NCBI RefSeq assembly: GCF_002564005.1
Contig: NZ_PDJG01000001.1
Coordinates: 1,860,001 to 1,924,000 of the forward strand
Origin: Sanguibacter antarcticus
Lineage (GTDB): Bacteria; Actinomycetota; Actinomycetes; Actinomycetales; Cellulomonadaceae
DNA length: 64,000 nt
Direction of reading: 5' to 3'
In this document: positions 1 to 64,000 of the stretch, piece after piece
How positions within the stretch are numbered: the first letter of the stretch is position 1
Layout of the letters: every line of letters starts with the position of its first letter
Notes under the pieces: generated by a model
What the model was told of the DNA's origin: nothing
The model's input: only the letters and a program-made list of their open reading frames with translations
Database searches by the model: none
Program-made: the position numbers and the translations under genes

Positions 1-134
1 GTGTGCACAGTCATCAGACGAGCGTAGCCGATGCCGCACCTGCGGCGGAGAACCTCGTGTTCTGCCGTCTTCGCGGGACGTCAGAGAGGATCGCCTCGCA
101 GGTGCGGATACAGCTCGCCCAGCCGTCTTGACCG

Positions 135-2807
135 TCAGCGAGCGGCGGCGCTCCGCGCGATCCCCCGGAGCACGCTCATGTCGGCATCCCGGAAGACGGC
201 GTCAGCGTCGGCGAACGTCTTCAGGCTCTGGACCACCCAGACCTGCGCCAGCCCGTCGACGAGTCCTTCCACGACATCGATGTGCGGCGCCCCGAACCCC
301 GGAACGCCGTCGACGAGGACCGCGACCTCGTCGGGCGCGCGCAACGTCGCACTGTCCCCCGGACCCATGATCGTGCGCACCGCCTCGACGACCGCATCAA
401 CACCCGCGTCGACACCTTCACCGACGGTGGCGCCACCCTCCGTGAGCTCCCCCGACGACGCACCGCCGCCGGAAGGAACCACCCGCAGCAGCACGAGAGA
501 ACAGTCGTAGCCCTCCATGCGCCCGGCGCGTTCCACAGCCGCCGCCAGCCGGTCCATGAACACATCCCGGTGGACGAGCCCAGGCCGCGCGTCGCGCACC
601 GCGAACCGGCGCATCGCCTGCTCCTCGCGCCTCGTCTCCGAGAGATCCGTCATCGCACCGACGATCCGGGCAGGGCAGCCCGCCTTGTTGAGGACGGTCA
701 CCCCACGGCACAGGACCCAGCGATAAGCACCGCTCGCCGTGCGGATCCGCTGCTCGAGCATGAGCGGCTGCTCGACACCGGCCAGCTGCGCCGCGATCGC
801 CATCGACAGCTCGTCCCGGTCATCAGGGTGCACCCGGTCCGTCCACTCGTCCAACGACGTCCCGACCTCGTTCTCCGCATACCCGAGAACGCTCTTCCAC
901 CGAGGCGAGTAGTAGACCGAGCCAGACAGCACGTCCCAGTCCCACATCCCGTCAGACAGCGCCGCCGAGGCCAGCGCATAGCGCTCCTCGCTCGCCCGGA
1001 CCGCGGTCGCGAGCTCCCGCTCCCGCTCGGCAGAGATCTGCAGCGCGGTGCGCTGCTCCCGCAGCGACGCGAGCGTCTGCTCCTGGTCGAGCGCGATCGC
1101 GAGCATCGCCGCCCAGTGGTTGTACTTGTCGCGCGCGCTCGTCGAACGCGTATCGACCGGGCCACCGATCGTCAGATAGCCCCAGTCGCTCGCCGCGAAC
1201 GTCACCGGGATGACGAACGTGAGGTCAGGACGCGTCGCACCCGCCGATCGGGTGAGCGCCGGAGGCGGGAACGCACGCGCGGGCAGACGCATCCCGACGA
1301 GCCGGCTCCCCGTCGAACCGACGTCACGCGTCCCGACGATCTCCAGCTCGCGCTCTCCGTCCGCGGTCCGGCGCCCCGTCCACAGCGCGAGCGACGCAGA
1401 CCCGCGGTGCGCGTTCGGCAACCAGCTGAGGGTCCGCGGGCTCGCCCCGTCAGGCCGCATGAGCGCAAGATCGACCTCGTACTGGTTGACGAGCGTCCGC
1501 TCAAGGTGCCCCGAGCGAGCGAGCAGCCCGCGCGAGCACCCCTTCGTCAGTGCGACCGTCACCCCCGACGCAGCGCTGCGCAACGCGGCCGAGTGCGACG
1601 GCGAACCCGGCGGCAGGCCGAGCGCAGCCTCGGACTCGACAGCACGGACCGCGACAAGGATCTGCTCGAGAGCCTCCGGATGAGGGTGCAACGCCGTCGT
1701 CATGTCGGCCAACCGACCCAGAGCGGCCCCTGCGGGGACAGCAGCACGCTGCGCTGCGACGACAAGACTCTCCACGACGCACCGCACCCACATGCTGATG
1801 TCCGGCTGCGCACAGTCTCCGCCACGGGCACCGAAGAAGACCGCGCACGCCAGCTCGTTCAGCTGCGCAGCAGCCGATCCGCCACCCTCACGAGACACCC
1901 CGTCGACCAAGAGCCCCGCACGCGTCGAGTCGACGCACCCGCACGACTCCCTCGTCACGAGCGTCGTCTCCGACAGGTGTGCGCCCGGGCCCACGTCGTC
2001 CGAGACGAGCTGCGCCAGGAGCAGCCCCGCAGCGAGCTCCCCGACCCGGTCGTGGTGCGGGTCGATGCTCGAGAGCCGAGGCCGAGACCGAGCGCCTCCC
2101 TCAGCGTGGTCGAACCCGATGACAGCATGATCGGTCGGCAGAGCGATCCCCTCCGCCCGGAGGACAGCCATGAAGCCGAGAGCGTTGCGGTCCGTCGCCG
2201 CGACCGTCGCCGTGGTCGGCATCCCCCGGGCGAGCAGCTCGGTCGCCGCGGCAGACCCGCTCGCCTCCTGGTTGTCTGCAGTCGTGACGACCCACTCGTC
2301 CTGCGGCTCGATCCCGTTCGCGGCGAGCGTGCTGCGGTATGCCTCGTAGCGCTCGCGGATGTCGAGCTGCTGAGGGTTGCCCACGAACCCGATCCGGCTG
2401 TGACCGTGGTCGAGGAGGTGCTCGACCGCAGCGCGGATCCCGCCCCTGTTGTCAGGGGTGACGATCGGAGCCCGGAGCCCGGCCTCCTGCTCGCTGATCA
2501 CGACGAGCGGCTTGTCCGACCTGTCGAGCACGCGCAAGGTGTCACGGTCGACCGCCGACGTGATGACGATGACGCCGTCCACCGCATCGAGCCCGACGCA
2601 CGAGTCGTAGTCCGACTGCTCCGGAAACTTCTCGCGGTCGAGGTCTGCCGCATAGGTCTGGATCGCGACGACCTGGTGCCCACCGGCCCGGATCGCCCGA
2701 CCGATGCCCGAGAGCACCTTGCCGAAGTAGAAGCCACCGACGACCGGCGAGAGCACTCCCACGGTAAAAGGTCCTTGACTCGACCCGCGTCCGCTGCTGA
2801 CGGTCAC
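135..2807 (-). CDS. LacI-type sugar-sensor / PAS / degenerate GGDEF protein without HTH
   Basis: The 890-residue protein starts at GTG and has no signal peptide or N-terminal helix-turn-helix. Residues 14-290 look like the periplasmic-binding-protein-like effector domain of LacI regulators (FTVGVLSPVVGGFYFGK, GHSRIGFVGN, AVIGFDH, SSIDPHHDRVGELA). Residues about 295-575 are a GAF-like linker region. A short coiled coil (575-605) leads to a PAS_3 domain (605-730: DGMWDWDV, RVHPDDRDE, DLSETRR). The last 150 residues follow a GGDEF domain, but the signature is APDEV at 824-828 instead of GGDEF, so cyclase activity is unlikely. It diverges from the LacI repressor beside two cellulase genes. I infer a cytoplasmic sugar sensor that acts by protein contact or by binding a nucleotide. 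Confidence 0.85.
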   Translation of the reverse strand: MTVSSGRGSSQGPFTVGVLSPVVGGFYFGKVLSGIGRAIRAGGHQVVAIQTYAADLDREKFPEQSDYDSCVGLDAVDGVIVITSAVDRDTLRVLDRSDKPLVVISEQEAGLRAPIVTPDNRGGIRAAVEHLLDHGHSRIGFVGNPQQLDIRERYEAYRSTLAANGIEPQDEWVVTTADNQEASGSAAATELLARGMPTTATVAATDRNALGFMAVLRAEGIALPTDHAVIGFDHAEGGARSRPRLSSIDPHHDRVGELAAGLLLAQLVSDDVGPGAHLSETTLVTRESCGCVDSTRAGLLVDGVSREGGGSAAAQLNELACAVFFGARGGDCAQPDISMWVRCVVESLVVAAQRAAVPAGAALGRLADMTTALHPHPEALEQILVAVRAVESEAALGLPPGSPSHSAALRSAASGVTVALTKGCSRGLLARSGHLERTLVNQYEVDLALMRPDGASPRTLSWLPNAHRGSASLALWTGRRTADGERELEIVGTRDVGSTGSRLVGMRLPARAFPPPALTRSAGATRPDLTFVIPVTFAASDWGYLTIGGPVDTRSTSARDKYNHWAAMLAIALDQEQTLASLREQRTALQISAERERELATAVRASEERYALASAALSDGMWDWDVLSGSVYYSPRWKSVLGYAENEVGTSLDEWTDRVHPDDRDELSMAIAAQLAGVEQPLMLEQRIRTASGAYRWVLCRGVTVLNKAGCPARIVGAMTDLSETRREEQAMRRFAVRDARPGLVHRDVFMDRLAAAVERAGRMEGYDCSLVLLRVVPSGGGASSGELTEGGATVGEGVDAGVDAVVEAVRTIMGPGDSATLRAPDEVAVLVDGVPGFGAPHIDVVEGLVDGLAQVWVVQSLKTFADADAVFRDADMSVLRGIARSAAAR

Positions 2808-2923
2808 TGCGCGTTCATCCGACGTACGTCCTTGTAGGTCCCCATGCCATCGTCAACAACCTGCCCCCTCTGGCGGAAAGACGCCGCCCCGCGCACGCGC
2901 CACGTCGAGCATGCTTTGATCTC

Positions 2924-3973
2924 GTGATGAGCGAGACATCCCCCGAATTTACGCATTCCCCCAGCAAACGTCCAACGATCTCCGATGTGGCCCGCGCTGC
3001 AGGCGTCTCGATCGCCGTCGTGTCCTACGCGCTCAACGGTCGGCCGGGCGTCTCCGCTGCGACGCGCGACCGTGTCCTGAGGATCGCGGACGAGCACGGC
3101 TGGCGGCCGAACGCGGCGGCCCGCTCGCTGCGCACGAGCGCCCAGGCGGTAGGGCTCGCGCTCGTCCGGGGCGACACCGCCACCACGCACCCGGCAGCCT
3201 TCATGGCGCTGCTCGGCGGGATCCAGGACCGGCTCGCGAGCCGAGGCCTCGCTCTGGTGCTCCAGGCGGTCGACGACCACGAGACCGCGGCGCACCTCTA
3301 CCGCTCGTGGTGGGCAGAGCGTCGGTTCGACGCCCTGCTCGTCACTGACGTGCGCGTCAACGACCCACGTGTCGAGGCGCTGCGCTCGGCACGGATCCCG
3401 AGCCTCGTCGTCGGCCATCCTGGCGCGGCGCGAGGGCTCGCGTCCGTGCACGTCGACGAGGAGGAGGCCTACGGGCGGGTCGGCCGGTTCCTCGCAGGCC
3501 AGGGGCACCGACGGGTGGGCGTCGTCACGGGACCGGCCGACCTGGACATGTCGATCCGCAGAACTGCTGCGCTGCGCGCTGCGCTCGAGCAGGAGGGTGC
3601 CGCGGCGGTCGTCGTGACGACCGGGGCGAGCCAGGAGGAGGGGGCGTCCGCAACCCGTCAGCTCCTCGTGGACGCCGACCCGGTCTCCGCGATCATGTTC
3701 GACACGGACCTCAGCGCGACGACGGCGCTCGACGTGGCACGCCGGCTGCGCCGCGAGGTCCCGTGGGACCTGTCGGTCGTGGCAGGCACCGACTCGGCGT
3801 CGTGCCGTCTGGCGACACCGTCGGTGACCACTCTCCCCTCCCCTGTCGCGGAGCTCGGCGAGGCGGCCGCCCAAGGGCTGCTCGACATGCTGGACGGAGA
3901 GCGCGGCATCGAGCGAGTCGTCTCGGTGGGACCGCTCACGGTCCGGGGTACGACAGCCCCGTGGGGACGGTGA
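2924..3973 (+). CDS. LacI family transcriptional regulator
   Basis: A 349-residue LacI/GalR repressor. The N-terminal HTH and hinge are clear (TISDVARAAGVSIAVVSYAL, then WRPNAAARSLRTS), followed by a sugar-binding core with the usual GHRRVGVVTG and MFDTDLSATTALDVARR segments. Translation can start at GTG 2924 or at ATG 2927. It lies upstream of, and in the same direction as, the GH6 cellulase gene, with 193 bp between them. By family precedent (CelR, CebR) it probably represses the cellulases and is released by a cello-oligosaccharide. The target assignment is inference from position and from the palindrome at 4038. Confidence 0.92.
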   Translation: MMSETSPEFTHSPSKRPTISDVARAAGVSIAVVSYALNGRPGVSAATRDRVLRIADEHGWRPNAAARSLRTSAQAVGLALVRGDTATTHPAAFMALLGGIQDRLASRGLALVLQAVDDHETAAHLYRSWWAERRFDALLVTDVRVNDPRVEALRSARIPSLVVGHPGAARGLASVHVDEEEAYGRVGRFLAGQGHRRVGVVTGPADLDMSIRRTAALRAALEQEGAAAVVVTTGASQEEGASATRQLLVDADPVSAIMFDTDLSATTALDVARRLRREVPWDLSVVAGTDSASCRLATPSVTTLPSPVAELGEAAAQGLLDMLDGERGIERVVSVGPLTVRGTTAPWGR

Positions 3974-4037
3974 CGATTTCGGGATGAATGCCATAGCACA
4001 GGAACTTATGTCACGATTTGGTAACGGCGCAATACCT

Positions 4038-4045
4038 AAACGTTT
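4038..4045. promoter_or_regulatory. LacI-family operator candidate AAACGTTT
   Basis: The perfect palindrome AAACGTTT (within CCTAAACGTTTCAC) has the central CG and A/T-rich arms usual for LacI-family operators. It sits in an unusually AT-rich stretch (about 3985-4050) between the LacI gene and the GH6 start, where the cellulase promoter should lie. TTATGT at about 4005 could be a -35 element, with a -10 near 4030, which would place the palindrome close to the transcription start. No footprint is available. Confidence 0.45.
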
Positions 4046-4166
4046 CACGGCGTATCACCAGGATGTGCCACCTGTCACGTTGATCCTGTTGCAGCAGCTC
4101 CGCTGCGACCCGACCCCCACAGCGCGTCCGGGGTGCTCGGCACCCGTTCGACCACCCGGAGGAACC

Positions 4167-6287
4167 GTGTCTCAAGTCCCGAAGAGGCTGCGCACTGGCG
4201 CGTCAGCCGTCGCCGTGGGAGCGCTCCTATCGGCGCCGATGATCCTCGGCACCACCACGACCGCCGTCGGCGCAGAATCGCACGTCGACAACCCGTACGC
4301 AGGCGCGACGCAGTACGTCAACGCAGACTGGACTGCCAACGTCGTCGCCGAGGCAGCGGCCGTGGAAGCCACGGACCCGACCCTCGCCCAGCAGATGCTC
4401 TCCATCAAGAGCACACCCACCGCCGTCTGGATGGACCGTATCGGCGCCATCGAGGGCAACGTCGACGGCCCCGGCCTCAAGCACCACCTCGACGCCGCGG
4501 TCGCCCAGAAGTCGGGCAGCACCCCGATCGTCCTCAACGTCGTCATCTACGACCTCCCCGGCCGCGACTGCTACGCGCTCGCGTCCAACGGCGAGCTCCC
4601 GGCGACCGACGCGGGCCTCGAGCGCTACAAGACCGAGTACATCGACGAGATCGCCGACCTCCTGGACAACCCGGAGTACGCGGGGATCCGCATCGCGGCA
4701 ACGGTCGAGCCCGACTCGCTGCCGAACCTCACGACCAACCTCAGCGAACCTGCCTGCCAGCAGTCAGCGCCCTACTACCGGGCAGGCGTGGCATACGCGC
4801 TCGACAAGCTGCACGCCATCCCGAACGTCTACACCTACGTCGATGCCGCCCACTCGGGATGGCTCGGATGGGACACCAACTCGGTCGGCGCCGTCCAGAC
4901 CTTCGTCGAGGTCGCACAGTCGACCATCGCGGGCTTCGCGTCGATCGACGGGTTCGTGACCAACACCGCGAACTCCACGCCGCTCTCTGAGCCGTTCCTC
5001 ACCGACTCCTCAGCCAGCATCAACGGCATGCCGATCCGCTCGGCGAAGTACTACGAGTGGAACTTCAGCTTCGACGAGGCCGACTGGACGGCCGACCTCT
5101 ACAACCAGCTCGTCGCAGCAGGCTTCCCGGCAACGACCGGGATGCTCATCGACACCTCCCGCAACGGCTGGGGCGGCGACGCTCGACCCACCGCGGTGAG
5201 CACGTCGACCGACCTCAACACCTATGTCAACGAGTCACGCATCGACCGCCGCATCCACCGCGGCGCCTGGTGCAACCCGGCCGGCGCCGGACTCGGTGAG
5301 CGCCCCGTCGCATCGCCTTCCGGCTACACCGCCTCGCACCTCGACGCGTTCGTCTGGATCAAGCCTCCGGGCGAGTCTGACGGGTCCTCTACGGAGATCC
5401 CCAACGACGAGGGCAAGGGCTTCGACCGCATGTGCGACCCGACCTACGTGGCCGCCAAGCTCGGCAACCAGCTCACCGGGGCACTCCCCGGAGCGCCGGT
5501 CTCCGGCAAGTGGTTCTCGACTCAGTTCCAGCAGCTCGTCGCCAACGCCTACCCGGTGATCCCCGCCGACGGCACCGTCGACCCGACGCCGGACCCGACC
5601 ACGGACCCGACGACCGACCCGACCACGGACCCGACGACGGATCCCACCACGGACCCGACGACGGATCCCACGACGGACCCGGCTGACACGAGCTCGCCGA
5701 CCGTCCCGGCAGGCCTGACGGCCGGGACCACCACCACGTCGAGCATCCCGCTGACCTGGACCGCCTCGACCGACAACGTCGCCGTCACCGGCTACGACGT
5801 CTACCAGGGCACCGTGAAGATCGCCTCGACCACGACGCCCAGCTACACCGTCACCGGACTGACCGCTGACACCGCCTACACCTTCTCCGTCCGCGCCAAG
5901 GACGCAGCAGCCAACGTCTCCGCAGCCAGCGCAGCCGTCACCGCCAGCACCAAGGCAGCCACCACCACACCCGCCGGAGCCTGCAAGGTCACCTACTCGA
6001 CCAACGACTGGAACACCGGCTTCACCGGCTCGGCGAAGATCACCAACACCTCCAGCACCGCACTGAGCGCCTGGACCCTGGCCTTCACCTTCCCCGCCGG
6101 ACAGCAGATCAGCCAGGGATGGTCAGCCATCTTCACCCAGACCGGAACCACCGTCAGCGCCGCCAACCAGGCCTGGAACGGAACCCTCGCCGCCGGAGCC
6201 TCCGTCGACATCGGCTTCAACGCCACCCACACCGGCACCAACACAGCACCCAGCACCTTCACCCTCAACGGCACCACCTGCAGCTAG
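4167..6287 (+). CDS. Secreted GH6 cellobiohydrolase with FN3 and CBM2
   Basis: A 706-residue exported cellulase. GTG 4167 is chosen because GGAGGA precedes it and a Sec signal peptide (KRLRTGASAVAVGALL, cleavage near AVGA-ES) begins there. The catalytic domain (about 40-468) has GH6 signature 1 (VVIYDLPGRDC, helper Asp134), signature 2 (TVEPDSLPN, catalytic acid Asp183) and WIKPPGESDG with Asp405. A DPTT-repeat linker (about 472-506) leads to FN3 (510-596) and CBM2 (605-706, Cys606 and Cys705 bracketing the fold). By family it releases cellobiose from cellulose chain ends; the long catalytic domain with two signatures favours exo-action. The C-terminal half closely resembles that of the GH5 neighbour. 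Confidence 0.95.
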   Translation: MSQVPKRLRTGASAVAVGALLSAPMILGTTTTAVGAESHVDNPYAGATQYVNADWTANVVAEAAAVEATDPTLAQQMLSIKSTPTAVWMDRIGAIEGNVDGPGLKHHLDAAVAQKSGSTPIVLNVVIYDLPGRDCYALASNGELPATDAGLERYKTEYIDEIADLLDNPEYAGIRIAATVEPDSLPNLTTNLSEPACQQSAPYYRAGVAYALDKLHAIPNVYTYVDAAHSGWLGWDTNSVGAVQTFVEVAQSTIAGFASIDGFVTNTANSTPLSEPFLTDSSASINGMPIRSAKYYEWNFSFDEADWTADLYNQLVAAGFPATTGMLIDTSRNGWGGDARPTAVSTSTDLNTYVNESRIDRRIHRGAWCNPAGAGLGERPVASPSGYTASHLDAFVWIKPPGESDGSSTEIPNDEGKGFDRMCDPTYVAAKLGNQLTGALPGAPVSGKWFSTQFQQLVANAYPVIPADGTVDPTPDPTTDPTTDPTTDPTTDPTTDPTTDPTTDPADTSSPTVPAGLTAGTTTTSSIPLTWTASTDNVAVTGYDVYQGTVKIASTTTPSYTVTGLTADTAYTFSVRAKDAAANVSAASAAVTASTKAATTTPAGACKVTYSTNDWNTGFTGSAKITNTSSTALSAWTLAFTFPAGQQISQGWSAIFTQTGTTVSAANQAWNGTLAAGASVDIGFNATHTGTNTAPSTFTLNGTTCS
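4216..4229. promoter_or_regulatory. CelR/CebR-type operator inside the GH6 coding region
   Basis: TGGGAGCGCTCCTA differs by one base from the 14-bp CelR/CebR operator TGGGAGCGCTCCCA known from Thermobifida and Streptomyces cellulase genes. It encodes part of the signal peptide (Gly-Ala-Leu-Leu) 49 bp after the start codon and uses the rare leucine codon CTA. The position would suit a roadblock operator, but chance cannot be excluded. Confidence 0.5.
5577..5684 (+). repeat. DPTT linker repeat in the GH6 cellulase
   Basis: Tandem 12-bp units (gacccgaccacg with third-base variants) encode about eight Asp-Pro-Thr-Thr repeats between the catalytic domain and FN3. This is a proline/threonine linker typical of secreted actinobacterial cellulases. 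Copy number may vary between strains. Confidence 0.9.
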
Positions 6288-6318
6288 CACCACCCGCACT
6301 ACCCGCACGACCACGCGA

Positions 6319-6351
6319 GCCCGTGCCTCTCGATCCTCGAGAGGCGCGGGC
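6319..6351 (+). terminator. Strong hairpin between GH6 and GH5 genes
   Basis: GCCCG-T-GCCTCTCGA pairs with TCGAGAGGC-G-CGGGC around a TCC loop, about 15 bp including one G-T pair. No U-tract follows and only 33 bp remain before the GH5 start. It may terminate most GH6 transcripts or stabilise a processed 3' end. Confidence 0.7.
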
Positions 6352-6384
6352 GACCGTGGTCCCCCACCGACCTTGGAGGATCCC

Positions 6385-8394
6385 GTGCTCCCGCAGCCGA
6401 CCCGTCCGCTCTTTGCTTCAGCCCTCCGGCACGCCGGCGCCGTCGCCCTCACGACGACGCTCGTCGCAGTGCCCCTGACTCTCGCTCTCCCCGCCCAGGC
6501 GGGACCGGCCCACGCCGCCCTGACGTCCGACGAGACCGACTGGCTCCACGTCGAGGGAAACCAGATCGTCGACGAGAACGGCAAGTCGGTCTGGATGACC
6601 GGCGTGAACTGGTTCGGCTTCAACGCCAGCGAGCGCGTGTTCCACGGACTGTGGTCCGGAAACATCACCAGCATCACGAAGTCGATGGCCGACCGCGGCA
6701 TCAACCTCGTGCGCGTGCCGATCTCTAGCGAGCTCCTCCTCGAGTGGCGCAACGGCGAGACGATCATGCCGAACGTCAACACCTACGCGAACCCTGAGCT
6801 CGCCGGCCTGAACAACCTCGAGATCTTCGACTACTGGCTCGACCTCTGCGAGCAGAACGGCCTCAAGGTCGTCCTCGACGCCCACAGCGCCGAAGCCGAC
6901 AACTCCGGCCACGTCTACCCGATGTGGTACAAAGACGCCATCACGACCGAGGACGTCTACCTGGGCTGGGAGTGGTTTGCGGACCGCTACAAGAACAACG
7001 ACACGGTCATCGGTGCGGACCTCGAGAACGAGCCGCACGGGACGCAGGGCGCCACCGAGCGGGCCAAGTGGGACGACTCGACCGACATCGACAACTTCAA
7101 GTACTTTGCCGAGACCGCAGCCTCACGCATCCTCGCGAAGAACCCGAACCTCCTCATCCTCGTCGAGGGCATCGAGATCTACCCGAAGGAAGGCGTCGAG
7201 TGGACGTCGACCGGCCTGACCGACTACTACACCAACTGGTGGGGCGGAAACCTCCGCGGTGTCGCTGAGCACCCGATCGACCTCGGCGAGCACCAGGACC
7301 AGCTCGTCTACTCCCCGCACGACTACGGGCCCCTCGTCTACCAGCAGCCGTGGTTCGAGGGCACGGACTGGGACCGCGAGTCGCTCGAGAGGGACGTGTG
7401 GGACCCGAACTGGCTGTACATCCACAAACAGGACATCGCTCCGCTGCTCATCGGTGAGTGGGGCGGCTTCCTCGACGACGGACCGAACGAGAAGTGGATG
7501 GTCGCGCTCCGCGACCTCATCGCCGAGAACCGGCTGCACCACACGTTCTGGGTCCTCAACCCGAACTCGGGCGACACGGGCGGTCTCCTCACCAACGACT
7601 GGGCGACGTGGGACGAGGAGAAGTACGACATCCTCGAGCCCGCCCTGTGGTCGCAGGACGGCTCGTTCGTCAGCCTCGACCACGAGGTCCCGCTCGGCGG
7701 CGCCGGGTCGACGACCGGCATCAGCCTCTCCGAAGCGGTCGGTGGCACGGTCACCGAGCCGACTGATCCCCCGACGGAGCCCTCGACCGACACCGTCGCG
7801 CCGAGCACCCCGACCGCTCTCGCGGCGGGAACGACCACGACGTCGACCGTGCCGCTCACCTGGACGGCGTCCACCGACGCGGTCGGAGTCACCGGCTACG
7901 ACGTCTACCAGGGCTCGGTGAAGGTCGCGAGCAGCACGACGCCGAAGTACACGGTGACCGGCCTCGCGCCGGCGACCGAGTACACGTTCTCGGTCCGGGC
8001 GAAGGACGCCGCCGGCAACGTCTCTGCAGCGTCGACCTCCGTCACGGCGACGACCGCCGCGGCAACCACGCCTGCCGGCACCTGCACCGTCGCCTACTCG
8101 GCCAACAGCTGGGTCGACGGCTTCACCGGAACCCTCAAGGTCACGAACACCGGCACCGCGGCACTCAGTGCGTGGACGCTCGGATTCACGTTCGCTGACG
8201 GCCAGAAGGTGACGAACGGCTGGAGCGGCATCTACAGCCAGACCGGGGCCGACGTCACGGTCGCCAACCAGTCCTGGAACGGGACGCTCCAGGCGGGCGC
8301 CACCATCGAGATCGGTTTCAACGGCTCCCACACCGGGACCAACACCGTCCCGTCGCAGTTCACGCTCAATGGCGCGGTGTGCTCCACGAGCTGA
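6385..8394 (+). CDS. Secreted GH5 endoglucanase with FN3 and CBM2
   Basis: A 669-residue exported cellulase. GTG 6385 follows GGAGGA by four bases and opens a Sec signal peptide (hydrophobic 17-36, cleavage near AQAGPAHA-AL). The GH5 domain spans about 52-425. The acid/base is Glu216 in ADLENEPHG and the nucleophile Glu358 in LIGEWGG. NWFGFN and SPHDYGP are also typical of the GH5_1-like branch, as in Acidothermus E1. A threonine/proline linker precedes FN3 (about 470-557) and CBM2 (565-669). It should cut internal beta-1,4-glucan bonds, complementing the GH6 enzyme. There is little room for its own promoter, so read-through from the GH6 gene is likely. Confidence 0.95.
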   Translation: MLPQPTRPLFASALRHAGAVALTTTLVAVPLTLALPAQAGPAHAALTSDETDWLHVEGNQIVDENGKSVWMTGVNWFGFNASERVFHGLWSGNITSITKSMADRGINLVRVPISSELLLEWRNGETIMPNVNTYANPELAGLNNLEIFDYWLDLCEQNGLKVVLDAHSAEADNSGHVYPMWYKDAITTEDVYLGWEWFADRYKNNDTVIGADLENEPHGTQGATERAKWDDSTDIDNFKYFAETAASRILAKNPNLLILVEGIEIYPKEGVEWTSTGLTDYYTNWWGGNLRGVAEHPIDLGEHQDQLVYSPHDYGPLVYQQPWFEGTDWDRESLERDVWDPNWLYIHKQDIAPLLIGEWGGFLDDGPNEKWMVALRDLIAENRLHHTFWVLNPNSGDTGGLLTNDWATWDEEKYDILEPALWSQDGSFVSLDHEVPLGGAGSTTGISLSEAVGGTVTEPTDPPTEPSTDTVAPSTPTALAAGTTTTSTVPLTWTASTDAVGVTGYDVYQGSVKVASSTTPKYTVTGLAPATEYTFSVRAKDAAGNVSAASTSVTATTAAATTPAGTCTVAYSANSWVDGFTGTLKVTNTGTAALSAWTLGFTFADGQKVTNGWSGIYSQTGADVTVANQSWNGTLQAGATIEIGFNGSHTGTNTVPSQFTLNGAVCSTS

Positions 8395-8467
8395 TCCCAG
8401 CACCAAGCGAGCGACGTCCACGCCCGCGGTCGTCTCGCTGAAGCACCACCTCTCCGGGCAGAGAGAC

Positions 8468-8511
8468 GAACCATCCGTGCACGAGCCTCCACGCTCGTGC
8501 ACGGATGGTTC
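8468..8511 (+). terminator. Terminator after the GH5 cellulase
   Basis: A perfect 19-bp stem (GAACCATCCGTGCACGAGC and its complement) with a CTCCAC loop lies 74 bp after the GH5 stop. TGTCGTTGT follows as a weak U-rich tail. It closes the cellulase unit. Confidence 0.88.
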
Positions 8512-8591
8512 TGTCGTTGTCGGGGAGACGATCGCGCCGACGGGCACGGCCGACGAGCGGGCGCCCAGCCCTGCTGGTAGCGTCACGGCCC

Positions 8592-8960
8592 GTGACCGAT
8601 CACCTCAGCGCCCCCACGTTCGTCGCGCACGCTGGCGGCGCTGTCGTGTCCCGTCGGATCCTCGACGGGACCGGCAGCATCAAGTGGCTCTTGCGCGAAG
8701 AACCGGCTCACCCTGCAGACAGCGGGTGGAGGTTCCTGTCCGCGATCGATGACGACGAGTACGCACGCGACCCTGCCAACATGGTGGCGCTCGACTTCGC
8801 GACGGTCGCAGCCATCGAGCCTGCGGTCTTCAGCATCTACCACCTCCCGGTCGGCAGCGACCTCCAGCTCGTCGTCGAGAACGGTGGACGGCACTTCCTC
8901 GACAACATCACCGGTGTCGAGCTCCTGCACCCGGCTCAGGGCGACGACCAGCCGTCGTAG
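8592..8960 (+). CDS. DUF2185 (Imm33-like) protein
   Basis: A 122-residue cytoplasmic protein starting at GTG 8592. The segments VVSRRILDGTGSIKWLLREE, GWRFLSAIDDDEY and NMVALDFATVAAIEP match the DUF2185 family, whose members are often grouped with Imm33-type immunity proteins. The only conserved feature I recognise is the fold signature; no catalytic motif is visible. It stands alone between the cellulases and a converging dehydrogenase. No toxin gene is adjacent, so an immunity role is not supported here. Confidence 0.72.
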   Translation: MTDHLSAPTFVAHAGGAVVSRRILDGTGSIKWLLREEPAHPADSGWRFLSAIDDDEYARDPANMVALDFATVAAIEPAVFSIYHLPVGSDLQLVVENGGRHFLDNITGVELLHPAQGDDQPS

Positions 8961-8984
8961 GCTCCGCCCCTGCGCCGACCAGCG

Positions 8985-10172
8985 CTAGGACGCGATGCGC
9001 ACCGGCTCCGGAGCGAGCGGCTCGTGAGGATAGTGCGCCGACCGCTCCTGGAACGCGAGGATCGCAGGGTTGACGACGACCCCGTCGCGCACCTCGATCG
9101 CACGCGAGATGGTCTCGTCCATCGCCCAGGCCGACGGCCCGCCGAGGACGGCTCCGAGAAACGGCAGGAGCGCTTCGCTGATCTCCCACGTCGCGGCATT
9201 CCACAGGTAGGACGGGCTGTGGTCGACCGCGTAGTACGAGATGTGGTCGCCGACCTCGACCATCGGGTCGGCGAACGTCGTCGGGCGCGCCCAGCTAAAA
9301 CCCATACCTTCGTCGCACGAGACGTCCACGATGAGGCTGCCGGGGCGGAACGCCCCGAGGTCTCTCTCGTCCAGGTAGGTCAGAGGTGCGTTCGGGTCCT
9401 GGAGCGTGCAGTTGACGACGATGTCGCTGCGAGCGAGGAACGGGGCGATCGGGACCCTGCCGTCGTCGGTGGTCACGTGGCTGAGGAACGGCGCGTCGTC
9501 GTCGTGGTCGAACTGTGCCATCTGTGCGGAGTGGATCGGGGACCCCACCGCGGCGACGTCCCGATGGGTGAGCACCCGGACGTCGTGAACGCCGACAGCC
9601 TTGAGCGCCGTGACGGCACCGCGGGCGGTCGCTCCGAAGCCGATGACCACGGCGGTGAGCCGACGTCCGTAGTCGCCTGTCGCCCCGCAGAGCTGGAGCG
9701 CATGGAGCACCGAGCAGTACCCGGCGAGCTCGTTGTTCTTGTGGAAGACGTGGAGGCAGAATCCCCCGTCGCTCGTCCAGTGGTTCATGGCCTCGAACGC
9801 GATGAGCGTGAGGCGCTTGTCGATCGCGATCTGTGTGATCTCGCGGTCCTGGACGCAGTGCGGCCAGCCCCAGAGCGTCTGTCCGTCTCGCAGCTGGGCG
9901 AGGTCCTGCGCCTGCGGCTTCGGCAGAAGGATGATGTCTGAGCCCGCGATCACCTCGGAGCGCTCCGCGACCCGGCCGACGAACGGGGCGAGCTGAGCGT
10001 CGCTCATCCCGAACTGTTCTCCGTACCCGGTCTCGAGGGTGATCCGCCGTGCGAGCCCGGGATCGATCCGGTCGAGGTGCGACGGGTGGATGGGCAGCCT
10101 GCGCTCGTCGACCTTGCTCGAGGTACCCATGATCCCGAGCGTCAGACCAGTGCTGGCGCTCACGGGGCACAC
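8985..10172 (-). CDS. Alanine dehydrogenase / N5-carboxyethyl-ornithine synthase-like
   Basis: A 395-residue NAD(P)-dependent enzyme of the alanine dehydrogenase/PNT superfamily. The N-terminal half has VDERRLPIHP (21-30) and LLPKP with Lys85, matching the substrate-binding Arg and Lys of AlaDH. The second half has a Rossmann segment VIGFGATARGAV and VDVSCDEGMGF. The overall pattern is nearer to N5-(carboxyethyl)ornithine synthase and saccharopine dehydrogenase-type reductases than to canonical Ald. The substrate is therefore uncertain, with pyruvate plus an amino acid most likely. GTG 10172 and GTG 10163 are both possible starts; neither has a clear Shine-Dalgarno. Confidence 0.78.
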   Translation of the reverse strand: MCPVSASTGLTLGIMGTSSKVDERRLPIHPSHLDRIDPGLARRITLETGYGEQFGMSDAQLAPFVGRVAERSEVIAGSDIILLPKPQAQDLAQLRDGQTLWGWPHCVQDREITQIAIDKRLTLIAFEAMNHWTSDGGFCLHVFHKNNELAGYCSVLHALQLCGATGDYGRRLTAVVIGFGATARGAVTALKAVGVHDVRVLTHRDVAAVGSPIHSAQMAQFDHDDDAPFLSHVTTDDGRVPIAPFLARSDIVVNCTLQDPNAPLTYLDERDLGAFRPGSLIVDVSCDEGMGFSWARPTTFADPMVEVGDHISYYAVDHSPSYLWNAATWEISEALLPFLGAVLGGPSAWAMDETISRAIEVRDGVVVNPAILAFQERSAHYPHEPLAPEPVRIAS

Positions 10173-10306
10173 TCGATCAAAGAGATCGTGAAACAGTGGT
10201 CAGGGCGGCGGTGCTGCGAGGACCGGACGGTCATCTCTACTCCCTCAGGCGGCGCCGAAAAGGCACCATTCCTTCAAGAATACGTCATAAAACTACAAGG
10301 ACGGCG

Positions 10307-10414
10307 TCAGTCCCGGTCGCCGCGGAGGAACGAGTAGAACCGGATCACGCCGACTCCCAGGATGAAGAAGATCATCCCGAGGGCAAGCTGTGCGGTGATC
10401 TCGGCGCCGCTCAT
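10307..10414 (-). CDS. Small single-pass membrane protein
   Basis: A 35-residue ORF starting at ATG 10414. It has an amphipathic start (MSGAEITAQLALG), one hydrophobic helix (MIFFILGVGVI) and a basic cytoplasmic end (RFYSFLRGDRD). It lies between the dehydrogenase and the fluoride channel genes on the same strand. No family is recognised. The membrane helix followed by charged residues supports a real small protein, but length alone makes the call tentative. Confidence 0.5.
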   Translation of the reverse strand: MSGAEITAQLALGMIFFILGVGVIRFYSFLRGDRD

Positions 10415-10485
10415 CGCGCGCACCTGCAGCCCGTGCGTGCCGAACGGATGTGGTGAGCGGCCGTGCCGACCATGGTGGACTCCGT

Positions 10486-10548
10486 GGTGTCGATGTACCG
10501 AAGACGGTGCTGGTGGCGCGGTGTTGCGCCACCCTAGACATCGACACC
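10486..10548. other. Nested inverted repeats in an intergenic region
   Basis: An outer 11-bp pair (GGTGTCGATGT at 10486-10496 with ACATCGACACC at 10538-10548) encloses an inner 8-bp hairpin (GGTGGCGC at 10512-10519 with GCGCCACC at 10526-10533). It lies downstream of the crcB pair and upstream of the 35-residue protein. It could be a terminator, a small structured RNA or a processed leader. The rest of 10415-10658 shows nothing else recognisable. Confidence 0.6.
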
Positions 10549-10658
10549 TACCGACGGAACGTGAGCCTTCACGTACCACTGTTCAGCAGAGTTTCTCAAT
10601 TCACCCGAAACTTCTCGACCAGACCGGCCGCCAGTCGTCCGTCAGGCTCGTCGTCCGG

Positions 10659-11033
10659 TCAGCGGACCAGCGCTTGCACGATGAGGATCCCGAGCGCCGC
10701 GGCCGCGACAGCGAGCACAGCTGTTCCGAGGACATTGAGCACAGCCCGGCGGGTCTCCCCCGCCTGAACCAGCCTGACGGTGTCGACCATCGCTGTCGAG
10801 AAGGTCGTGTAACCACCGCAGAACCCGGTGCCGCACGCGAGGAGCACGGTGGGCCCCAGGCCCCCGAACAACGCGGCCCCGGTGAGGATCCCGAGGAGCA
10901 GCGAGCCGGAGACGTTGATGAGGACGGTCGCGAGCGGGAACGCGCCGCGCGTGCGGCTCCGGACGAGCCCGTCGACGACGAAACGCGTGGCGGCACCGAC
11001 CCCGCCCATGACTGCCACGAGAACGATCGTCAC
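10659..11033 (-). CDS. crcB: Fluoride channel subunit FluC/CrcB
   Basis: A 124-residue protein with four predicted membrane helices and the CrcB hallmarks GGVGAATRF, NVSGSLLLG and GTGFCGGYTTFSTAM. Fluc channels export toxic fluoride as dual-topology dimers; paired genes generally encode heterodimers. Its ATG overlaps the stop of the preceding crcB gene by four bases (ATGA), so the two are translationally coupled. Confidence 0.95.
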   Translation of the reverse strand: MTIVLVAVMGGVGAATRFVVDGLVRSRTRGAFPLATVLINVSGSLLLGILTGAALFGGLGPTVLLACGTGFCGGYTTFSTAMVDTVRLVQAGETRRAVLNVLGTAVLAVAAAALGILIVQALVR

Positions 11034-11473
11034 GACGCCTCCGCACGAGAGGCTCGGTCGGCTTTCCGACGCTGACGAGCGGCCGCCAGGACGACGCCTC
11101 CGAGGCAGGCACCCAGGCCGAGGACGAGGCTGGCCGCCACATACACCAGCCCTTGCCCGACAGCGCCGTCCGCGAGGTGCCGCTCGGTCTCGACCGCGAG
11201 GGTGGAGAAGGTCGTGAAGCCGCCGAGGAATCCTGTCCCGGCACCGAGCCGGACCTGCCGGACGCCCAGGGTCTCGGTGCCGCGGCGCACGAGGGTCTCG
11301 AGCAGCAGCCCGAGAAGGAACGCCCCGGTGACGTTCGCGACGAGCGTGGCGACCGGCCAGCCGTCGTGCGGGGGGACAGCCGTGATGAGGAGGTAGCGCG
11401 CTGCGGTCCCGAGCGCACCGCCCGCAGCGACGAGCAGCACGAGCGCGGGATCGAGATGGACAGGTCGCGCCAC
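11030..11473 (-). CDS. crcB: Fluoride channel subunit FluC/CrcB, first gene of pair
   Basis: A 147-residue four-helix protein with GGALGTAARYL, NVTGAFLLG and GTGFLGGFTTFSTLA. The basic C-terminus (RQRRKADRASRAE) is longer than usual. It starts at GTG 11473 and is coupled to the second crcB. I looked for a fluoride riboswitch in the 77-bp leader and found none of its conserved elements. Confidence 0.94.
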   Translation of the reverse strand: MARPVHLDPALVLLVAAGGALGTAARYLLITAVPPHDGWPVATLVANVTGAFLLGLLLETLVRRGTETLGVRQVRLGAGTGFLGGFTTFSTLAVETERHLADGAVGQGLVYVAASLVLGLGACLGGVVLAAARQRRKADRASRAEAS

Positions 11474-11550
11474 CGGACCACCCTTCTCACGTCGAGGCCG
11501 CTCGCGCAGCAGAACAGAGACCAGCGTAGACGTGTCGAGGCTCCCCGGGC

Positions 11551-12549
11551 TCAGCCCAGCGGCACCCGGAGCTCGTCGCTCAGTGCTCGTTCGGAGCTCG
11601 ATCCGACAGGAACGACGAGCTCGACGGCGAGACCCCCGACCGGCACGGAGAACACCCGCGTCCCCTCGAAGCGCTCGTCGTCACGGACCGTCGTTCCCCC
11701 GCACCGCTCGAGGAGCAGGATCGTGTGCCCTACCGAGTGCTCAGGACGTCGCGACCGCGTCACCCAGTGACGCCTGCGGAGCACGTGCAGCTCGTTCTCG
11801 CTCGCGCACACGATCGCCGCGTGGAGCGTCGAGGGAAGGATCAGATCGAGGAACCGGGCTGCCCCCTGCCTGCCACGCGGCGTGACCGTCCGTCGAGCGT
11901 GGAACCCGAGCACACGGACGTCTGGTTCGGCTCGCACGAGGGCGTGCTGCGCCGTGACGAGCCCGACGTCGCGCTCACCGAGATCGAGCAGCCCGAGAGC
12001 CGCACGGTGGATGCTGGTCTGTCCAGGCGTTTCGTGGGGCACCGCACCGTCAGTGGCGGCTCCGTGCCCTGCGCTGGTCGTCGAGACTCCGAGGGCGAGC
12101 CCGCGCAGCGTCGCGACGAGCGTCTCGATGATCCCCTCGGACGCGGCGTTGTACTTGAGCGTGAGGGCTGGTCTCGGACCGTCGGTGGACGAGACCCCGG
12201 GCACCGGTGTCCTGCTCGCGCCTCCGGCCGTGAAGAGCGTCAGCCACCCGTCGAGGAGATCAGCCCCGTAGTCGATGGCCGCGACCTGCGAGTGCTCGAC
12301 CGTCAAGAGGTCGTAGCCCTTGGCGGAGCGGCTGAGGAGCTCGATCTTGTCCGGGTCCACCACGACGAGGTGGTCGTAGAGGTCCATCTCCGGGGTCGCG
12401 TCGCGGCGTGTGATCTGTCGCGGCACCTTGAGGACCATGACGGCACGCTCAAGGTCCAGCGGATGGTTCCTGTAGAGCGGCGGAACGAGGTCGAGCGAGT
12501 CGACCGGGACGACCCACGGGCCGAAAGCGTCATACTCGGCGGATCTCAT
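11551..12549 (-). CDS. Conserved protein of unknown function
   Basis: A 332-residue soluble protein. I place the start at ATG 12549, 16 bases after a TATCAT that could be the -10 of a leaderless transcript; ATG 12576 is an in-frame alternative. The first half (PPLYRNHPLDLERAVMVLKV, DHLVVVDPDKIELL, YDLLTVEHSQVAAIDYG) resembles bacterial PH-like proteins that set a membrane-associated barrel. The second half repeats the theme with ELHVLRRRHW. No membrane segment or catalytic motif is visible. It stands alone between the PepSY-like protein and the fluoride channel pair. Confidence 0.65.
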   Translation of the reverse strand: MRSAEYDAFGPWVVPVDSLDLVPPLYRNHPLDLERAVMVLKVPRQITRRDATPEMDLYDHLVVVDPDKIELLSRSAKGYDLLTVEHSQVAAIDYGADLLDGWLTLFTAGGASRTPVPGVSSTDGPRPALTLKYNAASEGIIETLVATLRGLALGVSTTSAGHGAATDGAVPHETPGQTSIHRAALGLLDLGERDVGLVTAQHALVRAEPDVRVLGFHARRTVTPRGRQGAARFLDLILPSTLHAAIVCASENELHVLRRRHWVTRSRRPEHSVGHTILLLERCGGTTVRDDERFEGTRVFSVPVGGLAVELVVPVGSSSERALSDELRVPLG

Positions 12550-12613
12550 ATTTTGGATGATACGCCCGCTCACCATCGACGGCGCGGGCACCTTCCCGGT
12601 TGCCAGCACCACA

Positions 12614-12645
12614 GGGCGGGGCCAGCGTCCGGTTCGGCCCCGCCC
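12614..12645 (-). terminator. Terminator after the PepSY-like gene
   Basis: A 10-bp all-GC stem (GGGCGGGGCC with GGCCCCGCCC) and a 12-base loop lie about 50 bp beyond the stop at 12695. No run of T follows on the minus strand. Confidence 0.55.
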
Positions 12646-12694
12646 CCCTGAGTGCCTGGTGCTCAGCTGTGCCGGTTGCCCAGCAGCGTGATGC

Positions 12695-13414
12695 TCAGCC
12701 GGCTGAGCCGGAGGTCGTGCCGCTCGCGTCGGCACTGTCCGCAGCCCCTGCCCCCGGACCGCCGTGCCCTCGACCGGCACCGTCGCCACGTCCGCCTCTG
12801 CCGGTGGCTGCGGTGACCGTCGCGAGGTCGGCTGAGACCTGGTAGACGACCCGGTCGTCGCCCGACGTCCCGACCGCCCGGTAGGAGCCGTCAGCAGCCA
12901 GCCGGACCTCGGTGATGTCCGCGTCCGCGTCTTCGGCTGCGACTGCAGCGATGACCGCGTCGGCGTCGTCACCCGTCACGACCGTGGCGGCCGACCTGCC
13001 CTCACCATCAGCGGACCCACCCCGACCAGCACCCTCGGGGCGCTCGCCCCTGCCGGTGGCTGCGGTGACCGTCGCGAGGTCGGCTGAGACCTGGTAGACG
13101 ACCCGGTCGTCGCCCGACGTCCCGACCGCCCGGTAGGAGCCGTCAGGAGCCAGCCGAACCTCGGTGATGTCCGCGTCCGCGTCTTCGGCTGCGACTGCAG
13201 CGATGACCGCGTCGGCGTCGTCACCCGTCACGACCGTGCCGGATAGTCCACGCGTGGCCGAGTCCGAGCCTGCGGCCGCGCGACCGCTCGCGTGGTTCTC
13301 CACGGACGGGGTCGCGGGATCCGTGGCTGCCGCCGCCAGGCTCGCACCACCGATGGAGAGTGCCGCCACGACGGCTGCGGTCGTGGCTATCGTGCCCATA
13401 CGTCGTCTGAACAT
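12695..13414 (-). CDS. Exported PepSY-like repeat protein
   Basis: A 239-residue secreted protein. ATG 13414 is preceded by GAGGAGG and opens a signal peptide (RRRMGTIATTAAVVAALSIG, cleavage near AAA-ATD). Two PepSY-like units follow, each with VVTGDDADAVIAAVAAEDAD, an EVRL strand, DGSYRAVGTSGDDRVVYQVS and DLATVTAATGRG. The units are almost identical in DNA as well as protein and are separated by a Gly-rich spacer. The C-terminus is Gly/Ala-rich. PepSY domains often inhibit or chaperone extracellular enzymes; no partner is encoded beside it. Confidence 0.82.
   Translation of the reverse strand: MFRRRMGTIATTAAVVAALSIGGASLAAAATDPATPSVENHASGRAAAGSDSATRGLSGTVVTGDDADAVIAAVAAEDADADITEVRLAPDGSYRAVGTSGDDRVVYQVSADLATVTAATGRGERPEGAGRGGSADGEGRSAATVVTGDDADAVIAAVAAEDADADITEVRLAADGSYRAVGTSGDDRVVYQVSADLATVTAATGRGGRGDGAGRGHGGPGAGAADSADASGTTSGSAG
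12798..12986. repeat. Internal duplication, copy A
   Basis: This 189-bp segment recurs at 13050-13238 with two base differences and an offset of 252 bp (84 codons). It encodes one PepSY-like unit. Near-identity including third codon positions indicates a recent duplication or ongoing gene conversion. Confidence 0.93.
13050..13238. repeat. Internal duplication, copy B
   Basis: Second copy of the 189-bp unit, in direct orientation. The two differences from copy A turn Ala into Pro (in RLA-DG versus RLAPDG) and leave the other change silent. Confidence 0.93.
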
Positions 13415-13618
13415 GCGTTCCTCCTCGAGTACCCGGCGCTCGTCGCCGAGATACTTCGACCCTGTTCCTCGAACATGTGATTCGTCTGCGAGCAACCTGG
13501 CGCGATGCTGTGAGTGACCCATATGTCCCTCTTCGACAGCAGGAACGTCGGGACAGCACCGACGATCTCGCGGGTCTCGGCGGTTGTGCAGGCCCGGCGG
13601 AGGCTGCGCCGTGCTCGC

Positions 13619-13885
13619 CTAGGCGAGGGAGAGGAAGAGCTTCTCGAGCTTCTGGACGTCGAGAGCCTGGGTGTCTCCGTCGGACTCGACGAGACACTGA
13701 CGCATCCCGGAGGCGATGATCGCGAAGCCTGCCTTGTCGAGCGCGCTCGAGACGGCGGACAGCTGCATGACGACCTCCTCGCAGTCACGTCCCTCGTCGA
13801 GCATGCGCACCACGCCGGCCAGCTGGCCTTGCGCGCGCTTGAGCCGGTTGATGACCTTCGTCATCTCGGTTCGGTCGAGCTCCAT
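13619..13885 (-). CDS. CsoR-family persulfide-sensing repressor (CstR-like)
   Basis: An 88-residue all-helical CsoR/RcnR-family repressor starting at ATG 13885 after GAGGCAGG. Cys35 (GRDCEEV) and Cys64 (MRQCLVE) are kept. The position four residues before the second Cys, where copper-binding CsoR has His, is Gly60. Loss of the His with both Cys kept is the pattern of CstR, which senses persulfides through a di- or trisulfide bond. The adjacent CoA-disulfide reductase/rhodanese/TusA/DsrE gene is the expected target. A matching operator lies 52 bp upstream, suggesting autoregulation. Confidence 0.85.
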   Translation of the reverse strand: MELDRTEMTKVINRLKRAQGQLAGVVRMLDEGRDCEEVVMQLSAVSSALDKAGFAIIASGMRQCLVESDGDTQALDVQKLEKLFLSLA

Positions 13886-13936
13886 CGTCCTGCCTCTCTT
13901 CGGGCCGTCGCGCACTGCGCGGCCGTTGGCCAACGA

Positions 13937-13952
13937 TACCCCCCACGGTACC
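13937..13952. promoter_or_regulatory. Probable CstR operator before the repressor gene
   Basis: ATACCCCCCACGGTAC shares 12 of 16 positions with ATACCCCTAAGGGTAT in front of the sulfur-enzyme gene. It lies 52 bp before the repressor start. Arms of A/T followed by C and G runs are typical for CsoR-family operators. Confidence 0.6.
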
Positions 13953-14068
13953 TCCGCGGAGGCGGAACAGGTCAGCACCGCCAGGGACCTTCGTCCCCTG
14001 TGCGGCCCAGGACGGCACGGGACGGCCACACCTTTCCTCACGACGACCGGTGCCGGAGGAGGCCCGCA

Positions 14069-14109
14069 GACGACGAAGCCTCCTGGGTGTCCCAGGAGGC
14101 TTCGTCGTC
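14069..14109 (-). terminator. Terminator of the sulfur-enzyme gene
   Basis: A perfect 19-bp stem (GACGACGAAGCCTCCTGGG and complement) with a TGT loop begins eight bases after the stop codon on the minus strand. Confidence 0.9.
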
Positions 14110-14116
14110 GGTGCTG

Positions 14117-16618
14117 CTAGACGAAGAGCGTGCCGTTCGACTCGGAGGCGTCACCGAGGAAGGTCGCCACACCGCCCAGCTCCACGCCGTCGATGAGGTC
14201 CTCGGCTGCGATCCCGAGCAGGTCCATCGTCATGGTGCACCCGACGAGCCTGACTCCTCCGGCCTGCGCAGACGCGATGAGCTCCGGAAGGCTCGGCACG
14301 TGGTTGTCCTTCATGATCTTCTTCATCATCGCGGTCCCACCACCGAGGAGGTTCATCGTCGAGAGCTTCATCGCCCCCGGGCCCGACGGCATGAGGGCAC
14401 CCATCATCCGCACCATGGGGGCGCGACGCACCTTGGGCGGGTCCTGACGGCGCAACGCGTTGAGCCCCCAGAAGGTGAAGAACATCGACACCTCTTCGCC
14501 CATCGCGACCGCGCCGTTGGCGATGATGAACGCAGCAAGGACCTTGTCGAGGTCACCGGAGAAGACGACGAGGGACTTCTTGTCCTTCGTCGGTCTCCCC
14601 GCGGCGGCGAGGCCGACAGGTGCGTGGCCGCCGCCCTTGCGGATCCGGGCAGCGAACCCAGGTCCTTCTGGAGTCATCGACACGACCTCGTGGCCGTTCT
14701 TCAGCGCCCACGCGGGCGCGTCCAGCCGGAACCCTGGGTCGGAGACGTGGGCGAGGACCTCGTCGCCGGGAGCGAGCCCGGCGATCGTCTGCTGGAGCTT
14801 CATGATCGGTCCAGGGCACGCCAGCCCCGCACAGTCGAGGTCGACGAGCACGCCGCTCCCCTGCGCGGCGGTCTCGTGGGCGGCTGGCTCGTGAGCGCTC
14901 TCCGTGTAGGAGATGACGGGCTCGGTCGAGTCGACCCCGGTCGGCGCGATGTCGTGGAAAGCGCGGAACGTCGTCATGCCGCCCGACAGCGTCGCCACGT
15001 CGGTGAAGCCGCGCTGGACGAGCGCACGGTACGCGAGGTAGCTCCGGAAGCCGACCGCGCAGTAGAGACGGATCGGCGTCGTCCGGTCCCAGGTCTCCTG
15101 AGCCTCTCGGATCGTCTTGAGCGGGACGTTCTCGGCACCTGGCAGGTGCCACAGCTCGAACTCGTCAGGTCCGCGGACGTCGATGATCCTGGCACCGTCG
15201 GTCGCGTCGGGGTAGTCCCCCGCGTACCAGAGCTCAAGGTCGCCCAAGAGGACGTTCGACGCGATGAATCCCGCCATGTTCACGGGGTCCTTCGCCGAGC
15301 CGAACGGCGGTGCGTACGCGAGCTCGAGAGCTTCGAGGTCGAAGACCGTCATGCCGCCGCGCAGGGCGGTGGCGAGCACGTCGAGCCGCTTGTCCACACC
15401 GTCGAATCCCGCGACCTGGGCACCGAGAAGCGCCCCGTCGGTCGGCGAGAAGAGGATCTTCACGTGCATCATCGCTGTGCCCGGGTAGTACCCGGCGTGC
15501 CCGTGCGGGTGGGCCGAGACGGTCCGGAACGGGACCCCGGACGCGATGAGCTGCTTCTCCGACGCTCCGGTGGCACCGGCGACCATGTCGAAGATCTTGA
15601 CGACCGAGGTCCCCTGCGTGGACTCGTACACCGTGTCCCGACCGCAGATGTTCTCTGCCGCGACCCGGCCCTGCCGGTTCGCGGGGCCGGCGAGCGGGAT
15701 GAGCCAGGTGCCCGGCAAGACGGTGTGAGGCACCTCGACGGCGTCGCCCGCTGCCCAGATGGACGGGTCGGACGTGCGCATGTGCTGGTCGACGGTGATG
15801 CCGCCCCGTGGGCCGAGGTCGAGACCGGCCGCAGCCGCGAGCTCGGTGCTCGGGCGCACACCGGCTGCCATGATGACGAGATCGGTGTCGATGACCGTCG
15901 AGCTGCGCAGCTCGACGCGCACCCGTCCGTCCGGGCGGGGGGAGAACGCTGCGGCAGCCGTGCCGAGGTGGAGGCCGATCCCGTGGGCACGAAGGTAGTT
16001 CTCCACGGACGTCGTCATCTCGCGGTCGAGCGGCGGGAGGATCTGCCCTGCCATCTCGACGACCTCGACGGTCACGCCGCGGTGGTGGAGGTTCTCGGCC
16101 ATCTCGAGACCGATATATCCGGCACCGATGACGACAGCGTGCTTGATGCCACCGACGCGGTCTGGGCCGCCTGAGCCGTCGACGGCGCGCTTGATGACGT
16201 CCATGTCGCCGATGCGGCGCAGCACGTGGATCGCGGGCAGATCGATCCCAGGCAGGTCTGGGCGCAGGGGGGCCGCGCCGGGTGCGAGCGCGAGCGCGTC
16301 GTACGGTTCGTCGTACTCCTCGCCGGACTCGACGACGCGCACGTGGACGGTCTTCGCCGCACGGTCGATGGCCAGGACCTCGACCCCGTTGCGCACGTCG
16401 ATGTCGAGCGAGTCACGCAGGCTCTCCGGGGTCTGCAGGACGAGGCGCTCGCGCTCCTTGATCGTCTCGCCGATGTGGTACGGGAGACCACAGTTGGCGA
16501 ACGACACGTGCTGCCCTCGTTCGAAGACAACGATCTCGGCATGCTCGTCGAGGCGACGCGCACGGGCTGCGACAGACATGCCGGCAGCGACTCCTCCGAC
16601 GACGACGATCTTCTTCAC
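14117..16618 (-). CDS. CoA-disulfide reductase / rhodanese / TusA / DsrE fusion
   Basis: An 833-residue multidomain sulfur-transfer enzyme. GTG 16618 places KKIVVVGGVAAGMS at the N-terminus as in CoA-disulfide reductases. The FAD/NAD(P)H reductase (about 1-450) keeps the active Cys43 in SFANCGLPYHIG. A rhodanese domain follows (about 460-560, IIDVRGPDEFELWHLPGA, catalytic Cys in LYCAVGFRS). Next comes TusA (about 600-670, CAGLACPGPIMKL) and a DsrE/DsrF-like domain (to 833, with VGCTMTMDLLG). Persulfide can pass from Cys to Cys within one chain. In CstR systems these parts are usually separate or pairwise fused. The gene stands alone with a CsoR-type operator 81 bp upstream. Confidence 0.93.
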   Translation of the reverse strand: MKKIVVVGGVAAGMSVAARARRLDEHAEIVVFERGQHVSFANCGLPYHIGETIKERERLVLQTPESLRDSLDIDVRNGVEVLAIDRAAKTVHVRVVESGEEYDEPYDALALAPGAAPLRPDLPGIDLPAIHVLRRIGDMDVIKRAVDGSGGPDRVGGIKHAVVIGAGYIGLEMAENLHHRGVTVEVVEMAGQILPPLDREMTTSVENYLRAHGIGLHLGTAAAAFSPRPDGRVRVELRSSTVIDTDLVIMAAGVRPSTELAAAAGLDLGPRGGITVDQHMRTSDPSIWAAGDAVEVPHTVLPGTWLIPLAGPANRQGRVAAENICGRDTVYESTQGTSVVKIFDMVAGATGASEKQLIASGVPFRTVSAHPHGHAGYYPGTAMMHVKILFSPTDGALLGAQVAGFDGVDKRLDVLATALRGGMTVFDLEALELAYAPPFGSAKDPVNMAGFIASNVLLGDLELWYAGDYPDATDGARIIDVRGPDEFELWHLPGAENVPLKTIREAQETWDRTTPIRLYCAVGFRSYLAYRALVQRGFTDVATLSGGMTTFRAFHDIAPTGVDSTEPVISYTESAHEPAAHETAAQGSGVLVDLDCAGLACPGPIMKLQQTIAGLAPGDEVLAHVSDPGFRLDAPAWALKNGHEVVSMTPEGPGFAARIRKGGGHAPVGLAAAGRPTKDKKSLVVFSGDLDKVLAAFIIANGAVAMGEEVSMFFTFWGLNALRRQDPPKVRRAPMVRMMGALMPSGPGAMKLSTMNLLGGGTAMMKKIMKDNHVPSLPELIASAQAGGVRLVGCTMTMDLLGIAAEDLIDGVELGGVATFLGDASESNGTLFV

Positions 16619-16698
16619 GAGTATTCCGATCTCTTGAACCAGCAGGGCGTCTTCCACGCTATCCGGCGACCATGTCGGGCCCGCAGGACGTAGGTCGC

Positions 16699-16714
16699 AT
16701 ACCCCTAAGGGTAT
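16699..16714. promoter_or_regulatory. CstR/CsoR-type operator before the sulfur-enzyme gene
   Basis: ATACCCCTAAGGGTAT is an inverted repeat with arms ATACCC and GGGTAT around CTAA, 81 bp upstream of the fusion gene. It resembles known CsoR-family operators and recurs in degraded form before the repressor gene. Confidence 0.75.
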
Positions 16715-16750
16715 CAATCGCACAGCTGTGGAGTTCACCCGCGGACCGCT

Positions 16751-17395
16751 TCACCACAAGGTCGCGCCCTCCGGCTCCGGCGCGCGCGAAGCCGTTCCCC
16801 GCTGACGTTCGACCCTGCACGGGCGCGGGTCTGGCCCACCCGAACGCCCCAGCTCGATCTCGTACGCCGCAAAGACGTCCTGGACGCTGTCCATCCCGAG
16901 GTCCTCCCCCACCCGCAAGAGCACCTGGGCTGCCGCCATCGCATCGGCGACCGCCTCGTGGTGGTTGTCGAGGACCGCCCCCGCTGCCTCGACGACAGCG
17001 TCCAACGTGTACGACGGCAGGTCGTAGTGCTGCCGCGAGAGCACGAGCGTGCAGCCGAACGTCATCTGCGGTGAACGCAGCCCCGCGGTCCAGGTCGCGG
17101 ACTGGATCACCCCGATGTCGAACCGCGCGTTGTGCGCGACGACCGGAAGCCCGACGAGCCGCCGCGCGACCTCTGGCCACACCTCCTCGAAGGACGATGC
17201 CGACGCCACGTCCTCCTCGCGCAACCCGTGGACAGCCGTGTTCGCCTCGTCGAAGTGCACGTGCGCGCCGGGCGGGCGCATGAGGCTCCCCCACGCCTCG
17301 ACGACGACACCTGAACGCACGGTCACCACGCCGACGGCGCACGGCGAGCCGCGAAAAGCGCTCGCCGTCTCCCAGTCGATCGCTACAAAGTCCAT
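16751..17395 (-). CDS. DEDDh 3'-5' exonuclease (DNA polymerase III epsilon-like)
   Basis: A 214-residue exonuclease. ATG 17395 follows GGAGAGGG and gives the usual N-terminus MDFVAIDWETA with Asp7 and Glu9 of motif I. Motif II lies in VAHNARFDIGVIQS and motif III in DNHHEAVADAMAA (His and Asp). The protein ends shortly after the nuclease fold and has a basic tail. It is a free-standing epsilon-like nuclease, probably for repair or nucleic-acid turnover; there is no polymerase or BRCT domain. Confidence 0.9.
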   Translation of the reverse strand: MDFVAIDWETASAFRGSPCAVGVVTVRSGVVVEAWGSLMRPPGAHVHFDEANTAVHGLREEDVASASSFEEVWPEVARRLVGLPVVAHNARFDIGVIQSATWTAGLRSPQMTFGCTLVLSRQHYDLPSYTLDAVVEAAGAVLDNHHEAVADAMAAAQVLLRVGEDLGMDSVQDVFAAYEIELGRSGGPDPRPCRVERQRGTASRAPEPEGATLW

Positions 17396-17605
17396 ACGGT
17401 CGCACCCTCTCCATCGTCCGAATCCATACAAATACACCTACCGTCCATCATCCGAAGGCATGCGACGCACGGCAGGGACCTTCGTCCCGAGGACCCGAGG
17501 TCCAGACGCCTAGACCCGCATCGGGCGCTCCGGGATGCTCTCGAGGAGGCCATCGGGTTCCCGTGTCAGACCGACCCATCCACCCGCGACGACAGTGAGG
17601 ACACC

Positions 17606-18286
17606 ATGACCACCACCATCGAGGTGATGTGGCGGCCTGGCTGCCCCTTCTGCAGCTCCTTGCGCCGCGGGCTGAGCCGCGCCGGCGTGGCGACGACCGA
17701 GCACAACATCTGGTCGTCGGCCGACGCCGCGGCCCGGGTGCGAGCAGCCAACGGCGGCGACGAGACGGTCCCCACGGTCTTCGTCGGAGACCGCGCGCTC
17801 GTGAACCCGTCCGTGAGCCAGGTGCTCGACGCGGTCAGGTCCGTCGACCCGGATTACATGCCGGTCCCGACGCCGACGGCAGGACGCGCGGGAACCGTCG
17901 TCGCGACGAACGGGCTCGCCACGGGACTCGTCTGGACGCTCGTGGTCGCAGCCGTGTGGTCCGTCCTCGTCGCGTGGCGCCCCACGACGACCTGGCACCT
18001 CGTGCCGCTCATGCTCGCGGCGGCCTGGCCCTGGGCCGTCGGACAGGCTGCGTCGGCTCGCGACCCGTCCGACCGCGCCTCGTCGGCTCGACGACACATC
18101 GTGCTCGCCGGCACCGGCGGCCTCGTGTCCGCCGCCGCCCTCTCTTGGCTCCTGTCCGCGGTCGGACGACTCGAGGGCCCCATCTGGGCAGGAGCTGGTT
18201 CGCCGCTGACCGAAGCCCTCGTGCTCGCAGCCGTCGGCGCCGCGGTCGCCACCGTCGTGGGCCTGGCACGCACCGTTCGCGACTGA
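17606..18286 (+). CDS. Glutaredoxin-like domain fused to a four-helix membrane domain
   Basis: A 226-residue protein starting at ATG 17606 after GAGG. Residues 1-80 form a glutaredoxin/mycoredoxin fold with CPFC (Cys13, Cys16), TVPTVFVGD and NPS. A short linker leads to four hydrophobic segments at about 103-125, 131-150, 161-186 and 203-222. The redox domain should face the cytoplasm. Membrane-tethered glutaredoxins of this build occur in actinobacteria but have no assigned substrate. A flavodoxin-like reductase gene follows after 53 bp and may be co-transcribed. Confidence 0.85.
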   Translation: MTTTIEVMWRPGCPFCSSLRRGLSRAGVATTEHNIWSSADAAARVRAANGGDETVPTVFVGDRALVNPSVSQVLDAVRSVDPDYMPVPTPTAGRAGTVVATNGLATGLVWTLVVAAVWSVLVAWRPTTTWHLVPLMLAAAWPWAVGQAASARDPSDRASSARRHIVLAGTGGLVSAAALSWLLSAVGRLEGPIWAGAGSPLTEALVLAAVGAAVATVVGLARTVRD

Positions 18287-18339
18287 TATTTCACGCACCA
18301 CGATCCGTGGCATCCATCGACCAGACCAGGAGAACCACC

Positions 18340-19092
18340 ATGCTTCCCGACACAGTCCAGGCGTTCATCGACGCCGAGGTGGCCGCGAACCCGACCGACT
18401 TCAGCGACCTTCGCGTCGTCATCATGAACGGCACCTTGAAGCGCTCCCCGGCGCCGAGCCACACCGACGGCCTCATCGACGTCTCCACCCGGGTCTTGCG
18501 CGGCGTCGGAGCACAGGTCGACACGATCCGGGTCGTCGACCACACGATCCCGCCCGGAGTCTTCCCCGACATGCGCGCGCACGGTTGGGACGTCGACGAC
18601 TTCCCCGACCTCTATCGCACGCTCATCGAGCCGGCAGACATCGTCGTGCTCGCCACGCCGATCTGGCTCGGCGACCAGTCGTCGATGACCCGGCTCATGA
18701 TCGAGCGGCTCTACGGCTGGTCGGGAGACCTCAACGAGGCAGGCCAGTGGTCCTACTACGGCAAGGTCGGCGGCGTCCTGGTCACCGGCAACGAGGACGG
18801 GGGCAAGCACTGTTCCGCCCAGATGCTGTACGCCCTCTCCCACATCGGGTTCACCATCCCGCCTCAGGCTGACGCCTACTGGGTCGGCGAGGCCGGTCCA
18901 GGCCCGTCATACCTCGACGACGACCGTGGCGCGCAGAATCACTGGACCACCCGCAACACCGTCTTCGCGGCATGGAACATGCTCCACACCGCCCGGCGGC
19001 TCAAGGACCACGGCGGCATCCCCGCCTACGGCAACGTCACCACCAAGTGGGACCTCAGCAACCCCGACCACCCCAACCCGGAGTACCGCTGA
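18340..19092 (+). CDS. Flavodoxin-like NAD(P)H-dependent FMN reductase
   Basis: A 250-residue flavoprotein. ATG 18340 follows CAGGAGAACCACC. The flavodoxin-like fold is seen in VVIMNGTLKRSPAPSHTDGL (phosphate loop), DIVVLATPIWLGDQSS and GKVGGVLVTGNEDGGKHC. It probably reduces quinones, azo compounds or FMN using NAD(P)H. It follows the membrane glutaredoxin gene and ends in a strong hairpin. Confidence 0.88.
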   Translation: MLPDTVQAFIDAEVAANPTDFSDLRVVIMNGTLKRSPAPSHTDGLIDVSTRVLRGVGAQVDTIRVVDHTIPPGVFPDMRAHGWDVDDFPDLYRTLIEPADIVVLATPIWLGDQSSMTRLMIERLYGWSGDLNEAGQWSYYGKVGGVLVTGNEDGGKHCSAQMLYALSHIGFTIPPQADAYWVGEAGPGPSYLDDDRGAQNHWTTRNTVFAAWNMLHTARRLKDHGGIPAYGNVTTKWDLSNPDHPNPEYR

Positions 19093-19117
19093 GTCCAGGC
19101 GGGTCATCGGTCGACGA

Positions 19118-19155
19118 CAGAGGCCCCCTCGATCCGAAGATCGAGGGGGCCTCTG
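19118..19155. terminator. Bidirectional terminator between reductase and tRNA genes
   Basis: A perfect 17-bp stem (CAGAGGCCCCCTCGATC and complement) with a CGAA tetraloop. It follows the flavodoxin-like reductase on the plus strand and the first initiator tRNA on the minus strand. Confidence 0.9.
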
Positions 19156-19190
19156 GACTGCGTACTTCATATGTAGCTGTACTTCACAAG

Positions 19191-19264
19191 TAGCGGGGAC
19201 AGGATTTGAACCTGCGACCTCTGGGTTATGAGCCCAGCGAGCTACCGAGCTGCTCCACCCCGCG
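19191..19264 (-). tRNA. Initiator tRNA-fMet (CAT), copy 1
   Basis: A 74-base cloverleaf with anticodon CAT at 19228-19230. The anticodon stem has the three consecutive G-C pairs of initiators (GGGCTCATAACCC). The first acceptor position is mismatched (C1 opposite U72), another initiator mark. The T-arm reads GGTTCAAATCC. CCA is not encoded. It is identical to the copy at 21703-21776. Confidence 0.97.
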
Positions 19265-19354
19265 TCGGTAAACACCACCCTACGCCATCCAGGCTACCCC
19301 TCGAGACCACGGCGCCCTGACCTCGAGCCCGGCAAGACCACAGACCCAATTTGC

Positions 19355-19371
19355 TACCGATAGGTTCCATA
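19355..19371. promoter_or_regulatory. TetR operator candidate before the regulator gene
   Basis: TACCGATAGGTTCCATA matches 13 of 17 positions of TACCGAACGGTACCGTA at 21519-21535. It lies 28 bp before the TetR gene start. Shared, rare sequence at both ends of the module suggests binding by the module's own TetR protein. Confidence 0.6.
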
Positions 19372-19398
19372 GCGACCAGACAGCTCTACACTGGCGTC

Positions 19399-20007
19399 GT
19401 GGGCTCACATCCGAACGCAACCATCGGCCGGCCGCGACTGTTCGACGAACAGACCGTGCTCGACAAGCTGACCATGCTCTTCTGGCGCCAGGGCTATACC
19501 CAGACGTCGATGACCGACATCGTCAACGCCAGCGGCGTCCACAAACCCAGCCTCTACCGCACGTTCGGGACCAAAGAAGAGCTGTTCGCCACGATCCTCC
19601 GCCGATACCTCGACGACCGGATGGCAGTCTTCGCCCAGCTCGTCGAGACAGCCGGGCCAGGGATCGAGGGGGTGCACACGTTCCTCGACCTGTTCGAGAC
19701 CGACGCCGTCTCCGGAGGCAGCAAAGACGGCTGCCTCATGGTCATGGCGAGCAACGAGCTCCGCGGCACGACCCCGGGCTACGACGACTTCGCGGTCGCC
19801 CACCGGCGCGCGCTGCACGCCGTGATCAGGGTCCTCGTCGCACGGGCGGCGCCCGACGCTGCCCCGACCTCTGACGAGGCCGAGCAGCGGACCGACCTCC
19901 TGAGCGCCTACATGCTCGGCCTTCAGGTCATCGTCCGTTCGGGCGCCGCAGCCGACGAGATCCACCGCTACTTCCAGGCCATGCACGCTACCGTCGACAC
20001 CTGGTAG
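19399..20007 (+). CDS. TetR/AcrR family regulator
   Basis: A 202-residue regulator starting at GTG 19399. The HTH is QTSMTDIVNASGVHKPSLYR, followed by FGTKEELFATILRRYLDDR. The ligand domain contains GCLMVMASNELRG, as in the YxaF/LmrA-like branch that responds to flavonoids, drugs or quinones. It converges on an AhpD-like gene 22 bp away. The shared operator before its own gene and before the SDR gene indicates autoregulation and control of the SDR/AhpD unit. Confidence 0.9.
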   Translation: MGSHPNATIGRPRLFDEQTVLDKLTMLFWRQGYTQTSMTDIVNASGVHKPSLYRTFGTKEELFATILRRYLDDRMAVFAQLVETAGPGIEGVHTFLDLFETDAVSGGSKDGCLMVMASNELRGTTPGYDDFAVAHRRALHAVIRVLVARAAPDAAPTSDEAEQRTDLLSAYMLGLQVIVRSGAAADEIHRYFQAMHATVDTW

Positions 20008-20029
20008 CGACCGGACCTGCGGGTAGGCC

Positions 20030-20593
20030 TCAGACCGTGGCGGTCGTGCCGTTCCACTCGAACTTCTGGAAGGCCGCGTCCACCGGCGTGTGCGCGAGGT
20101 GGTTCGTGTAGTTCGACATCACCTTCTGCGAGACGACGAGGACGACCTCGAGCACCTGACGCTTGGTGAAGCCTGCATCGAGGAACGTCTGCACCGCCGC
20201 CTCGTCGACGTCACCCCGCGCACGGACCATGGCCAGCGTGAAGGTCCGCAGAGCCTCGAGGTGGGCGGTGGGCAGGGGCGTGCCGTCGCGGAGCGCGTCC
20301 GTGATGGCGTCGTCGACCTTCATGGCCTTGGCGATCCCGGTGTGCGCAGGGACGCAGTAGTGGCACTCGTGCTCGACGTTGACCGTCTGCCAGGCCACGG
20401 TGATCTCGTCCTTGTCGAAGCTCGAGCTCAGGACCAGCTCGTGCGCCGTCAGGTAGCTCTCCAGCAGGCCCGGCGCCTCGGCCATCACCGCGTGAAGTCC
20501 AGGGATCCTGCCGTTGCGCTTCTTCGACTGCGCGAGCAGCGGCTTGCTGTCCTCGGGGGCGGTGTTCTCGTCGTGCAGCTGGAAGTCGATCAT
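20030..20593 (-). CDS. AhpD-like carboxymuconolactone decarboxylase-family protein
   Basis: A 187-residue all-helical protein with the AhpD peroxidase motif Glu-x-Cys77-x-x-Cys80-x-x-x-His84 (HECHYCVPAH). By family it reduces peroxides or acts as a thiol-dependent isomerase or decarboxylase. It is the second gene after the SDR, 63 bp downstream on the same strand. Confidence 0.88.
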   Translation of the reverse strand: MIDFQLHDENTAPEDSKPLLAQSKKRNGRIPGLHAVMAEAPGLLESYLTAHELVLSSSFDKDEITVAWQTVNVEHECHYCVPAHTGIAKAMKVDDAITDALRDGTPLPTAHLEALRTFTLAMVRARGDVDEAAVQTFLDAGFTKRQVLEVVLVVSQKVMSNYTNHLAHTPVDAAFQKFEWNGTTATV

Positions 20594-20656
20594 CGATAGC
20601 TCCGTTCAGTCGTGGCCCGCTGGTGCGGACCCTCGGTGGGGATGGTGCGAGGGCGT

Positions 20657-21457
20657 TCAGATGCTGCGGTGGTCCCGGACTCCGGCCTCGAAGTCGTCCA
20701 GACTCGGCACGATGGCCGCATCGACAGCCAAGGGGTCGTTGGCGTTGAGCTGCTGCATGTCACGCTCGCTCTGCGGCGTGACGTTGATCTCGTGCGCCCC
20801 CTCGGCGAGCGCTGCCATCACGTCAGCGACGACGTCAGCCACCGAGCTGGTCTCCCAGCCCGCGTTGTTGGACGTCATCATCGCGGTGTCGGTTGCGCCG
20901 GGGTAGACCGTGGCAACATGCACTCCTGTGCCGTGCAGCTCGCGTCGCAGCGACTCCCCGAACGCAGCCAGGCCCGTCTTGGTCGCCGCGTAGACCGCGT
21001 AGAACGGCATGGCGACGAGCGCGATGGAGCTCGAGATGTTGAGCACCACGCTGCCAGCATCGGCCCCGCTGGCTCGCAGGTGCGGCAGGAGCGCCTGGGT
21101 GAGCAGCACCGGTGCGGTGAGGTTGAGGTCGATCATCGACCGGACGTCGTCGTCGCTCGACAGCTCGAGCCGACCGGCCCGGACGTTGCCGGCGTTGTTG
21201 ACCAGCAGGTCGACGACGTCCCAGGACTCGACAGCCCGCACGACGGCGTCGACGGCACCCGGCGCGCTGAGGTCCTGCGCGAGGACCTCAGCGGTGCCCC
21301 CTGCCGACTCGACGAGCTGTGCGGTCTCCTTGAGCGTCTTCTCGGTGCGCCCGACGAGCAGAAGATGCCCGCCCTGGGCGGCGAACGCGACAGCAAGCGC
21401 TTGGCCGATCCCCTGACCTGCACCGGTAACGATTCCGTGGCGGTTGGCGAGATTCAT
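20657..21457 (-). CDS. Short-chain dehydrogenase/reductase
   Basis: A 266-residue classical SDR. ATG 21457 follows AGAAGGA. It has TGAGQGIGQA (11-20) for NAD(P), NNAG (87-90), Ser143 and the YxxxK pair Tyr156/Lys160. The C-terminus (NVTPQSERDMQQLN) is of the type seen in 3-oxoacyl-ACP reductase-like enzymes. Substrate unknown. Together with AhpD and TetR it forms a compact inducible oxidoreductase module. Confidence 0.9.
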   Translation of the reverse strand: MNLANRHGIVTGAGQGIGQALAVAFAAQGGHLLLVGRTEKTLKETAQLVESAGGTAEVLAQDLSAPGAVDAVVRAVESWDVVDLLVNNAGNVRAGRLELSSDDDVRSMIDLNLTAPVLLTQALLPHLRASGADAGSVVLNISSSIALVAMPFYAVYAATKTGLAAFGESLRRELHGTGVHVATVYPGATDTAMMTSNNAGWETSSVADVVADVMAALAEGAHEINVTPQSERDMQQLNANDPLAVDAAIVPSLDDFEAGVRDHRSI

Positions 21458-21518
21458 GACGTCCTTCTCTCTGTCCGAGGTCGGGGCGCAGACGCGCCCC
21501 GAGGTCCACAACGTTCCG

Positions 21519-21535
21519 TACCGAACGGTACCGTA
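21519..21535. promoter_or_regulatory. TetR operator candidate before the SDR gene
   Basis: TACCGAACGGTACCGTA contains the dyad GTACCG-AA-CGGTAC. It is 62 bp upstream of the SDR start and matches the site before the TetR gene. Confidence 0.62.
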
Positions 21536-21663
21536 TTCGCTCGCACATCTCACCTGGAGAGAAAAGGGACATGGAGAGCCGTCGACCGGCAGGGAAGAGC
21601 GTTCGGACCGACCTTCCGAAGCCCCAGGGATCTAGCGGGCGGAGCGATCGGGCCGCAAAAGAC

Positions 21664-21697
21664 TTCAGGCCCGGAATCCGTGGATTCCGGGCCTGAA
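21664..21697 (-). terminator. Terminator of the second initiator tRNA
   Basis: TTCAGGCCCGGAATCC and its complement form a stem of up to 16 bp with a very short loop, six bases beyond the 3' end of the tRNA on the minus strand. Confidence 0.85.
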
Positions 21698-21702
21698 CTG
21701 TG

Positions 21703-21776
21703 TAGCGGGGACAGGATTTGAACCTGCGACCTCTGGGTTATGAGCCCAGCGAGCTACCGAGCTGCTCCACCCCGCG
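21703..21776 (-). tRNA. Initiator tRNA-fMet (CAT), copy 2
   Basis: Identical in all 74 bases to the copy at 19191-19264, with anticodon CAT at 21740-21742 and the same C1-U72 mismatch. Six flanking bases upstream of its 5' end are also the same. The two copies stand in direct orientation 2.4 kb apart with the TetR/AhpD/SDR module between them. Confidence 0.97.
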
Positions 21777-21840
21777 TCGGTATCTCCACCCTACGACACA
21801 TCGACAGGGGAGCCAAACCGAGAGCGGTGTGACCCTGGAC

Positions 21841-22857
21841 TCAGCGGCCCGTCACGACCTCGACGCCGCAGGCGAACGTCCGCTCTGCGCCGGCCGCCAG
21901 GCGCACGTCAGCGTCACGCTCCGGGCGATTGAACGCATCCGTCATCGTCTCCAACGGCTCGATCGCCACGGACTCACGCGGACGCGGCACCGTGTCGCCC
22001 GTGAAGACGACGACCGTCCCCCGCGTCTGCCAGACCGCGATGCCGTCGCCAGAGCCCGGCTCGCTGAGGAGAGTGCGCACGCGTCCGTCCGCGTCAGCGA
22101 CCAGGTCGGCCCACGCATTGTCGTGCACGACTCCCTCAAGACGGTCATCGTGCACCCCGTCGGGCAGCGGCCGGTACGCGGCGTTGCCCGGGACCGGGAC
22201 GAGCGTCTCGTCAGTGACGATCGCGGTCCGCGCCGGGACGTGCAACGAGAGCCCGTCGATGGACGCGTGACCGGGCAACCGGAAGTACGGGTGCCACCCG
22301 GCAGAGACCGGAGCGTCCACGTCGCCGACGTTGCGGAACGACAGGACGAGATCGAGGCCCGTAGCGGTCAGCGAGAAACGGGCCGTCGCGTCGAGCGAGA
22401 AGGGATAGCCGGTGATGTCCCCCGAACGGAGCGAGTACGCGAGCGTGACGCTCACCCCGTGCGGGTCGCTCACGTCCTCCTCGACGAGCGTCCACTGCGC
22501 CACACGAGCGGCCCCGTGGATGACCTCTTTGTCCGCGGGATACTGCAGCCCCATCTCCCGAGTCACACCGTCGAAGGTGTACCGGTCGTCACGCAGACGG
22601 TTGGCGAACGGGAAGAGGATCGCAGCACGTCCACCCCGCTGCTGGACCACGTCCTCCTCGTCGAGGTACCCGTCCATGAGTTCGGCCAGCCCGCCGTGCC
22701 ACGGTGCACGCCAGGAGAGCACCGTCGCGCCCAGGAGGAGGATCTCGGCGCGTGCGCCGCTCGCACCGTGCACGAGGACCTTCGTCGGCAGAGCTCCGAG
22801 CACCCCGTCGGTGATCGAGCTCAGCTGGTCGGGCACAGTGTCATTCGTCGTCGTCAT
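21841..22857 (-). CDS. Aldose 1-epimerase-like protein (galactose mutarotase family)
   Basis: A 338-residue beta-sandwich enzyme. ATG 22857 is chosen; ATG 22866 is three codons upstream. It has FPFANRLRDDRY, a His in VIHGAAR, the catalytic His in SAGWHPYFRLPG and a catalytic-type Glu near VAIEPLETMTDAFN. It should interconvert sugar anomers in the cytoplasm. No sugar pathway genes are adjacent, so the sugar is unknown. It stands alone. Confidence 0.87.
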   Translation of the reverse strand: MTTTNDTVPDQLSSITDGVLGALPTKVLVHGASGARAEILLLGATVLSWRAPWHGGLAELMDGYLDEEDVVQQRGGRAAILFPFANRLRDDRYTFDGVTREMGLQYPADKEVIHGAARVAQWTLVEEDVSDPHGVSVTLAYSLRSGDITGYPFSLDATARFSLTATGLDLVLSFRNVGDVDAPVSAGWHPYFRLPGHASIDGLSLHVPARTAIVTDETLVPVPGNAAYRPLPDGVHDDRLEGVVHDNAWADLVADADGRVRTLLSEPGSGDGIAVWQTRGTVVVFTGDTVPRPRESVAIEPLETMTDAFNRPERDADVRLAAGAERTFACGVEVVTGR

Positions 22858-22938
22858 GGGCCCCATCGTCCTCGGTCACGATCCTGCGAAGCAAACGACC
22901 GTCCGTGCGCTCCCCCGCAGGTCACGGTCGCTGTGCAC

Positions 22939-22984
22939 GAACGACGGCGGTGGAGCACCGTGAGGTGCTCCACCGCCGTCGTTC
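22939..22984 (-). terminator. Terminator of the UPF0182 gene
   Basis: A perfect 21-bp stem with a GTGA loop lies 45 bp past the UPF0182 stop. It also sits between that gene and the aldose epimerase gene, insulating the latter from read-through. Confidence 0.92.
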
Positions 22985-23028
22985 AGGCTGCTCGCTCGCT
23001 CTCGGGCGGACGAGCGCGCCCCGAGGTG

Positions 23029-26000
23029 CTACTCGAGCTCGGCCTCGGCAGCGACCGCCGCGTCGACGGCGCTCTGGAGACGCTCCTGAGCCTCGCCGTA
23101 CGCAGCGAAGTCACCCGTGGAGAGTGCTTCCTGGCTGTCGACGAGCGCCTCGCCCGCGTCCGCGAGCGCAGCGTCGAGCCGGGTCCGGGCATCGGCGCTG
23201 TCGCCCGACGGGGCGGTCGTCGCGTCGTCGGTCGGATCGTCGGTCGGATCGGCCGACGGATCGGCCGACGGATCGTCGGTCGGGGTGTCGGTAGGCGTCT
23301 CGTCGACCGGCACGTCCCCCTCGTCCGCTTCGCTGGCGTCTCCGGCTGTCGCACCCGAGTCGCCGTCGAACACCTGGTCCAGCGCACCGTCGAGGGTGTC
23401 GGCGAAGCCGACCTCGTCACCGAAGGCGACGAGCACCTTGCGCAGCAGCGGGAACTGGGTGCCGCTCGACGACTGCACGTAGACGGGCTGGACGTAGAGC
23501 AGCCCGCCACCCATGGGCAGCGTCAGCAGGTTGCCGTTGAGCACCGTCGAGTTTCCCTGGCGGAGCAGGTTGAGGTTCTGGGCGATGTCGTTGTCCGAGT
23601 CGAAGTTGTTCTGGACCTGACCTGGTCCAGGCACCGTCGATCCGCGGGGCAGCTCGAGGAGCCTGAGCTTGCCGTACCCCTCGGCGGGTTCTCCCGCAGT
23701 GTCGCCTGCCTCAGCATCGACGGCGAGATACCCGGTGAGGACGTTGCGGTCCCCGGTACCACCGGTGATGAAGGAGGACGACAGCGAGAACGACGGCTCC
23801 GTCTGACCCGGCATCTGCAGCGTCTGGTAGTACGGCGGCTGCAACGACTCGGTCTCGGTCTTGGCCGTCGGGTCCTCCGGGTTGCGCCAGAAGTCCTGGC
23901 CGGAGAAGAACTCGGAGGCAGAGTCGACGTGGTACTGGGTCAGCAGCGTGCGCTGGACCTTGAACATGTCCTCCGGGTACCGGATGTGGCTCATGAGGTC
24001 TCCGCTGATCTCGGAGATGGGCTCCACCGTCCCGGGGAAGACGCCCTGCCAGGCCTGGAGGACCGGGTCTTCCGGGTCCCACGCGTAGAGCGTCACGGAA
24101 CCGTCGTAGGCGTCGACCGTCGCCTTGACCGAGTTGCGGATGTAGTTGACCTCCTGCGGCTGCAGGGCAGCGATGCTCGCGGACGACGCCGTGAGCGAGT
24201 CCGTCGTGGCGTCCTCGAGCGACTCGGAGGCCGAGTACGGGTACTCGTTCGACGTCGTGTAGCCGTCGACGATCCACTTGACGCGGCCGTCGACCACGGC
24301 TGGGTACACCCGGCCGTCGAGCGTGAGGTACGGAGCGACCTTCTGGATGCGCTCGCGCGGGTCGCGGTCGTAGACGATCTGCGACTCAGAGGTGACCCGG
24401 CTGGAGAAGAGGATCTCCTCGGCCTGGAACTTCAGCGCGTAGAGCATCTTGTTCATGAACGAGCCGACGTCCGGTCCGATGTCTGTCGTCCCGGTCGGGA
24501 AGGTCGTGTCGACCTGGCCGCCTTCCTCGTCCGTGGGGTAGTCGAGCTCCCACGGATCGGTTCCCTCAGGGGCACCGAGGATCGAGTAGTCGGGTGACGT
24601 CGGGCTGAAGTAGATGCGCGGCTCGTAGCCGTCGTCCGACTGGTCGGTCAGGCCACCCACCGACGGGATGCCGCCCTCGTAGAACGCGGGGCGCCCGTCG
24701 GGGCCGATCTGGTTGCCGAAGGCCGCGACGACGCCGTACCCGTGGGTGTAGACCGTGTGGTCGTTGACCCAGTTGCGCTGATCGGTGCCGAGACCGCTGA
24801 GGTCGAGCTCTCGCACGGCGATGACCGTGTCGCGGCTCTCGCCGTCGATGACGTACTTGTCCACGGACAGCGTCTCGGTGAAGTTGTAGTAGCCACGGTT
24901 CTGCTGCAGCTGGCGGAACGACGGGCTGACGATCGTCGGGTCGAGCAGGCGGATCGAGGCCGTCGTCTGCGCGTCTTCGCGCAGCGCCCCTGCCTCGGCC
25001 GTCGTCTTCGCGTTGTACGACGAGGTCTCGATGTCGTCGAGCCCGAACGCGGTCCGCGTGGCGTCGATGTTGCGCTGGATGAAGTCCGCCTCGAGGCGCT
25101 GAGCGTTCGGGGCGACCTGGAAACGTTGGACGACCGCCGGGTAGACGCCGCCGACGACGATCGCTGCGACGACCATGAGGCCGACACCGATCGCTGGCAG
25201 TCGCCAGTTGCCACGGATCGCCGTGATGATGAAGAGGACCGCGACGAGCGCTGCGACGCCAGCGAGGATCGCCTTGGCCGGGATGACAGCGTTGACGTCC
25301 GCGAACGACGCGCCCGCGAACTTGTCGCCGCCCGTCTTGAGGATCGAGTAACGGTCGAGCCAGTAGTTGATGCCGACGAGGAGCATGAGGAACGCAGCGA
25401 TCGTCGCGAGCTGGATCCGCGCCGCGTGCGTCGTGCGCGCTCCGCCGCCTGGTCCGCCGACCTGCAGGCCACCGTAGAGGTAGAGGGTCGCGAGCGACGC
25501 GATCCCGGAGATGACGACGACCGACATCGCGAAGCTCACGAGGAAACGGATCGCCGGCAGCGCGAACACGTAGAACGAGAGGTCGATGCCCCACTGCGGG
25601 TCAGTGGTCCCGAACGGCACCGAGTTCATCCAGAGGAGGACTGCGGTCCACTGGGACGAGGCCGCCACACCGGCGAAGAGGCCGAGCAGCACCGGCGCAG
25701 CGATCATGACGAGCCGGCGCAGCGGCTCGACAGCCTCACGGTACTGGTCCAGGGTCGCCTGCTCAGGAGTCGAGGGCGCATAGATCGGCCGGTTGCGATG
25801 AGCGAGGTACAGGCTCACGAACACGGCCGACGCCATGAGGACGAAGCCCCCGGCGAAGAGCCCTGCGCGAGCCGCCCACTGCGTCCAGATGACGTCGGAG
25901 TAGCCCAGCTGCGTGAACCACAGCACCTCCGTCCAGAACTGCGCAAGGAGGAAGATGACGACGACGACGACGCCGAGGGCGCCGACGGTGATCGCCAGAG

Positions 26001-26067
26001 GGCTGGGTCGTCGTCCGTTGCTGCCCCTTGCTGGGGCTGGACGACGAGGCGGTGCTGCAAAAGACAC
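23029..26067 (-). CDS. UPF0182 family membrane protein
   Basis: A 1012-residue protein; GTG 26067 is taken because AGGA stands nine bases before it. Seven membrane helices occupy about the first 310 residues, beginning with LAITVGALGVVVVVIFLLAQ. A large extracytoplasmic domain follows (with YSPTSPDYSILG, RVTSESQIVYDRDPRERIQK, HIRYPEDMFKVQR), and the C-terminus carries an acidic DPSADPTDD repeat and a helical tail. The family is widespread in actinobacteria and cyanobacteria without known function. The neighbouring PDZ-Lon protease and PPA1309 genes are frequent companions. Confidence 0.93.
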   Translation of the reverse strand: MSFAAPPRRPAPARGSNGRRPSPLAITVGALGVVVVVIFLLAQFWTEVLWFTQLGYSDVIWTQWAARAGLFAGGFVLMASAVFVSLYLAHRNRPIYAPSTPEQATLDQYREAVEPLRRLVMIAAPVLLGLFAGVAASSQWTAVLLWMNSVPFGTTDPQWGIDLSFYVFALPAIRFLVSFAMSVVVISGIASLATLYLYGGLQVGGPGGGARTTHAARIQLATIAAFLMLLVGINYWLDRYSILKTGGDKFAGASFADVNAVIPAKAILAGVAALVAVLFIITAIRGNWRLPAIGVGLMVVAAIVVGGVYPAVVQRFQVAPNAQRLEADFIQRNIDATRTAFGLDDIETSSYNAKTTAEAGALREDAQTTASIRLLDPTIVSPSFRQLQQNRGYYNFTETLSVDKYVIDGESRDTVIAVRELDLSGLGTDQRNWVNDHTVYTHGYGVVAAFGNQIGPDGRPAFYEGGIPSVGGLTDQSDDGYEPRIYFSPTSPDYSILGAPEGTDPWELDYPTDEEGGQVDTTFPTGTTDIGPDVGSFMNKMLYALKFQAEEILFSSRVTSESQIVYDRDPRERIQKVAPYLTLDGRVYPAVVDGRVKWIVDGYTTSNEYPYSASESLEDATTDSLTASSASIAALQPQEVNYIRNSVKATVDAYDGSVTLYAWDPEDPVLQAWQGVFPGTVEPISEISGDLMSHIRYPEDMFKVQRTLLTQYHVDSASEFFSGQDFWRNPEDPTAKTETESLQPPYYQTLQMPGQTEPSFSLSSSFITGGTGDRNVLTGYLAVDAEAGDTAGEPAEGYGKLRLLELPRGSTVPGPGQVQNNFDSDNDIAQNLNLLRQGNSTVLNGNLLTLPMGGGLLYVQPVYVQSSSGTQFPLLRKVLVAFGDEVGFADTLDGALDQVFDGDSGATAGDASEADEGDVPVDETPTDTPTDDPSADPSADPTDDPTDDATTAPSGDSADARTRLDAALADAGEALVDSQEALSTGDFAAYGEAQERLQSAVDAAVAAEAELE

Positions 26068-26205
26068 GGCGGAAGATCCTCGCTCTAGGGTGACACTCGT
26101 TGCCTGGCCAACGCTCACGGTCCCTTCAAGGTTCCCACAGTTCCTTCACGAGGCGCAGATGAGCGTCCTTGGCCGCTCGCTCCCCGATCTGCGATCCTGT
26201 GTGCC

Positions 26206-26766
26206 ATGACATCGCCTGTGGCACCTTCCCTCACCGAGAACCAGCGAGCACTCGCCGATGCAGTGGTCGACGTAGAACGTCACGTCGCAGCAACAGGCTG
26301 GGACGCACCACCCAGGGTCTTTGCGCTCGTCTCCACGCAGGCAGCCCTCCTCGCCGAGCCCGAGCTCGCGAAGCAGCTCCCCGCAGCGACCGTCCAGGCG
26401 GCGCTCGACGACCCGAGCCACCTCACCTCTGTCGAGCAGGACGAGCTCCCCGCGACCGAGGCGCTCGAGGAGCTCCTCGCCTCGATCACGTGGCCGGAAG
26501 CGGTCATCGGCACCGCCGTCGTCATCGAACGGATCGTCCTCCCGCCGTCCGCGGAGACGGAGATCCCCGACGACCCGGCGGCCGCGCTCGTCTACCTCTC
26601 GAGCCACCCGGACCGCCAGGACGTCCGCATGGCTGTCGGGGTGCTGCGTGACGGTGTCTCCTGGTGCGCGGTGCGGACCCGCATGAACGACTCGGACAAC
26701 GATGTCGCGGTGGGCGCGGACCTCGTACCCGGACTCATCGAAGGGCTCCTCTCGACCTTCGAGTGA
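26206..26766 (+). CDS. PPA1309 family protein
   Basis: A 186-residue soluble protein matching the actinobacterial PPA1309 family (LADAVVDVERHVAATGWDAP, FALVSTQAALL, DVRMAVGVLRDG, DLVPGLIEGLL). It carries no catalytic motif that I can recognise. It diverges from the UPF0182 gene with 138 bp between the starts, and converges on the PDZ-Lon protease gene. Confidence 0.85.
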   Translation: MTSPVAPSLTENQRALADAVVDVERHVAATGWDAPPRVFALVSTQAALLAEPELAKQLPAATVQAALDDPSHLTSVEQDELPATEALEELLASITWPEAVIGTAVVIERIVLPPSAETEIPDDPAAALVYLSSHPDRQDVRMAVGVLRDGVSWCAVRTRMNDSDNDVAVGADLVPGLIEGLLSTFE

Positions 26767-26833
26767 GGGCGCCCACCACCGCTGGGTGGTGCGGGTCGGG
26801 GCGTCGGCGACAGGCCGAGCGGGACGGCCTAGG

Positions 26834-28024
26834 TCACCGGGAGCTGATCGCCGTCGCCACGTCCTCGGACGTGCAGGTGGCGAGGCTGTCGCCCTCACCT
26901 GCACCGATCGCGACCATCGCGGCGCGCGCCTCGCCGAACGTGTCGACCTTGACCACCTTCAGGCCGTCGGGCACGTGGCCGTAGACCTCGTCGCAGTTCT
27001 CCACCGGGGCGAGGAACCACTCGGCGCCGTCTCGCAGCGCGCCGTAGAGCTTCTGCTGGATGCCGCCGATCGGTCCGACGTCACCGTCCGAGTCGATGGT
27101 TCCGGTGCCGGCGACGACCTGACCGTTGACCTCGTCCTCCGGTGTGAGCTTGTCGAGGATCCCGAGGGCGAACATCATGCCTGCGCTCGGCCCACCGATG
27201 TCAGCGGTCTGGAACTCGACGGTGACCGGGAGGTCACCGATGCGCTGCTCGATGATCACCCCGAGCCGGGAGCCTCCCTCCTGAGCGTCCTCGTCGGAGG
27301 CCTCAGGATCGGCGTCCTTCGCCGTCGTCGCGAAGGTCACGTCGACCTCGTCGTCGTCGCGCAGCACCCCGAGGGTGACCGTCGTTCCTGGATCGATGCC
27401 GTCCAGAGCCGTGACGAGCTGGTCGAATCCCGTGATCGCTGTCCCGTCGAGCGTCTGGATCACGTCGCCGGTCTCCACCTCCCCGGCTGCGCCCGTGCCC
27501 TCCGACGTGCCACCGACCACGAGATCGATGGGGATGTCGTAACCGAGCGCCTCGAGCGCGACATAGACCGAGCTCTGCTGCGAGTCGGTCATGTCTGCCG
27601 CGTTCGCGGCGTCGACCGTCTCCTTGTTCGCGTCAGGAGGGAAGACCTCCTCCACCGGGAAGACCGCACGCGTCTCGTCGATCCAGCCCTGGACCACCTG
27701 GGGCGCGTACACGGCATAACCGGGCCCGCCGCTCACGCCGACCGTCACCATCCTCAGCTCACCCGTCGACTCGTACGTCTCGGCGTCCGTGATGCTGATG
27801 AGCTCCTCGTCGTCGTGCGACCCGAGCGTGTCCCTCGTGGGGCCTGGAGACTTCACCACGTACGGGGACGGGACGACCGCGAGCCCCGCGAGGAGGAGGA
27901 CGCTGGCGAGGAACGAGACGCCGAGCGTCACGGCACGAGCACTGAGCTCGGGCCCCTCGGGCGGCGAGAACGTGTTCTGAGAGTCGGTCGTCACCGGACC
28001 ATCATCCCTGACGACCCTGAGCAT
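26834..28024 (-). CDS. Membrane-anchored PDZ / Lon-type (S16) protease, YlbL family
   Basis: A 396-residue protein. ATG 28024 follows GGGAGG. One membrane helix (31-52) anchors an extracytoplasmic PDZ domain (about 160-235, GDVIQTLDGTAITGFDQL) and a C-terminal Lon proteolytic domain. The catalytic dyad is Ser280 (DIGGPSAGMM) and Lys325 (GIQQKLYGA). YlbL-type proteases degrade selected membrane-proximal proteins, for example a cell-division inhibitor in Bacillus. The gene is next to UPF0182 as in other actinobacteria. Confidence 0.92.
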   Translation of the reverse strand: MLRVVRDDGPVTTDSQNTFSPPEGPELSARAVTLGVSFLASVLLLAGLAVVPSPYVVKSPGPTRDTLGSHDDEELISITDAETYESTGELRMVTVGVSGGPGYAVYAPQVVQGWIDETRAVFPVEEVFPPDANKETVDAANAADMTDSQQSSVYVALEALGYDIPIDLVVGGTSEGTGAAGEVETGDVIQTLDGTAITGFDQLVTALDGIDPGTTVTLGVLRDDDEVDVTFATTAKDADPEASDEDAQEGGSRLGVIIEQRIGDLPVTVEFQTADIGGPSAGMMFALGILDKLTPEDEVNGQVVAGTGTIDSDGDVGPIGGIQQKLYGALRDGAEWFLAPVENCDEVYGHVPDGLKVVKVDTFGEARAAMVAIGAGEGDSLATCTSEDVATAISSR

Positions 28025-28092
28025 GGACTGAGACCTCCCGCCCGGAGGCGCCACGACCACGTCACGCCAGGTCCGAGCGTCGCGCGACGGCC

Positions 28093-29139
28093 TCAGGGGA
28101 GTCCGCGCGCCCGCTTCCACAGCGCGGCGGTGCCCAGGAGGGCCACCGCGGCTCCCGCCGCCCCGAGCGCGGCGGCGTCACGCCCACCGACACGACGCCC
28201 GGCGACGCCGACCCGCCCCCGGACCTGCGCGACGAGGAACCGCAAGCACTCTTCGCTCGACGACCGCGCCCGCCACCCCACGCCGTGGAGCGCGCATGCA
28301 CCGACCGACCACGGATAGACGGCGAACGTCATGTCGCTCGCCGGGAGCGGGAGGATGCCGACCCGGTGGAGGCCCTCGGCCGTGGCGAACGCCGTCGCCA
28401 CGGGCAGCTCGACAGCACGCATCCCGGCGATCCGCAGGACGTCCGCGGTGGAGAGCACGTCCGGCTCGCCGTCGACGAGCGCGCCCACCGTGATCCGACC
28501 TGTCAGGCCGTGCGCGACGACAGCGGTCACGGCGTCTGCGACGTCCTCGACGTGCACGAACTGCCAGTCCCGCCGGGCTCCCTTGAGGGTCAGCACACGA
28601 GGAGCCTCGAAGTGCCTGCTGATGAGGGTGTCGATGCCCGGACCGACGATCGCCGCCGGCCTGAGGACGGTCGTCGAGACCGGCGCCCTGTCAGGGTCGG
28701 CCGAGAGCGCCTCCAGCGTGGCCTCGAACACGACGAGGTCTCCGGCGAAGCCGTCGTCGATCACCAGGACGGGGTCTTCACCGTCCTCGATGACCGCTCG
28801 ACCGGGCGTGGCACCGTTGACCATCGCCGAGCTGATGCCCACGACGTGCCGGACGCCTGCGAGACGAGCGACGACATAGTGCTTCTCGACGTCCGCGACG
28901 AGAGCCGCCCGGCGTTCGACAGCCTCGGAGCCGCCGATCCGCGAGAAGTCGCCGGCGTGACCGACGAGCACGAGGACGTCCACACCCGCGAACCGGTCGA
29001 CGTCCTCGTCCGCGACGTCGATCTCACGCGCACCGAGACGATGACGGATCCCTCGCGCGACAGGACTGCTGCCGACCACGGCGACGATCTGCGTCGGCTC
29101 CTCGTCGGTGCGCTCAGAGCGAACCGGGGCCGCTGTCAT
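28093..29139 (-). CDS. NAD-dependent epimerase/dehydratase-like protein
   Basis: A 348-residue extended-SDR protein with ATG 29139 after GAGGGAC. The N-terminal Rossmann motif is worn (VAVVGSSPVARGIR), while HVVGISSAMVNG, TVLRPAAIVGPG and WQFVHVEDVADAV are typical. The catalytic YxxxK is not evident, so it may bind rather than convert nucleotide sugars. A C-terminal Gly/Ala stretch (AALGAAGAAVALLGTAALW) could associate with the membrane. It is 69 bp upstream of the PDZ-Lon protease gene on the same strand. Confidence 0.8.
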   Translation of the reverse strand: MTAAPVRSERTDEEPTQIVAVVGSSPVARGIRHRLGAREIDVADEDVDRFAGVDVLVLVGHAGDFSRIGGSEAVERRAALVADVEKHYVVARLAGVRHVVGISSAMVNGATPGRAVIEDGEDPVLVIDDGFAGDLVVFEATLEALSADPDRAPVSTTVLRPAAIVGPGIDTLISRHFEAPRVLTLKGARRDWQFVHVEDVADAVTAVVAHGLTGRITVGALVDGEPDVLSTADVLRIAGMRAVELPVATAFATAEGLHRVGILPLPASDMTFAVYPWSVGACALHGVGWRARSSSEECLRFLVAQVRGRVGVAGRRVGGRDAAALGAAGAAVALLGTAALWKRARGLP

Positions 29140-29226
29140 GTCCCTCGCACCTCCCACGCTGGTCGATTGTGGTTACGGTGGTCCGAGCTGACGTCCACGC
29201 CTACAGTCATCGTCCCAGGAGACCAT

Positions 29227-30732
29227 ATGAGCAGCGACCCGTCTGACCCCTCCGGCGCGCCGGACGAGCAGGGCCCCTCCCAGTGGGAGGAGCTCATGCG
29301 CTCGCTCTTCGGCTCCGACAGCGAGGAGGCCATGCGCCAGCTGCGTGCTCAAGGGCTCGACCCGCAGGCGCTCTCCTCCAGCGCCGCGTTCCAGAACGAC
29401 CCGAAGATGTTCCAGCACGTCCTCGACCAGGTCAAACGCCTGCTGACCGCGACCGGCGACTCTCCGGTGAACAGCGACGTCGCCCACGACGTCGCTCGGC
29501 AGGTGGCCGTCGCCGAGGGGGACCCGTCGCTGACCGCCCAGCAGGTCCGCGTCGCGACCGAGGCGCTCTCCGTCGCTGAGCTCTGGCTCGACGCCGCGAC
29601 AGAGCTTCCACCAGCAGGCGGCACGGTGTCTGCCCTGAGCCGTTCTGAATGGGTGGAGCGGACCCTCCCCGCATGGAACATCCTCGCCCAGCCCGTCGCG
29701 GCCTCCGTCGTCGACGCACTCACCGCGATCCTCAAGGACCAGCTCCCCGACTCGCTCGGCCTGGGCATCTCCGGCGAAGGGTTCCCGGCAGGCCTCCTCG
29801 GGGCAGCCGGCGCGCTCGACCCGTCGCAGGTCATCCGCCAGCTCGGCGCAGCCGTCTTCGGCATGCAGATCGGGACCGCAGCAGGGACGCTGTCCCGCGA
29901 GGTCTTCGGCGGGACAGACATCGGTGTCCCGCTGCTCGCCGAGCCTGCCACCGTCCTCGTGCCCTCGAACATCACCGAGTTCGCGAAGGACCTCGACGCA
30001 CCTGAGGATGAGGTCCGTCTGTTCATCGCCCTCCGCGAGGTCGCGCACGCCCGGCTCTTCACGCACGTCACCTGGCTGCGCGGTCACCTGCTCGGCCTCG
30101 TCGAGTCGTATGCCCGCGGCATCACGATCGACATGGACGCGCTCGAGAGCTCGCTGCGCGAGATCGACCCGACCGACACGGAGGCACTCCAGGGAGCACT
30201 CTCCGGTGGGGTGTTCGGGCTGCAGTCGACCGACGAGCAGAAGGCCACGCTGCTGCGCCTCGAGACCGTCCTCGCCCTCGTCGAGGGCTGGGTCGACGAG
30301 GTCACCGCACGCGCCGCGCTCCCCCACCTGCCCCACGCCGTCGCGCTGCGCGAGATGATCCGGCGCCGGCGAGCCGCGGGCGGCCCTGCCGAGCAGACGT
30401 TCGCGACGATCGTCGGCCTCGAGCTCCGTCCCCGGCGCTCGAGGGACGCTGCCAGCCTCTGGGCGTCGATCGACCGTGAGGTCGGGTCCTCAGCCCGGGA
30501 CGGCGTCTGGGACCACCCGGACCTCCTGCCCGGCACCGCCGACCTCGACGACCCGTCCGGGTACTTCGCCCGCCGTGACCAGGTCACTGCCGAGCAGTCC
30601 GACGTCGACAAGGCGCTGGCCGAGATCTTCTCCGACGCGGAAGCAGGGACCACAGACGACGACGCACCGACCGAGGCCGTCGACGGCGAGCAGCCCGAGA
30701 GCGGCCCCGACGACCCGACGACGCCCGCCTAG
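29227..30732 (+). CDS. DUF2342 zincin-like putative metalloprotease
   Basis: A 501-residue protein starting at ATG 29227 after CAGGAGACC. It matches the actinobacterial DUF2342 family described as zinc-dependent metalloproteases. The central motif is ALREVAHARLFTHVTWLRGH; the family's active-site helix is not a standard HExxH, so zinc binding rests on family annotation. The acidic tail begins near 450. Its stop overlaps by four bases the stop of the converging YgjP-like gene. Confidence 0.85.
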   Translation: MSSDPSDPSGAPDEQGPSQWEELMRSLFGSDSEEAMRQLRAQGLDPQALSSSAAFQNDPKMFQHVLDQVKRLLTATGDSPVNSDVAHDVARQVAVAEGDPSLTAQQVRVATEALSVAELWLDAATELPPAGGTVSALSRSEWVERTLPAWNILAQPVAASVVDALTAILKDQLPDSLGLGISGEGFPAGLLGAAGALDPSQVIRQLGAAVFGMQIGTAAGTLSREVFGGTDIGVPLLAEPATVLVPSNITEFAKDLDAPEDEVRLFIALREVAHARLFTHVTWLRGHLLGLVESYARGITIDMDALESSLREIDPTDTEALQGALSGGVFGLQSTDEQKATLLRLETVLALVEGWVDEVTARAALPHLPHAVALREMIRRRRAAGGPAEQTFATIVGLELRPRRSRDAASLWASIDREVGSSARDGVWDHPDLLPGTADLDDPSGYFARRDQVTAEQSDVDKALAEIFSDAEAGTTDDDAPTEAVDGEQPESGPDDPTTPA

Positions 30733-31352
30733 CAGTCTGGCGGTGAGCCCTGCGCCGGGTCCGCAGCGCCCTCGGCCGTGAGATCTGCACGGTCGAGGTC
30801 GTCGTCCCCCTGGGTCGGGTCCGCGTCAGGGTCTCCGGCGTCCTGCGCGAAAGCGAAGCCTTCGAGGAACCCGCGGGCACGATCAGTCCGCGGGTATGCC
30901 TCGAGGAGCGCCCAGAACTGGGGGCCGTGCCCGGCATAGAGCGTGTGCGCGAGCTCGTGGAGGAGCACGTAGTCGAGGACCCAACCAGGCATGCCGCGCA
31001 CCCGTGTGGAGATGCGGATCGACCGCTCTGGCAGGCTGCAGGAGCCCCAGCGCCGTCCTTGACGGGACGACCAGCGTACGGACGACGGGTCTGCACGACC
31101 ACCGAGGTACCGTGCGGAGAGCTCACCAGCACGAGCGGCGAGCCCCTCGTCTGAGGGGCGCCGACGCTGCTCCTTGTCCGCGAGGCGGTCCAGCATCCGC
31201 TGGACCCACTCCCGCTCCTGGGCGCGCGAGAACCGCGCGGGGATGGACACGATCGTCCGGTCCCCGTCGCGATAGGCGCTCACCGTGGTCTTGCGACGCC
31301 GGCTGCGCCGGACCTCGACTGCACCATGCAGTCCCTCGCCAGCCTCGGGCAC
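30729..31352 (-). CDS. YgjP/DUF45-type metallopeptidase
   Basis: A 207-residue M48-like peptidase with SRQGRRWGSCS (96-106) and the zinc motif His132-Glu133-x-x-His136 in LLHELAHTLYAGHG, with His142 as a possible further ligand. The tail is Asp/Pro-rich. GTG 31352 gives the usual short N-terminus; GTG 31373 is an alternative. Neither has a clear Shine-Dalgarno. It diverges from the ThiF-like gene. Confidence 0.88.
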   Translation of the reverse strand: MPEAGEGLHGAVEVRRSRRRKTTVSAYRDGDRTIVSIPARFSRAQEREWVQRMLDRLADKEQRRRPSDEGLAARAGELSARYLGGRADPSSVRWSSRQGRRWGSCSLPERSIRISTRVRGMPGWVLDYVLLHELAHTLYAGHGPQFWALLEAYPRTDRARGFLEGFAFAQDAGDPDADPTQGDDDLDRADLTAEGAADPAQGSPPDC

Positions 31353-31452
31353 ACCAAGACCGTAGCGGCTCACCTGCGACAAGGCCAGCAACCCGCCGTA
31401 GCGCACCTGTGGACAACGACCACGCCCGACCGTCCGGTGAGAAGGTCGACGG

Positions 31453-32484
31453 ATGAGACTTCGATCGAACCTCCGCGTGCTCGAGCGCGGACGCGGACAG
31501 CTCCAGCTCGGAGCAGACCCCCGGTGGGCGATGCTCCTCACCGACCTGACCGAGCCGGAGCGCGAGATGCTGCTCCGCCTCCGGGACCCCGACCGCCCGA
31601 GCACCAGCACGCTGATCGACAAGGCCGCCCTCCGCGGGGTCTCGGCAGACCGGCTGCGCGCGCTGCTGGCCCTGCTCGACGAGGCAGGGCTCCTCGTCCG
31701 CACTCCCCGGGCTGGCGACGGGCCACGCGTGCCCTCCGCGCTGCTCGACGACGCGGCAGCCATCGAGACCGCGCTCCCCGGCACGCCCGGCGCTCAGACG
31801 TTCACGGACCGCCGCAACGCCGTCGTGGCGGTCTCCGGGCTCGGCCGGCTCGGGATGGTCGTGGCAGGCACGCTCGCCGCGGGCGGGATCGGAACCCTTC
31901 TCCTCGACGACACCCGGCCCGTGCGCCCCGCCGACGTCGGCGTGGGCGGCTTCCGGGAGAGAGACGTCGGCGCGCCGCGGGCACGGGCTGCCGCCGAGGT
32001 GATGATGCGCGCCTACCCGAGCACCCGCACAGGGTCAGGGCGAGCTGATGCGCCAGACGTCGTCGTGATGGTCTTCGAGGAAGCCGCGGACCCCGTGCGG
32101 ACCGCTCGCCTCATGGCCGAGGGTGTGCCGCACCTCGCCGTGACGATCCGCGAGGCAGACGTCGTGGTCGGCCCCTTCGTCGACCCGGGGCAGAGCCCGT
32201 GCCTGACCTGCCTGGACCTGCACCGGACCGATCAAGACAGTCTCTGGCCGGAGCTCGCGACACAGCTCCGACGAGCCGGACGGCTCGCACCCGCCGGGCT
32301 CGACACCTCGCTCGCCGCGCTCGCCGGTGCGATGGCGGCCGCACACGTCCTGGCCCGGGTCGACGGGTACCGGCCCGCGACAGCCGGGGCGAGCATCGAG
32401 ATGTCAATCCCCGATGCCCTGCCCCGGATGCGCAGTTGGGAGATGCACCCGGGCTGCGGGTGCATCGACGTCTCGCCCCGATGA
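31453..32484 (+). CDS. ThiF/HesA-like protein with Zn-binding cysteines
   Basis: A 343-residue E1-like protein. The N-terminal 110 residues resemble the leader-binding or winged region of cyclodehydratase partners. A Rossmann ThiF core follows (VSGLGRLGMVVAGTLAAGG, LLDDTRPVRPADV). Four Cys (250, 253 in CLTC and 335, 337 in CGC) should hold zinc. The ATP-activating Asp/Arg residues are poorly conserved, so it may be a substrate-binding relative rather than an adenylylating enzyme. No peptide precursor or YcaO partner is nearby. It converges on whiB7. Confidence 0.8.
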   Translation: MRLRSNLRVLERGRGQLQLGADPRWAMLLTDLTEPEREMLLRLRDPDRPSTSTLIDKAALRGVSADRLRALLALLDEAGLLVRTPRAGDGPRVPSALLDDAAAIETALPGTPGAQTFTDRRNAVVAVSGLGRLGMVVAGTLAAGGIGTLLLDDTRPVRPADVGVGGFRERDVGAPRARAAAEVMMRAYPSTRTGSGRADAPDVVVMVFEEAADPVRTARLMAEGVPHLAVTIREADVVVGPFVDPGQSPCLTCLDLHRTDQDSLWPELATQLRRAGRLAPAGLDTSLAALAGAMAAAHVLARVDGYRPATAGASIEMSIPDALPRMRSWEMHPGCGCIDVSPR

Positions 32485-32497
32485 CCACCCGCCCCGG

Positions 32498-32872
32498 TCA
32501 AGCCACCGCGTCCTTGCGCGGTCTGCCCCGTCCTCGCTTGCGAGCCACGACGACTCCGTCGACGAACACCTCGCCACCCCAGACGCCCCAGGGTTCGGCC
32601 CGGTCGATCGCCCCGGTCAGACAGCCGACCATGAGAGGGCACTCTCGGCACAGCGCCTTCGCCTCGTCGATCCGTGCCGGCTGCTCCGCGAACCAGAGCT
32701 CCGGGTCGTTGGACCGGCACGGCGCCATCCGTGCGACGAGATCGTCGAACTCCCGCCCCTCGCGCGTGCTGAGCGCGAGCTGTGCGGCGGGTCGTGCAGC
32801 GGGTGGCGTCTGGGCGGTCTGTCCTGCCGAACCCTGCCGTGAAATCGTGTCGAGCAGTGTTGTCTGCCGCAC
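32498..32872 (-). CDS. whiB7: WhiB7 iron-sulfur regulator of intrinsic antibiotic resistance
   Basis: A 124-residue Wbl protein. GTG 32872 stands five bases after AGGAGG. Cys52, 75, 78 and 84 hold the [4Fe-4S] cluster. EPWGVWGGE (93-101) is the sigma-contacting WhiB7 signature and RGRGRPRK (113-120) the AT-hook that separates WhiB7 from other Wbl proteins. WhiB7 binds SigA and activates resistance genes and itself when translation is stressed. Location just downstream of uvrD2 is the same as in mycobacteria. The leader contains promoter, upstream ORF and attenuator. Confidence 0.95.
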   Translation of the reverse strand: MRQTTLLDTISRQGSAGQTAQTPPAARPAAQLALSTREGREFDDLVARMAPCRSNDPELWFAEQPARIDEAKALCRECPLMVGCLTGAIDRAEPWGVWGGEVFVDGVVVARKRGRGRPRKDAVA

Positions 32873-32978
32873 GTTGTCCTCCTGGTGATCCCTTGTCGTG
32901 TCAGAACGTGAGGGATGCACGGAGCTTGCGTGCCGCAGAGGCGACGGCGCTGACGCCGGAGCTGCTGAAGAAGCACGA

Positions 32979-33010
32979 AGGCCGCGGATCCCGAGGGGAT
33001 TCCGCGGCCT
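32979..33010 (-). terminator. Attenuator hairpin in the whiB7 leader
   Basis: AGGCCGCGG-ATCCC pairs with GGGAT-T-CCGCGGCCT around GAG, about 14 bp with one bulge. On the minus strand it stands 20 bases after the upstream ORF and about 107 bases before whiB7. CTTCGTGCTTCTTC follows as a pyrimidine-rich tail. This is the expected place for a premature terminator. Confidence 0.8.
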
Positions 33011-33029
33011 GGAAGGCTAGGTCTGGTTC

Positions 33030-33161
33030 TCAGACGAAGCAGGTCCTGGAGGCGGAGTCCCGGGTAGCGAAGGACGTGGTGTACGCGATAGAGCGCGGAC
33101 GGAGCTCAGAGCCGTCGCCGCGGTCATGCCACGTCACAGAGGTCATCGTCTGGTTCTTCAT
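33030..33161 (-). CDS. whiB7 leader upstream ORF (43 residues)
   Basis: ATG 33161 follows AGAGGAGG at ten bases, one of the best ribosome-binding sites in the window. The peptide begins MKNQTMTSVTWHDRGDG and ends RTCFV. A small hairpin (GTCTG/CAGAC, 33021-33035) covers its stop codon and the terminator hairpin follows. In mycobacteria, translation of a comparable leader ORF sets whether transcription reaches whiB7. The position and arrangement match; the peptide sequence need not be conserved. Confidence 0.8.
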   Translation of the reverse strand: MKNQTMTSVTWHDRGDGSELRPRSIAYTTSFATRDSASRTCFV

Positions 33162-33230
33162 CTGGGCACCCACCTCCTCTCGTCTCGGGCTCGAGCCTCT
33201 CGGCCGTCGCCCTCCTACAGGGACTCATGA

Positions 33231-33270
33231 ACCATAGGACGGCGCGATCACGGCACGCAACCTATTTATC
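33231..33270 (-). promoter_or_regulatory. whiB7 promoter with AT-rich WhiB7 binding element
   Basis: On the minus strand, TTGCGT (33255-33260) and TATGGT (33231-33236) are spaced by 18 bases. GATAAATAGG (33261-33270) lies directly upstream of the -35, where the WhiB7 AT-hook binds in autoregulated promoters. The AT-rich element is made of the last two codons and stop of uvrD2. Confidence 0.7.
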
Positions 33271-35355
33271 GAGCGTTCCGTCGACGTAGCTCTTCACGAG
33301 GTCGAGGACGCTCGATCCATAGGCGTCGATCTTGCTCGGACCGACACCGTCGATGCGTGCCAGCTCAGGAACGGTGGTCGGTCTGACCTCGGCGATCACC
33401 TGGAGGATCGCGTTGGAGAACACGACGAAGGCGGGCCGATCGATGACCTTGGCCTCGGCCGCGCGCCACTCGCGCAAGGCCTCGTAGAGCAGCTCGTCGT
33501 AGTTCCCCGAGACCTTGAGCGTCGTGACACCGCCCGTCGACCCCGCGCCCTTGCGTGCACGGCCCGGAGCCTCTCCCGGCCACAGCCCGTCGAGGAAGCG
33601 CGTGCGCTTGCGCGTCGCCCGCCCGCCCGGGTTGCGCGACCGTGCGAACGACAGGTCGAGGTGCTCGCGTGCGCGGGTGATCCCGACATAGAGCAGACGG
33701 CGCTCCTCGGCGACCGCCTCGTCCGTCTCCGCCAACGAGATCGGCATGAGGCCCTCGCTCATCCCGGCGAGGAAGACGGCGTCCCACTCGAGTCCCTTGG
33801 CCGCGTGCAACGATGCGAGCGTCACGCCCTCGACCGTCGGGGCGTGCTGCGCCGCGGCACGCTCCCCCAGCTCCGCGACGAGGTCGGCGAGCGTGGTCGC
33901 CTGCTCCTTCGCTGCGAGATCGTCCGCGAGACCCACGAGCGCCTGCATCGAGTCCCAGCGTTCACGAGCAGCACCGCGCGCGGCAGGAGGCTCGGACGAC
34001 CAGCCTGCCGACGACAGGATGTCTCGGACCGTCTCGGTCATCGGCACGTCCGGCTCCGCAGAACGCACGCCACCGCGCAGGAGCACGATCGCGTCACGGA
34101 CCTCGCGCCGGGAGAAGAACCTGTCCCCGCCGCGGACCAGATAGCTCACACCGGCGTCCGCGAGCGCCTGCTCGAACCCTTCCGACTGAGAGTTGGTGCG
34201 GTACAGGACGGCGATCTCGCTCGCTGGGGTACCCGCCGCGACGAGGCGTGAGATGCGTGACGCGATCCCTGCGGCCTCTGCCTCGTCGTCGTCGTACGCG
34301 GTGAAGGTGACCGGCGGGCCGGCAGGGCGTTGCGCGACGAGCTCGAGCGCGGGGTGGGCGCCGGAGCGCCGGACGCCTTTCGTCGCGAGGAGGTTGTTGG
34401 CGAGCTCGACGACCTGCGGTGTCGAGCGGTAGTCGCGGACGAGCCGGACCACCTGGGCGGTGGGGTGCGACTTCTTGAAGGTCAGCAGGTGGTGCGGGGT
34501 GGCGCCCGTGAAGGAGTAGATCGTCTGGCTCGGGTCGCCCACCACGCAGAGCTCCTCGCGCCCACCGAGCCACTGGTCGAGGACGAACTGCTGGAGGGGG
34601 GACACGTCTTGGTACTCGTCGACGACGAAGTGGCGGTACTGGCGACGGACCGTCTCGGCGACGGTGTGCTGCGAGGCGAGCATGTCGCCGAGCATGAGCA
34701 GGACGTCCTCGAAGTCGATGACCGAGCGTTCCGTCTTGACCTCCTCGTAGGCCGTCAGGAGCCGTGCGACGGTGCGGTGGTCGTAGCCGGCGGGCGAGGG
34801 CCGGGCGATGGCTGTGCACGCACGCTCGTAGTCTTCGGCGGTCACGAGCGAGACCTTGGCCCACTCGACCTCTGAGGAGAGGTCCCGGACGGCGACGCGG
34901 TCGACGCTCAGAGCGAGCCGTCGGGCGGCCTCGGCGATGATCTGCGCCTTGTGCTCGAGGATCCGCGGCGGCGCCCCACCCACCACCTGCGGCCAGAAGA
35001 AGCTCAGCTGCCGCAGCGCCGCGGCATGGAACGTCCGGGCCTGGACTCCGGCGACCCCGAGGTCGCGCAGCCGGGTCCGCATCTCGCCTGCGGCGCGGGC
35101 TGTGAATGTCACGGCGAGGACGGACGTCGGCGAGTAGACCCCGGTGCGCACGCCGTAGGCGATGCGGTGGGTGATCGCGCGGGTCTTTCCTGTCCCGGCG
35201 CCAGCGAGGACGCAGACCGGCCCGGTCAAGGCTTCGGCGACCTCCCGCTGGTCGGGGTCCAGGGCGTCGAGGATCGCTTCAGCAGACCGAGGGATGTCGG
35301 TGAGCAGGGTGCGCGTCGCCGCGCGGTGGCCAGGTGCAGGGTCAGGAACAGACAT
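33262..35355 (-). CDS. uvrD2: UvrD2-type superfamily 1A helicase with HRDC domain
   Basis: A 697-residue 3'-5' DNA helicase. ATG 35355 gives a short lead to Walker A (AGAGTGKT, 51-58). Walker B is VVDEYQDVSP; motif IV-VI segments VRDYRSTPQ, LASLHAAKGLEWDAVF and LLYVGITRAREHLDLSF are intact. The HRDC domain fills the C-terminus (VPELARIDGVGPSKIDAYG). Mycobacterial UvrD2 carries a tetracysteine motif before HRDC; this protein has no Cys there. Linkage to whiB7, mycoredoxin and nudC is as in mycobacteria. Confidence 0.94.
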   Translation of the reverse strand: MSVPDPAPGHRAATRTLLTDIPRSAEAILDALDPDQREVAEALTGPVCVLAGAGTGKTRAITHRIAYGVRTGVYSPTSVLAVTFTARAAGEMRTRLRDLGVAGVQARTFHAAALRQLSFFWPQVVGGAPPRILEHKAQIIAEAARRLALSVDRVAVRDLSSEVEWAKVSLVTAEDYERACTAIARPSPAGYDHRTVARLLTAYEEVKTERSVIDFEDVLLMLGDMLASQHTVAETVRRQYRHFVVDEYQDVSPLQQFVLDQWLGGREELCVVGDPSQTIYSFTGATPHHLLTFKKSHPTAQVVRLVRDYRSTPQVVELANNLLATKGVRRSGAHPALELVAQRPAGPPVTFTAYDDDEAEAAGIASRISRLVAAGTPASEIAVLYRTNSQSEGFEQALADAGVSYLVRGGDRFFSRREVRDAIVLLRGGVRSAEPDVPMTETVRDILSSAGWSSEPPAARGAARERWDSMQALVGLADDLAAKEQATTLADLVAELGERAAAQHAPTVEGVTLASLHAAKGLEWDAVFLAGMSEGLMPISLAETDEAVAEERRLLYVGITRAREHLDLSFARSRNPGGRATRKRTRFLDGLWPGEAPGRARKGAGSTGGVTTLKVSGNYDELLYEALREWRAAEAKVIDRPAFVVFSNAILQVIAEVRPTTVPELARIDGVGPSKIDAYGSSVLDLVKSYVDGTLDK

Positions 35356-35482
35356 CACGCTCCAGTGTCCCAGCCTGCACCGACAGCTCGCACGCCTCGA
35401 GCGTGCGCCCCGTCGGGAATAGTTGGGCCCAGGCGTTCTGTTGACGCCTCGACACCCCGGCTCTACGAGAGGACCACCACCC

Positions 35483-35761
35483 ATGAGCGAGACGACAGCC
35501 GTATCCCCCACGATCCCCGACGCCGGCACGATCGTCATGTACTCGACGTCGACGTGCGGGTACTGCCGCCGGCTGAAGAGCCAGCTGACGTCCGCAGGCA
35601 TCGGGTACTCCGAGATCAACATCGAGGAGGTCCCCGGGACGGCCGCCTTCGTCGAGCAGGTCAACGGTGGCAACCAGACCGTTCCGACGGTCGTGTTCCC
35701 CGACGGTTCGTCCGCGACCAACCCGTCGCTCCACGACGTGAAGACCCGCCTCGGCCTCTGA
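35483..35761 (+). CDS. mrx1: Mycoredoxin (glutaredoxin-like protein)
   Basis: A 92-residue thiol oxidoreductase starting at ATG 35483 after GAGAGGACC. It has the mycoredoxin active site CGYC (Cys25, Cys28), TVPTVVFPDG and TNPS. It should reduce mycothiol mixed disulfides in the cytoplasm. It diverges from uvrD2 and converges on nudC, repeating the mycobacterial order. Confidence 0.93.
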   Translation: MSETTAVSPTIPDAGTIVMYSTSTCGYCRRLKSQLTSAGIGYSEINIEEVPGTAAFVEQVNGGNQTVPTVVFPDGSSATNPSLHDVKTRLGL

Positions 35762-35801
35762 CGCGTGCTGGGCCGCCCCGGCCCAGGTCACCGGACAGGT
35801 C

Positions 35802-36839
35802 TCACCGGGCTGGCGTGGCTCCCCAGGAGCCCGTCAGCCCGGCGCCGTACCAGTCCTCGATGAGTGCCCGTGCGATCGACGTCGAGCTCGGCAAGAGCAC
35901 CGAGCCGTCGGCGATCGCGGCGTCGAGGCCCTCGCGGCTGAACCAGTGGGCCTCGGTCACCTCCACGCCGTCGACGGTGATGTCCGTGGTCGTCGCCCGC
36001 GCGACGAACGCCATCATGAGCGACGCAGGGAACGGCCACGGCTGGCTCCCGCGGTACTCGACCGCCCCGATCTCGAGCCCCGACTCCTCGAGCACCTCGC
36101 GCCGGACCGCGTTCTCCAAGGACTCCCCCGGCTCGACGTAGCCGGCGAGCGTGGAGTACCGCCCCTGCGGCCACTGTGCAGCGTGCCCGAGGAGCAGACG
36201 GTCGTCAGCATCGACGACCGCCATGATCACTGCTGGGTCCGTGCGCGGATAGTGGTCCGAGCCGTCGTTGGTGCACTGGCGGACCCAACCACCGGTCGTC
36301 GCCTCGGTCGGCTCCCCGCAGCGCGAGCAGCGCGGGTGCGACGCGTGCCAGGCAGCCAGCCCGACGGACTGGGTCGCGAGGCCGGCGTCCCGCACGCTCA
36401 GCTGTGAGCCGATGTCTCTCAGCGACGCCCACTCGTGGCTCTCGACCAGGTCGGTGACCGGGCTCGTCGGGGCGATGCCCTCGATGTCCAGCTGTGCGCC
36501 GCCCTCGTCGTGCAGGACGACGGCGACGTAGGCGACCCCGGTCGGGCCTGCGTCACGGCCGAGGTAGAGCCACAGGGCTCGCTGCGACCGCGCGCCCGGT
36601 GCCGCGTCCTCGACGAGCGCTGCGTCGACCTCGCTGGCCTCCAGGAAGGCGAGCTCCCGCTCGTCGGCCGAGACGTCGTCCTGCGCACGGACCGCGAGCC
36701 GGCTCCGGTGGACGAGGACCACACGCGTGCGTGCGTCCTGGAGCGCGTCGTGCACGACGGCGGGGTCGGTGCGGCGGTCTGCATCACGTCCGACAGCCGC
36801 GCGCGAGAGTGGAAGTGCGTCCCAGTCGATGAATCCCAT
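35802..36839 (-). CDS. nudC: NADH pyrophosphatase NudC
   Basis: A 345-residue Nudix hydrolase. A zinc ribbon (CSRCGEP and a further Cys in RQCTNDG) precedes the Nudix box (GYVEPGESLENAVRREVLEE) and the NADH-specific motif GSQPWPFPASLM. It cleaves NADH or NAD to NMN(H) and AMP and removes NAD caps from RNA. It starts at ATG 36839. The fourth zinc ligand is replaced (NDGSDHYPRTDP), so metal binding may be incomplete. Confidence 0.93.
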   Translation of the reverse strand: MGFIDWDALPLSRAAVGRDADRRTDPAVVHDALQDARTRVVLVHRSRLAVRAQDDVSADERELAFLEASEVDAALVEDAAPGARSQRALWLYLGRDAGPTGVAYVAVVLHDEGGAQLDIEGIAPTSPVTDLVESHEWASLRDIGSQLSVRDAGLATQSVGLAAWHASHPRCSRCGEPTEATTGGWVRQCTNDGSDHYPRTDPAVIMAVVDADDRLLLGHAAQWPQGRYSTLAGYVEPGESLENAVRREVLEESGLEIGAVEYRGSQPWPFPASLMMAFVARATTTDITVDGVEVTEAHWFSREGLDAAIADGSVLLPSSTSIARALIEDWYGAGLTGSWGATPAR

Positions 36840-36971
36840 GTGACCACCGTAGATCTCCTACGGAGTGTCGCGAACGGGCAGCGCCGCGCACGGATGTGGA
36901 GGACGCCACAATCACGGACCCCTGCGGGGAGCCTGGCCGTGATCAGCGCTCGATCCGCTTACCGTTGGTGT

Positions 36972-38189
36972 GTGCACCGCTCTCCCCTCGCCCTCGCAGC
37001 CCTGTCGACCCTCGCCGTCCCCGGGCTCGACGTGCACCACGTGCTCCCGGTCCCTGGCCCGGACGGCTTCGACTGCGCTGTGGCCATCGACTCCGAGAGC
37101 CGACGCTGGGTGGTGCGCGCACCGAGCACAGCCGCTGCCGGCGCAGCGCTCGAGGCCGAGGCCGCGTTCCTCGCGGGCCTCGAGGCGCACGTCGACTCCG
37201 GGCTCCTCCCGTTCGTCGTCCCGCGCCCTGCAGGCTTCGTCGCGCTCCCCGACGGCGGCCGGGCGGTCGTGTACGAGGAGCCTCCGGGCCACCCTGTGAA
37301 GGTCCACCGCCTGCAGCCTGGGCCTGGTATGGCGGCGAGCGTCGGCCGTGCTGTCGCCGCCCTCCACGAGCTTCCCGTCTCGCTCGTCGAAGCATCGGGG
37401 CATCCGACGTACTCCGCCGAGGAGTATCGCCAACGGCGGCTGTCCGAGGTCGACGAAGCGGCGAAGACCGGTCGTGTCCCCGCGACGCTCCTGCGCCGGT
37501 GGGAACGTTCCCTCGAAGACGTCTCCGTCTGGCGCTTCCGGCCGACGATCACCCACACGGCGCTCTGCCCGGAGAACGTCCTCGTCCAAGCAGGTCAGGT
37601 CAGCGCACTGACCGACTTCTTCGAGGTGCAGGTCGGTGACCCCGCCGACGACCTCGCGTGGTTGCTCGTCTCCGCGACGCAGGAGGCCGCCGACTCCCTC
37701 ATGGAGGCATACCAGATCCGCCGCACCGAGCTCATCGACCCGCACCTCGTCGACCGTGCGCTGCTCGCGAGCGAGCTGGCCCTGGCACGCTGGCTCCTGC
37801 ACGGCGTCCGCAACGACGCACCCGACGTCGTCGAGGACGCTGTCGGGATGCTCAAGGACCTCGACCGGGCAGCCACCGAGGTCGGTGCCTTCAGCGTCGC
37901 GTCCGCCGGCTGGGACGACCCCGCGCCGGAGTCCCACGAGACCCCTGCACCAGCGTCCGACGAGACGGCTGACGAGGAGCCCGACGAGCTGCCCGACGAG
38001 GAGCCGTACGCGGTCCCGGACTACGAGCGGGTCATGCCGCGGCCGCTGGGCGACGTCGCCACCACGAGTTACTCCGTCGTGGGACAGGACGCGCCCGGTC
38101 CTGCGGAGACCGGCGACGAGCCCGCAGGCGACGAGCCGGGTCGCTCCGCCGAGCACGATGGCAACGAGGACGGCTCGCGCGAAACCTAG
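36972..38189 (+). CDS. Aminoglycoside-phosphotransferase-like protein, probable pseudokinase
   Basis: A 405-residue APH-fold protein starting at GTG 36972. The N-lobe is seen in RRWVVRAP and EAEAAFLAGLE and the hinge in VVYEEPPGHPV. The catalytic loop reads THTALCPENVLV, where active kinases have HGDLxxxNxLV: the catalytic Asp is Ala. The metal-binding segment is TDFFEVQVGDPADDLAWL. The acidic tail (about 315-405, Asp/Glu/Pro) is low complexity. The gene diverges from nudC and converges on adnB. Loss of the Asp suggests ligand binding without phosphotransfer. Confidence 0.83.
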   Translation: MHRSPLALAALSTLAVPGLDVHHVLPVPGPDGFDCAVAIDSESRRWVVRAPSTAAAGAALEAEAAFLAGLEAHVDSGLLPFVVPRPAGFVALPDGGRAVVYEEPPGHPVKVHRLQPGPGMAASVGRAVAALHELPVSLVEASGHPTYSAEEYRQRRLSEVDEAAKTGRVPATLLRRWERSLEDVSVWRFRPTITHTALCPENVLVQAGQVSALTDFFEVQVGDPADDLAWLLVSATQEAADSLMEAYQIRRTELIDPHLVDRALLASELALARWLLHGVRNDAPDVVEDAVGMLKDLDRAATEVGAFSVASAGWDDPAPESHETPAPASDETADEEPDELPDEEPYAVPDYERVMPRPLGDVATTSYSVVGQDAPGPAETGDEPAGDEPGRSAEHDGNEDGSRET

Positions 38190-38227
38190 TCGGCCTCACC
38201 CCGGGTCCGTCTCACCGCGAGATCGGC

Positions 38228-41200
38228 TCACTGGAGGTCTGTCTCCCCGCGGACGAGGCGCTCGAGCTCGGACCTGTCGGCGAGCCGTTCCGGACGGACG
38301 GTCGTGTCGTCGGCGACGTAGTAGAACGCTGCGGACACGTCGTCGAGCGGCACGCCCGCCCACTGCGACCAGGCGAGCCGGTACACGGCGAGCTGTACCT
38401 CTCGGGCGCGCCGAGCGTCCGGGTCGCTCGGTGCCCGGCCAGTCTTCCAGTCGACCACGACGACCCCGCCGGGGTGCCCGTCGCGAGGTGGGCGCTCGGG
38501 ATCGGGGAAGACTGCGTCGATCCGCGTCCGCGCGATGACGTCGCCGATGACCGTGTCGATGGCGACCTCGACCTCCAGAGGCTCGATGCTTGCCCACACC
38601 GACGCCTCGAAGGTTCGCTGGAGCTCGACGAGCGCCTGGTCGCCGTCGATGTGGTCGTCGTCCGCGCCGGGCATGTCGCCGACGTCGAAGAGCGAGGTCG
38701 CCCCGTAGAAGCGCTCCACCCACAGGTGGAACGCGGTCCCTCGCCGGGAGTGCACGGACGGTTCCCGAGGGACGGGGCGACGCAGCGCCAGCGCGAAGGC
38801 AGACCGGTCGCGGGCGATCTCGACGAGCCCGGAGGCCGAGATGTGGCTCGGGAACTCGATACCCTGCGCCCCTCCGCGGGCCGCGGCTCGTTCGGCGAGC
38901 AGGATCGCGCTCAGCTCGACGAGATCGGTGCCGTCGCGTCCGCGGACGGGGGCCGTGCCTGCGTCGGGGTCCGGGGCCGGGAGCTCGAGCGCCTCGAGCA
39001 CGACATCGCGGGACAACCGCACGAGATCGAGCGACGAGACGCGAGCGTCGTCGTCGTCGAGCGCGTCCAGGTCCTGCTCACCCGGCTCGCTCGTCGGGGC
39101 TCCTGGTGGCCACCACGCGTTCCGCACGTCGTCGTCGCGCGGGTTGGTCGCTCCGGGTGCGGGCTCGTCGGTGATCGTCAGCTCGTCGAGCGCACCGGCG
39201 TCTTGAAGCTCGGTGAGGAAGACGGACGGTGTCGTGGGCTTGAGCGCTGTGCGCCACCAGGCGCCGCTGAGCAGCAGGTGCGACCGCGCACGGGTGAACG
39301 CGACGTAGGCCAGCCGCCGTTCTTCGAGCACCTCGTGCTCACCGCAGCGGTGACGGAAGTCGGCCAGCCGTGCATTGAGGTCGGCGGAGTCCTCTGCCCC
39401 TGCGAGCTCGAGATCGGGAAGGTCGCCCGCGTCACCGCGCAACGGGAACGGCAGCGCACCGAGACCGGTCAGCCACCCGCTCGACGTGGGGCCCGCGTCG
39501 CTGTTCGTCCGTGTGGACGGGAACCCGCCGTCGACGAGCCCGGGGACAGCGACCACGTCCCACTCGAGCCCCTTCGAGGCGTGCACGGTGATGAGCTGGA
39601 CGGCAGCAGGGTCAGGGGTGCTCACCGGTCGTCCGAGGCCCCGCTCACGCTGCTCCGCGGTCGTCAACCAGGCCAGGAAGGCGCCGAGCGTCGCGGTCTC
39701 GGCTGCGTCGGAGAAGGACGCTGCCACCGAGCGGAAGGCGTCGAGGTGCGCGCGGCCTCGCGGGTCCGAGGCAGGACGTGGCGCACCGGTGGCGTAGACC
39801 CGCTCGGCGGCGAGCGCCACCTCGATGTCGAGGCCGAGCGCCCGTTCCGCACGGTCGACGAGCTCCGGGAGGGAGAGGTAGGTCACGGCCCGGATCTCGC
39901 GCAGGGTCGCGGCGAGCGACCGGAGCCTGGCCCACCCCTCGTCCGTGAACGACCTGCCGTCCGGTCCGCGCCAGGAGGCGGGTGGCATGTCGTCCAGCGC
40001 ATCGATGACGGAGCGCTCGTCGGTCGCGTCCCCTTGGGCCCTGGTGGCCGTCGTGTGCCTGCGGGCCAGCTCCTTCGCACGCGCGCCGAGCGCATGGAGG
40101 TCGCTCGCTCCGAGGTTGACGCGAGGCCCGGTGAGGAGCCGCATGAGCGAGTCGCCCCGGGAGGGGTCGTGCACCACCTCGAGGAGCGCGACGACGTCGA
40201 CGATCTCCGGCGTGGTGAGCAGGCCTCCGAGGCCGACGACCTCGACGGGCAGGCCACGCCCGCGCAGCGCGGCCTCGATGACGGGGAACTGGCTGCGGGC
40301 CCGGCACAGGACCGCAGCGCTGGCCCGTCCGCCGTCACGGTGCTTGACCACGAAGTCGGCCACCGCCTCGGCCTCCTCCTCGAGCGTCGCTGCGTAGACC
40401 GCGTGCACGGTGCCGATGCCGGCTGCGGGGCGGGCGTCGAGAGACGGGAGCGAGTTCGCCGGGTCGGCCGAGTAGAGCGGAGCAGCCGTCGTGTTGGCGA
40501 CGCGGAGGATCGCGAGGTCGTTCCTCCAGGACGTGCTCAGGTGGTGGACGGGCGCGCGTGCACCGTCGGCCGTGACGAACTGTTCCGGGAACCGCGCCGG
40601 CCCGGAGGCGCTCGCGCCGCGCCAGCCGTAGATCGACTGGTTGGGGTCGCCGACCGCGGTGACTGGATGACCGTCGCCGAAGAGCGCGGCCAGGAGCCGG
40701 ATCTGGGCGTACGACGTGTCCTGGTACTCGTCGAGGAGGACCACCTTGAAGCGGTCTCGCTCGCCGACGGCGACGGCGGGCACTCCCTCGGCGAGCTGCG
40801 CGGCCAGAGCGACCTGGTCTCCGAAGTCCATCGCATCCGACGCGCGCTTGCGCGACTGGTACGCCTCGACCACGTCCAGCAGCCGGTGACGTTCCATGAG
40901 CGACTGGGCGAGCTTGACGATGTCGGCGTGCAGCGAGGTACGACGGCCGCCGAACGGGGTCGCCTCGATCGCTTCGACGAGCCGGCCGAGACCTGCGCGT
41001 GCGTCGTCGACGTCGAGCAGGTGCTCGCTCAGTGCACCGGAGAGGTCGAGCACAGCGCCCACGACGGTCGAGACTGCCGCGTCCGTGCCGAGGTCGTCGT
41101 GCCAGCTCTCGACGACGGTGCTCGCGATCTGCCACTGGCTCGCCTCGGTGAGGAGACGCGCGCCGGGCTCACGCCCGATCCGGAGACCGTGGTCCTGGAC

Positions 41201-41578
41201 GAGCGACGCCGCGTAGGCGTTGTACGTCGAGACGGTCGGGCGGTCGAGCGCGTCGAGCGCACCTGCTGCCGCGCCAGGGCGGGCGCGCCGCAGCTGTCGC
41301 AAGCGCTTCGTGACGCGTTCGGAGAGCTCGCCGGCCGCTTTGCGGGTGAAGGTCAGCCCGAGGACCTCTTGGGGCTGGACGTGCCCGTTCGCGATGAGCC
41401 ACACGACGCGCGCCGACATCGTCTCGGTCTTGCCGGACCCTGCTCCGGCGACGACGAGCATGGGACCGAGCGGTGCCTCGATGACGGCCGTCTGCTCGGG
41501 GGTGGGACGGTGCTGACCGAGCAGGTCGGCGATCTGTGCCGCGCTCGTCGGCGCGTCCCCTGGGAGAGGTGCGTTCAT
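38228..41578 (-). CDS. adnB: AdnB-type helicase-nuclease subunit
   Basis: A 1116-residue UvrD-like motor with a RecB-like nuclease. Walker A is GAGSGKT (45-51), followed by GLTFTRKAAGEL, LLDEYQDTSYAQ, VGDPNQSIYGWRG, LITVHASKGLEWD and YVAFTRARSHLLLSG. The nuclease domain near the C-terminus has ARTRIDAVFPD and VVVVDWKTGRAP. AdnAB resects double-strand breaks for recombination in actinobacteria. Its ATG overlaps the adnA stop (ATGA), so the subunits are translationally coupled. Confidence 0.93.
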   Translation of the reverse strand: MNAPLPGDAPTSAAQIADLLGQHRPTPEQTAVIEAPLGPMLVVAGAGSGKTETMSARVVWLIANGHVQPQEVLGLTFTRKAAGELSERVTKRLRQLRRARPGAAAGALDALDRPTVSTYNAYAASLVQDHGLRIGREPGARLLTEASQWQIASTVVESWHDDLGTDAAVSTVVGAVLDLSGALSEHLLDVDDARAGLGRLVEAIEATPFGGRRTSLHADIVKLAQSLMERHRLLDVVEAYQSRKRASDAMDFGDQVALAAQLAEGVPAVAVGERDRFKVVLLDEYQDTSYAQIRLLAALFGDGHPVTAVGDPNQSIYGWRGASASGPARFPEQFVTADGARAPVHHLSTSWRNDLAILRVANTTAAPLYSADPANSLPSLDARPAAGIGTVHAVYAATLEEEAEAVADFVVKHRDGGRASAAVLCRARSQFPVIEAALRGRGLPVEVVGLGGLLTTPEIVDVVALLEVVHDPSRGDSLMRLLTGPRVNLGASDLHALGARAKELARRHTTATRAQGDATDERSVIDALDDMPPASWRGPDGRSFTDEGWARLRSLAATLREIRAVTYLSLPELVDRAERALGLDIEVALAAERVYATGAPRPASDPRGRAHLDAFRSVAASFSDAAETATLGAFLAWLTTAEQRERGLGRPVSTPDPAAVQLITVHASKGLEWDVVAVPGLVDGGFPSTRTNSDAGPTSSGWLTGLGALPFPLRGDAGDLPDLELAGAEDSADLNARLADFRHRCGEHEVLEERRLAYVAFTRARSHLLLSGAWWRTALKPTTPSVFLTELQDAGALDELTITDEPAPGATNPRDDDVRNAWWPPGAPTSEPGEQDLDALDDDDARVSSLDLVRLSRDVVLEALELPAPDPDAGTAPVRGRDGTDLVELSAILLAERAAARGGAQGIEFPSHISASGLVEIARDRSAFALALRRPVPREPSVHSRRGTAFHLWVERFYGATSLFDVGDMPGADDDHIDGDQALVELQRTFEASVWASIEPLEVEVAIDTVIGDVIARTRIDAVFPDPERPPRDGHPGGVVVVDWKTGRAPSDPDARRAREVQLAVYRLAWSQWAGVPLDDVSAAFYYVADDTTVRPERLADRSELERLVRGETDLQ

Positions 41579-44500
41579 GACGTGGTCTCCTCTCGTCGGT
41601 CGCCGACGCCCGGCAGGCTCGGCGGGCCCGGCCGGCTCGGTTCGTCCGTCTCGTCTGTCTCGTCGGCCTCGTCGGCCTCGTCCGGAGCGTCGACCGCGTC
41701 CGGCTCGAGGCTGATGACGTGGCGGCCTTCGCTCTGGAGCGGGCAGGAGCGCCGGACCCCGCACATCGAGCACATCGCGTTCTCGACCGCCGAGAACCCG
41801 GCCCCTGCCATCGTCTCGGCCGCGTCCTCGACGAGAGCGCGCGCCCAGCTGGTCTCGGGGTCTCCGAGCGCGCCCTGAGCGCGCTTGGTCGCACGGACGC
41901 CCTCGCTGATGAAGACGAGCTGCGCGCCCGTGCTGCGCGTCCCGGCCGGCAGCGACGCGAACGCGCCCTCTTCGACTGCGAGCTGGTAGGCGCCGAGCTG
42001 CGCGTTCGTCTCGGCGTCGCGGACGCTCGGGATCCCCTTGCCGGTCTTGAGGTCTGTCACGCGCACACCACCGTCGGTGAGTTCGAGACGGTCGACCGCA
42101 CCACGCAGGACGGCGCGCCCCACCTGGACCTCGAACGTCTCCTCGACGACGACCTCGCCGGTCACCTCCTTGTAGTACTCGGCGAGCCTGCGCACCATGC
42201 CGTCCGCGCGACGTCGGGCCTGGACCGTCGGCCAGCCGGCGGGCATCCGCAGCTCGTCCCAGCGACGGTCGAGCTCGGCAGCGAGCAGCGCGTGACCGGC
42301 GGCAGGAAGCTCGCGCGCGATGTCGTGGATGAGTGTCCCGACAGACTGCGAGAGAGCGTCGGCGCTGGTACCACCAGCGCTCTCGAGCGCCCAGCGCAAG
42401 GCGCACCGGTGCACCTGCTCGACCTTCGACGGTGAGACCGGGACCAGGGCCTCGGGTTCCCGGAGCGGTGTGGTCGAGGAGACCTCGCTCGATCCGTACC
42501 AGGTCCGGGGATCGGCCTCTGGGAGGCCCTCGCGGGCGAGCGACGCGAGGAGTGCCCCGATCGCGGGAGCCTCACCCGGGTGTCCGGTGCGTGCTGAGGT
42601 GGCGAGGTCGGCAGCAAGCTCCGTCCGCAAGGTGGCGACGACGCCTCGGAGGTCGAGCGGGGCGGCGAGGAGCGGCGAGGGCGCCTCGCCGGCAGCGTCT
42701 GCGTCCGGTTCGTCGTCAGACGGCGGGGCGAGAAGGTCGACGAGCACGGACGGTTCGTTGTCCGCGTCCCGCGTCGCTGTGACGACGAGCCGACGACGGG
42801 CCCGGGAGACGGCCACGGCGAAGGCCCGGAGCTCGTCGGCGAGCACAGACCGACGCGCCTCGGGCCCGACGCTGCTGGCGGTGTCAGCACGACCAGCGAG
42901 CAGCTCGACGAGCGCCTGGGAGCCCAGGAGCGAGTCGCGCAGGCGCAGGTCGGGCCAGGTCCCGTCCTGGACGCCGGCGACGACGATCACGTCCCACTCA
43001 CCGCCGGCTGCGCCCGCGGGCGTGAGGAGCTGGACGGTCTCACCCGCGACGGCCCGGGCGGCGAGGCTGTCCGCCGGCAGGTCTTGTGACTCCAGGTACT
43101 CCGCGAAGGCGAGCGGTGGTGACTGAGGCATCCGATCGACGAACTGCTCTGCCGCCCGGAAGAGCGCCATGACGGCATCGAGGTCGCTGTCCGCACGCGC
43201 GGACCCCGGCCCTCCGTTGACCGCGATCGTGCGCCACGTCTCAGACACGTCTGCTGCCGACCACACGGCCCACAGCACCGTCTGCGAGGTCGCTCCGTCG
43301 ACGTCGACGGCTGCGCGCCCGGCGGCAAGCATCGCGGCGACCCGTCGGGGCGCACGGCCGACGTCAGAGCGCAGCGAGGCCGCGTGCGCCGGGTCTGCGA
43401 GGAGCTCGACGAGCAGCGTGTCCGAGGATCGTCCACCACCCGCCGCGAGCTCTTCGCCGCGCAGCGCCCGTCGCAGACGCCGCAGGCCGACGGCGTCGAG
43501 ACCCCCGAGCGGCGACGTGAGGAGGTCGACGACGACCTCGACGGTCAGGTCACCGGTGACCGCTGCACGCAGGGCCGCGAGCAACGGCCGGACGGCTGGC
43601 TCGTCGCGCAGCGGGACGTCGGCACCCAAGAGCGCGACCGGGACGCTCGCGCTGGCCAGCGCCCGACGCAGACGGACGAGCGTGCCACCGGAGCGCGCCA
43701 CCACGGCCATCTGCGACCACGGCGTCCCTCGCAACAGGTGCTCGGCCCGCAGGGTGCGCGCGACGAGCGCCTCCTCACCGGCCGGGCTCGGCAGGACGAC
43801 CACCTCGACGGCGTCCCCCTCGACTGTTCCCGGGCGTGCTCGTCGGTGCTCGGCACTCACCACGGAACCGATCTCTTGCGTGACGCGCGACGTCGCCCGA
43901 CGGATCTCGGGACCGTGACGCCACGCCGTCTCGAGGACGAACACCTCGGCACCGAGCTCTCCCACGGCAGCGCCCACGTCGGGACGCGACCCGGGAGCAG
44001 GAGGGCGACCCGCCGCCGCACGGCCCACGAGCGCCGGGCTCGCGCCGCGGAAGGCCTGGACCGCCGAGTCGGGGTCAGCGAGGAGCACGAGCCGTGCCCC
44101 GTCCACGGCCATGAGGTGGCAGAGCCGTGCGGTCGCGGCCGTGCTCTCCTGGTAGTCGTCGACGACGACCAGCCGCCAGCGAGGCTTGTCCTCGCCGTCC
44201 CAGGTCGCGAGGGTCCGTGCGGCCTCGTCGACGACGACCGCCGGGTCGAACCGGGCACCCGCATCGGGAGTGAGCTCACGCAGCGCCATGACGTCGAGGT
44301 ACTCCTCGTAGATCGCGGCTGCGGCCACCCACTCCGGGCGCCCGTGCCGTTCTCCGAGCTCAGCGAGCCCACGGGGACCGACCCCGCGTTCGGCCGACCG
44401 CATGAGCAGGTCGCGGAGCTCGTCCCGAAAACCGCGCAGGGCCAGCGTCTCAGGCGGGATCGTCGCGGGCCAGCCTGCCGGGATGCCCTCCCCCCGGGAG

Positions 44501-44946
44501 TGGCCGAGGAGCAGCTCGGAGAGCACGAGGTCCTGCTCAGGACCGGTGATGAGGGTGGGTGCGGGGTCGCCGAACGACTGCGCGCTCTTCGCGAGGATCG
44601 CGAACGCGGCGGACGGCGCCGTCCTGACGACCGCCCCGCGCACCGTCATCCCCAGCCGCGCAGCGAGCGCGTCGCGGAGCACGCCGGCGCCACGGCGGGT
44701 CGCGCTCAAGACGAGGATCTCGTCGGGCCGCAGCCCGTCGTCAGAGACTGCTGCCGCGACGAGCTCTAGCGCGAGGGTCGTCTTGCCCGTGCCCGCTGCA
44801 CCGAGGACGAGCGCCACCGGGGCCTCGCGTGCCCCCTCGAGGGCGCGCTGCTGCGACGGGTCCAGCGCACCGGGGGTGCTCGCGGGGCCGGTGTCGAGCC
44901 CAGTCGACGGTGACAGGTGCAGCGCACGAGGGGGGAGGAGATCCAC
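41575..44946 (-). CDS. adnA: AdnA-type helicase-nuclease subunit
   Basis: A 1123-residue partner of AdnB. Walker A is GAAGTGKT (49-56) and the motif II equivalent VVVDDYQEST. The nuclease domain has His874, Asp952 in GAVDRLEL and Asp965/Lys967 in VTDLKTGK. Cys848, 1059, 1062 and 1068 (HRCALRW, CSMCGVRRSC) have the spacing of the iron-sulfur staple known from AddB-type nucleases. GTG 44946 is the start. The tail is rich in Asp/Glu/Ala. Confidence 0.93.
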   Translation of the reverse strand: MDLLPPRALHLSPSTGLDTGPASTPGALDPSQQRALEGAREAPVALVLGAAGTGKTTLALELVAAAVSDDGLRPDEILVLSATRRGAGVLRDALAARLGMTVRGAVVRTAPSAAFAILAKSAQSFGDPAPTLITGPEQDLVLSELLLGHSRGEGIPAGWPATIPPETLALRGFRDELRDLLMRSAERGVGPRGLAELGERHGRPEWVAAAAIYEEYLDVMALRELTPDAGARFDPAVVVDEAARTLATWDGEDKPRWRLVVVDDYQESTAATARLCHLMAVDGARLVLLADPDSAVQAFRGASPALVGRAAAGRPPAPGSRPDVGAAVGELGAEVFVLETAWRHGPEIRRATSRVTQEIGSVVSAEHRRARPGTVEGDAVEVVVLPSPAGEEALVARTLRAEHLLRGTPWSQMAVVARSGGTLVRLRRALASASVPVALLGADVPLRDEPAVRPLLAALRAAVTGDLTVEVVVDLLTSPLGGLDAVGLRRLRRALRGEELAAGGGRSSDTLLVELLADPAHAASLRSDVGRAPRRVAAMLAAGRAAVDVDGATSQTVLWAVWSAADVSETWRTIAVNGGPGSARADSDLDAVMALFRAAEQFVDRMPQSPPLAFAEYLESQDLPADSLAARAVAGETVQLLTPAGAAGGEWDVIVVAGVQDGTWPDLRLRDSLLGSQALVELLAGRADTASSVGPEARRSVLADELRAFAVAVSRARRRLVVTATRDADNEPSVLVDLLAPPSDDEPDADAAGEAPSPLLAAPLDLRGVVATLRTELAADLATSARTGHPGEAPAIGALLASLAREGLPEADPRTWYGSSEVSSTTPLREPEALVPVSPSKVEQVHRCALRWALESAGGTSADALSQSVGTLIHDIARELPAAGHALLAAELDRRWDELRMPAGWPTVQARRRADGMVRRLAEYYKEVTGEVVVEETFEVQVGRAVLRGAVDRLELTDGGVRVTDLKTGKGIPSVRDAETNAQLGAYQLAVEEGAFASLPAGTRSTGAQLVFISEGVRATKRAQGALGDPETSWARALVEDAAETMAGAGFSAVENAMCSMCGVRRSCPLQSEGRHVISLEPDAVDAPDEADEADETDETDEPSRPGPPSLPGVGDRREETTS

Positions 44947-45024
44947 ACCGAGATCTCATCACACACCACTGACATGTCGAGGCGCCGACACCCTGCGCGC
45001 CGGGTGGCGCGTACGGCAGTCAGG

Positions 45025-46158
45025 TCAGGGGAAAGGCCATCCGTTCGGGATGCAGGAGAGCGAGGCGCCGCTCTGCTGGACCATGACGTCCGCGAGGTTG
45101 TTGCTGCCCGTGCACAGCACGTGCTTGTAGCCGAGCACGTGACCGACCTCGTGGTTGATGAGGTACTGCCGGTAGGAGACCCGGTCGACGTCGTAGATCC
45201 CTGAGCCCTCGTACCACCGCATCGCGTTGAGCACAGCGTGCCCCTCGACCCCGCAGGACCACAGGCCCTCGGTGTCGAGCGGTGCGCAGAGCTCGTCGAC
45301 CATGTCAGGGCTCGCGAGGGACACGGTCAGGGTGGCGTCGGCCGATTCGGTCCGGGCGAACGTCTGGGACCCGTCGCCGCCCCAGCTCCGTGAGTCGTTG
45401 AGGGTCGCGAGGACGAGGTCGGCGAACTTCTGGGCATCGACCTCGAGGCCGTTCTCGACCTGGATCCGGATCGTCGTGACCTCACCAGCACCCGGTGCGG
45501 CAACCTCGCCGGGGACGACGAGGAAGGTCCCGTCCCCCTCGTACGTGGACGACGCCGAGAGGATGCCTGCCATGAAGTCCGACTCGCTCACCCCGTCGGG
45601 GAGCGCCTCGGCTGCGGCGAGCGCAGCGGACTGCGCGGCCTCCACCTCGAGCGCCTCAGCATCAGCGTCGATCTGGGCCTGCGCAGCAGCGAGCGCCTCG
45701 GCGTCCGGCTCGACGACCTCAGCAGGCTCGACGACGGGCGACGGGGTCGGGGCGACCTCGCTCTCCAGCGCCTCGCGCGCGTGCCCACGGCTGGCTGCCC
45801 TGACGACAGGCGTCTCGCCGGGAGCGGCACTGACCCTGTCGACAGTGTCTGCGGCGTTGTCACGGACGAGCGCGGCCAGCCCGGTGATCCCGTCGTCGGA
45901 GGTGGAGGCACCTGCCCCCACGCCGGTGAGGATCCCGAGCAGCGTGAGCGTGACCACCGGCTGAGCGCGCATGCCGCTGCGGCGGGATGCGTGCGCGGCG
46001 GTGGCGGCCGTCTTCCGTGTCGTCGAGGACGCCTTCGCGGGCCGTCGCGAGCCACGTGCTGCCAGTGCTGCGGCCTCGCGCCGTGCGCGCCGGGTGCCGG
46101 GCGCGGCAGCGACATCGCTGGCGATGCCGTCTGCAGGAGCGTCCGGTGGGCGTGTCAC
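45025..46158 (-). CDS. DUF3152 membrane-anchored metzincin-like protein
   Basis: A 377-residue protein with a basic N-terminus and one membrane helix (about 67-85). An Ala/Glu-rich stalk (about 130-190) leads to the DUF3152 domain. The end of the protein has NHEVGHVLGYKH (His336, Glu337, His340, His346), the full HExxHxxGxxH zinc motif of metzincins. Four Cys in the domain could form disulfides outside the cell. GTG 46158 lies close to a TATCGT-like element, so translation may be leaderless. It diverges from the TetR gene by 46 bp. Confidence 0.88.
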   Translation of the reverse strand: MTRPPDAPADGIASDVAAAPGTRRARREAAALAARGSRRPAKASSTTRKTAATAAHASRRSGMRAQPVVTLTLLGILTGVGAGASTSDDGITGLAALVRDNAADTVDRVSAAPGETPVVRAASRGHAREALESEVAPTPSPVVEPAEVVEPDAEALAAAQAQIDADAEALEVEAAQSAALAAAEALPDGVSESDFMAGILSASSTYEGDGTFLVVPGEVAAPGAGEVTTIRIQVENGLEVDAQKFADLVLATLNDSRSWGGDGSQTFARTESADATLTVSLASPDMVDELCAPLDTEGLWSCGVEGHAVLNAMRWYEGSGIYDVDRVSYRQYLINHEVGHVLGYKHVLCTGSNNLADVMVQQSGASLSCIPNGWPFP

Positions 46159-46204
46159 CTGTCTATCGTGCCAGAAAACTGAGGCATTCCCCTAGTGTGG
46201 TGGC

Positions 46205-46912
46205 GTGACCCGCCCCACCCCGCGCGATCCCCCACGGAGGCTCAAGCCGCGGATGCCCCGCGTCGAGCGGCAGGCCCAGCTCTTGGCGATCGCGCAGGAC
46301 CTCTTTGCCGCACAGGGCTTTCACCACATCTCCATGGACGACATCGCCGAGCGTGCTCAGGTGTCGAAGCCCATCCTCTACCGTCACTTCCCGTCCAAGC
46401 TCGACCTCTACCTCGCGGTCATCGACGACCGTGGGCAGGCGCTCGTCGATGCTGTGAGCACGGCGCTCGTCCCGGTCCGCGAACCACGAGACGGTCCAGG
46501 ATCGTCCGCCGACGGGTATGACGTCGTCCACGCGGTCGTCCGCGCCTACGTGGAGTTCGCCGAAGGATCCGGGGTCGCCGCCTCGTTGCTCTTCGAGTCG
46601 GACGTCACCCGGGACGCCGTCGTCCGCAACCGTGTCGAGCAGCCCAACCGCCGCAACGCGGAGCTCTTCGCCCAGGTCCTCATCGATCTCACCGACCTCT
46701 CTCCGTCCCAGGCGCTCACGGTGGCACGCACGTCCACGGCCATGGCCCGCGTCGCGGCGGCGCACGCGCTGCCGCACGTCTGTGCGGACGACACGGGTGT
46801 CCCTGAGCCGTCGACCACCGAGACGGTCGATCTCATCGCGCAGTTCGCTTGGCGCGGAATACACGGGATGTTGCGCCGTGACGGAGAGAGCGGGAGCTCG
46901 ACCTCAGCCTAG
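46205..46912 (+). CDS. TetR family regulator
   Basis: A 235-residue regulator with HTH ISMDDIAERAQVSKPILYRH and the following FPSKLDLYLAVID. GTG 46205 or ATG 46254 may be the start; a TAGTGT element seven bases before GTG suggests a leaderless transcript. The family sits between DUF3152 and DUF3107 genes across actinobacteria (Rv3208-like). Its ligand is unknown; a divergent DUF3152 gene is the obvious target. Confidence 0.9.
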   Translation: MTRPTPRDPPRRLKPRMPRVERQAQLLAIAQDLFAAQGFHHISMDDIAERAQVSKPILYRHFPSKLDLYLAVIDDRGQALVDAVSTALVPVREPRDGPGSSADGYDVVHAVVRAYVEFAEGSGVAASLLFESDVTRDAVVRNRVEQPNRRNAELFAQVLIDLTDLSPSQALTVARTSTAMARVAAAHALPHVCADDTGVPEPSTTETVDLIAQFAWRGIHGMLRRDGESGSSTSA

Positions 46913-46968
46913 GATCAGAGGAGCCGGGCTGAGTACTCAGCCCTTGCACCAACGGAAAGTGGGACCTT

Positions 46969-47193
46969 GTGGAAATCACGATCGGCGTTCAGAACCTGGC
47001 ACGCGAGCTCACCATCGAGACGGACGCGACGGCAGAAGAGATCAGCAAGGCCGTCACCGATGCGCTGAACGGGAAGCCGGTCCTCGAGCTGACCGACTCC
47101 CGGGGACGCAAGATCCTCGTGCCCTCCGCGACGATCGGCTACGTCGAGATCGGTGCCGAAGAACAGCGCAAGGTCGGTTTCGGTTCGCTCTGA
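46969..47193 (+). CDS. DUF3107 small protein
   Basis: A 74-residue protein starting at GTG 46969. The sequence VEITIGVQNLARELTIETD and KILVPSATIGYVEIG match the ATP-binding-like DUF3107 family of actinobacteria (TB9.4 in mycobacteria). No catalytic motif. It is 56 bp downstream of the TetR gene and probably co-transcribed. Confidence 0.92.
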   Translation: MEITIGVQNLARELTIETDATAEEISKAVTDALNGKPVLELTDSRGRKILVPSATIGYVEIGAEEQRKVGFGSL

Positions 47194-47216
47194 CCCTGCT
47201 CAGACCCCAGCACCAC

Positions 47217-47256
47217 GGCTCGCGGCCGCTCGCTCCGCACGTGCCGGCCGCGAGCC
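47217..47256. terminator. Bidirectional terminator after DUF3107
   Basis: GGCTCGCGGCCG and its complement form a 12-bp stem with a 16-base loop between two converging genes. Confidence 0.75.
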
Positions 47257-47285
47257 ACCGACGAGCGTGACGAGCCTGACGAGCC

Positions 47286-48035
47286 TCAGGCGGCCAGGCC
47301 CAGACGCCCCATGCGGCGGGTGTGCTCGGCAGTGAGCTGCGAGAAGACCCACGCCTGGTCGACCTCGGCAGACTCTTGGTGCTTGCGCGCACCTTCCACG
47401 ACGAGGCGCCCGAGCGCCGGGTGGGCGACCAGGAGGTGCTGGACGAGCCCGAGCGCCTCACCGACGAGGCGCCGACCCCACAGCGCGAGCCGTGAGGCCA
47501 GGACCGTGTCCGCCTCTGATGCTTCGCCGAGAACCGCGACAGAGAGCTCCGCGCTGCGGTTGTCGTCGAGCACCTCGACGACGAGCGCCCGGGTCTGCTC
47601 GTCCAGGCCGTCGACAGCGATGCGGCAGAAGTCGTCCGCGACGCCGTTGCCCACGTATCCCTTGAGGACTCCTTCCCACCACGTCTGTGGTTCGGTGCGC
47701 GAGTCGTAGTCGTCGAAGGTGCCGGTGAACTGCAGCATCTCAGCGTCGGCGTCACCGCCGAGCTCGCTGATCCGGCGCAGGATCTGCTCCTGGCGATCGA
47801 GCGCAGCACCGGCGAGCCGGACCACGTGGAGGTGCTGGGCCGGCGTCGGCGCACCTGTCGCGACCGCCGCGAGCCGGGTGAAGGTTGCCAGCTCGGTGAA
47901 GGCGATGAGACCGAGGAGCCGGAGCACGTCCGCTCGCTCGGCCTCGCCCATCGGCGGTCCCTGCGAGTCGAGCGCTAGGTGGTCCCCCGCGCCGTCGCGG
48001 GTCGTCTTGGCGGGCGTCGTTCTCACGTCGTTCAT
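47286..48035 (-). CDS. Ferritin-like fold protein (MiaE-like)
   Basis: A 249-residue four-helix-bundle protein starting at ATG 48035. Acidic and His residues at FTELATFTRLA, RQEQILRRI and ESAEVDQAW could bind a di-iron centre as in MiaE and ferritin-like proteins. The closest context match is the mycobacterial Rv3210c. Function is unknown. It diverges from the DEAD-box helicase gene. Confidence 0.85.
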   Translation of the reverse strand: MNDVRTTPAKTTRDGAGDHLALDSQGPPMGEAERADVLRLLGLIAFTELATFTRLAAVATGAPTPAQHLHVVRLAGAALDRQEQILRRISELGGDADAEMLQFTGTFDDYDSRTEPQTWWEGVLKGYVGNGVADDFCRIAVDGLDEQTRALVVEVLDDNRSAELSVAVLGEASEADTVLASRLALWGRRLVGEALGLVQHLLVAHPALGRLVVEGARKHQESAEVDQAWVFSQLTAEHTRRMGRLGLAA

Positions 48036-48361
48036 GCAACCAGAGTAGGCGCGCGACGAGCGTGGCACGCTCGTGAGCCCGGCTGCGCGACGAGCGGAGG
48101 CGTCTGCACGCGCCGTCGTGACCGCCTTCACACGCCACGAGGCTGCGGTCCGATAGAGTGATGATGTACATCGGTTGCCCGGTCGTCTCGACCATGGTCG
48201 GACTGCACGCTCGAGAGAGCACCGCAGGCCCGACACCGCATACTCACGATCGGCTGCCGGCCACAGGCGAGCTTGCCCGTCCTGCCCTCGGATCGTCGTG
48301 ATCTCTTCACGCCCGAGCCTCGCAGCGACGTGTGGCGCCGCCCAGACCTACATGAGGCAAC
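48036..48361 (+). other. 326-bp intergenic region and probable long leader of the DEAD-box gene
   Basis: The DEAD-box gene start is preceded by GAGGCAAC. GATAGAGT near 48152 could be a -10, with TTCACA at 48127 as a poor -35, which would leave a leader of about 200 bases. Long leaders are common for cold-induced RNA helicases. A 7-bp hairpin (ACGAGCG/CGCTCGT, 48056-48074) lies on the ferritin-like side. I see no known riboswitch and no convincing small gene here. Confidence 0.4.
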
Positions 48362-50029
48362 GTGACAACCACTTCTAGCAGCATCCAGGCTGCTGACGCA
48401 ACGTTCAGCGACTTCGGGGTCCGCCCCGAGATCGTCGAGGCGTTGGCCGAGGCGGGGATCACCTCCCCGTTCCCCATCCAGGCGATGACGCTCCCCGTCG
48501 CGATGGCCGGCCACGACATCATCGGCCAGGCCAAGACGGGAACGGGCAAGACGCTCGGTTTCGGCGTCCCGCTCCTGCACCGCGTCATCGCCCCCGGAGA
48601 GCCCGGGTTCGAGGACCTGCCGTCTCCCGGAAAGCCCCAGGCTCTCGTCATCGTCCCGACGCGCGAGCTCGCGGTCCAGGTCGCCAAGGACCTCATGGCC
48701 GCCTCGGTGAAGCGCTCGGTCCGCATCGTCCAGCTCTACGGCGGCCGGGCCTACGAGCCTCAGGTCACCGCGCTCACGCAGGGCGTCGAGGTCGTCGTCG
48801 GGACCCCGGGTCGTATGATCGACCTGCTCAACCAGGGCCACCTCAACCTCACGCGCGCACAGTGCGTCGTGCTCGACGAGGCCGACGAGATGCTCGACCT
48901 GGGCTTCCTGCCCGACGTCGAGAAGCTGCTCGCCCGCACGCCTGCCGTCCGCCACACGATGCTCTTCTCTGCGACGATGCCGGGCGCGATCGTCACGATG
49001 GCGCGCAAGTACATGAAGCAGCCGACGCACATCCGTGCCAACGACCCGGACGACGGCGGCCAGACCGTCAAGAACATCAAGCAGGTCGTCTACCGGGCGC
49101 ACGCGCTCGACAAGGTCGAGGTCCTCGCCCGGCTCCTCCAGTCGGAAGGCCGCGGCCTGTCGATCGTGTTCGCACGGACTAAGCGGACCGCAGCAAAGGT
49201 CGCAGACGACCTCACGGAGCGCGGCTTCGCCGCCGGCGCCATCCACGGAGACCTCGGCCAGGGCGCACGCGAGCAGGCGCTGCGCGCGTTCCGCAACGGC
49301 AAGGTCGACGTCCTCGTCGCCACCGACGTGGCGGCGCGCGGCATCGATGTCGACGACGTCACGCACGTGGTGAACTACCAGTGCCCCGAAGACGAGAAGA
49401 CCTACCTCCACCGCACCGGTCGCACCGGGCGGGCGGGCCACAAGGGCACGGCCGTCACGTTCGTCGACTGGGACGACATGCCCCGGTGGTCGCTCATCGA
49501 CAAGGCTCTCGACCTCGGTATCCCCGAGCCGGTCGAGACCTACTCGACCTCGCCGCACCTCTACTCCGACCTCGGTATCCCTGAGGGCACGAAGGGGCGT
49601 CTGCCCAAGTCCGCGCAGGTCCGCGAGGGCCTCGGCGCCGAGACGCTCGAAGACCTCGGCGAGACGGGCAAGCGTGGCGGCAAGCCCGCGCGCGACAGCG
49701 GCTCACGCACCAGCGGTCCCCGCGACGGGGGCGACTCGCACGGCGCCCGGTCCGGAAGCCGGTCGACGCCGCGCGACGGCGAACGTCGTCCGCGTACACG
49801 CGGTGGCGAGCGCTCCGCCCAGGGTGCGAGCGCTGCCGGAGGAGCACCGTCGCACGACAGCGCTCCTGCTACCAGCTCTACCGGGCCCGACGCGAACGCG
49901 GCACCCGCCGTGAAGTCGGAGAACGGCGAGTCCACCAGGCCCCGCCGCAACCGCAACCGTCGCCGCACCCGCAGCGGCGGAGCAGACGGTGGGCAGTCGG
50001 TCACGACGCCGAGCACCGACGCTTCCTGA
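48362..50029 (+). CDS. DEAD-box ATP-dependent RNA helicase
   Basis: A 555-residue helicase starting at GTG 48362. The core has the Q motif (FPIQAMTLP), AKTGTGKT, PTRELA, VVGTPGR, DEAD, SAT, and HRTGRTGRAG. The tail after about residue 410 is basic and Arg/Gly/Ser-rich, ending in RPRRNRNRRRTRSGG, typical of RNA-binding extensions in RhlE/DeaD-type helicases. It should unwind structured mRNA or rRNA. Synteny corresponds to mycobacterial rhlE (Rv3211). Confidence 0.94.
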   Translation: MTTTSSSIQAADATFSDFGVRPEIVEALAEAGITSPFPIQAMTLPVAMAGHDIIGQAKTGTGKTLGFGVPLLHRVIAPGEPGFEDLPSPGKPQALVIVPTRELAVQVAKDLMAASVKRSVRIVQLYGGRAYEPQVTALTQGVEVVVGTPGRMIDLLNQGHLNLTRAQCVVLDEADEMLDLGFLPDVEKLLARTPAVRHTMLFSATMPGAIVTMARKYMKQPTHIRANDPDDGGQTVKNIKQVVYRAHALDKVEVLARLLQSEGRGLSIVFARTKRTAAKVADDLTERGFAAGAIHGDLGQGAREQALRAFRNGKVDVLVATDVAARGIDVDDVTHVVNYQCPEDEKTYLHRTGRTGRAGHKGTAVTFVDWDDMPRWSLIDKALDLGIPEPVETYSTSPHLYSDLGIPEGTKGRLPKSAQVREGLGAETLEDLGETGKRGGKPARDSGSRTSGPRDGGDSHGARSGSRSTPRDGERRPRTRGGERSAQGASAAGGAPSHDSAPATSSTGPDANAAPAVKSENGESTRPRRNRNRRRTRSGGADGGQSVTTPSTDAS

Positions 50030-50052
50030 CGACAGAGCACCTGCACCACCGC

Positions 50053-50103
50053 CACGCCGTCCGTCCCTCGTCCCGCTCACGCGGACGAGGAACGGGCGGC
50101 GTG
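50053..50103. terminator. Bidirectional terminator between DEAD-box and MarC genes
   Basis: CACGCCG and CCTCGTCC pair with GGACGAGG and CGGCGTG with small internal mismatches. It lies between converging genes. Confidence 0.7.
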
Positions 50104-50109
50104 CGTCGT

Positions 50110-50730
50110 CTATGCCGCCTGGACGAAGGCCGTGACAGCGTCCGCGACGAGCTGGACGGCGATCGCCGCGAGGAGGAGACCGGCGATGCGTGCGACGAGG
50201 AGCGTCCCGCTCTCCCCGAGGATCCGGTGGACGATGTTCGCGAACCGCATCGCAGCCCAGAGGCACACGCAGACGAGCACGAACGCGAGCACGATGGCCA
50301 GCCAGTCGCGCGACGACCCGTCGGCACGCTGGACGAAGAGCATCGAGGCAACGATCGCACCGGGGCCGGCCAGGAGCGGCGTCCCGAGCGGCACCATCGC
50401 GACGTTGACGCCCTTCGTCCCAGGCTGCGGCTCTTCCATCTTTCCGGTGAGCAGCTCCATGGCGATGAGCAGCAGCAGCAGCCCGCCCGAGGCCTGGAGG
50501 GCGGGCAAGGAGATGTGCATATAGCTGAGGAGCTGTTGACCGAAGAGCGCAAAGCTGACGATCACCCCGGCAGCGACGAAGATCGCGGTCCGCGCGGCGT
50601 GCGAGCGCTGCTTGTGCGTCATGGCCCCCGTGAGGCCGAGGAAGATCGGCACCGTCCCCGGCGGGTCCATGATGACGAACAGGGTGATGAAGACCTCGGT
50701 GAACAGCCGGACGTGCACGATGTCGTTCAT
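50110..50730 (-). CDS. MarC family integral membrane protein
   Basis: A 206-residue protein with six predicted helices and the MarC patterns VIMDPPGTVPIFL and VPLGTPLLAGPGAI. MarC proteins are of unknown transport function; the old link to multiple antibiotic resistance was not upheld. Its ATG overlaps the stop of the PHP gene (ATGA), so the two are coupled. Confidence 0.92.
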   Translation of the reverse strand: MNDIVHVRLFTEVFITLFVIMDPPGTVPIFLGLTGAMTHKQRSHAARTAIFVAAGVIVSFALFGQQLLSYMHISLPALQASGGLLLLLIAMELLTGKMEEPQPGTKGVNVAMVPLGTPLLAGPGAIVASMLFVQRADGSSRDWLAIVLAFVLVCVCLWAAMRFANIVHRILGESGTLLVARIAGLLLAAIAVQLVADAVTAFVQAA

Positions 50731-51587
50731 GGTCGGACCACCGCGATGCGACCGAGCTCCTCGATCGCGTCGAGCACCTCGGGTGTCGTGGTGTTCTCGC
50801 CGAGGCGGTTCGGCTTGCCTGCGCCGTGATAGTCGCTCGACCCCGTGACGAGCAGCCCGAGCGAGACAGCGATCTCGCTCAGCCGTCTCTGCTGCTCCGG
50901 ACCGTTGTCACGGTGCCTGACCTCGAGACCGACAAGACCTGCTGCGGCCATCTCTTCGATGACTGCGTCGGCGACCACCCGTCCACGCTGCTCGGCACCG
51001 GGGTGGGCGAACACGGCGACGCCGCCCGCAGCGCGCACCGCGCGGATCGCGTCGATCGCGTCGGGCGCGTAGTGCGGCACGTAGTACTCCGACCCCGCGT
51101 GGAGCATCGAGGCGAACGCCGCCGAGCGATCGACGACGTACCCGGCCGCGACGAGGGCGTCGGCGATGTGCGGGCGCCCGATCGTCGTCCCGAGCTCGGT
51201 CTGGTCCAGGACGTCTGCCCACGTGATCGCGAAGTCGCGACCGAGCCGACTGACGATGGTCCGAGCGCGCTCCGTGCGGGCGGTACGGACGCGGTCGTTC
51301 TGCTCCAGGAGAGCCGGGTGCTCGGGGTCGTGGAGGTAGCTGAGCAGGTGGACGCTCACGCCGTCGGCGCGCGCAGAGATCTCGGCGCCACGCACGAGGA
51401 CCACACCGGTCCGCACGGCGGCTTCCTCGGCGGCGGCCCAGCCGGCTGTCGTGTCGTGGTCGGTCAGCGCGACGACGCTCAGCCCCGCGCGGGCAGCCTG
51501 CTCCACGACGACCGACGGGCTCTCCGTCCCGTCCGACGCTGTGGAGTGGGTATGGAGGTCGAGGAGGGGTTCCGTGGGCACAGGCAC
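50727..51587 (-). CDS. PHP domain phosphoesterase
   Basis: A 286-residue PHP enzyme starting at GTG 51587. Metal-binding motifs are DLHTHSTASDGTESP, LTDHDTT, a Glu in VRGAEISA, a His in FAHPGAEQ and SDYHG. Family members include 3',5'-nucleotide phosphatases such as RNase AM/TrpH. It likely hydrolyses small nucleotide phosphates or short RNA. First gene of a pair with marC. Confidence 0.92.
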   Translation of the reverse strand: MPVPTEPLLDLHTHSTASDGTESPSVVVEQAARAGLSVVALTDHDTTAGWAAAEEAAVRTGVVLVRGAEISARADGVSVHLLSYLHDPEHPALLEQNDRVRTARTERARTIVSRLGRDFAITWADVLDQTELGTTIGRPHIADALVAAGYVVDRSAAFASMLHAGSEYYVPHYAPDAIDAIRAVRAAGGVAVFAHPGAEQRGRVVADAVIEEMAAAGLVGLEVRHRDNGPEQQRRLSEIAVSLGLLVTGSSDYHGAGKPNRLGENTTTPEVLDAIEELGRIAVVRP

Positions 51588-51701
51588 ACTGTACTTTCAC
51601 TGCGCCGCCCCGGTTCACGCCGCGCGGGGCGCAAGCCTGGCGACCTCCCACGAGACCTCACCGGTCAGGTCCGTGCTGCACCGAGGTGGGAGGATGGATC
51701 C

Positions 51702-53258
51702 ATGAGCTCGGACACCACACACCAGCACACCCAGACCACCTCACCAGACGGGCAGCCGCTCAGCGACCGCGGGAGCAACCGCTCGCAGCGCCCCGCCTCC
51801 CCAGCCTTCCGATCGTTCATCATGAGCGCCTGGGAGCCGCGCGCGGACACCGCCGCACAGCCGTCGACGGCCGCCCCCTTCACGCAGGCACGACGCGACG
51901 CTCTCTCAGCAGCGTTTCCCGGCGACCGGCTGGTCGTCCCGGCAGGATCGCTCAAGCAGCGCTCCAACGACACCGACTACCGGTTCCGCCCGCACTCGGC
52001 GTTCGCGCACCTCACCGGGTTCGGCACGGACCAGGAGCCAGACGCGGTCCTCGTCCTGCACCCGCGCGCCGGCGCCGACAAGGGGACGACCGACGGCCAC
52101 GAGGCCGTCCTCTACGTCCGCCCGCTCGCTCCGCGAGACACCGAGGAGTTCTACGCAGACTCCCGCTACGGCGAGTTCTGGGTCGGCGCACGCCCGTCCC
52201 TCGACGACGTCGCCCAGACGACCGGGATCCGCGCGGCACACATCGACGAGCTGCCGGACGCGCTCGCCAAGGACACCGGCCACGGCGGCGTCCGGCTGCG
52301 CGTGGTGCCCGGAGCAGACCAGACCACCGAGATCCTCGTCGAGTCGCTGCGCGCGATCGCCGGGACCGAGACCAGCGGCGACACGACGGACGTCGACGCA
52401 CAGCTGGCCGAGACGCTCTCCGAGCTCCGTCTCATCAAGGACGAGCACGAGGTCGGCCAGATGCGTGAGGCGGTGGCTCGCACGATCGACGGCTTCGCCG
52501 AGGTCGTCCGCGCTCTGCCGCGCGCCACGACGCACCGTCGCGGCGAGCGCGTCATCGAGACGACGTTCGACGCGCACGCCCGGCTCGAGGGCAACACGGT
52601 CGGCTACGAGACCATCGCGGCCGCGGGCGACCACGCGACCACCCTGCACTGGATCCGCAACGACGGGACGGTGCACAGCGGAGACCTCGTGCTGCTCGAC
52701 GCCGGCGTCGAGGTGGACTCTCTCTACACCGCAGACGTGACCCGTACCCTGCCCGTCGACGGGACGTTCACGGACGTCCAGCGCCGGATCTACACCGCGG
52801 TGCTGGACGCCGCCGACGCCGCCTTCGCGGTCGCACGTCCCGGAGCGAAGTTCTCCGACGTGCACGCCGCCGCGATGGAGGTCATCGCCGACCGCCTCGA
52901 GAGCTGGGGCCTCCTGCCGGGCACGGCCGAGGAGTCGCTGCTGCCCGAAGGTCAGTTCCACCGCCGCTGGATGGTGCACGGCACGAGCCACCACCTGGGC
53001 ATGGACGTCCACGACTGCGCTCAGGCCCGCCGCGAGATGTACCTCGACGCGCGGATCGAGCCCGGGATGGTCTTCACGATCGAGCCTGGCCTGTACTTCA
53101 AGAGCGACGACCTCGCCGTTCCCGAGGAGTACCGCGGCATCGGCATCCGCATCGAGGACGACGTCCTCATCACGGAGACCGGGAACGAGAACCTCTCCGC
53201 AGCGCTCCCCCGACGCCCCGAGGACGTCGAGAGCTGGATGGCCTCGTTGCGCGCGTGA
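51702..53258 (+). CDS. Xaa-Pro aminopeptidase (aminopeptidase P)
   Basis: A 518-residue M24B peptidase with ATG 51702 after GGGAGG. The N-terminal domain (about 60-230) has GDRLVVPAG and DTDYRFRPHSAF. The catalytic pita-bread fold keeps the metal ligands Asp in LLDAGVEVDS and ADVTRTLP, His in HGTSHHLGMDVHD, and Glu in FTIEPGLY and IRIEDDVL. It removes an N-terminal residue before proline. The Thr/Ser/Gln-rich N-terminal 50 residues are longer than usual. Confidence 0.94.
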   Translation: MSSDTTHQHTQTTSPDGQPLSDRGSNRSQRPASPAFRSFIMSAWEPRADTAAQPSTAAPFTQARRDALSAAFPGDRLVVPAGSLKQRSNDTDYRFRPHSAFAHLTGFGTDQEPDAVLVLHPRAGADKGTTDGHEAVLYVRPLAPRDTEEFYADSRYGEFWVGARPSLDDVAQTTGIRAAHIDELPDALAKDTGHGGVRLRVVPGADQTTEILVESLRAIAGTETSGDTTDVDAQLAETLSELRLIKDEHEVGQMREAVARTIDGFAEVVRALPRATTHRRGERVIETTFDAHARLEGNTVGYETIAAAGDHATTLHWIRNDGTVHSGDLVLLDAGVEVDSLYTADVTRTLPVDGTFTDVQRRIYTAVLDAADAAFAVARPGAKFSDVHAAAMEVIADRLESWGLLPGTAEESLLPEGQFHRRWMVHGTSHHLGMDVHDCAQARREMYLDARIEPGMVFTIEPGLYFKSDDLAVPEEYRGIGIRIEDDVLITETGNENLSAALPRRPEDVESWMASLRA

Positions 53259-53268
53259 CACCTGGCGC

Positions 53269-53305
53269 GACAGCCTCCGGCCTGCACGTGCGGGCCGGGG
53301 CTGTC
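53269..53305. terminator. Bidirectional terminator after aminopeptidase P
   Basis: GACAGCC-T-CCGGCC pairs with GGCCGG-GGCTGTC, 13 bp with one bulge, between converging genes. Confidence 0.78.
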
Positions 53306-53308
53306 GTC

Positions 53309-54016
53309 CTAGCGGGGGGTCCCTGCGCTGGCGTCGTCGTCCGGGGTCTCGCTCGTGCGAGGCGGCAGCCCGTCCGCGGTACGGACGCCGTAGCGCGGCT
53401 CGGGGAGCGGCAGACGCGGGCCCGGGGCGGTGGTCGACGGCGTGGACGGCTCAGGAGCAGGCGCAGCGACCGGGCCTGGGTTCATCAGCGTCGGGGTCGC
53501 GTGCACCGACGCGGCCTGGGCTCCGCCGAGACCGGACGCGTGGTTGTCCTGGAGGATGCGAGACGCCTCTCCAGACCGCTCGTGGTCGCACAGCAAGGCA
53601 TAGGACGACGCCACGATCTGGCTCGCGGAGGTGAAGTCGCGCTTCCCACGCGTCATCGTGAACGACAGCACCGAGAAGAGCAGACCGAACCCCGCACCGA
53701 TCCCGACCGCAGCGAAGATCGGCAGCGCGGTGGTCTCGCCCCCGAACAACGAGAGCACCAGCCCGACGAACAGCCCGAACCAGGCGCCTGATGCCAGGCC
53801 AGCGGCTGCGACGCGCGAGTAAGTCAGGCGTCCGGTCACCCGCTCGACCATCTTGAGGTCGGTGCCGACGATCGTCACGTGCTGGACCGGGAACCCCTTG
53901 TCAGACAGCAGCTCGACACCCTTCTGCGCCTCGAGATACGTGACGAAAGCGGCGATCTGGTCACCACGAGGAAGAGTGGGCAGCTTGGGCGGTGCGGTGC
54001 TCTTGAACATGCTCAT
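53309..54016 (-). CDS. General-stress-protein-17M-like membrane protein
   Basis: A 235-residue protein. ATG 54016 or ATG 54010 starts it. The N-terminal domain (FVTYLEAQKGVELLSDKGFP, VQHVTIVGTDLKMVERVTG) matches the YflT/GSP17M-like fold. Two membrane helices (about 78-95 and 103-123) follow, then a Pro/Thr-rich cytoplasmic tail. The family is linked to general stress responses; function unknown. It diverges from the MgtE-like gene. Confidence 0.85.
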   Translation of the reverse strand: MSMFKSTAPPKLPTLPRGDQIAAFVTYLEAQKGVELLSDKGFPVQHVTIVGTDLKMVERVTGRLTYSRVAAAGLASGAWFGLFVGLVLSLFGGETTALPIFAAVGIGAGFGLLFSVLSFTMTRGKRDFTSASQIVASSYALLCDHERSGEASRILQDNHASGLGGAQAASVHATPTLMNPGPVAAPAPEPSTPSTTAPGPRLPLPEPRYGVRTADGLPPRTSETPDDDASAGTPR

Positions 54017-54072
54017 GCCCCATCTTCCCGCACAGCCCACCCGGACGCGACGGGCAGCATAGGCTTACGGGC

Positions 54073-55431
54073 GTGAGCAGCGTCGGAACACACGTCTTTG
54101 TCGCGCGCCTCGCCGGGACGCTGGTCTTCGATCCGATCGGAGACCAGGTCGGGCGCGTGCGCGACGTCGTCGTGCTCATCCGGCCCAAGGGTGCTCCGCG
54201 GGCTGTCGGGCTCGTCGTGGAGGTCCCTGGCCGACGCCGCGTCTTCCTCCCGCTGACACGAGTCACGAGCATCGATGCCGGCCAGGTCATCAGCACAGGA
54301 CTGCTCAACATGCGCCGGTTCGAGCAGCGGATGATGGAGACCCTCGCCGTCGGCGAGCTCCTCGACCGCACCGTCGAGCTCGTCGACGGTTCTGGCAGCG
54401 CGACGATCGAGGACCTCGCGATCGAGCAGCAGCGGACCGGAGACTGGTTGGTCAAGAGGCTCTTCGTCCGCCGCTCGCCCACCGGCAAGAGCGCGCTCGG
54501 CCTGCGTCGTCGTGGGCACACGCTCGTGGTCGACGTCGACGCCGTCACCGGTCTCGCCGACAGCTCGAGCGCACAGGGTGCAGCGCTCCTGCTCGCTGCC
54601 TACGACGACCTCAAGCCGGCGGCCCTGGCCGACGTCCTCCACGACCTGGGCTCGACGCGCCGCGTGGAGGTGGCGACCGCGCTCGACAACGAACGGCTCG
54701 CCGACGTCCTCGAGGAGCTCGGCGGGGACGACCAGGTCTCGATCCTCTCGTCTCTCGGCAACGACCGGGCCGCCGACGTCCTCGAGGCGATGCAGCCGGA
54801 CGACGCCGCCGACCTCCTGCACGAGCTCTCGGACGACCAGGCCGCCCAGCTGCTCGAGCTCATGGAGCCGGACGAGGCGCGTGGCGTGCGACGCCTCCTC
54901 GCGTACGCCGAGAACACGGCCGGCGGCATGATGACGACCGAGCCGGTCGTCCTCTCGCCAGAGACCCCGATCGCGGCTGCGATGGCTCACGTGCGGCGGG
55001 CTGACCTCTCCCCCGCCCTGGCGTCCATGGTCTTCGTCGTGCGGCCCCCGCTCGAGACCCCGACGGGACGCTTCCTCGGCGTCGTCCACTTCCAGAAGAT
55101 GCTCCGCGAGCCCCCGCACGAGCCGTTGGGCGCTGTCATGGACTCCGACATCGAGCACGTCACGACCGACGCCCCCTTGGGGCGTGTCGCGCGGCTGCTG
55201 GCTGCCTACAACCTGCTCGCGCTGCCGGTGCTCGACTCCGAACGACGCCTCGTCGGAGCAGTGAGCGTCGACGACGCCCTCGACCACATGCTGCCCGAAG
55301 ACTGGCGAGAGACCGACGACCTAGACCTGGCGCCCCCGCGCGAGGCGCCCGCCGCGGCCGCCGGGGCGAGCGAGCACGCGAACGCTCCCACACCGCCACG
55401 AGCGATGCGAGCAGGTGGTCGCCGTGGCTGA
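54073..55431 (+). CDS. Soluble MgtE-N / CBS protein (no transporter domain)
   Basis: A 452-residue cytoplasmic protein starting at GTG 54073. An N-terminal PRC-barrel-like region (VFDPIGDQVGRVRDVVVL) is followed by an MgtE N-domain with repeated helices (LADVLEELGGDDQVSILSSL, AADVLEAMQPDDAADLL) and a CBS pair (GGMMTTEPVVL, LPVLDSERRLVGAVS). The membrane channel of MgtE is absent. By analogy it senses magnesium or nucleotides. The DUF1003 and mrp genes follow in tight spacing. Confidence 0.9.
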   Translation: MSSVGTHVFVARLAGTLVFDPIGDQVGRVRDVVVLIRPKGAPRAVGLVVEVPGRRRVFLPLTRVTSIDAGQVISTGLLNMRRFEQRMMETLAVGELLDRTVELVDGSGSATIEDLAIEQQRTGDWLVKRLFVRRSPTGKSALGLRRRGHTLVVDVDAVTGLADSSSAQGAALLLAAYDDLKPAALADVLHDLGSTRRVEVATALDNERLADVLEELGGDDQVSILSSLGNDRAADVLEAMQPDDAADLLHELSDDQAAQLLELMEPDEARGVRRLLAYAENTAGGMMTTEPVVLSPETPIAAAMAHVRRADLSPALASMVFVVRPPLETPTGRFLGVVHFQKMLREPPHEPLGAVMDSDIEHVTTDAPLGRVARLLAAYNLLALPVLDSERRLVGAVSVDDALDHMLPEDWRETDDLDLAPPREAPAAAAGASEHANAPTPPRAMRAGGRRG

Positions 55432-56002
55432 GCGCCTCGACACGCCGAAGGAGTCCCGACGGCTCCTCATCCCGCAGATCAAGTTCCAGCAGGACGCCTT
55501 CGGACGGATCGCCGAAGGCATCGCACGGTTCATGGGGACGCCACGGTTCCTCATGTACATGACCGTGTTCTGCATCGCGTGGCTCCTGTGGAACACGGTC
55601 GCCGCACCGGAGTACCGCTTCGACAAGGCAGCGAACGGCTTCACTGCGCTGACGCTCATGCTCTCGCTCCAGGCCTCGTACTCGGCGCCGCTCATCCTTC
55701 TCGCCCAGAACCGGCAGACGGACCGCGACCGGGTCACCGCCGAGCAGGACCGGCAGCTGGGCGAGCGGAACCTCGCCGACACGGAGTACCTGGCGCGCGA
55801 GATGGCCGCGCTGCGGATCGCGCTCAACGAGGTCGCGACCCGCGACTTCCTCCGCTCGGAGATGCGCAACCTCCTCGAAGAGCTCGACGCCAAGTACGCC
55901 GAGCGCGACGCGGAGCGCGACGCCGAGCGCGAACCCTCTTCTGCACAGGTCGCCGAGGCGGCTCCTGGGACGAAACGCACACCGGAGGGTCAGCAGCGCT
56001 GA
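55424..56002 (+). CDS. DUF1003 membrane protein
   Basis: A 192-residue protein. GTG 55424 is chosen with AGGTGG five bases upstream; GTG 55415 is an alternative. It overlaps the stop of the MgtE-like gene by eight bases. Two membrane helices (about 44-60 and 75-93) belong to the DUF1003 family (RIAEGIARFMGTPRFL, LLAQNRQTDRDR), followed by a long helical region and the repeats ERDAERDAERE. Function unknown. Coupling to the MgtE-like protein suggests they form one complex. Confidence 0.9.
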   Translation: MAERLDTPKESRRLLIPQIKFQQDAFGRIAEGIARFMGTPRFLMYMTVFCIAWLLWNTVAAPEYRFDKAANGFTALTLMLSLQASYSAPLILLAQNRQTDRDRVTAEQDRQLGERNLADTEYLAREMAALRIALNEVATRDFLRSEMRNLLEELDAKYAERDAERDAEREPSSAQVAEAAPGTKRTPEGQQR

Positions 56003-56015
56003 GTACGATGGGCTC

Positions 56016-57185
56016 ATGTCTGACGCTCCCTCCGAACCGGTCGACCTGAACCTCGACGCCCTCGAGACCGCGGTCCGCGACGCTCTGACCCGGGTGATCG
56101 ACCCGGAGATCCGGCGCCCGGTCACCGAGCTCGGGATGGTGCGCTCTGTCGAGATCCAGCCGACCGAGAGCGGCGCCCGCGCGGTGGTCGGGATCGACCT
56201 GACGGTCGCAGGGTGCCCGATGAAGGGGACGCTGACCCGCGACGTCACGGCCGCGGGCCTCTCGGTCGAGGGCGTCGACGACGTGGTGGTCGAGCTCGGC
56301 ACGATGAGCGCCGAGCAGCGTGCGGGGCTGCGGTCGATGCTTCGCGGCGGCGCAGGCGAACCGAACATCCCGTTCTCCAAGCCAGGGTCCCTGACGAAGG
56401 TGTACGCGATCGCGTCCGGGAAGGGCGGCGTCGGGAAGTCGACCGTCACAGCGAACCTGGCGGCCGCGATGGCCGCAGACGGCCTCAAGGTGGGTGTGCT
56501 CGACGCCGACATCTACGGCTTCTCCATCCCTCGCCTCCTCGGGGTCACCAGCCAGCCCACACGGGTCGACAGCATGCTCCTGCCGCCGATCTCCCACGAC
56601 ATCAAGGTCGTGTCCATCGGGATGTTCGTGCCCGCGGGCCAACCTGTCGTGTGGCGTGGACCGATGCTCCACCGTGCTCTCGAGCAGTTCCTCTCCGACG
56701 TCTTCTGGGGCGATCTCGACGTCCTGCTCCTCGACCTCCCACCAGGGACCGGCGACATCGCGATCTCGGTCGCCCAGCTTCTGCCGTCGAGCGAGATCGT
56801 CGTCGTGACGACGCCGCAGGTCGCCGCGGCGGAGGTCGCCGAACGTGCAGGTTCCGTCGCGACGCAGACGAACCAGGGCCTCGCTGGTGTCATCGAGAAC
56901 ATGTCGTGGCTCGAGCAGCCCGACGGCACCCGTCTCGAGGTCTTCGGCACGGGCGGCGGCGGACGGGTCGCCGAGAACCTCAGCTCGCTCACGGGAACGA
57001 CCGTCGAGCTCCTCGGGCAGATCCCGCTCGACATGGCGCTGCGCGAGTCGGGTGACGTAGGCCTGCCGATCGTCCTCGCAGCGCCGGACTCCCCGAGCGC
57101 TGTCGCGCTGCGCGAGATCGCACGGTCGCTCGCGTCCCGCTCCCGCGGGCTGGCCGGCCGTTCCCTCGGGCTGTCGCCCGTCTGA
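56016..57185 (+). CDS. mrp: Mrp/NBP35-type iron-sulfur carrier ATPase
   Basis: A 389-residue protein with an N-terminal MIP18-like (DUF59) domain (residues 10-100, VIDPEIRRPVTELGMV, Cys67) and a P-loop ATPase with the deviant Walker A SGKGGVGKST (134-143) and LLLDLPPGTGD. The C-terminal CxxC of Escherichia coli Mrp is absent at ENMSWLEQPDGTR, as appears usual for actinobacteria. TACGAT at 56004-56009, seven bases before the ATG, with no Shine-Dalgarno, suggests a leaderless promoter of its own. Confidence 0.93.
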   Translation: MSDAPSEPVDLNLDALETAVRDALTRVIDPEIRRPVTELGMVRSVEIQPTESGARAVVGIDLTVAGCPMKGTLTRDVTAAGLSVEGVDDVVVELGTMSAEQRAGLRSMLRGGAGEPNIPFSKPGSLTKVYAIASGKGGVGKSTVTANLAAAMAADGLKVGVLDADIYGFSIPRLLGVTSQPTRVDSMLLPPISHDIKVVSIGMFVPAGQPVVWRGPMLHRALEQFLSDVFWGDLDVLLLDLPPGTGDIAISVAQLLPSSEIVVVTTPQVAAAEVAERAGSVATQTNQGLAGVIENMSWLEQPDGTRLEVFGTGGGGRVAENLSSLTGTTVELLGQIPLDMALRESGDVGLPIVLAAPDSPSAVALREIARSLASRSRGLAGRSLGLSPV

Positions 57186-57258
57186 GCCACGGCGGCACCA
57201 CACCGTCCGAGCCACTCCAGCCGCTGCGTGCGACGGGCCTCCGTGGTAGGACCGAGAG

Positions 57259-57762
57259 ATGTGGTTCGACTCGTGGTCCGATCTTCTCCGCGTCCTGGCT
57301 GTAGGTTCGGCCGCCTACGTCACGCTGGTCCTCGTGCTCCGCGTCTCCGGGAAGAGGACCCTCGCGAAGCTCAACGCGTTCGACCTCGTCGTGACGGTGG
57401 CGCTGGGGTCGACGCTCGCGACGATCCTTCTCAGCTCCGAGGTCTCGTGGTCTGAGGGCGTCGTCGCGATGGTTCTCCTCGCCGCGCTCCAGGTGACCGT
57501 CTCGTGGTCCTCGGCACACCTTCCGCGAGGTCGCTCCGTCGTCACGGCCCGCCCGACGACGGTGCTGCGCGACGGACAGGTTCTCCATGACGTCATGCGC
57601 GCCGAGCGCCTGACGGAGGCGGACCTCCGACAGGCCGTCCGCGCCGCGGGTACCGGTGGGTTCGACCAGGTCGCTGCGGTCGTCCTCGAGAGCGACGGTT
57701 CGCTGAGCGTCATCTCGACGACGTCCTTGGGGGACGGTTCGGCGCTCGACTACACGTCGTAG
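57259..57762 (+). CDS. YetF/DUF421 family membrane protein
   Basis: A 167-residue protein with three N-terminal helices and the family patterns RVSGKRTLAKLNAFDLVVTV and LGSTLATILLS. A soluble domain follows (VLRDGQVLHDVMRAERLTEA, DQVAAVVLESDGSLSVI). YetF-type proteins contribute to envelope or spore function in Bacillus; role here unknown. Its end overlaps the end of the converging xthA by 13 bases. Confidence 0.9.
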   Translation: MWFDSWSDLLRVLAVGSAAYVTLVLVLRVSGKRTLAKLNAFDLVVTVALGSTLATILLSSEVSWSEGVVAMVLLAALQVTVSWSSAHLPRGRSVVTARPTTVLRDGQVLHDVMRAERLTEADLRQAVRAAGTGGFDQVAAVVLESDGSLSVISTTSLGDGSALDYTS

Positions 57763-58553
57763 TCGACGAGCAGCGGGGCGTGGTCGCTCCACCGCTCTGC
57801 GTACGACGCGGCCCGGTCGACGCGAGCGTTGGACGCCACCTCGGCCATGGACCGAGAGCCGAGCTGGTAGTCGATGCGCCACCCGGAGTCGTTGTCGAAC
57901 GCCTGGCCACGATTGGACCACCAGGTGTACGGCCCAGGGCCTGGGCCGGCGAGGCGTCGCCCGAGATCGGCCCAGCCGAGCTCGTCGAACCACGTGTCGA
58001 GGTACGCGCGCTCCTCGGGGAGGAAGCCCGCAGACTTGAGGTTGCCCTTCCAGTTCTTGATGTCGTCGTTCGTGTGCGCGATGTTGAGGTCGCCGGCGAC
58101 GACGACGTGGCCGCCTGCGTCCGTCAGCTCACGCAGGCGCTCGGTGACCTTGACGAGGTAGGCGTACTTCTCGTCCATCTTCGGTGTGCCTGCGGTGCCG
58201 GAGTGGATGTACGCCGAGACCACGGTCACGTGCTCGCCGGAAGGCAGGCGGACATCGGCCTCGACCCATCGCCCGGTGTCGACGGGCACCTCGGGCTCGC
58301 CCTTGCCCAGCCCGATCCGCACGGCGTCGAGCGGGAGCGCCGTGACGACGGCGACGCCCGCACGCCCCTTGATCTCGCACGCCTGGTGGACGCTGTTCCA
58401 GCCCTCCCCGAGCAGGCCTGAGAGGATCTCGTCCGTCGCCCGGACCTCTTGCAGCAGGAGGATGTCAGGCTTGCGGTCCGCGAGCCACCCGCCCATCCCG
58501 TGTCGGTAGGCTGCGCGGACTCCGTTGACGTTCACTGAGGCGATGGTGAGCAT
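57750..58553 (-). CDS. xthA: Exodeoxyribonuclease III / AP endonuclease
   Basis: A 267-residue nuclease of the EEP superfamily starting at ATG 58553. The motifs are VNVNGVRAA, LLQEVRA (Glu36), AYIHSGT, AGDLNIAHTNDDIKN, RIDYQLGS and WSDHAPLLVDY. It cuts 5' to abasic sites in base excision repair. An in-frame ATG at 58571 is possible. Confidence 0.94.
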   Translation of the reverse strand: MLTIASVNVNGVRAAYRHGMGGWLADRKPDILLLQEVRATDEILSGLLGEGWNSVHQACEIKGRAGVAVVTALPLDAVRIGLGKGEPEVPVDTGRWVEADVRLPSGEHVTVVSAYIHSGTAGTPKMDEKYAYLVKVTERLRELTDAGGHVVVAGDLNIAHTNDDIKNWKGNLKSAGFLPEERAYLDTWFDELGWADLGRRLAGPGPGPYTWWSNRGQAFDNDSGWRIDYQLGSRSMAEVASNARVDRAASYAERWSDHAPLLVDYDV

Positions 58554-58653
58554 GTGCCCATCCAACCTCATCCCACCCACAGCCAGGGCGCACGTCCGCC
58601 GCGGTGCGCCGCCCACCGTGGTCGTGCGTGGACGAGCGCCCCGCCGGTCAGGC

Positions 58654-59544
58654 TCACCGTGCGGCGGCAGCCAGCCGTTCGGCCGTGTCGACGACGTTCG
58701 CGAGGAGCATCGCGCGGGTCATCGGTCCGACACCGCCAGGGTTGGGCGAGATCCACCCAGCCACCTCTGCGGCGGCAGGCTCGACGTCCCCGACGACCCG
58801 AGACCGTCCCGTCTCAGGGTCCGTCGTGCGGCTCACGCCGACGTCGATGACGACAGCGCCGGGTGCGACGTCCTGCGCCCGGACGATCCCGGGGACCCCT
58901 GCTGCAGCGACGATGACGTCCGCTGAGCGCAAGAGCGCAGGCAGGTCGCGCGTCCCGGTGTGGGTGAGCGTCACGGTCGCGTTGACGGCCTTGCGCGTGA
59001 GGAGCAGGCCGATCGACCGACCGACCGTGGTGCCACGACCGACGACGACGACGTGCTTGCCTGCCAACGAGATCCCGTTGCGCTCGACGAGGTCGATGAT
59101 GCCGGCCGGGGTGCACGGCAGCGACGACGTGATCGGTTCGCTCGTGCGCAGCACGAGGCGGCCGAGGTTGGTCGGGTGCAGGCCGTCTGCGTCTTTCTCC
59201 GGGTCGACAAGCTCGAGCACCCGGTTCGTGTCGATGCCCGCAGGCAGCGGCAGCTGGACGATGTAGCCCGTGCAGGTCGGGTCGTCGTTGAGGCGGCGGA
59301 CGGCTGCCTCGATCTCCTCCTGGGTCACCTCGGCAGGAAGGTCCACGCGGATGGACTCGATCCCCACCTCCGCGCAGTCGCGGTGCTTTCCCGCGACGTA
59401 CCAGGTGGACCCGGGGTCCGAGCCCACGAGCAGCGTCCCGAGGCCGGGCACCGTCCCCTGCTCGCGGAGCGCAGCGACCCGGGTGGTCAGCTCGGACTTG
59501 ATCTGGGCGGCCGCAGCCTTCCCGTCAAGAATCTGTGCAGTCAC
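58654..59544 (-). CDS. folD: Methylenetetrahydrofolate dehydrogenase/cyclohydrolase FolD
   Basis: A 296-residue bifunctional enzyme converting 5,10-methylene-THF to 10-formyl-THF. It has Tyr49 and Lys53 (YVAGKHRDC), [16 protein letters not shown], the nucleotide loop [12 protein letters not shown] and NPGGVGPMT. The nucleotide loop has GRG where GRS is usual. GTG 59544 is the start. It follows glyA on the same strand, but a terminator hairpin separates them. Confidence 0.95.
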
Positions 59545-59590
59545 AAGAGTCCTCTCTCCTCGCGTCGGCCGCTCGCTCGACGCCTGCCGA

Positions 59591-59626
59591 CAGGACGCAC
59601 CACCGAGAGCACGGTGGTGCGTCCTG
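59591..59626 (-). terminator. Terminator between glyA and folD
   Basis: A perfect 15-bp stem (CAGGACGCACCACCG and complement) with a six-base loop. It lies 32 bases past the glyA stop and 47 bases before folD. Confidence 0.85.
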
Positions 59627-59657
59627 GGCGGCGTGTCCCAGCGGTCGCGCGCGCTCG

Positions 59658-60950
59658 TCAGTACTGGTGCAGCTGCGGGTACAGCGGGAAGTCGGCAGTG
59701 AGCCTGTCGACGCGCGCCTTGAGCGCGTCGACGTCCGTCGCCTGGCCGTCCTTGAGCGCGGTCGCGATGATGTCCGCGACCTCGGTGAACTCGGCGTCGC
59801 CGAAGCCGCGCGACGCGAGCGCGGGCGTCCCGATCCGCAGGCCCGACGTGACGCGCGGAGGACGCGGGTCGAACGGGACGGCGTTGCGGTTCACGGTGAT
59901 GCCGACCGCGTGCAGGAGGTCTTCCGCCTGCTGTCCGTCGAGGACAGACGCGCGCAGGTCGACGAGCACGAGGTGCACGTCCGTCCCGCCAGTGAGGACC
60001 GAGACGCCAGCAGCAGCGACGTCCGGCGCGACGAGGCGCTCGGCGATGATCTTCGCCCCGCGCAGCACGCGGTGCTGCCGTTCGGCGAACTCCTCCGAGC
60101 CGGCGATCTTGAAGGACACGGCCTTCGCGGCGATGACGTGCATGAGCGGACCGCCCTGCTGGCCCGGGAAGACCGCAGAGTCGATCTTCTTCGCGTACGC
60201 CTCGCGCGAGAGGATGAACCCGGAGCGCGGTCCGCCGAGCGTCTTGTGGACCGTCGATGAGACGACGTCAGCGTGCGGGACCGGGCTCGGGTGCAGGTCT
60301 GCAGCGACGAGACCTGCGAAGTGCGCCATGTCGACCCAGAGCTTCGCGCCGACCTCGTCGGCGATCGAGCGGAACGCCGCGAAGTCGAGGTGGCGCGGGT
60401 AGGCGGACCAGCCGCCGATGATCACGTCAGGGCGGGTCGCGAGCGCAGTCTCACGCACCTTGTCCATGTCGACGAGGTGCGTCTGAGGGTCGACGCCATA
60501 GGCCGAGACCTCGTAGAGCTTGCCGGAGAAGTTGATCTTCATCCCGTGCGTGAGGTGACCGCCGTGGGCGAGCTCGAGACCGAGGATCTTGTCGCCCTTG
60601 TTGATGAGGGCGTGCAGCACGGCCGCGTTGGCGGTCGCGCCGGAGTGCGGCTGGACGTTCGCGTGCTCGGCACCGAAGAGCGCCTTCGCACGCGTGATCG
60701 CGAGCGTCTCGGCGACGTCCACCTGCTCGCACCCGCCGTAGTAGCGCTTGCCGGGGTAGCCCTCGGCGTACTTGTTCGTCAGGACGGAGCCCTGGGCCTC
60801 GAGGACGGCGCGAGGCACGAAGTTCTCGGACGCGATCATCTCGAGGGTGTCGCGCTGACGATCGAGCTCGCCGTCGAGGACTGCGGCGATCTCTGGGTCG
60901 ACCTCGGCGAGGCCCTTGTTCATCACGGTGGTGTCTGTCTGGGCAGTCAT
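59658..60950 (-). CDS. glyA: Serine hydroxymethyltransferase
   Basis: A 430-residue PLP enzyme transferring the serine hydroxymethyl group to THF and making glycine. ATG 60950 follows AAGGAGAAG. It has [39 protein letters not shown], the PLP lysine in [13 protein letters not shown] and [10 protein letters not shown]. Length is standard. A ZTP riboswitch lies in its leader, linking expression to purine and folate status. Confidence 0.97.
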
Positions 60951-61025
60951 TCTTCTCCTTGCAGCGTGAGGCGGCAGGCTGATCCCGTCGGGGACCTGCG
61001 CAGTCGGGCATCTGCTGTGCGGGCC

Positions 61026-61051
61026 GTGCCCGGTCGAGATCGTCCGGGCAC
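61026..61051 (-). promoter_or_regulatory. Possible expression-platform hairpin of the glyA riboswitch
   Basis: GTGCCCGG pairs with CCGGGCAC around ten bases, between the ZTP aptamer and glyA. It could be the switching terminator or a ribosome-site mask, but no U-tract is seen. Confidence 0.45.
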
Positions 61052-61071
61052 CGCACACACGTGTGTGGTGA

Positions 61072-61195
61072 CCCGGGGCCCAGGCGAACGACCCGAAGTC
61101 TGAAGAAAGCGTCGCTCCCCGGTGGTGGTCCACCAAGCCCTCACGCCTGCTCACGGCAGGTCGCTGCAGGTTGCGCCAGTCACGACAGGGAAACT
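61072..61195 (-). ncRNA. ZTP (pfl) riboswitch
   Basis: On the minus strand the three conserved blocks occur in order: CGTGACTGGCGC (61184-61173), GGACCACCACCGGGGAGCG (61131-61113) and CGCCTGGGC (61086-61078). These are the J1/2, P3-loop and pseudoknot elements of the pfl RNA that binds ZMP/ZTP. A variable stem of about 40 bases joins the first two, as the class allows. The aptamer ends about 130 bases before glyA, a known target gene. Confidence 0.9.
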
Positions 61196-61267
61196 CTACT
61201 GCACCACGGCGTGCGCTGACCAAGGCCGTCTCACGCCTGTGCCGACCCGCAGGCTAGTCTTCTCCTC

Positions 61268-62497
61268 GTGAACGCAAAGCAAGCGACGCCGGGGTCGCAG
61301 TCTTCGCTTCGCGAATCCAACCGGGCTCGCATCGTCGAGGCGATCAAGCACTACGGCGGGCTGACCCAGGTCGAGCTCGCCGGCGCGACGGGGCTGTCGC
61401 CCGCGACGGTCTCGAACATCGTCAAGGAGCTCGCTGTCGCGGGCATCGTCCACACCACGCCGAGCACACGCAGCGGGCGTCGCGCGCAGCACGTGACGCT
61501 CGCCCGGACCCTCGGGCTCGTCGTGGGCGTCCAGGTCGCGCTCCGGCACATGCGGGTGGCCCTCGCCGACGCGAGCGGCACCATCGTCACCGAGCACAGG
61601 CTCCCGCTCGGCAATGACCACCGTGCCGACGCCGGGCTCGACCGCGCGGCCCTGCTCATCGCCGACATGCTCGAGTCCGTCGACGCGATGAGCTCGGACG
61701 TCCTCGCCGTGACGATCGGTCTCCCGGCTCCGATCGATGCCCGGCGCGCCACGGTGAGCACACCCGGGATCCTCCGGGGCTGGGACAACGTCCCCGTCGC
61801 AGAGGTGATGCGCAAGCGCGTCGGCCGACCGGTCTACGTCGAGAACGAGTCCAACCTGGGCGCGCTCGGCGAGCTGCGCTATGGTGCGGCGCAAGGCTGC
61901 CAGCAGGCCGTCTACGTCCGCGTCTCCCAGAGGATCGGTGCCGGCATCATCATCGACGGTCGGGTCTACACCGGAGCGCAGGGCACTGCCGGCGAGATCG
62001 GGCACACGACCACCGACGACGACGGGCCGATCTGCAGGTGCGGCAACCGCGGGTGCCTCGAGACCCAGGCCGGGGCGCACGTGCTCCTCGAGTCCTTGCG
62101 CGGCAGCCACGGGGTGCTCACGATGCGCGACATGATCAACCTGGCGATCGAGGGCGACCCCGGCTGCCAGCGCGTCATCGCCGACGCCGGCCACCACATC
62201 GGCGCGGCCGTCGCCAACCTCTGCAACCTCCTCAACCCGACCCGGATCATCGTCGGCGGAGAGTTCGCCCGCACCGGCGACATCCTGCTCGACCCGATGC
62301 GTGACACGGTAGAGCGCAGCGCCCTCGCCAGCGTCGCCGAGTCGACAGAGATCGTCACCGGGACGCTCGGGGACGACGCAGAGATCCGCGGCGCGATCGC
62401 GCACGCGATCGACAAGGCCGGCATCCACGCCGACGTGGGTGCGACCGCGCTGGAGGTCCCGACCTTCAGCTACGAGACGACGAAGGCGGACCGGTGA
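61268..62497 (+). CDS. ROK family transcriptional regulator
   Basis: A 409-residue repressor starting at GTG 61268. A winged HTH (GGLTQVELAGATGLSPATVS) precedes the ROK sugar-kinase-like domain (GVQVALRHMRVALADASG, ENESNLGALGELRYG). The zinc motif is His in IGHTTTDDDG with CRCGNRGCLE. Such regulators respond to free sugars such as xylose, glucose or GlcNAc. The next gene, an ABC ATPase, overlaps it by four bases. Confidence 0.93.
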   Translation: MNAKQATPGSQSSLRESNRARIVEAIKHYGGLTQVELAGATGLSPATVSNIVKELAVAGIVHTTPSTRSGRRAQHVTLARTLGLVVGVQVALRHMRVALADASGTIVTEHRLPLGNDHRADAGLDRAALLIADMLESVDAMSSDVLAVTIGLPAPIDARRATVSTPGILRGWDNVPVAEVMRKRVGRPVYVENESNLGALGELRYGAAQGCQQAVYVRVSQRIGAGIIIDGRVYTGAQGTAGEIGHTTTDDDGPICRCGNRGCLETQAGAHVLLESLRGSHGVLTMRDMINLAIEGDPGCQRVIADAGHHIGAAVANLCNLLNPTRIIVGGEFARTGDILLDPMRDTVERSALASVAESTEIVTGTLGDDAEIRGAIAHAIDKAGIHADVGATALEVPTFSYETTKADR

Positions 62498-63300
62498 CCG
62501 AGACCGACAAGACCACGGCCCCCCTGAAGACCGAGCCACGCCCTGTGCTGTCGCTGCAGAAGATCTCCAAGCGGTTCGGCGCCGTCCACGCCCTCACGGA
62601 CGTCGACCTCGATGTCCACGCAGGCGAGGTCGTCGCGATCGTCGGCGACAACGGGGCCGGGAAGTCGACGCTCGTCAAGGTCATGGCCGGAGTGCACCCC
62701 CAGGACGGAGGCACCGTCGTCTTCGAGGGCCGCACCGTGACTCTTCCGTCGCCCGGTGCGTCACAGAGCCTCGGGATCGCGACCGTCTACCAAGACCTCG
62801 CCCTGTGCGACAACCTCGACATCGTCGGCAACCTGTTCCTCGGCCACGAGGCCCTGAACGGCCCGTTCCTCGCGGACGGGTACATGGAGCAGGAGGCCAT
62901 CCGCCTGCTCCGGACGCTCTCCGCCCGGCTCCCCTCGGTGCGGACGCCGGTGTCACAGCTCTCCGGCGGCCAGCGTCAGGCGGTCGCCGTGGCTCGCTCG
63001 CTGCTCGGCAAGCCGAAGGTCGTCATCCTCGACGAGCCGACCGCGTCGCTCGGGGTGTCTCAGGCCGCCGAGGTGCTCAACCTCATCGGGCGGCTCCGCG
63101 AGAGCGGGCACGCCGTGGTCCTCATCAGCCACAACATGGCCGACATCCAAGCGGTCTCCGACCGCATCGCGGTCCTGCGCCTCGGGCGCAACAACGGCAC
63201 GTTCCACACGGCAGACGTGAGCTACGAGGAGATCATCGCGGCCATCACCGGCGCCACCGACGTGGCTCCTCGGCGCCTGGTGCCACCGCACGGCGACTGA
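62494..63300 (+). CDS. Sugar ABC transporter ATP-binding protein
   Basis: A 268-residue single-domain ATPase of the XylG/FrcA type starting at GTG 62494. It has Walker A GDNGAGKS, Q-loop VYQDLALCDNL, signature LSGGQRQAVAVA, Walker B VVILDEPTASLG and H-loop LISHN. It is half the length of the usual two-domain monosaccharide ATPases, as in FrcA. No permease or binding-protein gene follows; the next gene is on the opposite strand. Confidence 0.92.
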   Translation: MTETDKTTAPLKTEPRPVLSLQKISKRFGAVHALTDVDLDVHAGEVVAIVGDNGAGKSTLVKVMAGVHPQDGGTVVFEGRTVTLPSPGASQSLGIATVYQDLALCDNLDIVGNLFLGHEALNGPFLADGYMEQEAIRLLRTLSARLPSVRTPVSQLSGGQRQAVAVARSLLGKPKVVILDEPTASLGVSQAAEVLNLIGRLRESGHAVVLISHNMADIQAVSDRIAVLRLGRNNGTFHTADVSYEEIIAAITGATDVAPRRLVPPHGD

Positions 63301-63337
63301 ACCGATCGACCCGGCCGGCTGTCCGTGCGAGCGTCGG

Positions 63338-63883
63338 CTAGACGCCGGAGCGTTCCTCGACCGCCGCGCCTGCCTGCTCCTCGTCCGTCTCTTCAGGGTC
63401 GCCGGCGTCGCCGAGGATCCTGCGGAGGTAGGCATAGGTGAGGTCGCCGGCGACCTGGTCGTGCTGGTGCTCGTACCCGGCCTTCTGGTACATCGCGAGG
63501 TTCTGCTTCGAGTCCTTGCCCGTGAAGACCCAGATCTCCGTGGTCTCCTCCGGGAGGTGCGGGAGGACCGCGAACATCATCTGCGTGCCGATGCCCTTTC
63601 CCTGGAGATCGGGAGCGACAGCGAGCCTGCCGAGCGTCGCCTTGTCGTCTTCGATCTCGACACGCACGGACCCGACGAGTCGCGTCCCTGCCCACGCACC
63701 GAGCGTGACGACCCCGTCAGAGGCAAGGTCGGCACGCACCTCCTTGAGCGTCTGGGTCAACGGCGGGATGTTCGGGTCCCCGTAGACCTGTGCTTCGGTG
63801 ACGAACGCCGCACGACGCAACGTGAGGAGCTCACCGGCAGCGTCGTCGGTCACAAGTCCGATGGTGATGTCTAGGGCGCTCAT
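63338..63883 (-). CDS. GNAT family N-acetyltransferase
   Basis: A 181-residue acetyltransferase. The acetyl-CoA motif is LAVAPDLQGKGIGTQMM, preceded by LVGSVRVEIEDDKATLGR, with NLAMYQKAGYEHQHDQ after it. The tail after residue 160 is acidic. It starts at ATG 63883. Substrate unknown. It converges on the ABC ATPase gene 37 bp away. Confidence 0.88.
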   Translation of the reverse strand: MSALDITIGLVTDDAAGELLTLRRAAFVTEAQVYGDPNIPPLTQTLKEVRADLASDGVVTLGAWAGTRLVGSVRVEIEDDKATLGRLAVAPDLQGKGIGTQMMFAVLPHLPEETTEIWVFTGKDSKQNLAMYQKAGYEHQHDQVAGDLTYAYLRRILGDAGDPEETDEEQAGAAVEERSGV

Positions 63884-63964
63884 GGGTCCATGATCTCAGA
63901 CTTCCGAACGCCTCGGAGTGAGGCGACGGGATGAGGTCCACGGGCACGGCACTAACCTTGTGGG

Positions 63965-64000
63965 GTGACCACGCTCCCCCTCCCTGAACTCTCCGACGCC
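63965..64000 (+). CDS. Start of a gene cut by the window edge
   Basis: GTG 63965 opens an in-frame reading VTTLPLPELSDA to the end of the window. TAACCT nine bases upstream and the lack of a Shine-Dalgarno would fit a leaderless start. Product unknown. Confidence 0.4.
   Translation, partial: MTTLPLPELSDA

Follow-up and report, generated by a model that had tools for sequence, protein, structure and literature searches.

A putative sugar-sensor protein with a degenerate GGDEF domain conserved beside a LacI repressor and cellulase genes in Cellulomonadaceae

Introduction

What does a protein do that carries the ligand-binding domain of a sugar-responsive repressor and the apparent remains of a c-di-GMP enzyme, has no HTH of its own, and lies beside a LacI repressor and two cellulase genes? 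The question is raised by a 64,000-nucleotide stretch of the Sanguibacter antarcticus genome (contig NZ_PDJG01000001.1, positions 1,860,001 to 1,924,000; hereafter the window). A preliminary description of this DNA proposed a sugar-sensing, c-di-GMP-related effector of cellulose use that could bind GTP or c-di-GMP. In the available text of a c-di-GMP review (PMC8846402), the LacI-type domain is listed as a putative sensor whose possible ligands are solutes, sugars among them. For the cellulase genes of Cellulomonas flavigena, Anderson et al. 2012 (PMC3377646) described the motif CNAA(T/A)CGNTT(A/C); the accessible part of that paper names no regulator for it and reports that no such site was found in Jonesia denitrificans. 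Our search of the literature outside subscription returned no paper on LacI-domain/GGDEF proteins in Cellulomonas or in actinobacterial cellulase control.

Results

Domain architecture of the sensor protein

The sensor gene (135..2807, minus strand), delimited by its open reading frame, Pfam matches and ortholog alignment, starts with GTG and encodes 890 aa. Residues 12-292 (1932..2774, minus strand) form a LacI/GalR-type ligand-binding domain, recognized by Peripla_BP_3 (residues 128-289, 7.8e-29) and Peripla_BP_1, which together span residues 26-289, and aligned by profile with the LacI-family regulator 5ysz_A (1.7e-23), an entry that we take to be CelR. A conserved middle region follows (residues 293-600; 1008..1931, minus strand) that has no convincing relative in Pfam or the PDB: the PDB comparison returned two de novo designed helical proteins (E 0.054 and 0.33), and weak Pfam matches in 1-3 of 28 members assigned no domain. 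The protein continues with a PAS domain (residues 601-730; 618..1007, minus strand; PAS_3 at residues 631-718, 4.1e-19) and ends in a degenerate GGDEF-derived domain (residues 731-890; 138..617, minus strand), assigned from ortholog Pfam matches, alignment, and profile and PDB comparison. Pfam scans of the protein found no LacI HTH (PF00356), no EAL domain and no GGDEF match at E ≤ 1. Its strongest hydrophobic stretch is weak (maximum 19-residue Kyte-Doolittle mean 1.43), which fits a cytoplasmic location. In the single-contig S. antarcticus genome (3.52 Mb) there is one full-length copy, and the 15 further matches at E ≤ 0.001 are all partial, mainly to the ligand domain.

For comparison, loci were chosen by the position of the sensor gene alone: 40 neighbourhoods, six named loci, two short ones and the window. 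The 40 fetched loci were reduced to 33 by dropping a near-duplicate (L052, of L083) and a gene split in two frames (L071) and by moving five GGDEF-EAL proteins (L075-L078, L088) from the ortholog alignment to a separate set, giving a final 42 orthologs with the other loci; eight of 14 named loci match the sensor around the PAS domain only and were left out. Several over-long reading frames (e.g., L038, L073, L074, L079, L081) were aligned from an internal start near the first conserved residues. Of 200 genomes of the family, 107 have a sensor match at E ≤ 1e-60, a count that takes in the long relatives; Cellulomonas-like genus labels of the numbered genomes are ones that we inferred, and the two nearest genomes belong to congeners, S. 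suaedae and S. suarezii.

Ligand domain, middle region and PAS are common to all 42 orthologs, the ligand domain and PAS by Pfam at E ≤ 0.1. At the same threshold, where 11 families were matched overall, none of the 42 has a LacI HTH or an EAL domain, and a pattern search for the EAL motif was likewise negative in all 42. The HTH-less combination of LacI-type ligand domain, PAS and GGDEF read from the window sequence in the preliminary description is thus borne out by Pfam and by the ortholog and profile comparisons.

Descent and decay of the GGDEF domain

Comparison with the orthologs makes it clear that the C-terminus is descended from a GGDEF domain, with the window copy too diverged for Pfam. 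Nineteen of the 42 orthologs match PF00990 at E ≤ 0.1 (best 1.9e-14); a profile built from 26 of 32 ortholog C-terminal domains aligned by hhalign with the GGDEF domains of eight long relatives (99.66%, E 2.9e-25); and the same profile matches solved GGDEF chains (3icl_A, 1e-13).

The domain has lost its catalytic residues throughout the clade. A C-terminal domain of more than 100 aa is kept in 32 of the 42 orthologs, and pattern searches found an intact GG[DE]EF in none of these 32. The DxDxFKxxND metal/GTP segment is missing from the C-terminal alignment and from the window protein, and even a looser pattern (DxDxFK or FKxxND) scored 0/32. In the window protein, APDEV (residues 824-828; 324..338, minus strand) stands at the position of the GG(D/E)EF signature, so that both losses noticed initially, of the signature and of the nucleotide-contact region, are real. 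At the I-site, RxxD is present in 18 of the 32 domains, all in other genera; the window protein has GPGD there (residues 815-818; 354..365, minus strand) and has lost the Arg. The remaining ten orthologs, among them S. suarezii, a Jonesia and Oerskovia loci, stop about 40 residues or less past the PAS domain, and inspection by eye of the S. suarezii sequence downstream of the stop revealed no GGDEF remnant. In a FastTree phylogeny that spans ligand domain to PAS and is rooted on the eight long relatives, the ten fall in five places; as one relevant node has a support of only 0.46, we estimate that the domain was lost four or five times.

Counting estimates (NG86) of dN/dS between the window protein and that of S. 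suaedae, the one Sanguibacter pair, rise from 0.15 (ligand domain) through 0.20 (middle region) and 0.22 (PAS) to 0.45 (C-terminal domain). In 14 further, closer pairs, which share members, most domains have lower values than the 0.15-0.22 of Sanguibacter, and the C-terminal domain gave 0.05-0.24 in the 11 within-genus pairs, from other genera, that keep it on both sides. Ligand domain, middle region and PAS are therefore under purifying selection, and the GGDEF remnant is maintained in those other genera, where it must do something, and relaxed in Sanguibacter. The suggestion that the window protein might bind GTP or c-di-GMP is not supported by these observations: metal/GTP segment, signature and I-site Arg are gone, dN/dS of the domain is 0.45, and the domain is absent in S. 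suarezii. Direct action of this protein through c-di-GMP is thus unlikely, whereas the orthologs of other genera that keep RxxD may bind c-di-GMP.

Relatives outside the clade

Proteins joining a LacI-type domain to GGDEF, often with PAS and EAL, occur elsewhere in the same order; they share the ligand domain and middle region with the window clade (32-43% identity), and often PAS. In contrast to the window clade, all 19 of these proteins have a GGDEF-type domain (16 of the 19 also EAL), and GH6 is rare beside them: they come from 16 loci, of which 1 has GH6. Eight are the long relatives, which all match GGDEF and EAL by Pfam, one with the signature AGDEF. The other eleven, drawn partly from different families of the order and partly from two genomes of this family, all have the GGDEF signature, with the DxDxFKxxND pattern in ten and an EAL-type motif in eight; a LacI gene at E ≤ 1e-15 accompanies 2 of these 11 newer loci. 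At the one GH6-bearing locus (L119), the relative is a GGDEF-EAL protein, its match to the window protein ends before PAS, and its gene is divergent from a LacI gene (28% like the window LacI), with GH6 beyond. This locus may represent an earlier state or a parallel arrangement; in either case, since it keeps GGDEF and EAL beside LacI and GH6, the arrangement does not require loss of catalysis. The series from GGDEF-EAL through degenerate GGDEF to no GGDEF seems to record how a second-messenger enzyme became a non-catalytic sugar receptor.

Conserved linkage to LacI and cellulases

Upstream of the sensor gene, a 116-bp divergent intergenic region (2808..2923) separates it from a LacI-family repressor gene (2924..3973, plus strand) whose product, as expected of a true repressor, has an HTH (PF00356, 1.8e-15). 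Two cellulase genes follow, as had been noted initially: one for a GH6-fn3-CBM2 enzyme (3984..6287, plus strand; likely GTG start at 4167) and one for a GH5-fn3-CBM2 enzyme (6373..8394, plus strand), both assigned by Pfam and comparison with ortholog loci.

LacI divergently adjoins the sensor in all 42 ortholog loci, window included: 38 by our first rule, and four in which the LacI match starts just inside an over-long sensor reading frame. GH6 lies on the LacI side, 1.3-1.5 kb from the sensor start, in 39 of the 42 loci, window included, with 61-79% identity in the 38 others; at the remaining three (L020, L023, L042) the sequence ends before the GH6 position. Every ortholog locus long enough thus carries both LacI and GH6, and the orthologs are anything but scattered away from glycoside hydrolase genes, which upholds the tie to cellulose use suggested in the preliminary description. 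GH5 is present in 18 of the 42. When coordinates in the 200 family genomes were compared by eye, 55 of the 56 LacI matches of at least 46% identity were divergent within ~240 bp of a sensor match, the 56th (G154) lying on a different contig from its sensor fragment; below 46%, paired (e.g., 43-45% in G103, G117 and G024) and unpaired matches (e.g., 45% in G041 and G079, 44% in G056) are mixed.

The outer flanks vary by genus group, with clusters of DEAD-box helicase, phosphoribosylglycinamide synthetase or GH48 genes (one member of each cluster was identified by Pfam). A GH48-cluster gene lies on the other side of the sensor in eight loci of the third genus group, and in four of these the operator core described below stands right after the sensor stop codon. 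LacI and the cellulase cluster recur across genus groups in the gene maps, and no kinase or anti-sigma partner gene was seen to do so. The link between sensor and cellulose is strong.

An operator upstream of GH6

A motif search placed a LacI-type operator, CTAAACGTTTC, upstream of GH6 in the window (4036..4046, plus strand). The stretch from the LacI stop to the GH6 start contains TAANCGNTTY, with at most one mismatch, in 35 of 36 loci, several of these sites overlapping the LacI stop codon. The 200 nt preceding the sensor, which serve as the comparison, contain it in 0/36; the motif itself was derived once these same sequences had been viewed. The single miss is a Jonesia (L040). The 36 are the 38 loci with LacI anchored minus two that end within LacI (L023, L042); four loci (L087, L041, L043, L063), where an over-long start hid LacI from the first rule, were left out. 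The strict core AANCGNTT follows the LacI stop in 22 of the 36, a count that averaged 0.66 and never exceeded 3 over 300 reshuffles that preserve first-order Markov composition only. In the S. antarcticus genome, YTAAWCGNTTY has six exact sites and the reversed control none. Four of the six closely precede genes for secreted-type CBM2 enzymes (GH6, GH10, LPMO10, GH5), some of them also facing a second gene on the opposite side; the other two precede a trypsin-like protein and a protein without a Pfam match.

The GH6 cellulase is probably controlled by the divergent LacI repressor, and this LacI is a good candidate for the regulator of the C. flavigena-type cellulase motif. Because the operator is absent from the sensor promoter region, the sensor itself may not belong to the LacI regulon.

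Other elements were also considered. The stretch upstream of the sensor has no near-perfect 14-base palindrome shared across loci, and by eye we noticed an imperfect GATGCG/CGCATC repeat there in several loci. The Thermobifida fusca CelR palindrome has a single one-mismatch match, at 4216-4229, which we reject: it lies inside the codons of the GH6 signal peptide, and chance alone predicts 0.59 matches when up to two mismatches are allowed.

Discussion

The most economical reading of this locus is a partnership between sensor and LacI: with ligand domain, middle region and PAS as the conserved parts and LacI and GH6 as the recurrent neighbours, the simplest proposal is a receptor that adjusts LacI by contact. 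We give roughly even odds to the sensor being a non-catalytic cytoplasmic sugar receptor, derived from a c-di-GMP enzyme, that tunes the LacI/cellulase switch in this way. Its ancestor would have been a c-di-GMP enzyme of the LacI-domain/PAS/GGDEF(-EAL) type, and the present protein a cytoplasmic one-component receptor with neither DNA-binding nor enzymatic output. We infer that the ligand domain would bind a sugar derived from cellulose, cellobiose or a cello-oligosaccharide being the likeliest, and that its binding state would pass through the middle region and PAS to alter the activity of the divergent LacI through protein contact, in a direction that could be either way. The GH6, GH5, GH10 and LPMO genes behind CTAAACGTTTC-type operators would thereby answer a further input, a second sugar or a metabolic signal. 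For the GGDEF remnant we envisage no more than a surface for dimerisation or interaction, which some genera retain and others can do without. We set aside a mixed dimer as the form of contact, a weak candidate: the ligand domains of sensor and LacI are only distantly alike (30% identity over 138 aa), so their similarity does not predict one. Also weighing against the proposal are the operator-free promoter region of the sensor, the purifying selection on the remnant in other genera, and the L119 locus, where GGDEF and EAL persist in a similar arrangement. Taken together, the part of the initial interpretation that stands is a sugar-sensor/PAS/dead-GGDEF protein tied to cellulose, and the part not supported is GTP or c-di-GMP binding by the window protein.

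Two alternatives turn on the history of the C-terminal domain. The sensor might still work in c-di-GMP signalling, its remnant binding c-di-GMP at the I-site or pairing with active GGDEF/EAL proteins to relay the sugar signal to c-di-GMP. GGDEF descent, the RxxD of 18 of the 32 domain-bearing orthologs, purifying selection on the domain in the 11 within-genus pairs from other genera and the GGDEF-EAL make-up of all eight long relatives speak for it, and c-di-GMP signalling genes exist in the cell: GGDEF matches number 11 in the S. antarcticus genome (ten of them strong, the other at 39 bits), alongside five for EAL above the cut-off and one for PilZ. Yet the window protein has GPGD for RxxD and no nucleotide segment, its remnant evolves at a dN/dS of 0.45, and ten of 42 orthologs have dispensed with the domain and retain the LacI linkage, so we consider this alternative unlikely. 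That the whole protein is a functionless relic of such an enzyme is hardly credible. The loss of catalytic motifs and the relaxed C-terminal domain of the Sanguibacter pair would agree with decay, as would a sensor gene split across two frames in one genome (G069) and six family-genome matches with an internal stop, each of which ends between residues 736 and 748, shortly after PAS. Against this, the reading frame is open through PAS in the 42 aligned orthologs, and dN/dS of the other domains is 0.15-0.22 between the two Sanguibacter proteins, with most domains lower still in the 14 closer pairs.

The other two alternatives accept a working receptor and question its partner. Through PAS and middle region, a sugar or redox signal might reach a different partner, such as a kinase or an anti-sigma pathway, with LacI adjacent only through a shared stimulus. 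Such a role would agree with the presence of PAS in 42 of 42 orthologs and with a conserved middle region that lacks known relatives, but no gene of this kind recurs across genus groups in the gene maps, as LacI and the cellulase cluster do, and we see little chance that it is the right account. It is also improbable that the sensor controls something else and is held in place by a divergent promoter that cannot be broken. The intergenic region is indeed short (116 bp in the window) and common to both genes; however, the sensor/LacI pair persists together with GH6 while the outer flanks change by genus group, and a GH48-cluster gene lies beyond the sensor in eight loci, four of them with the operator core after the sensor stop.

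The contact model for the sensor and its LacI might extend to a class of HTH-less LacI-type sugar receptors, which would have arisen from c-di-GMP enzymes that lost catalysis and would now co-regulate a separate LacI by sugar-gated contact, whether as anti-repressors or as co-repressors, bringing two sugar inputs to one operator; we advance this tentatively, with the odds against it. If it is true, cellulase control in Cellulomonadaceae would have moved from a one-component repressor to a two-protein switch. The induction of cellulases in Cellulomonas-like bacteria becomes testable genetically, and the locus suggests that an old second-messenger enzyme has been turned into a partner of cellulase regulation.

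Several known systems resemble parts of this arrangement. PelD is a degenerate-GGDEF receptor that binds c-di-GMP at its RxxD, unlike the window protein, which has no RxxD. FimX, as presented in the available text of the c-di-GMP review (PMC8846402), has a GGDEF-derived domain without the normal signature, as the window protein does, but it senses GTP and carries an EAL domain, which the window protein lacks. T. fusca CelR, in the accessible part of PMC3377646, is likewise a LacI-type sugar receptor linked to cellulase control; in contrast to the HTH-less sensor, it binds DNA, and at a different operator. The operator between LacI and GH6 shares its core with the C. flavigena cellulase motif (PMC3377646), and the lack of a site in J. 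denitrificans, given in the same accessible part, agrees with a Jonesia being our sole operator miss. For that motif, left without a named regulator in the part of the paper available, our findings put forward the divergent LacI as a candidate regulator and the HTH-less protein as a candidate second sensor.

A candidate domain shared with the GGDEF-EAL relatives

The middle region of the sensor (residues 293-600, window 1008-1931) is a conserved stretch of about 300 amino acids, for which comparison with Pfam and the PDB returned no convincing relative. Because this region is common to the sensor and to its GGDEF-EAL relatives, the homologues outside the sensor clade, we put it forward, from sequence, as a candidate new domain.

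One of these relatives, in a genome from another family (G213, locus L119:178-6555), lies divergent from a distant LacI gene, with a GH6 gene farther on (match of 50% over 443 aa). This layout of GGDEF-EAL relative, divergent LacI and GH6 is possibly the ancestral arrangement. Elsewhere, three genes of LacI-domain/PAS/GGDEF-EAL architecture form a tandem array (L077:7894-18296), divergent from a gene judged by eye to be DEAD-box helicase-like. The sensor ortholog in genome G069 (L071) is broken into two frames, reflecting either an assembly error or a recent frameshift.

Gene neighbourhood and operator-like sequences

In L066:10020-13619 and seven other loci, all from one genus group, the other side of the sensor carries a gene of the GH48 cluster, and in four of the eight loci with such a gene the operator core directly follows the sensor stop codon. 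Within the window, the protein adjoining the cellulases (8985-10172, minus strand) is presumably an amino-acid dehydrogenase-like enzyme. Elsewhere in the S. antarcticus genome there are two further exact operator sites, at 3119953 (L109) and 3279935 (L111); of the genes that they precede, one encodes a trypsin-like protein and the other a product with no match in Pfam.

An imperfect GATGCG/CGCATC inverted repeat in the sensor-LacI intergenic region recurs, by eye, in several loci (e.g., L083, L057 and L072). Within the signal-peptide codons of GH6, the sequence TGGGAGCGCTCCTA (window 4216-4229) differs at one position from the CelR palindrome of T. fusca, with 0.59 matches of up to two mismatches expected by chance in the window; the match is also present at the S. 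suarezii locus (L039).
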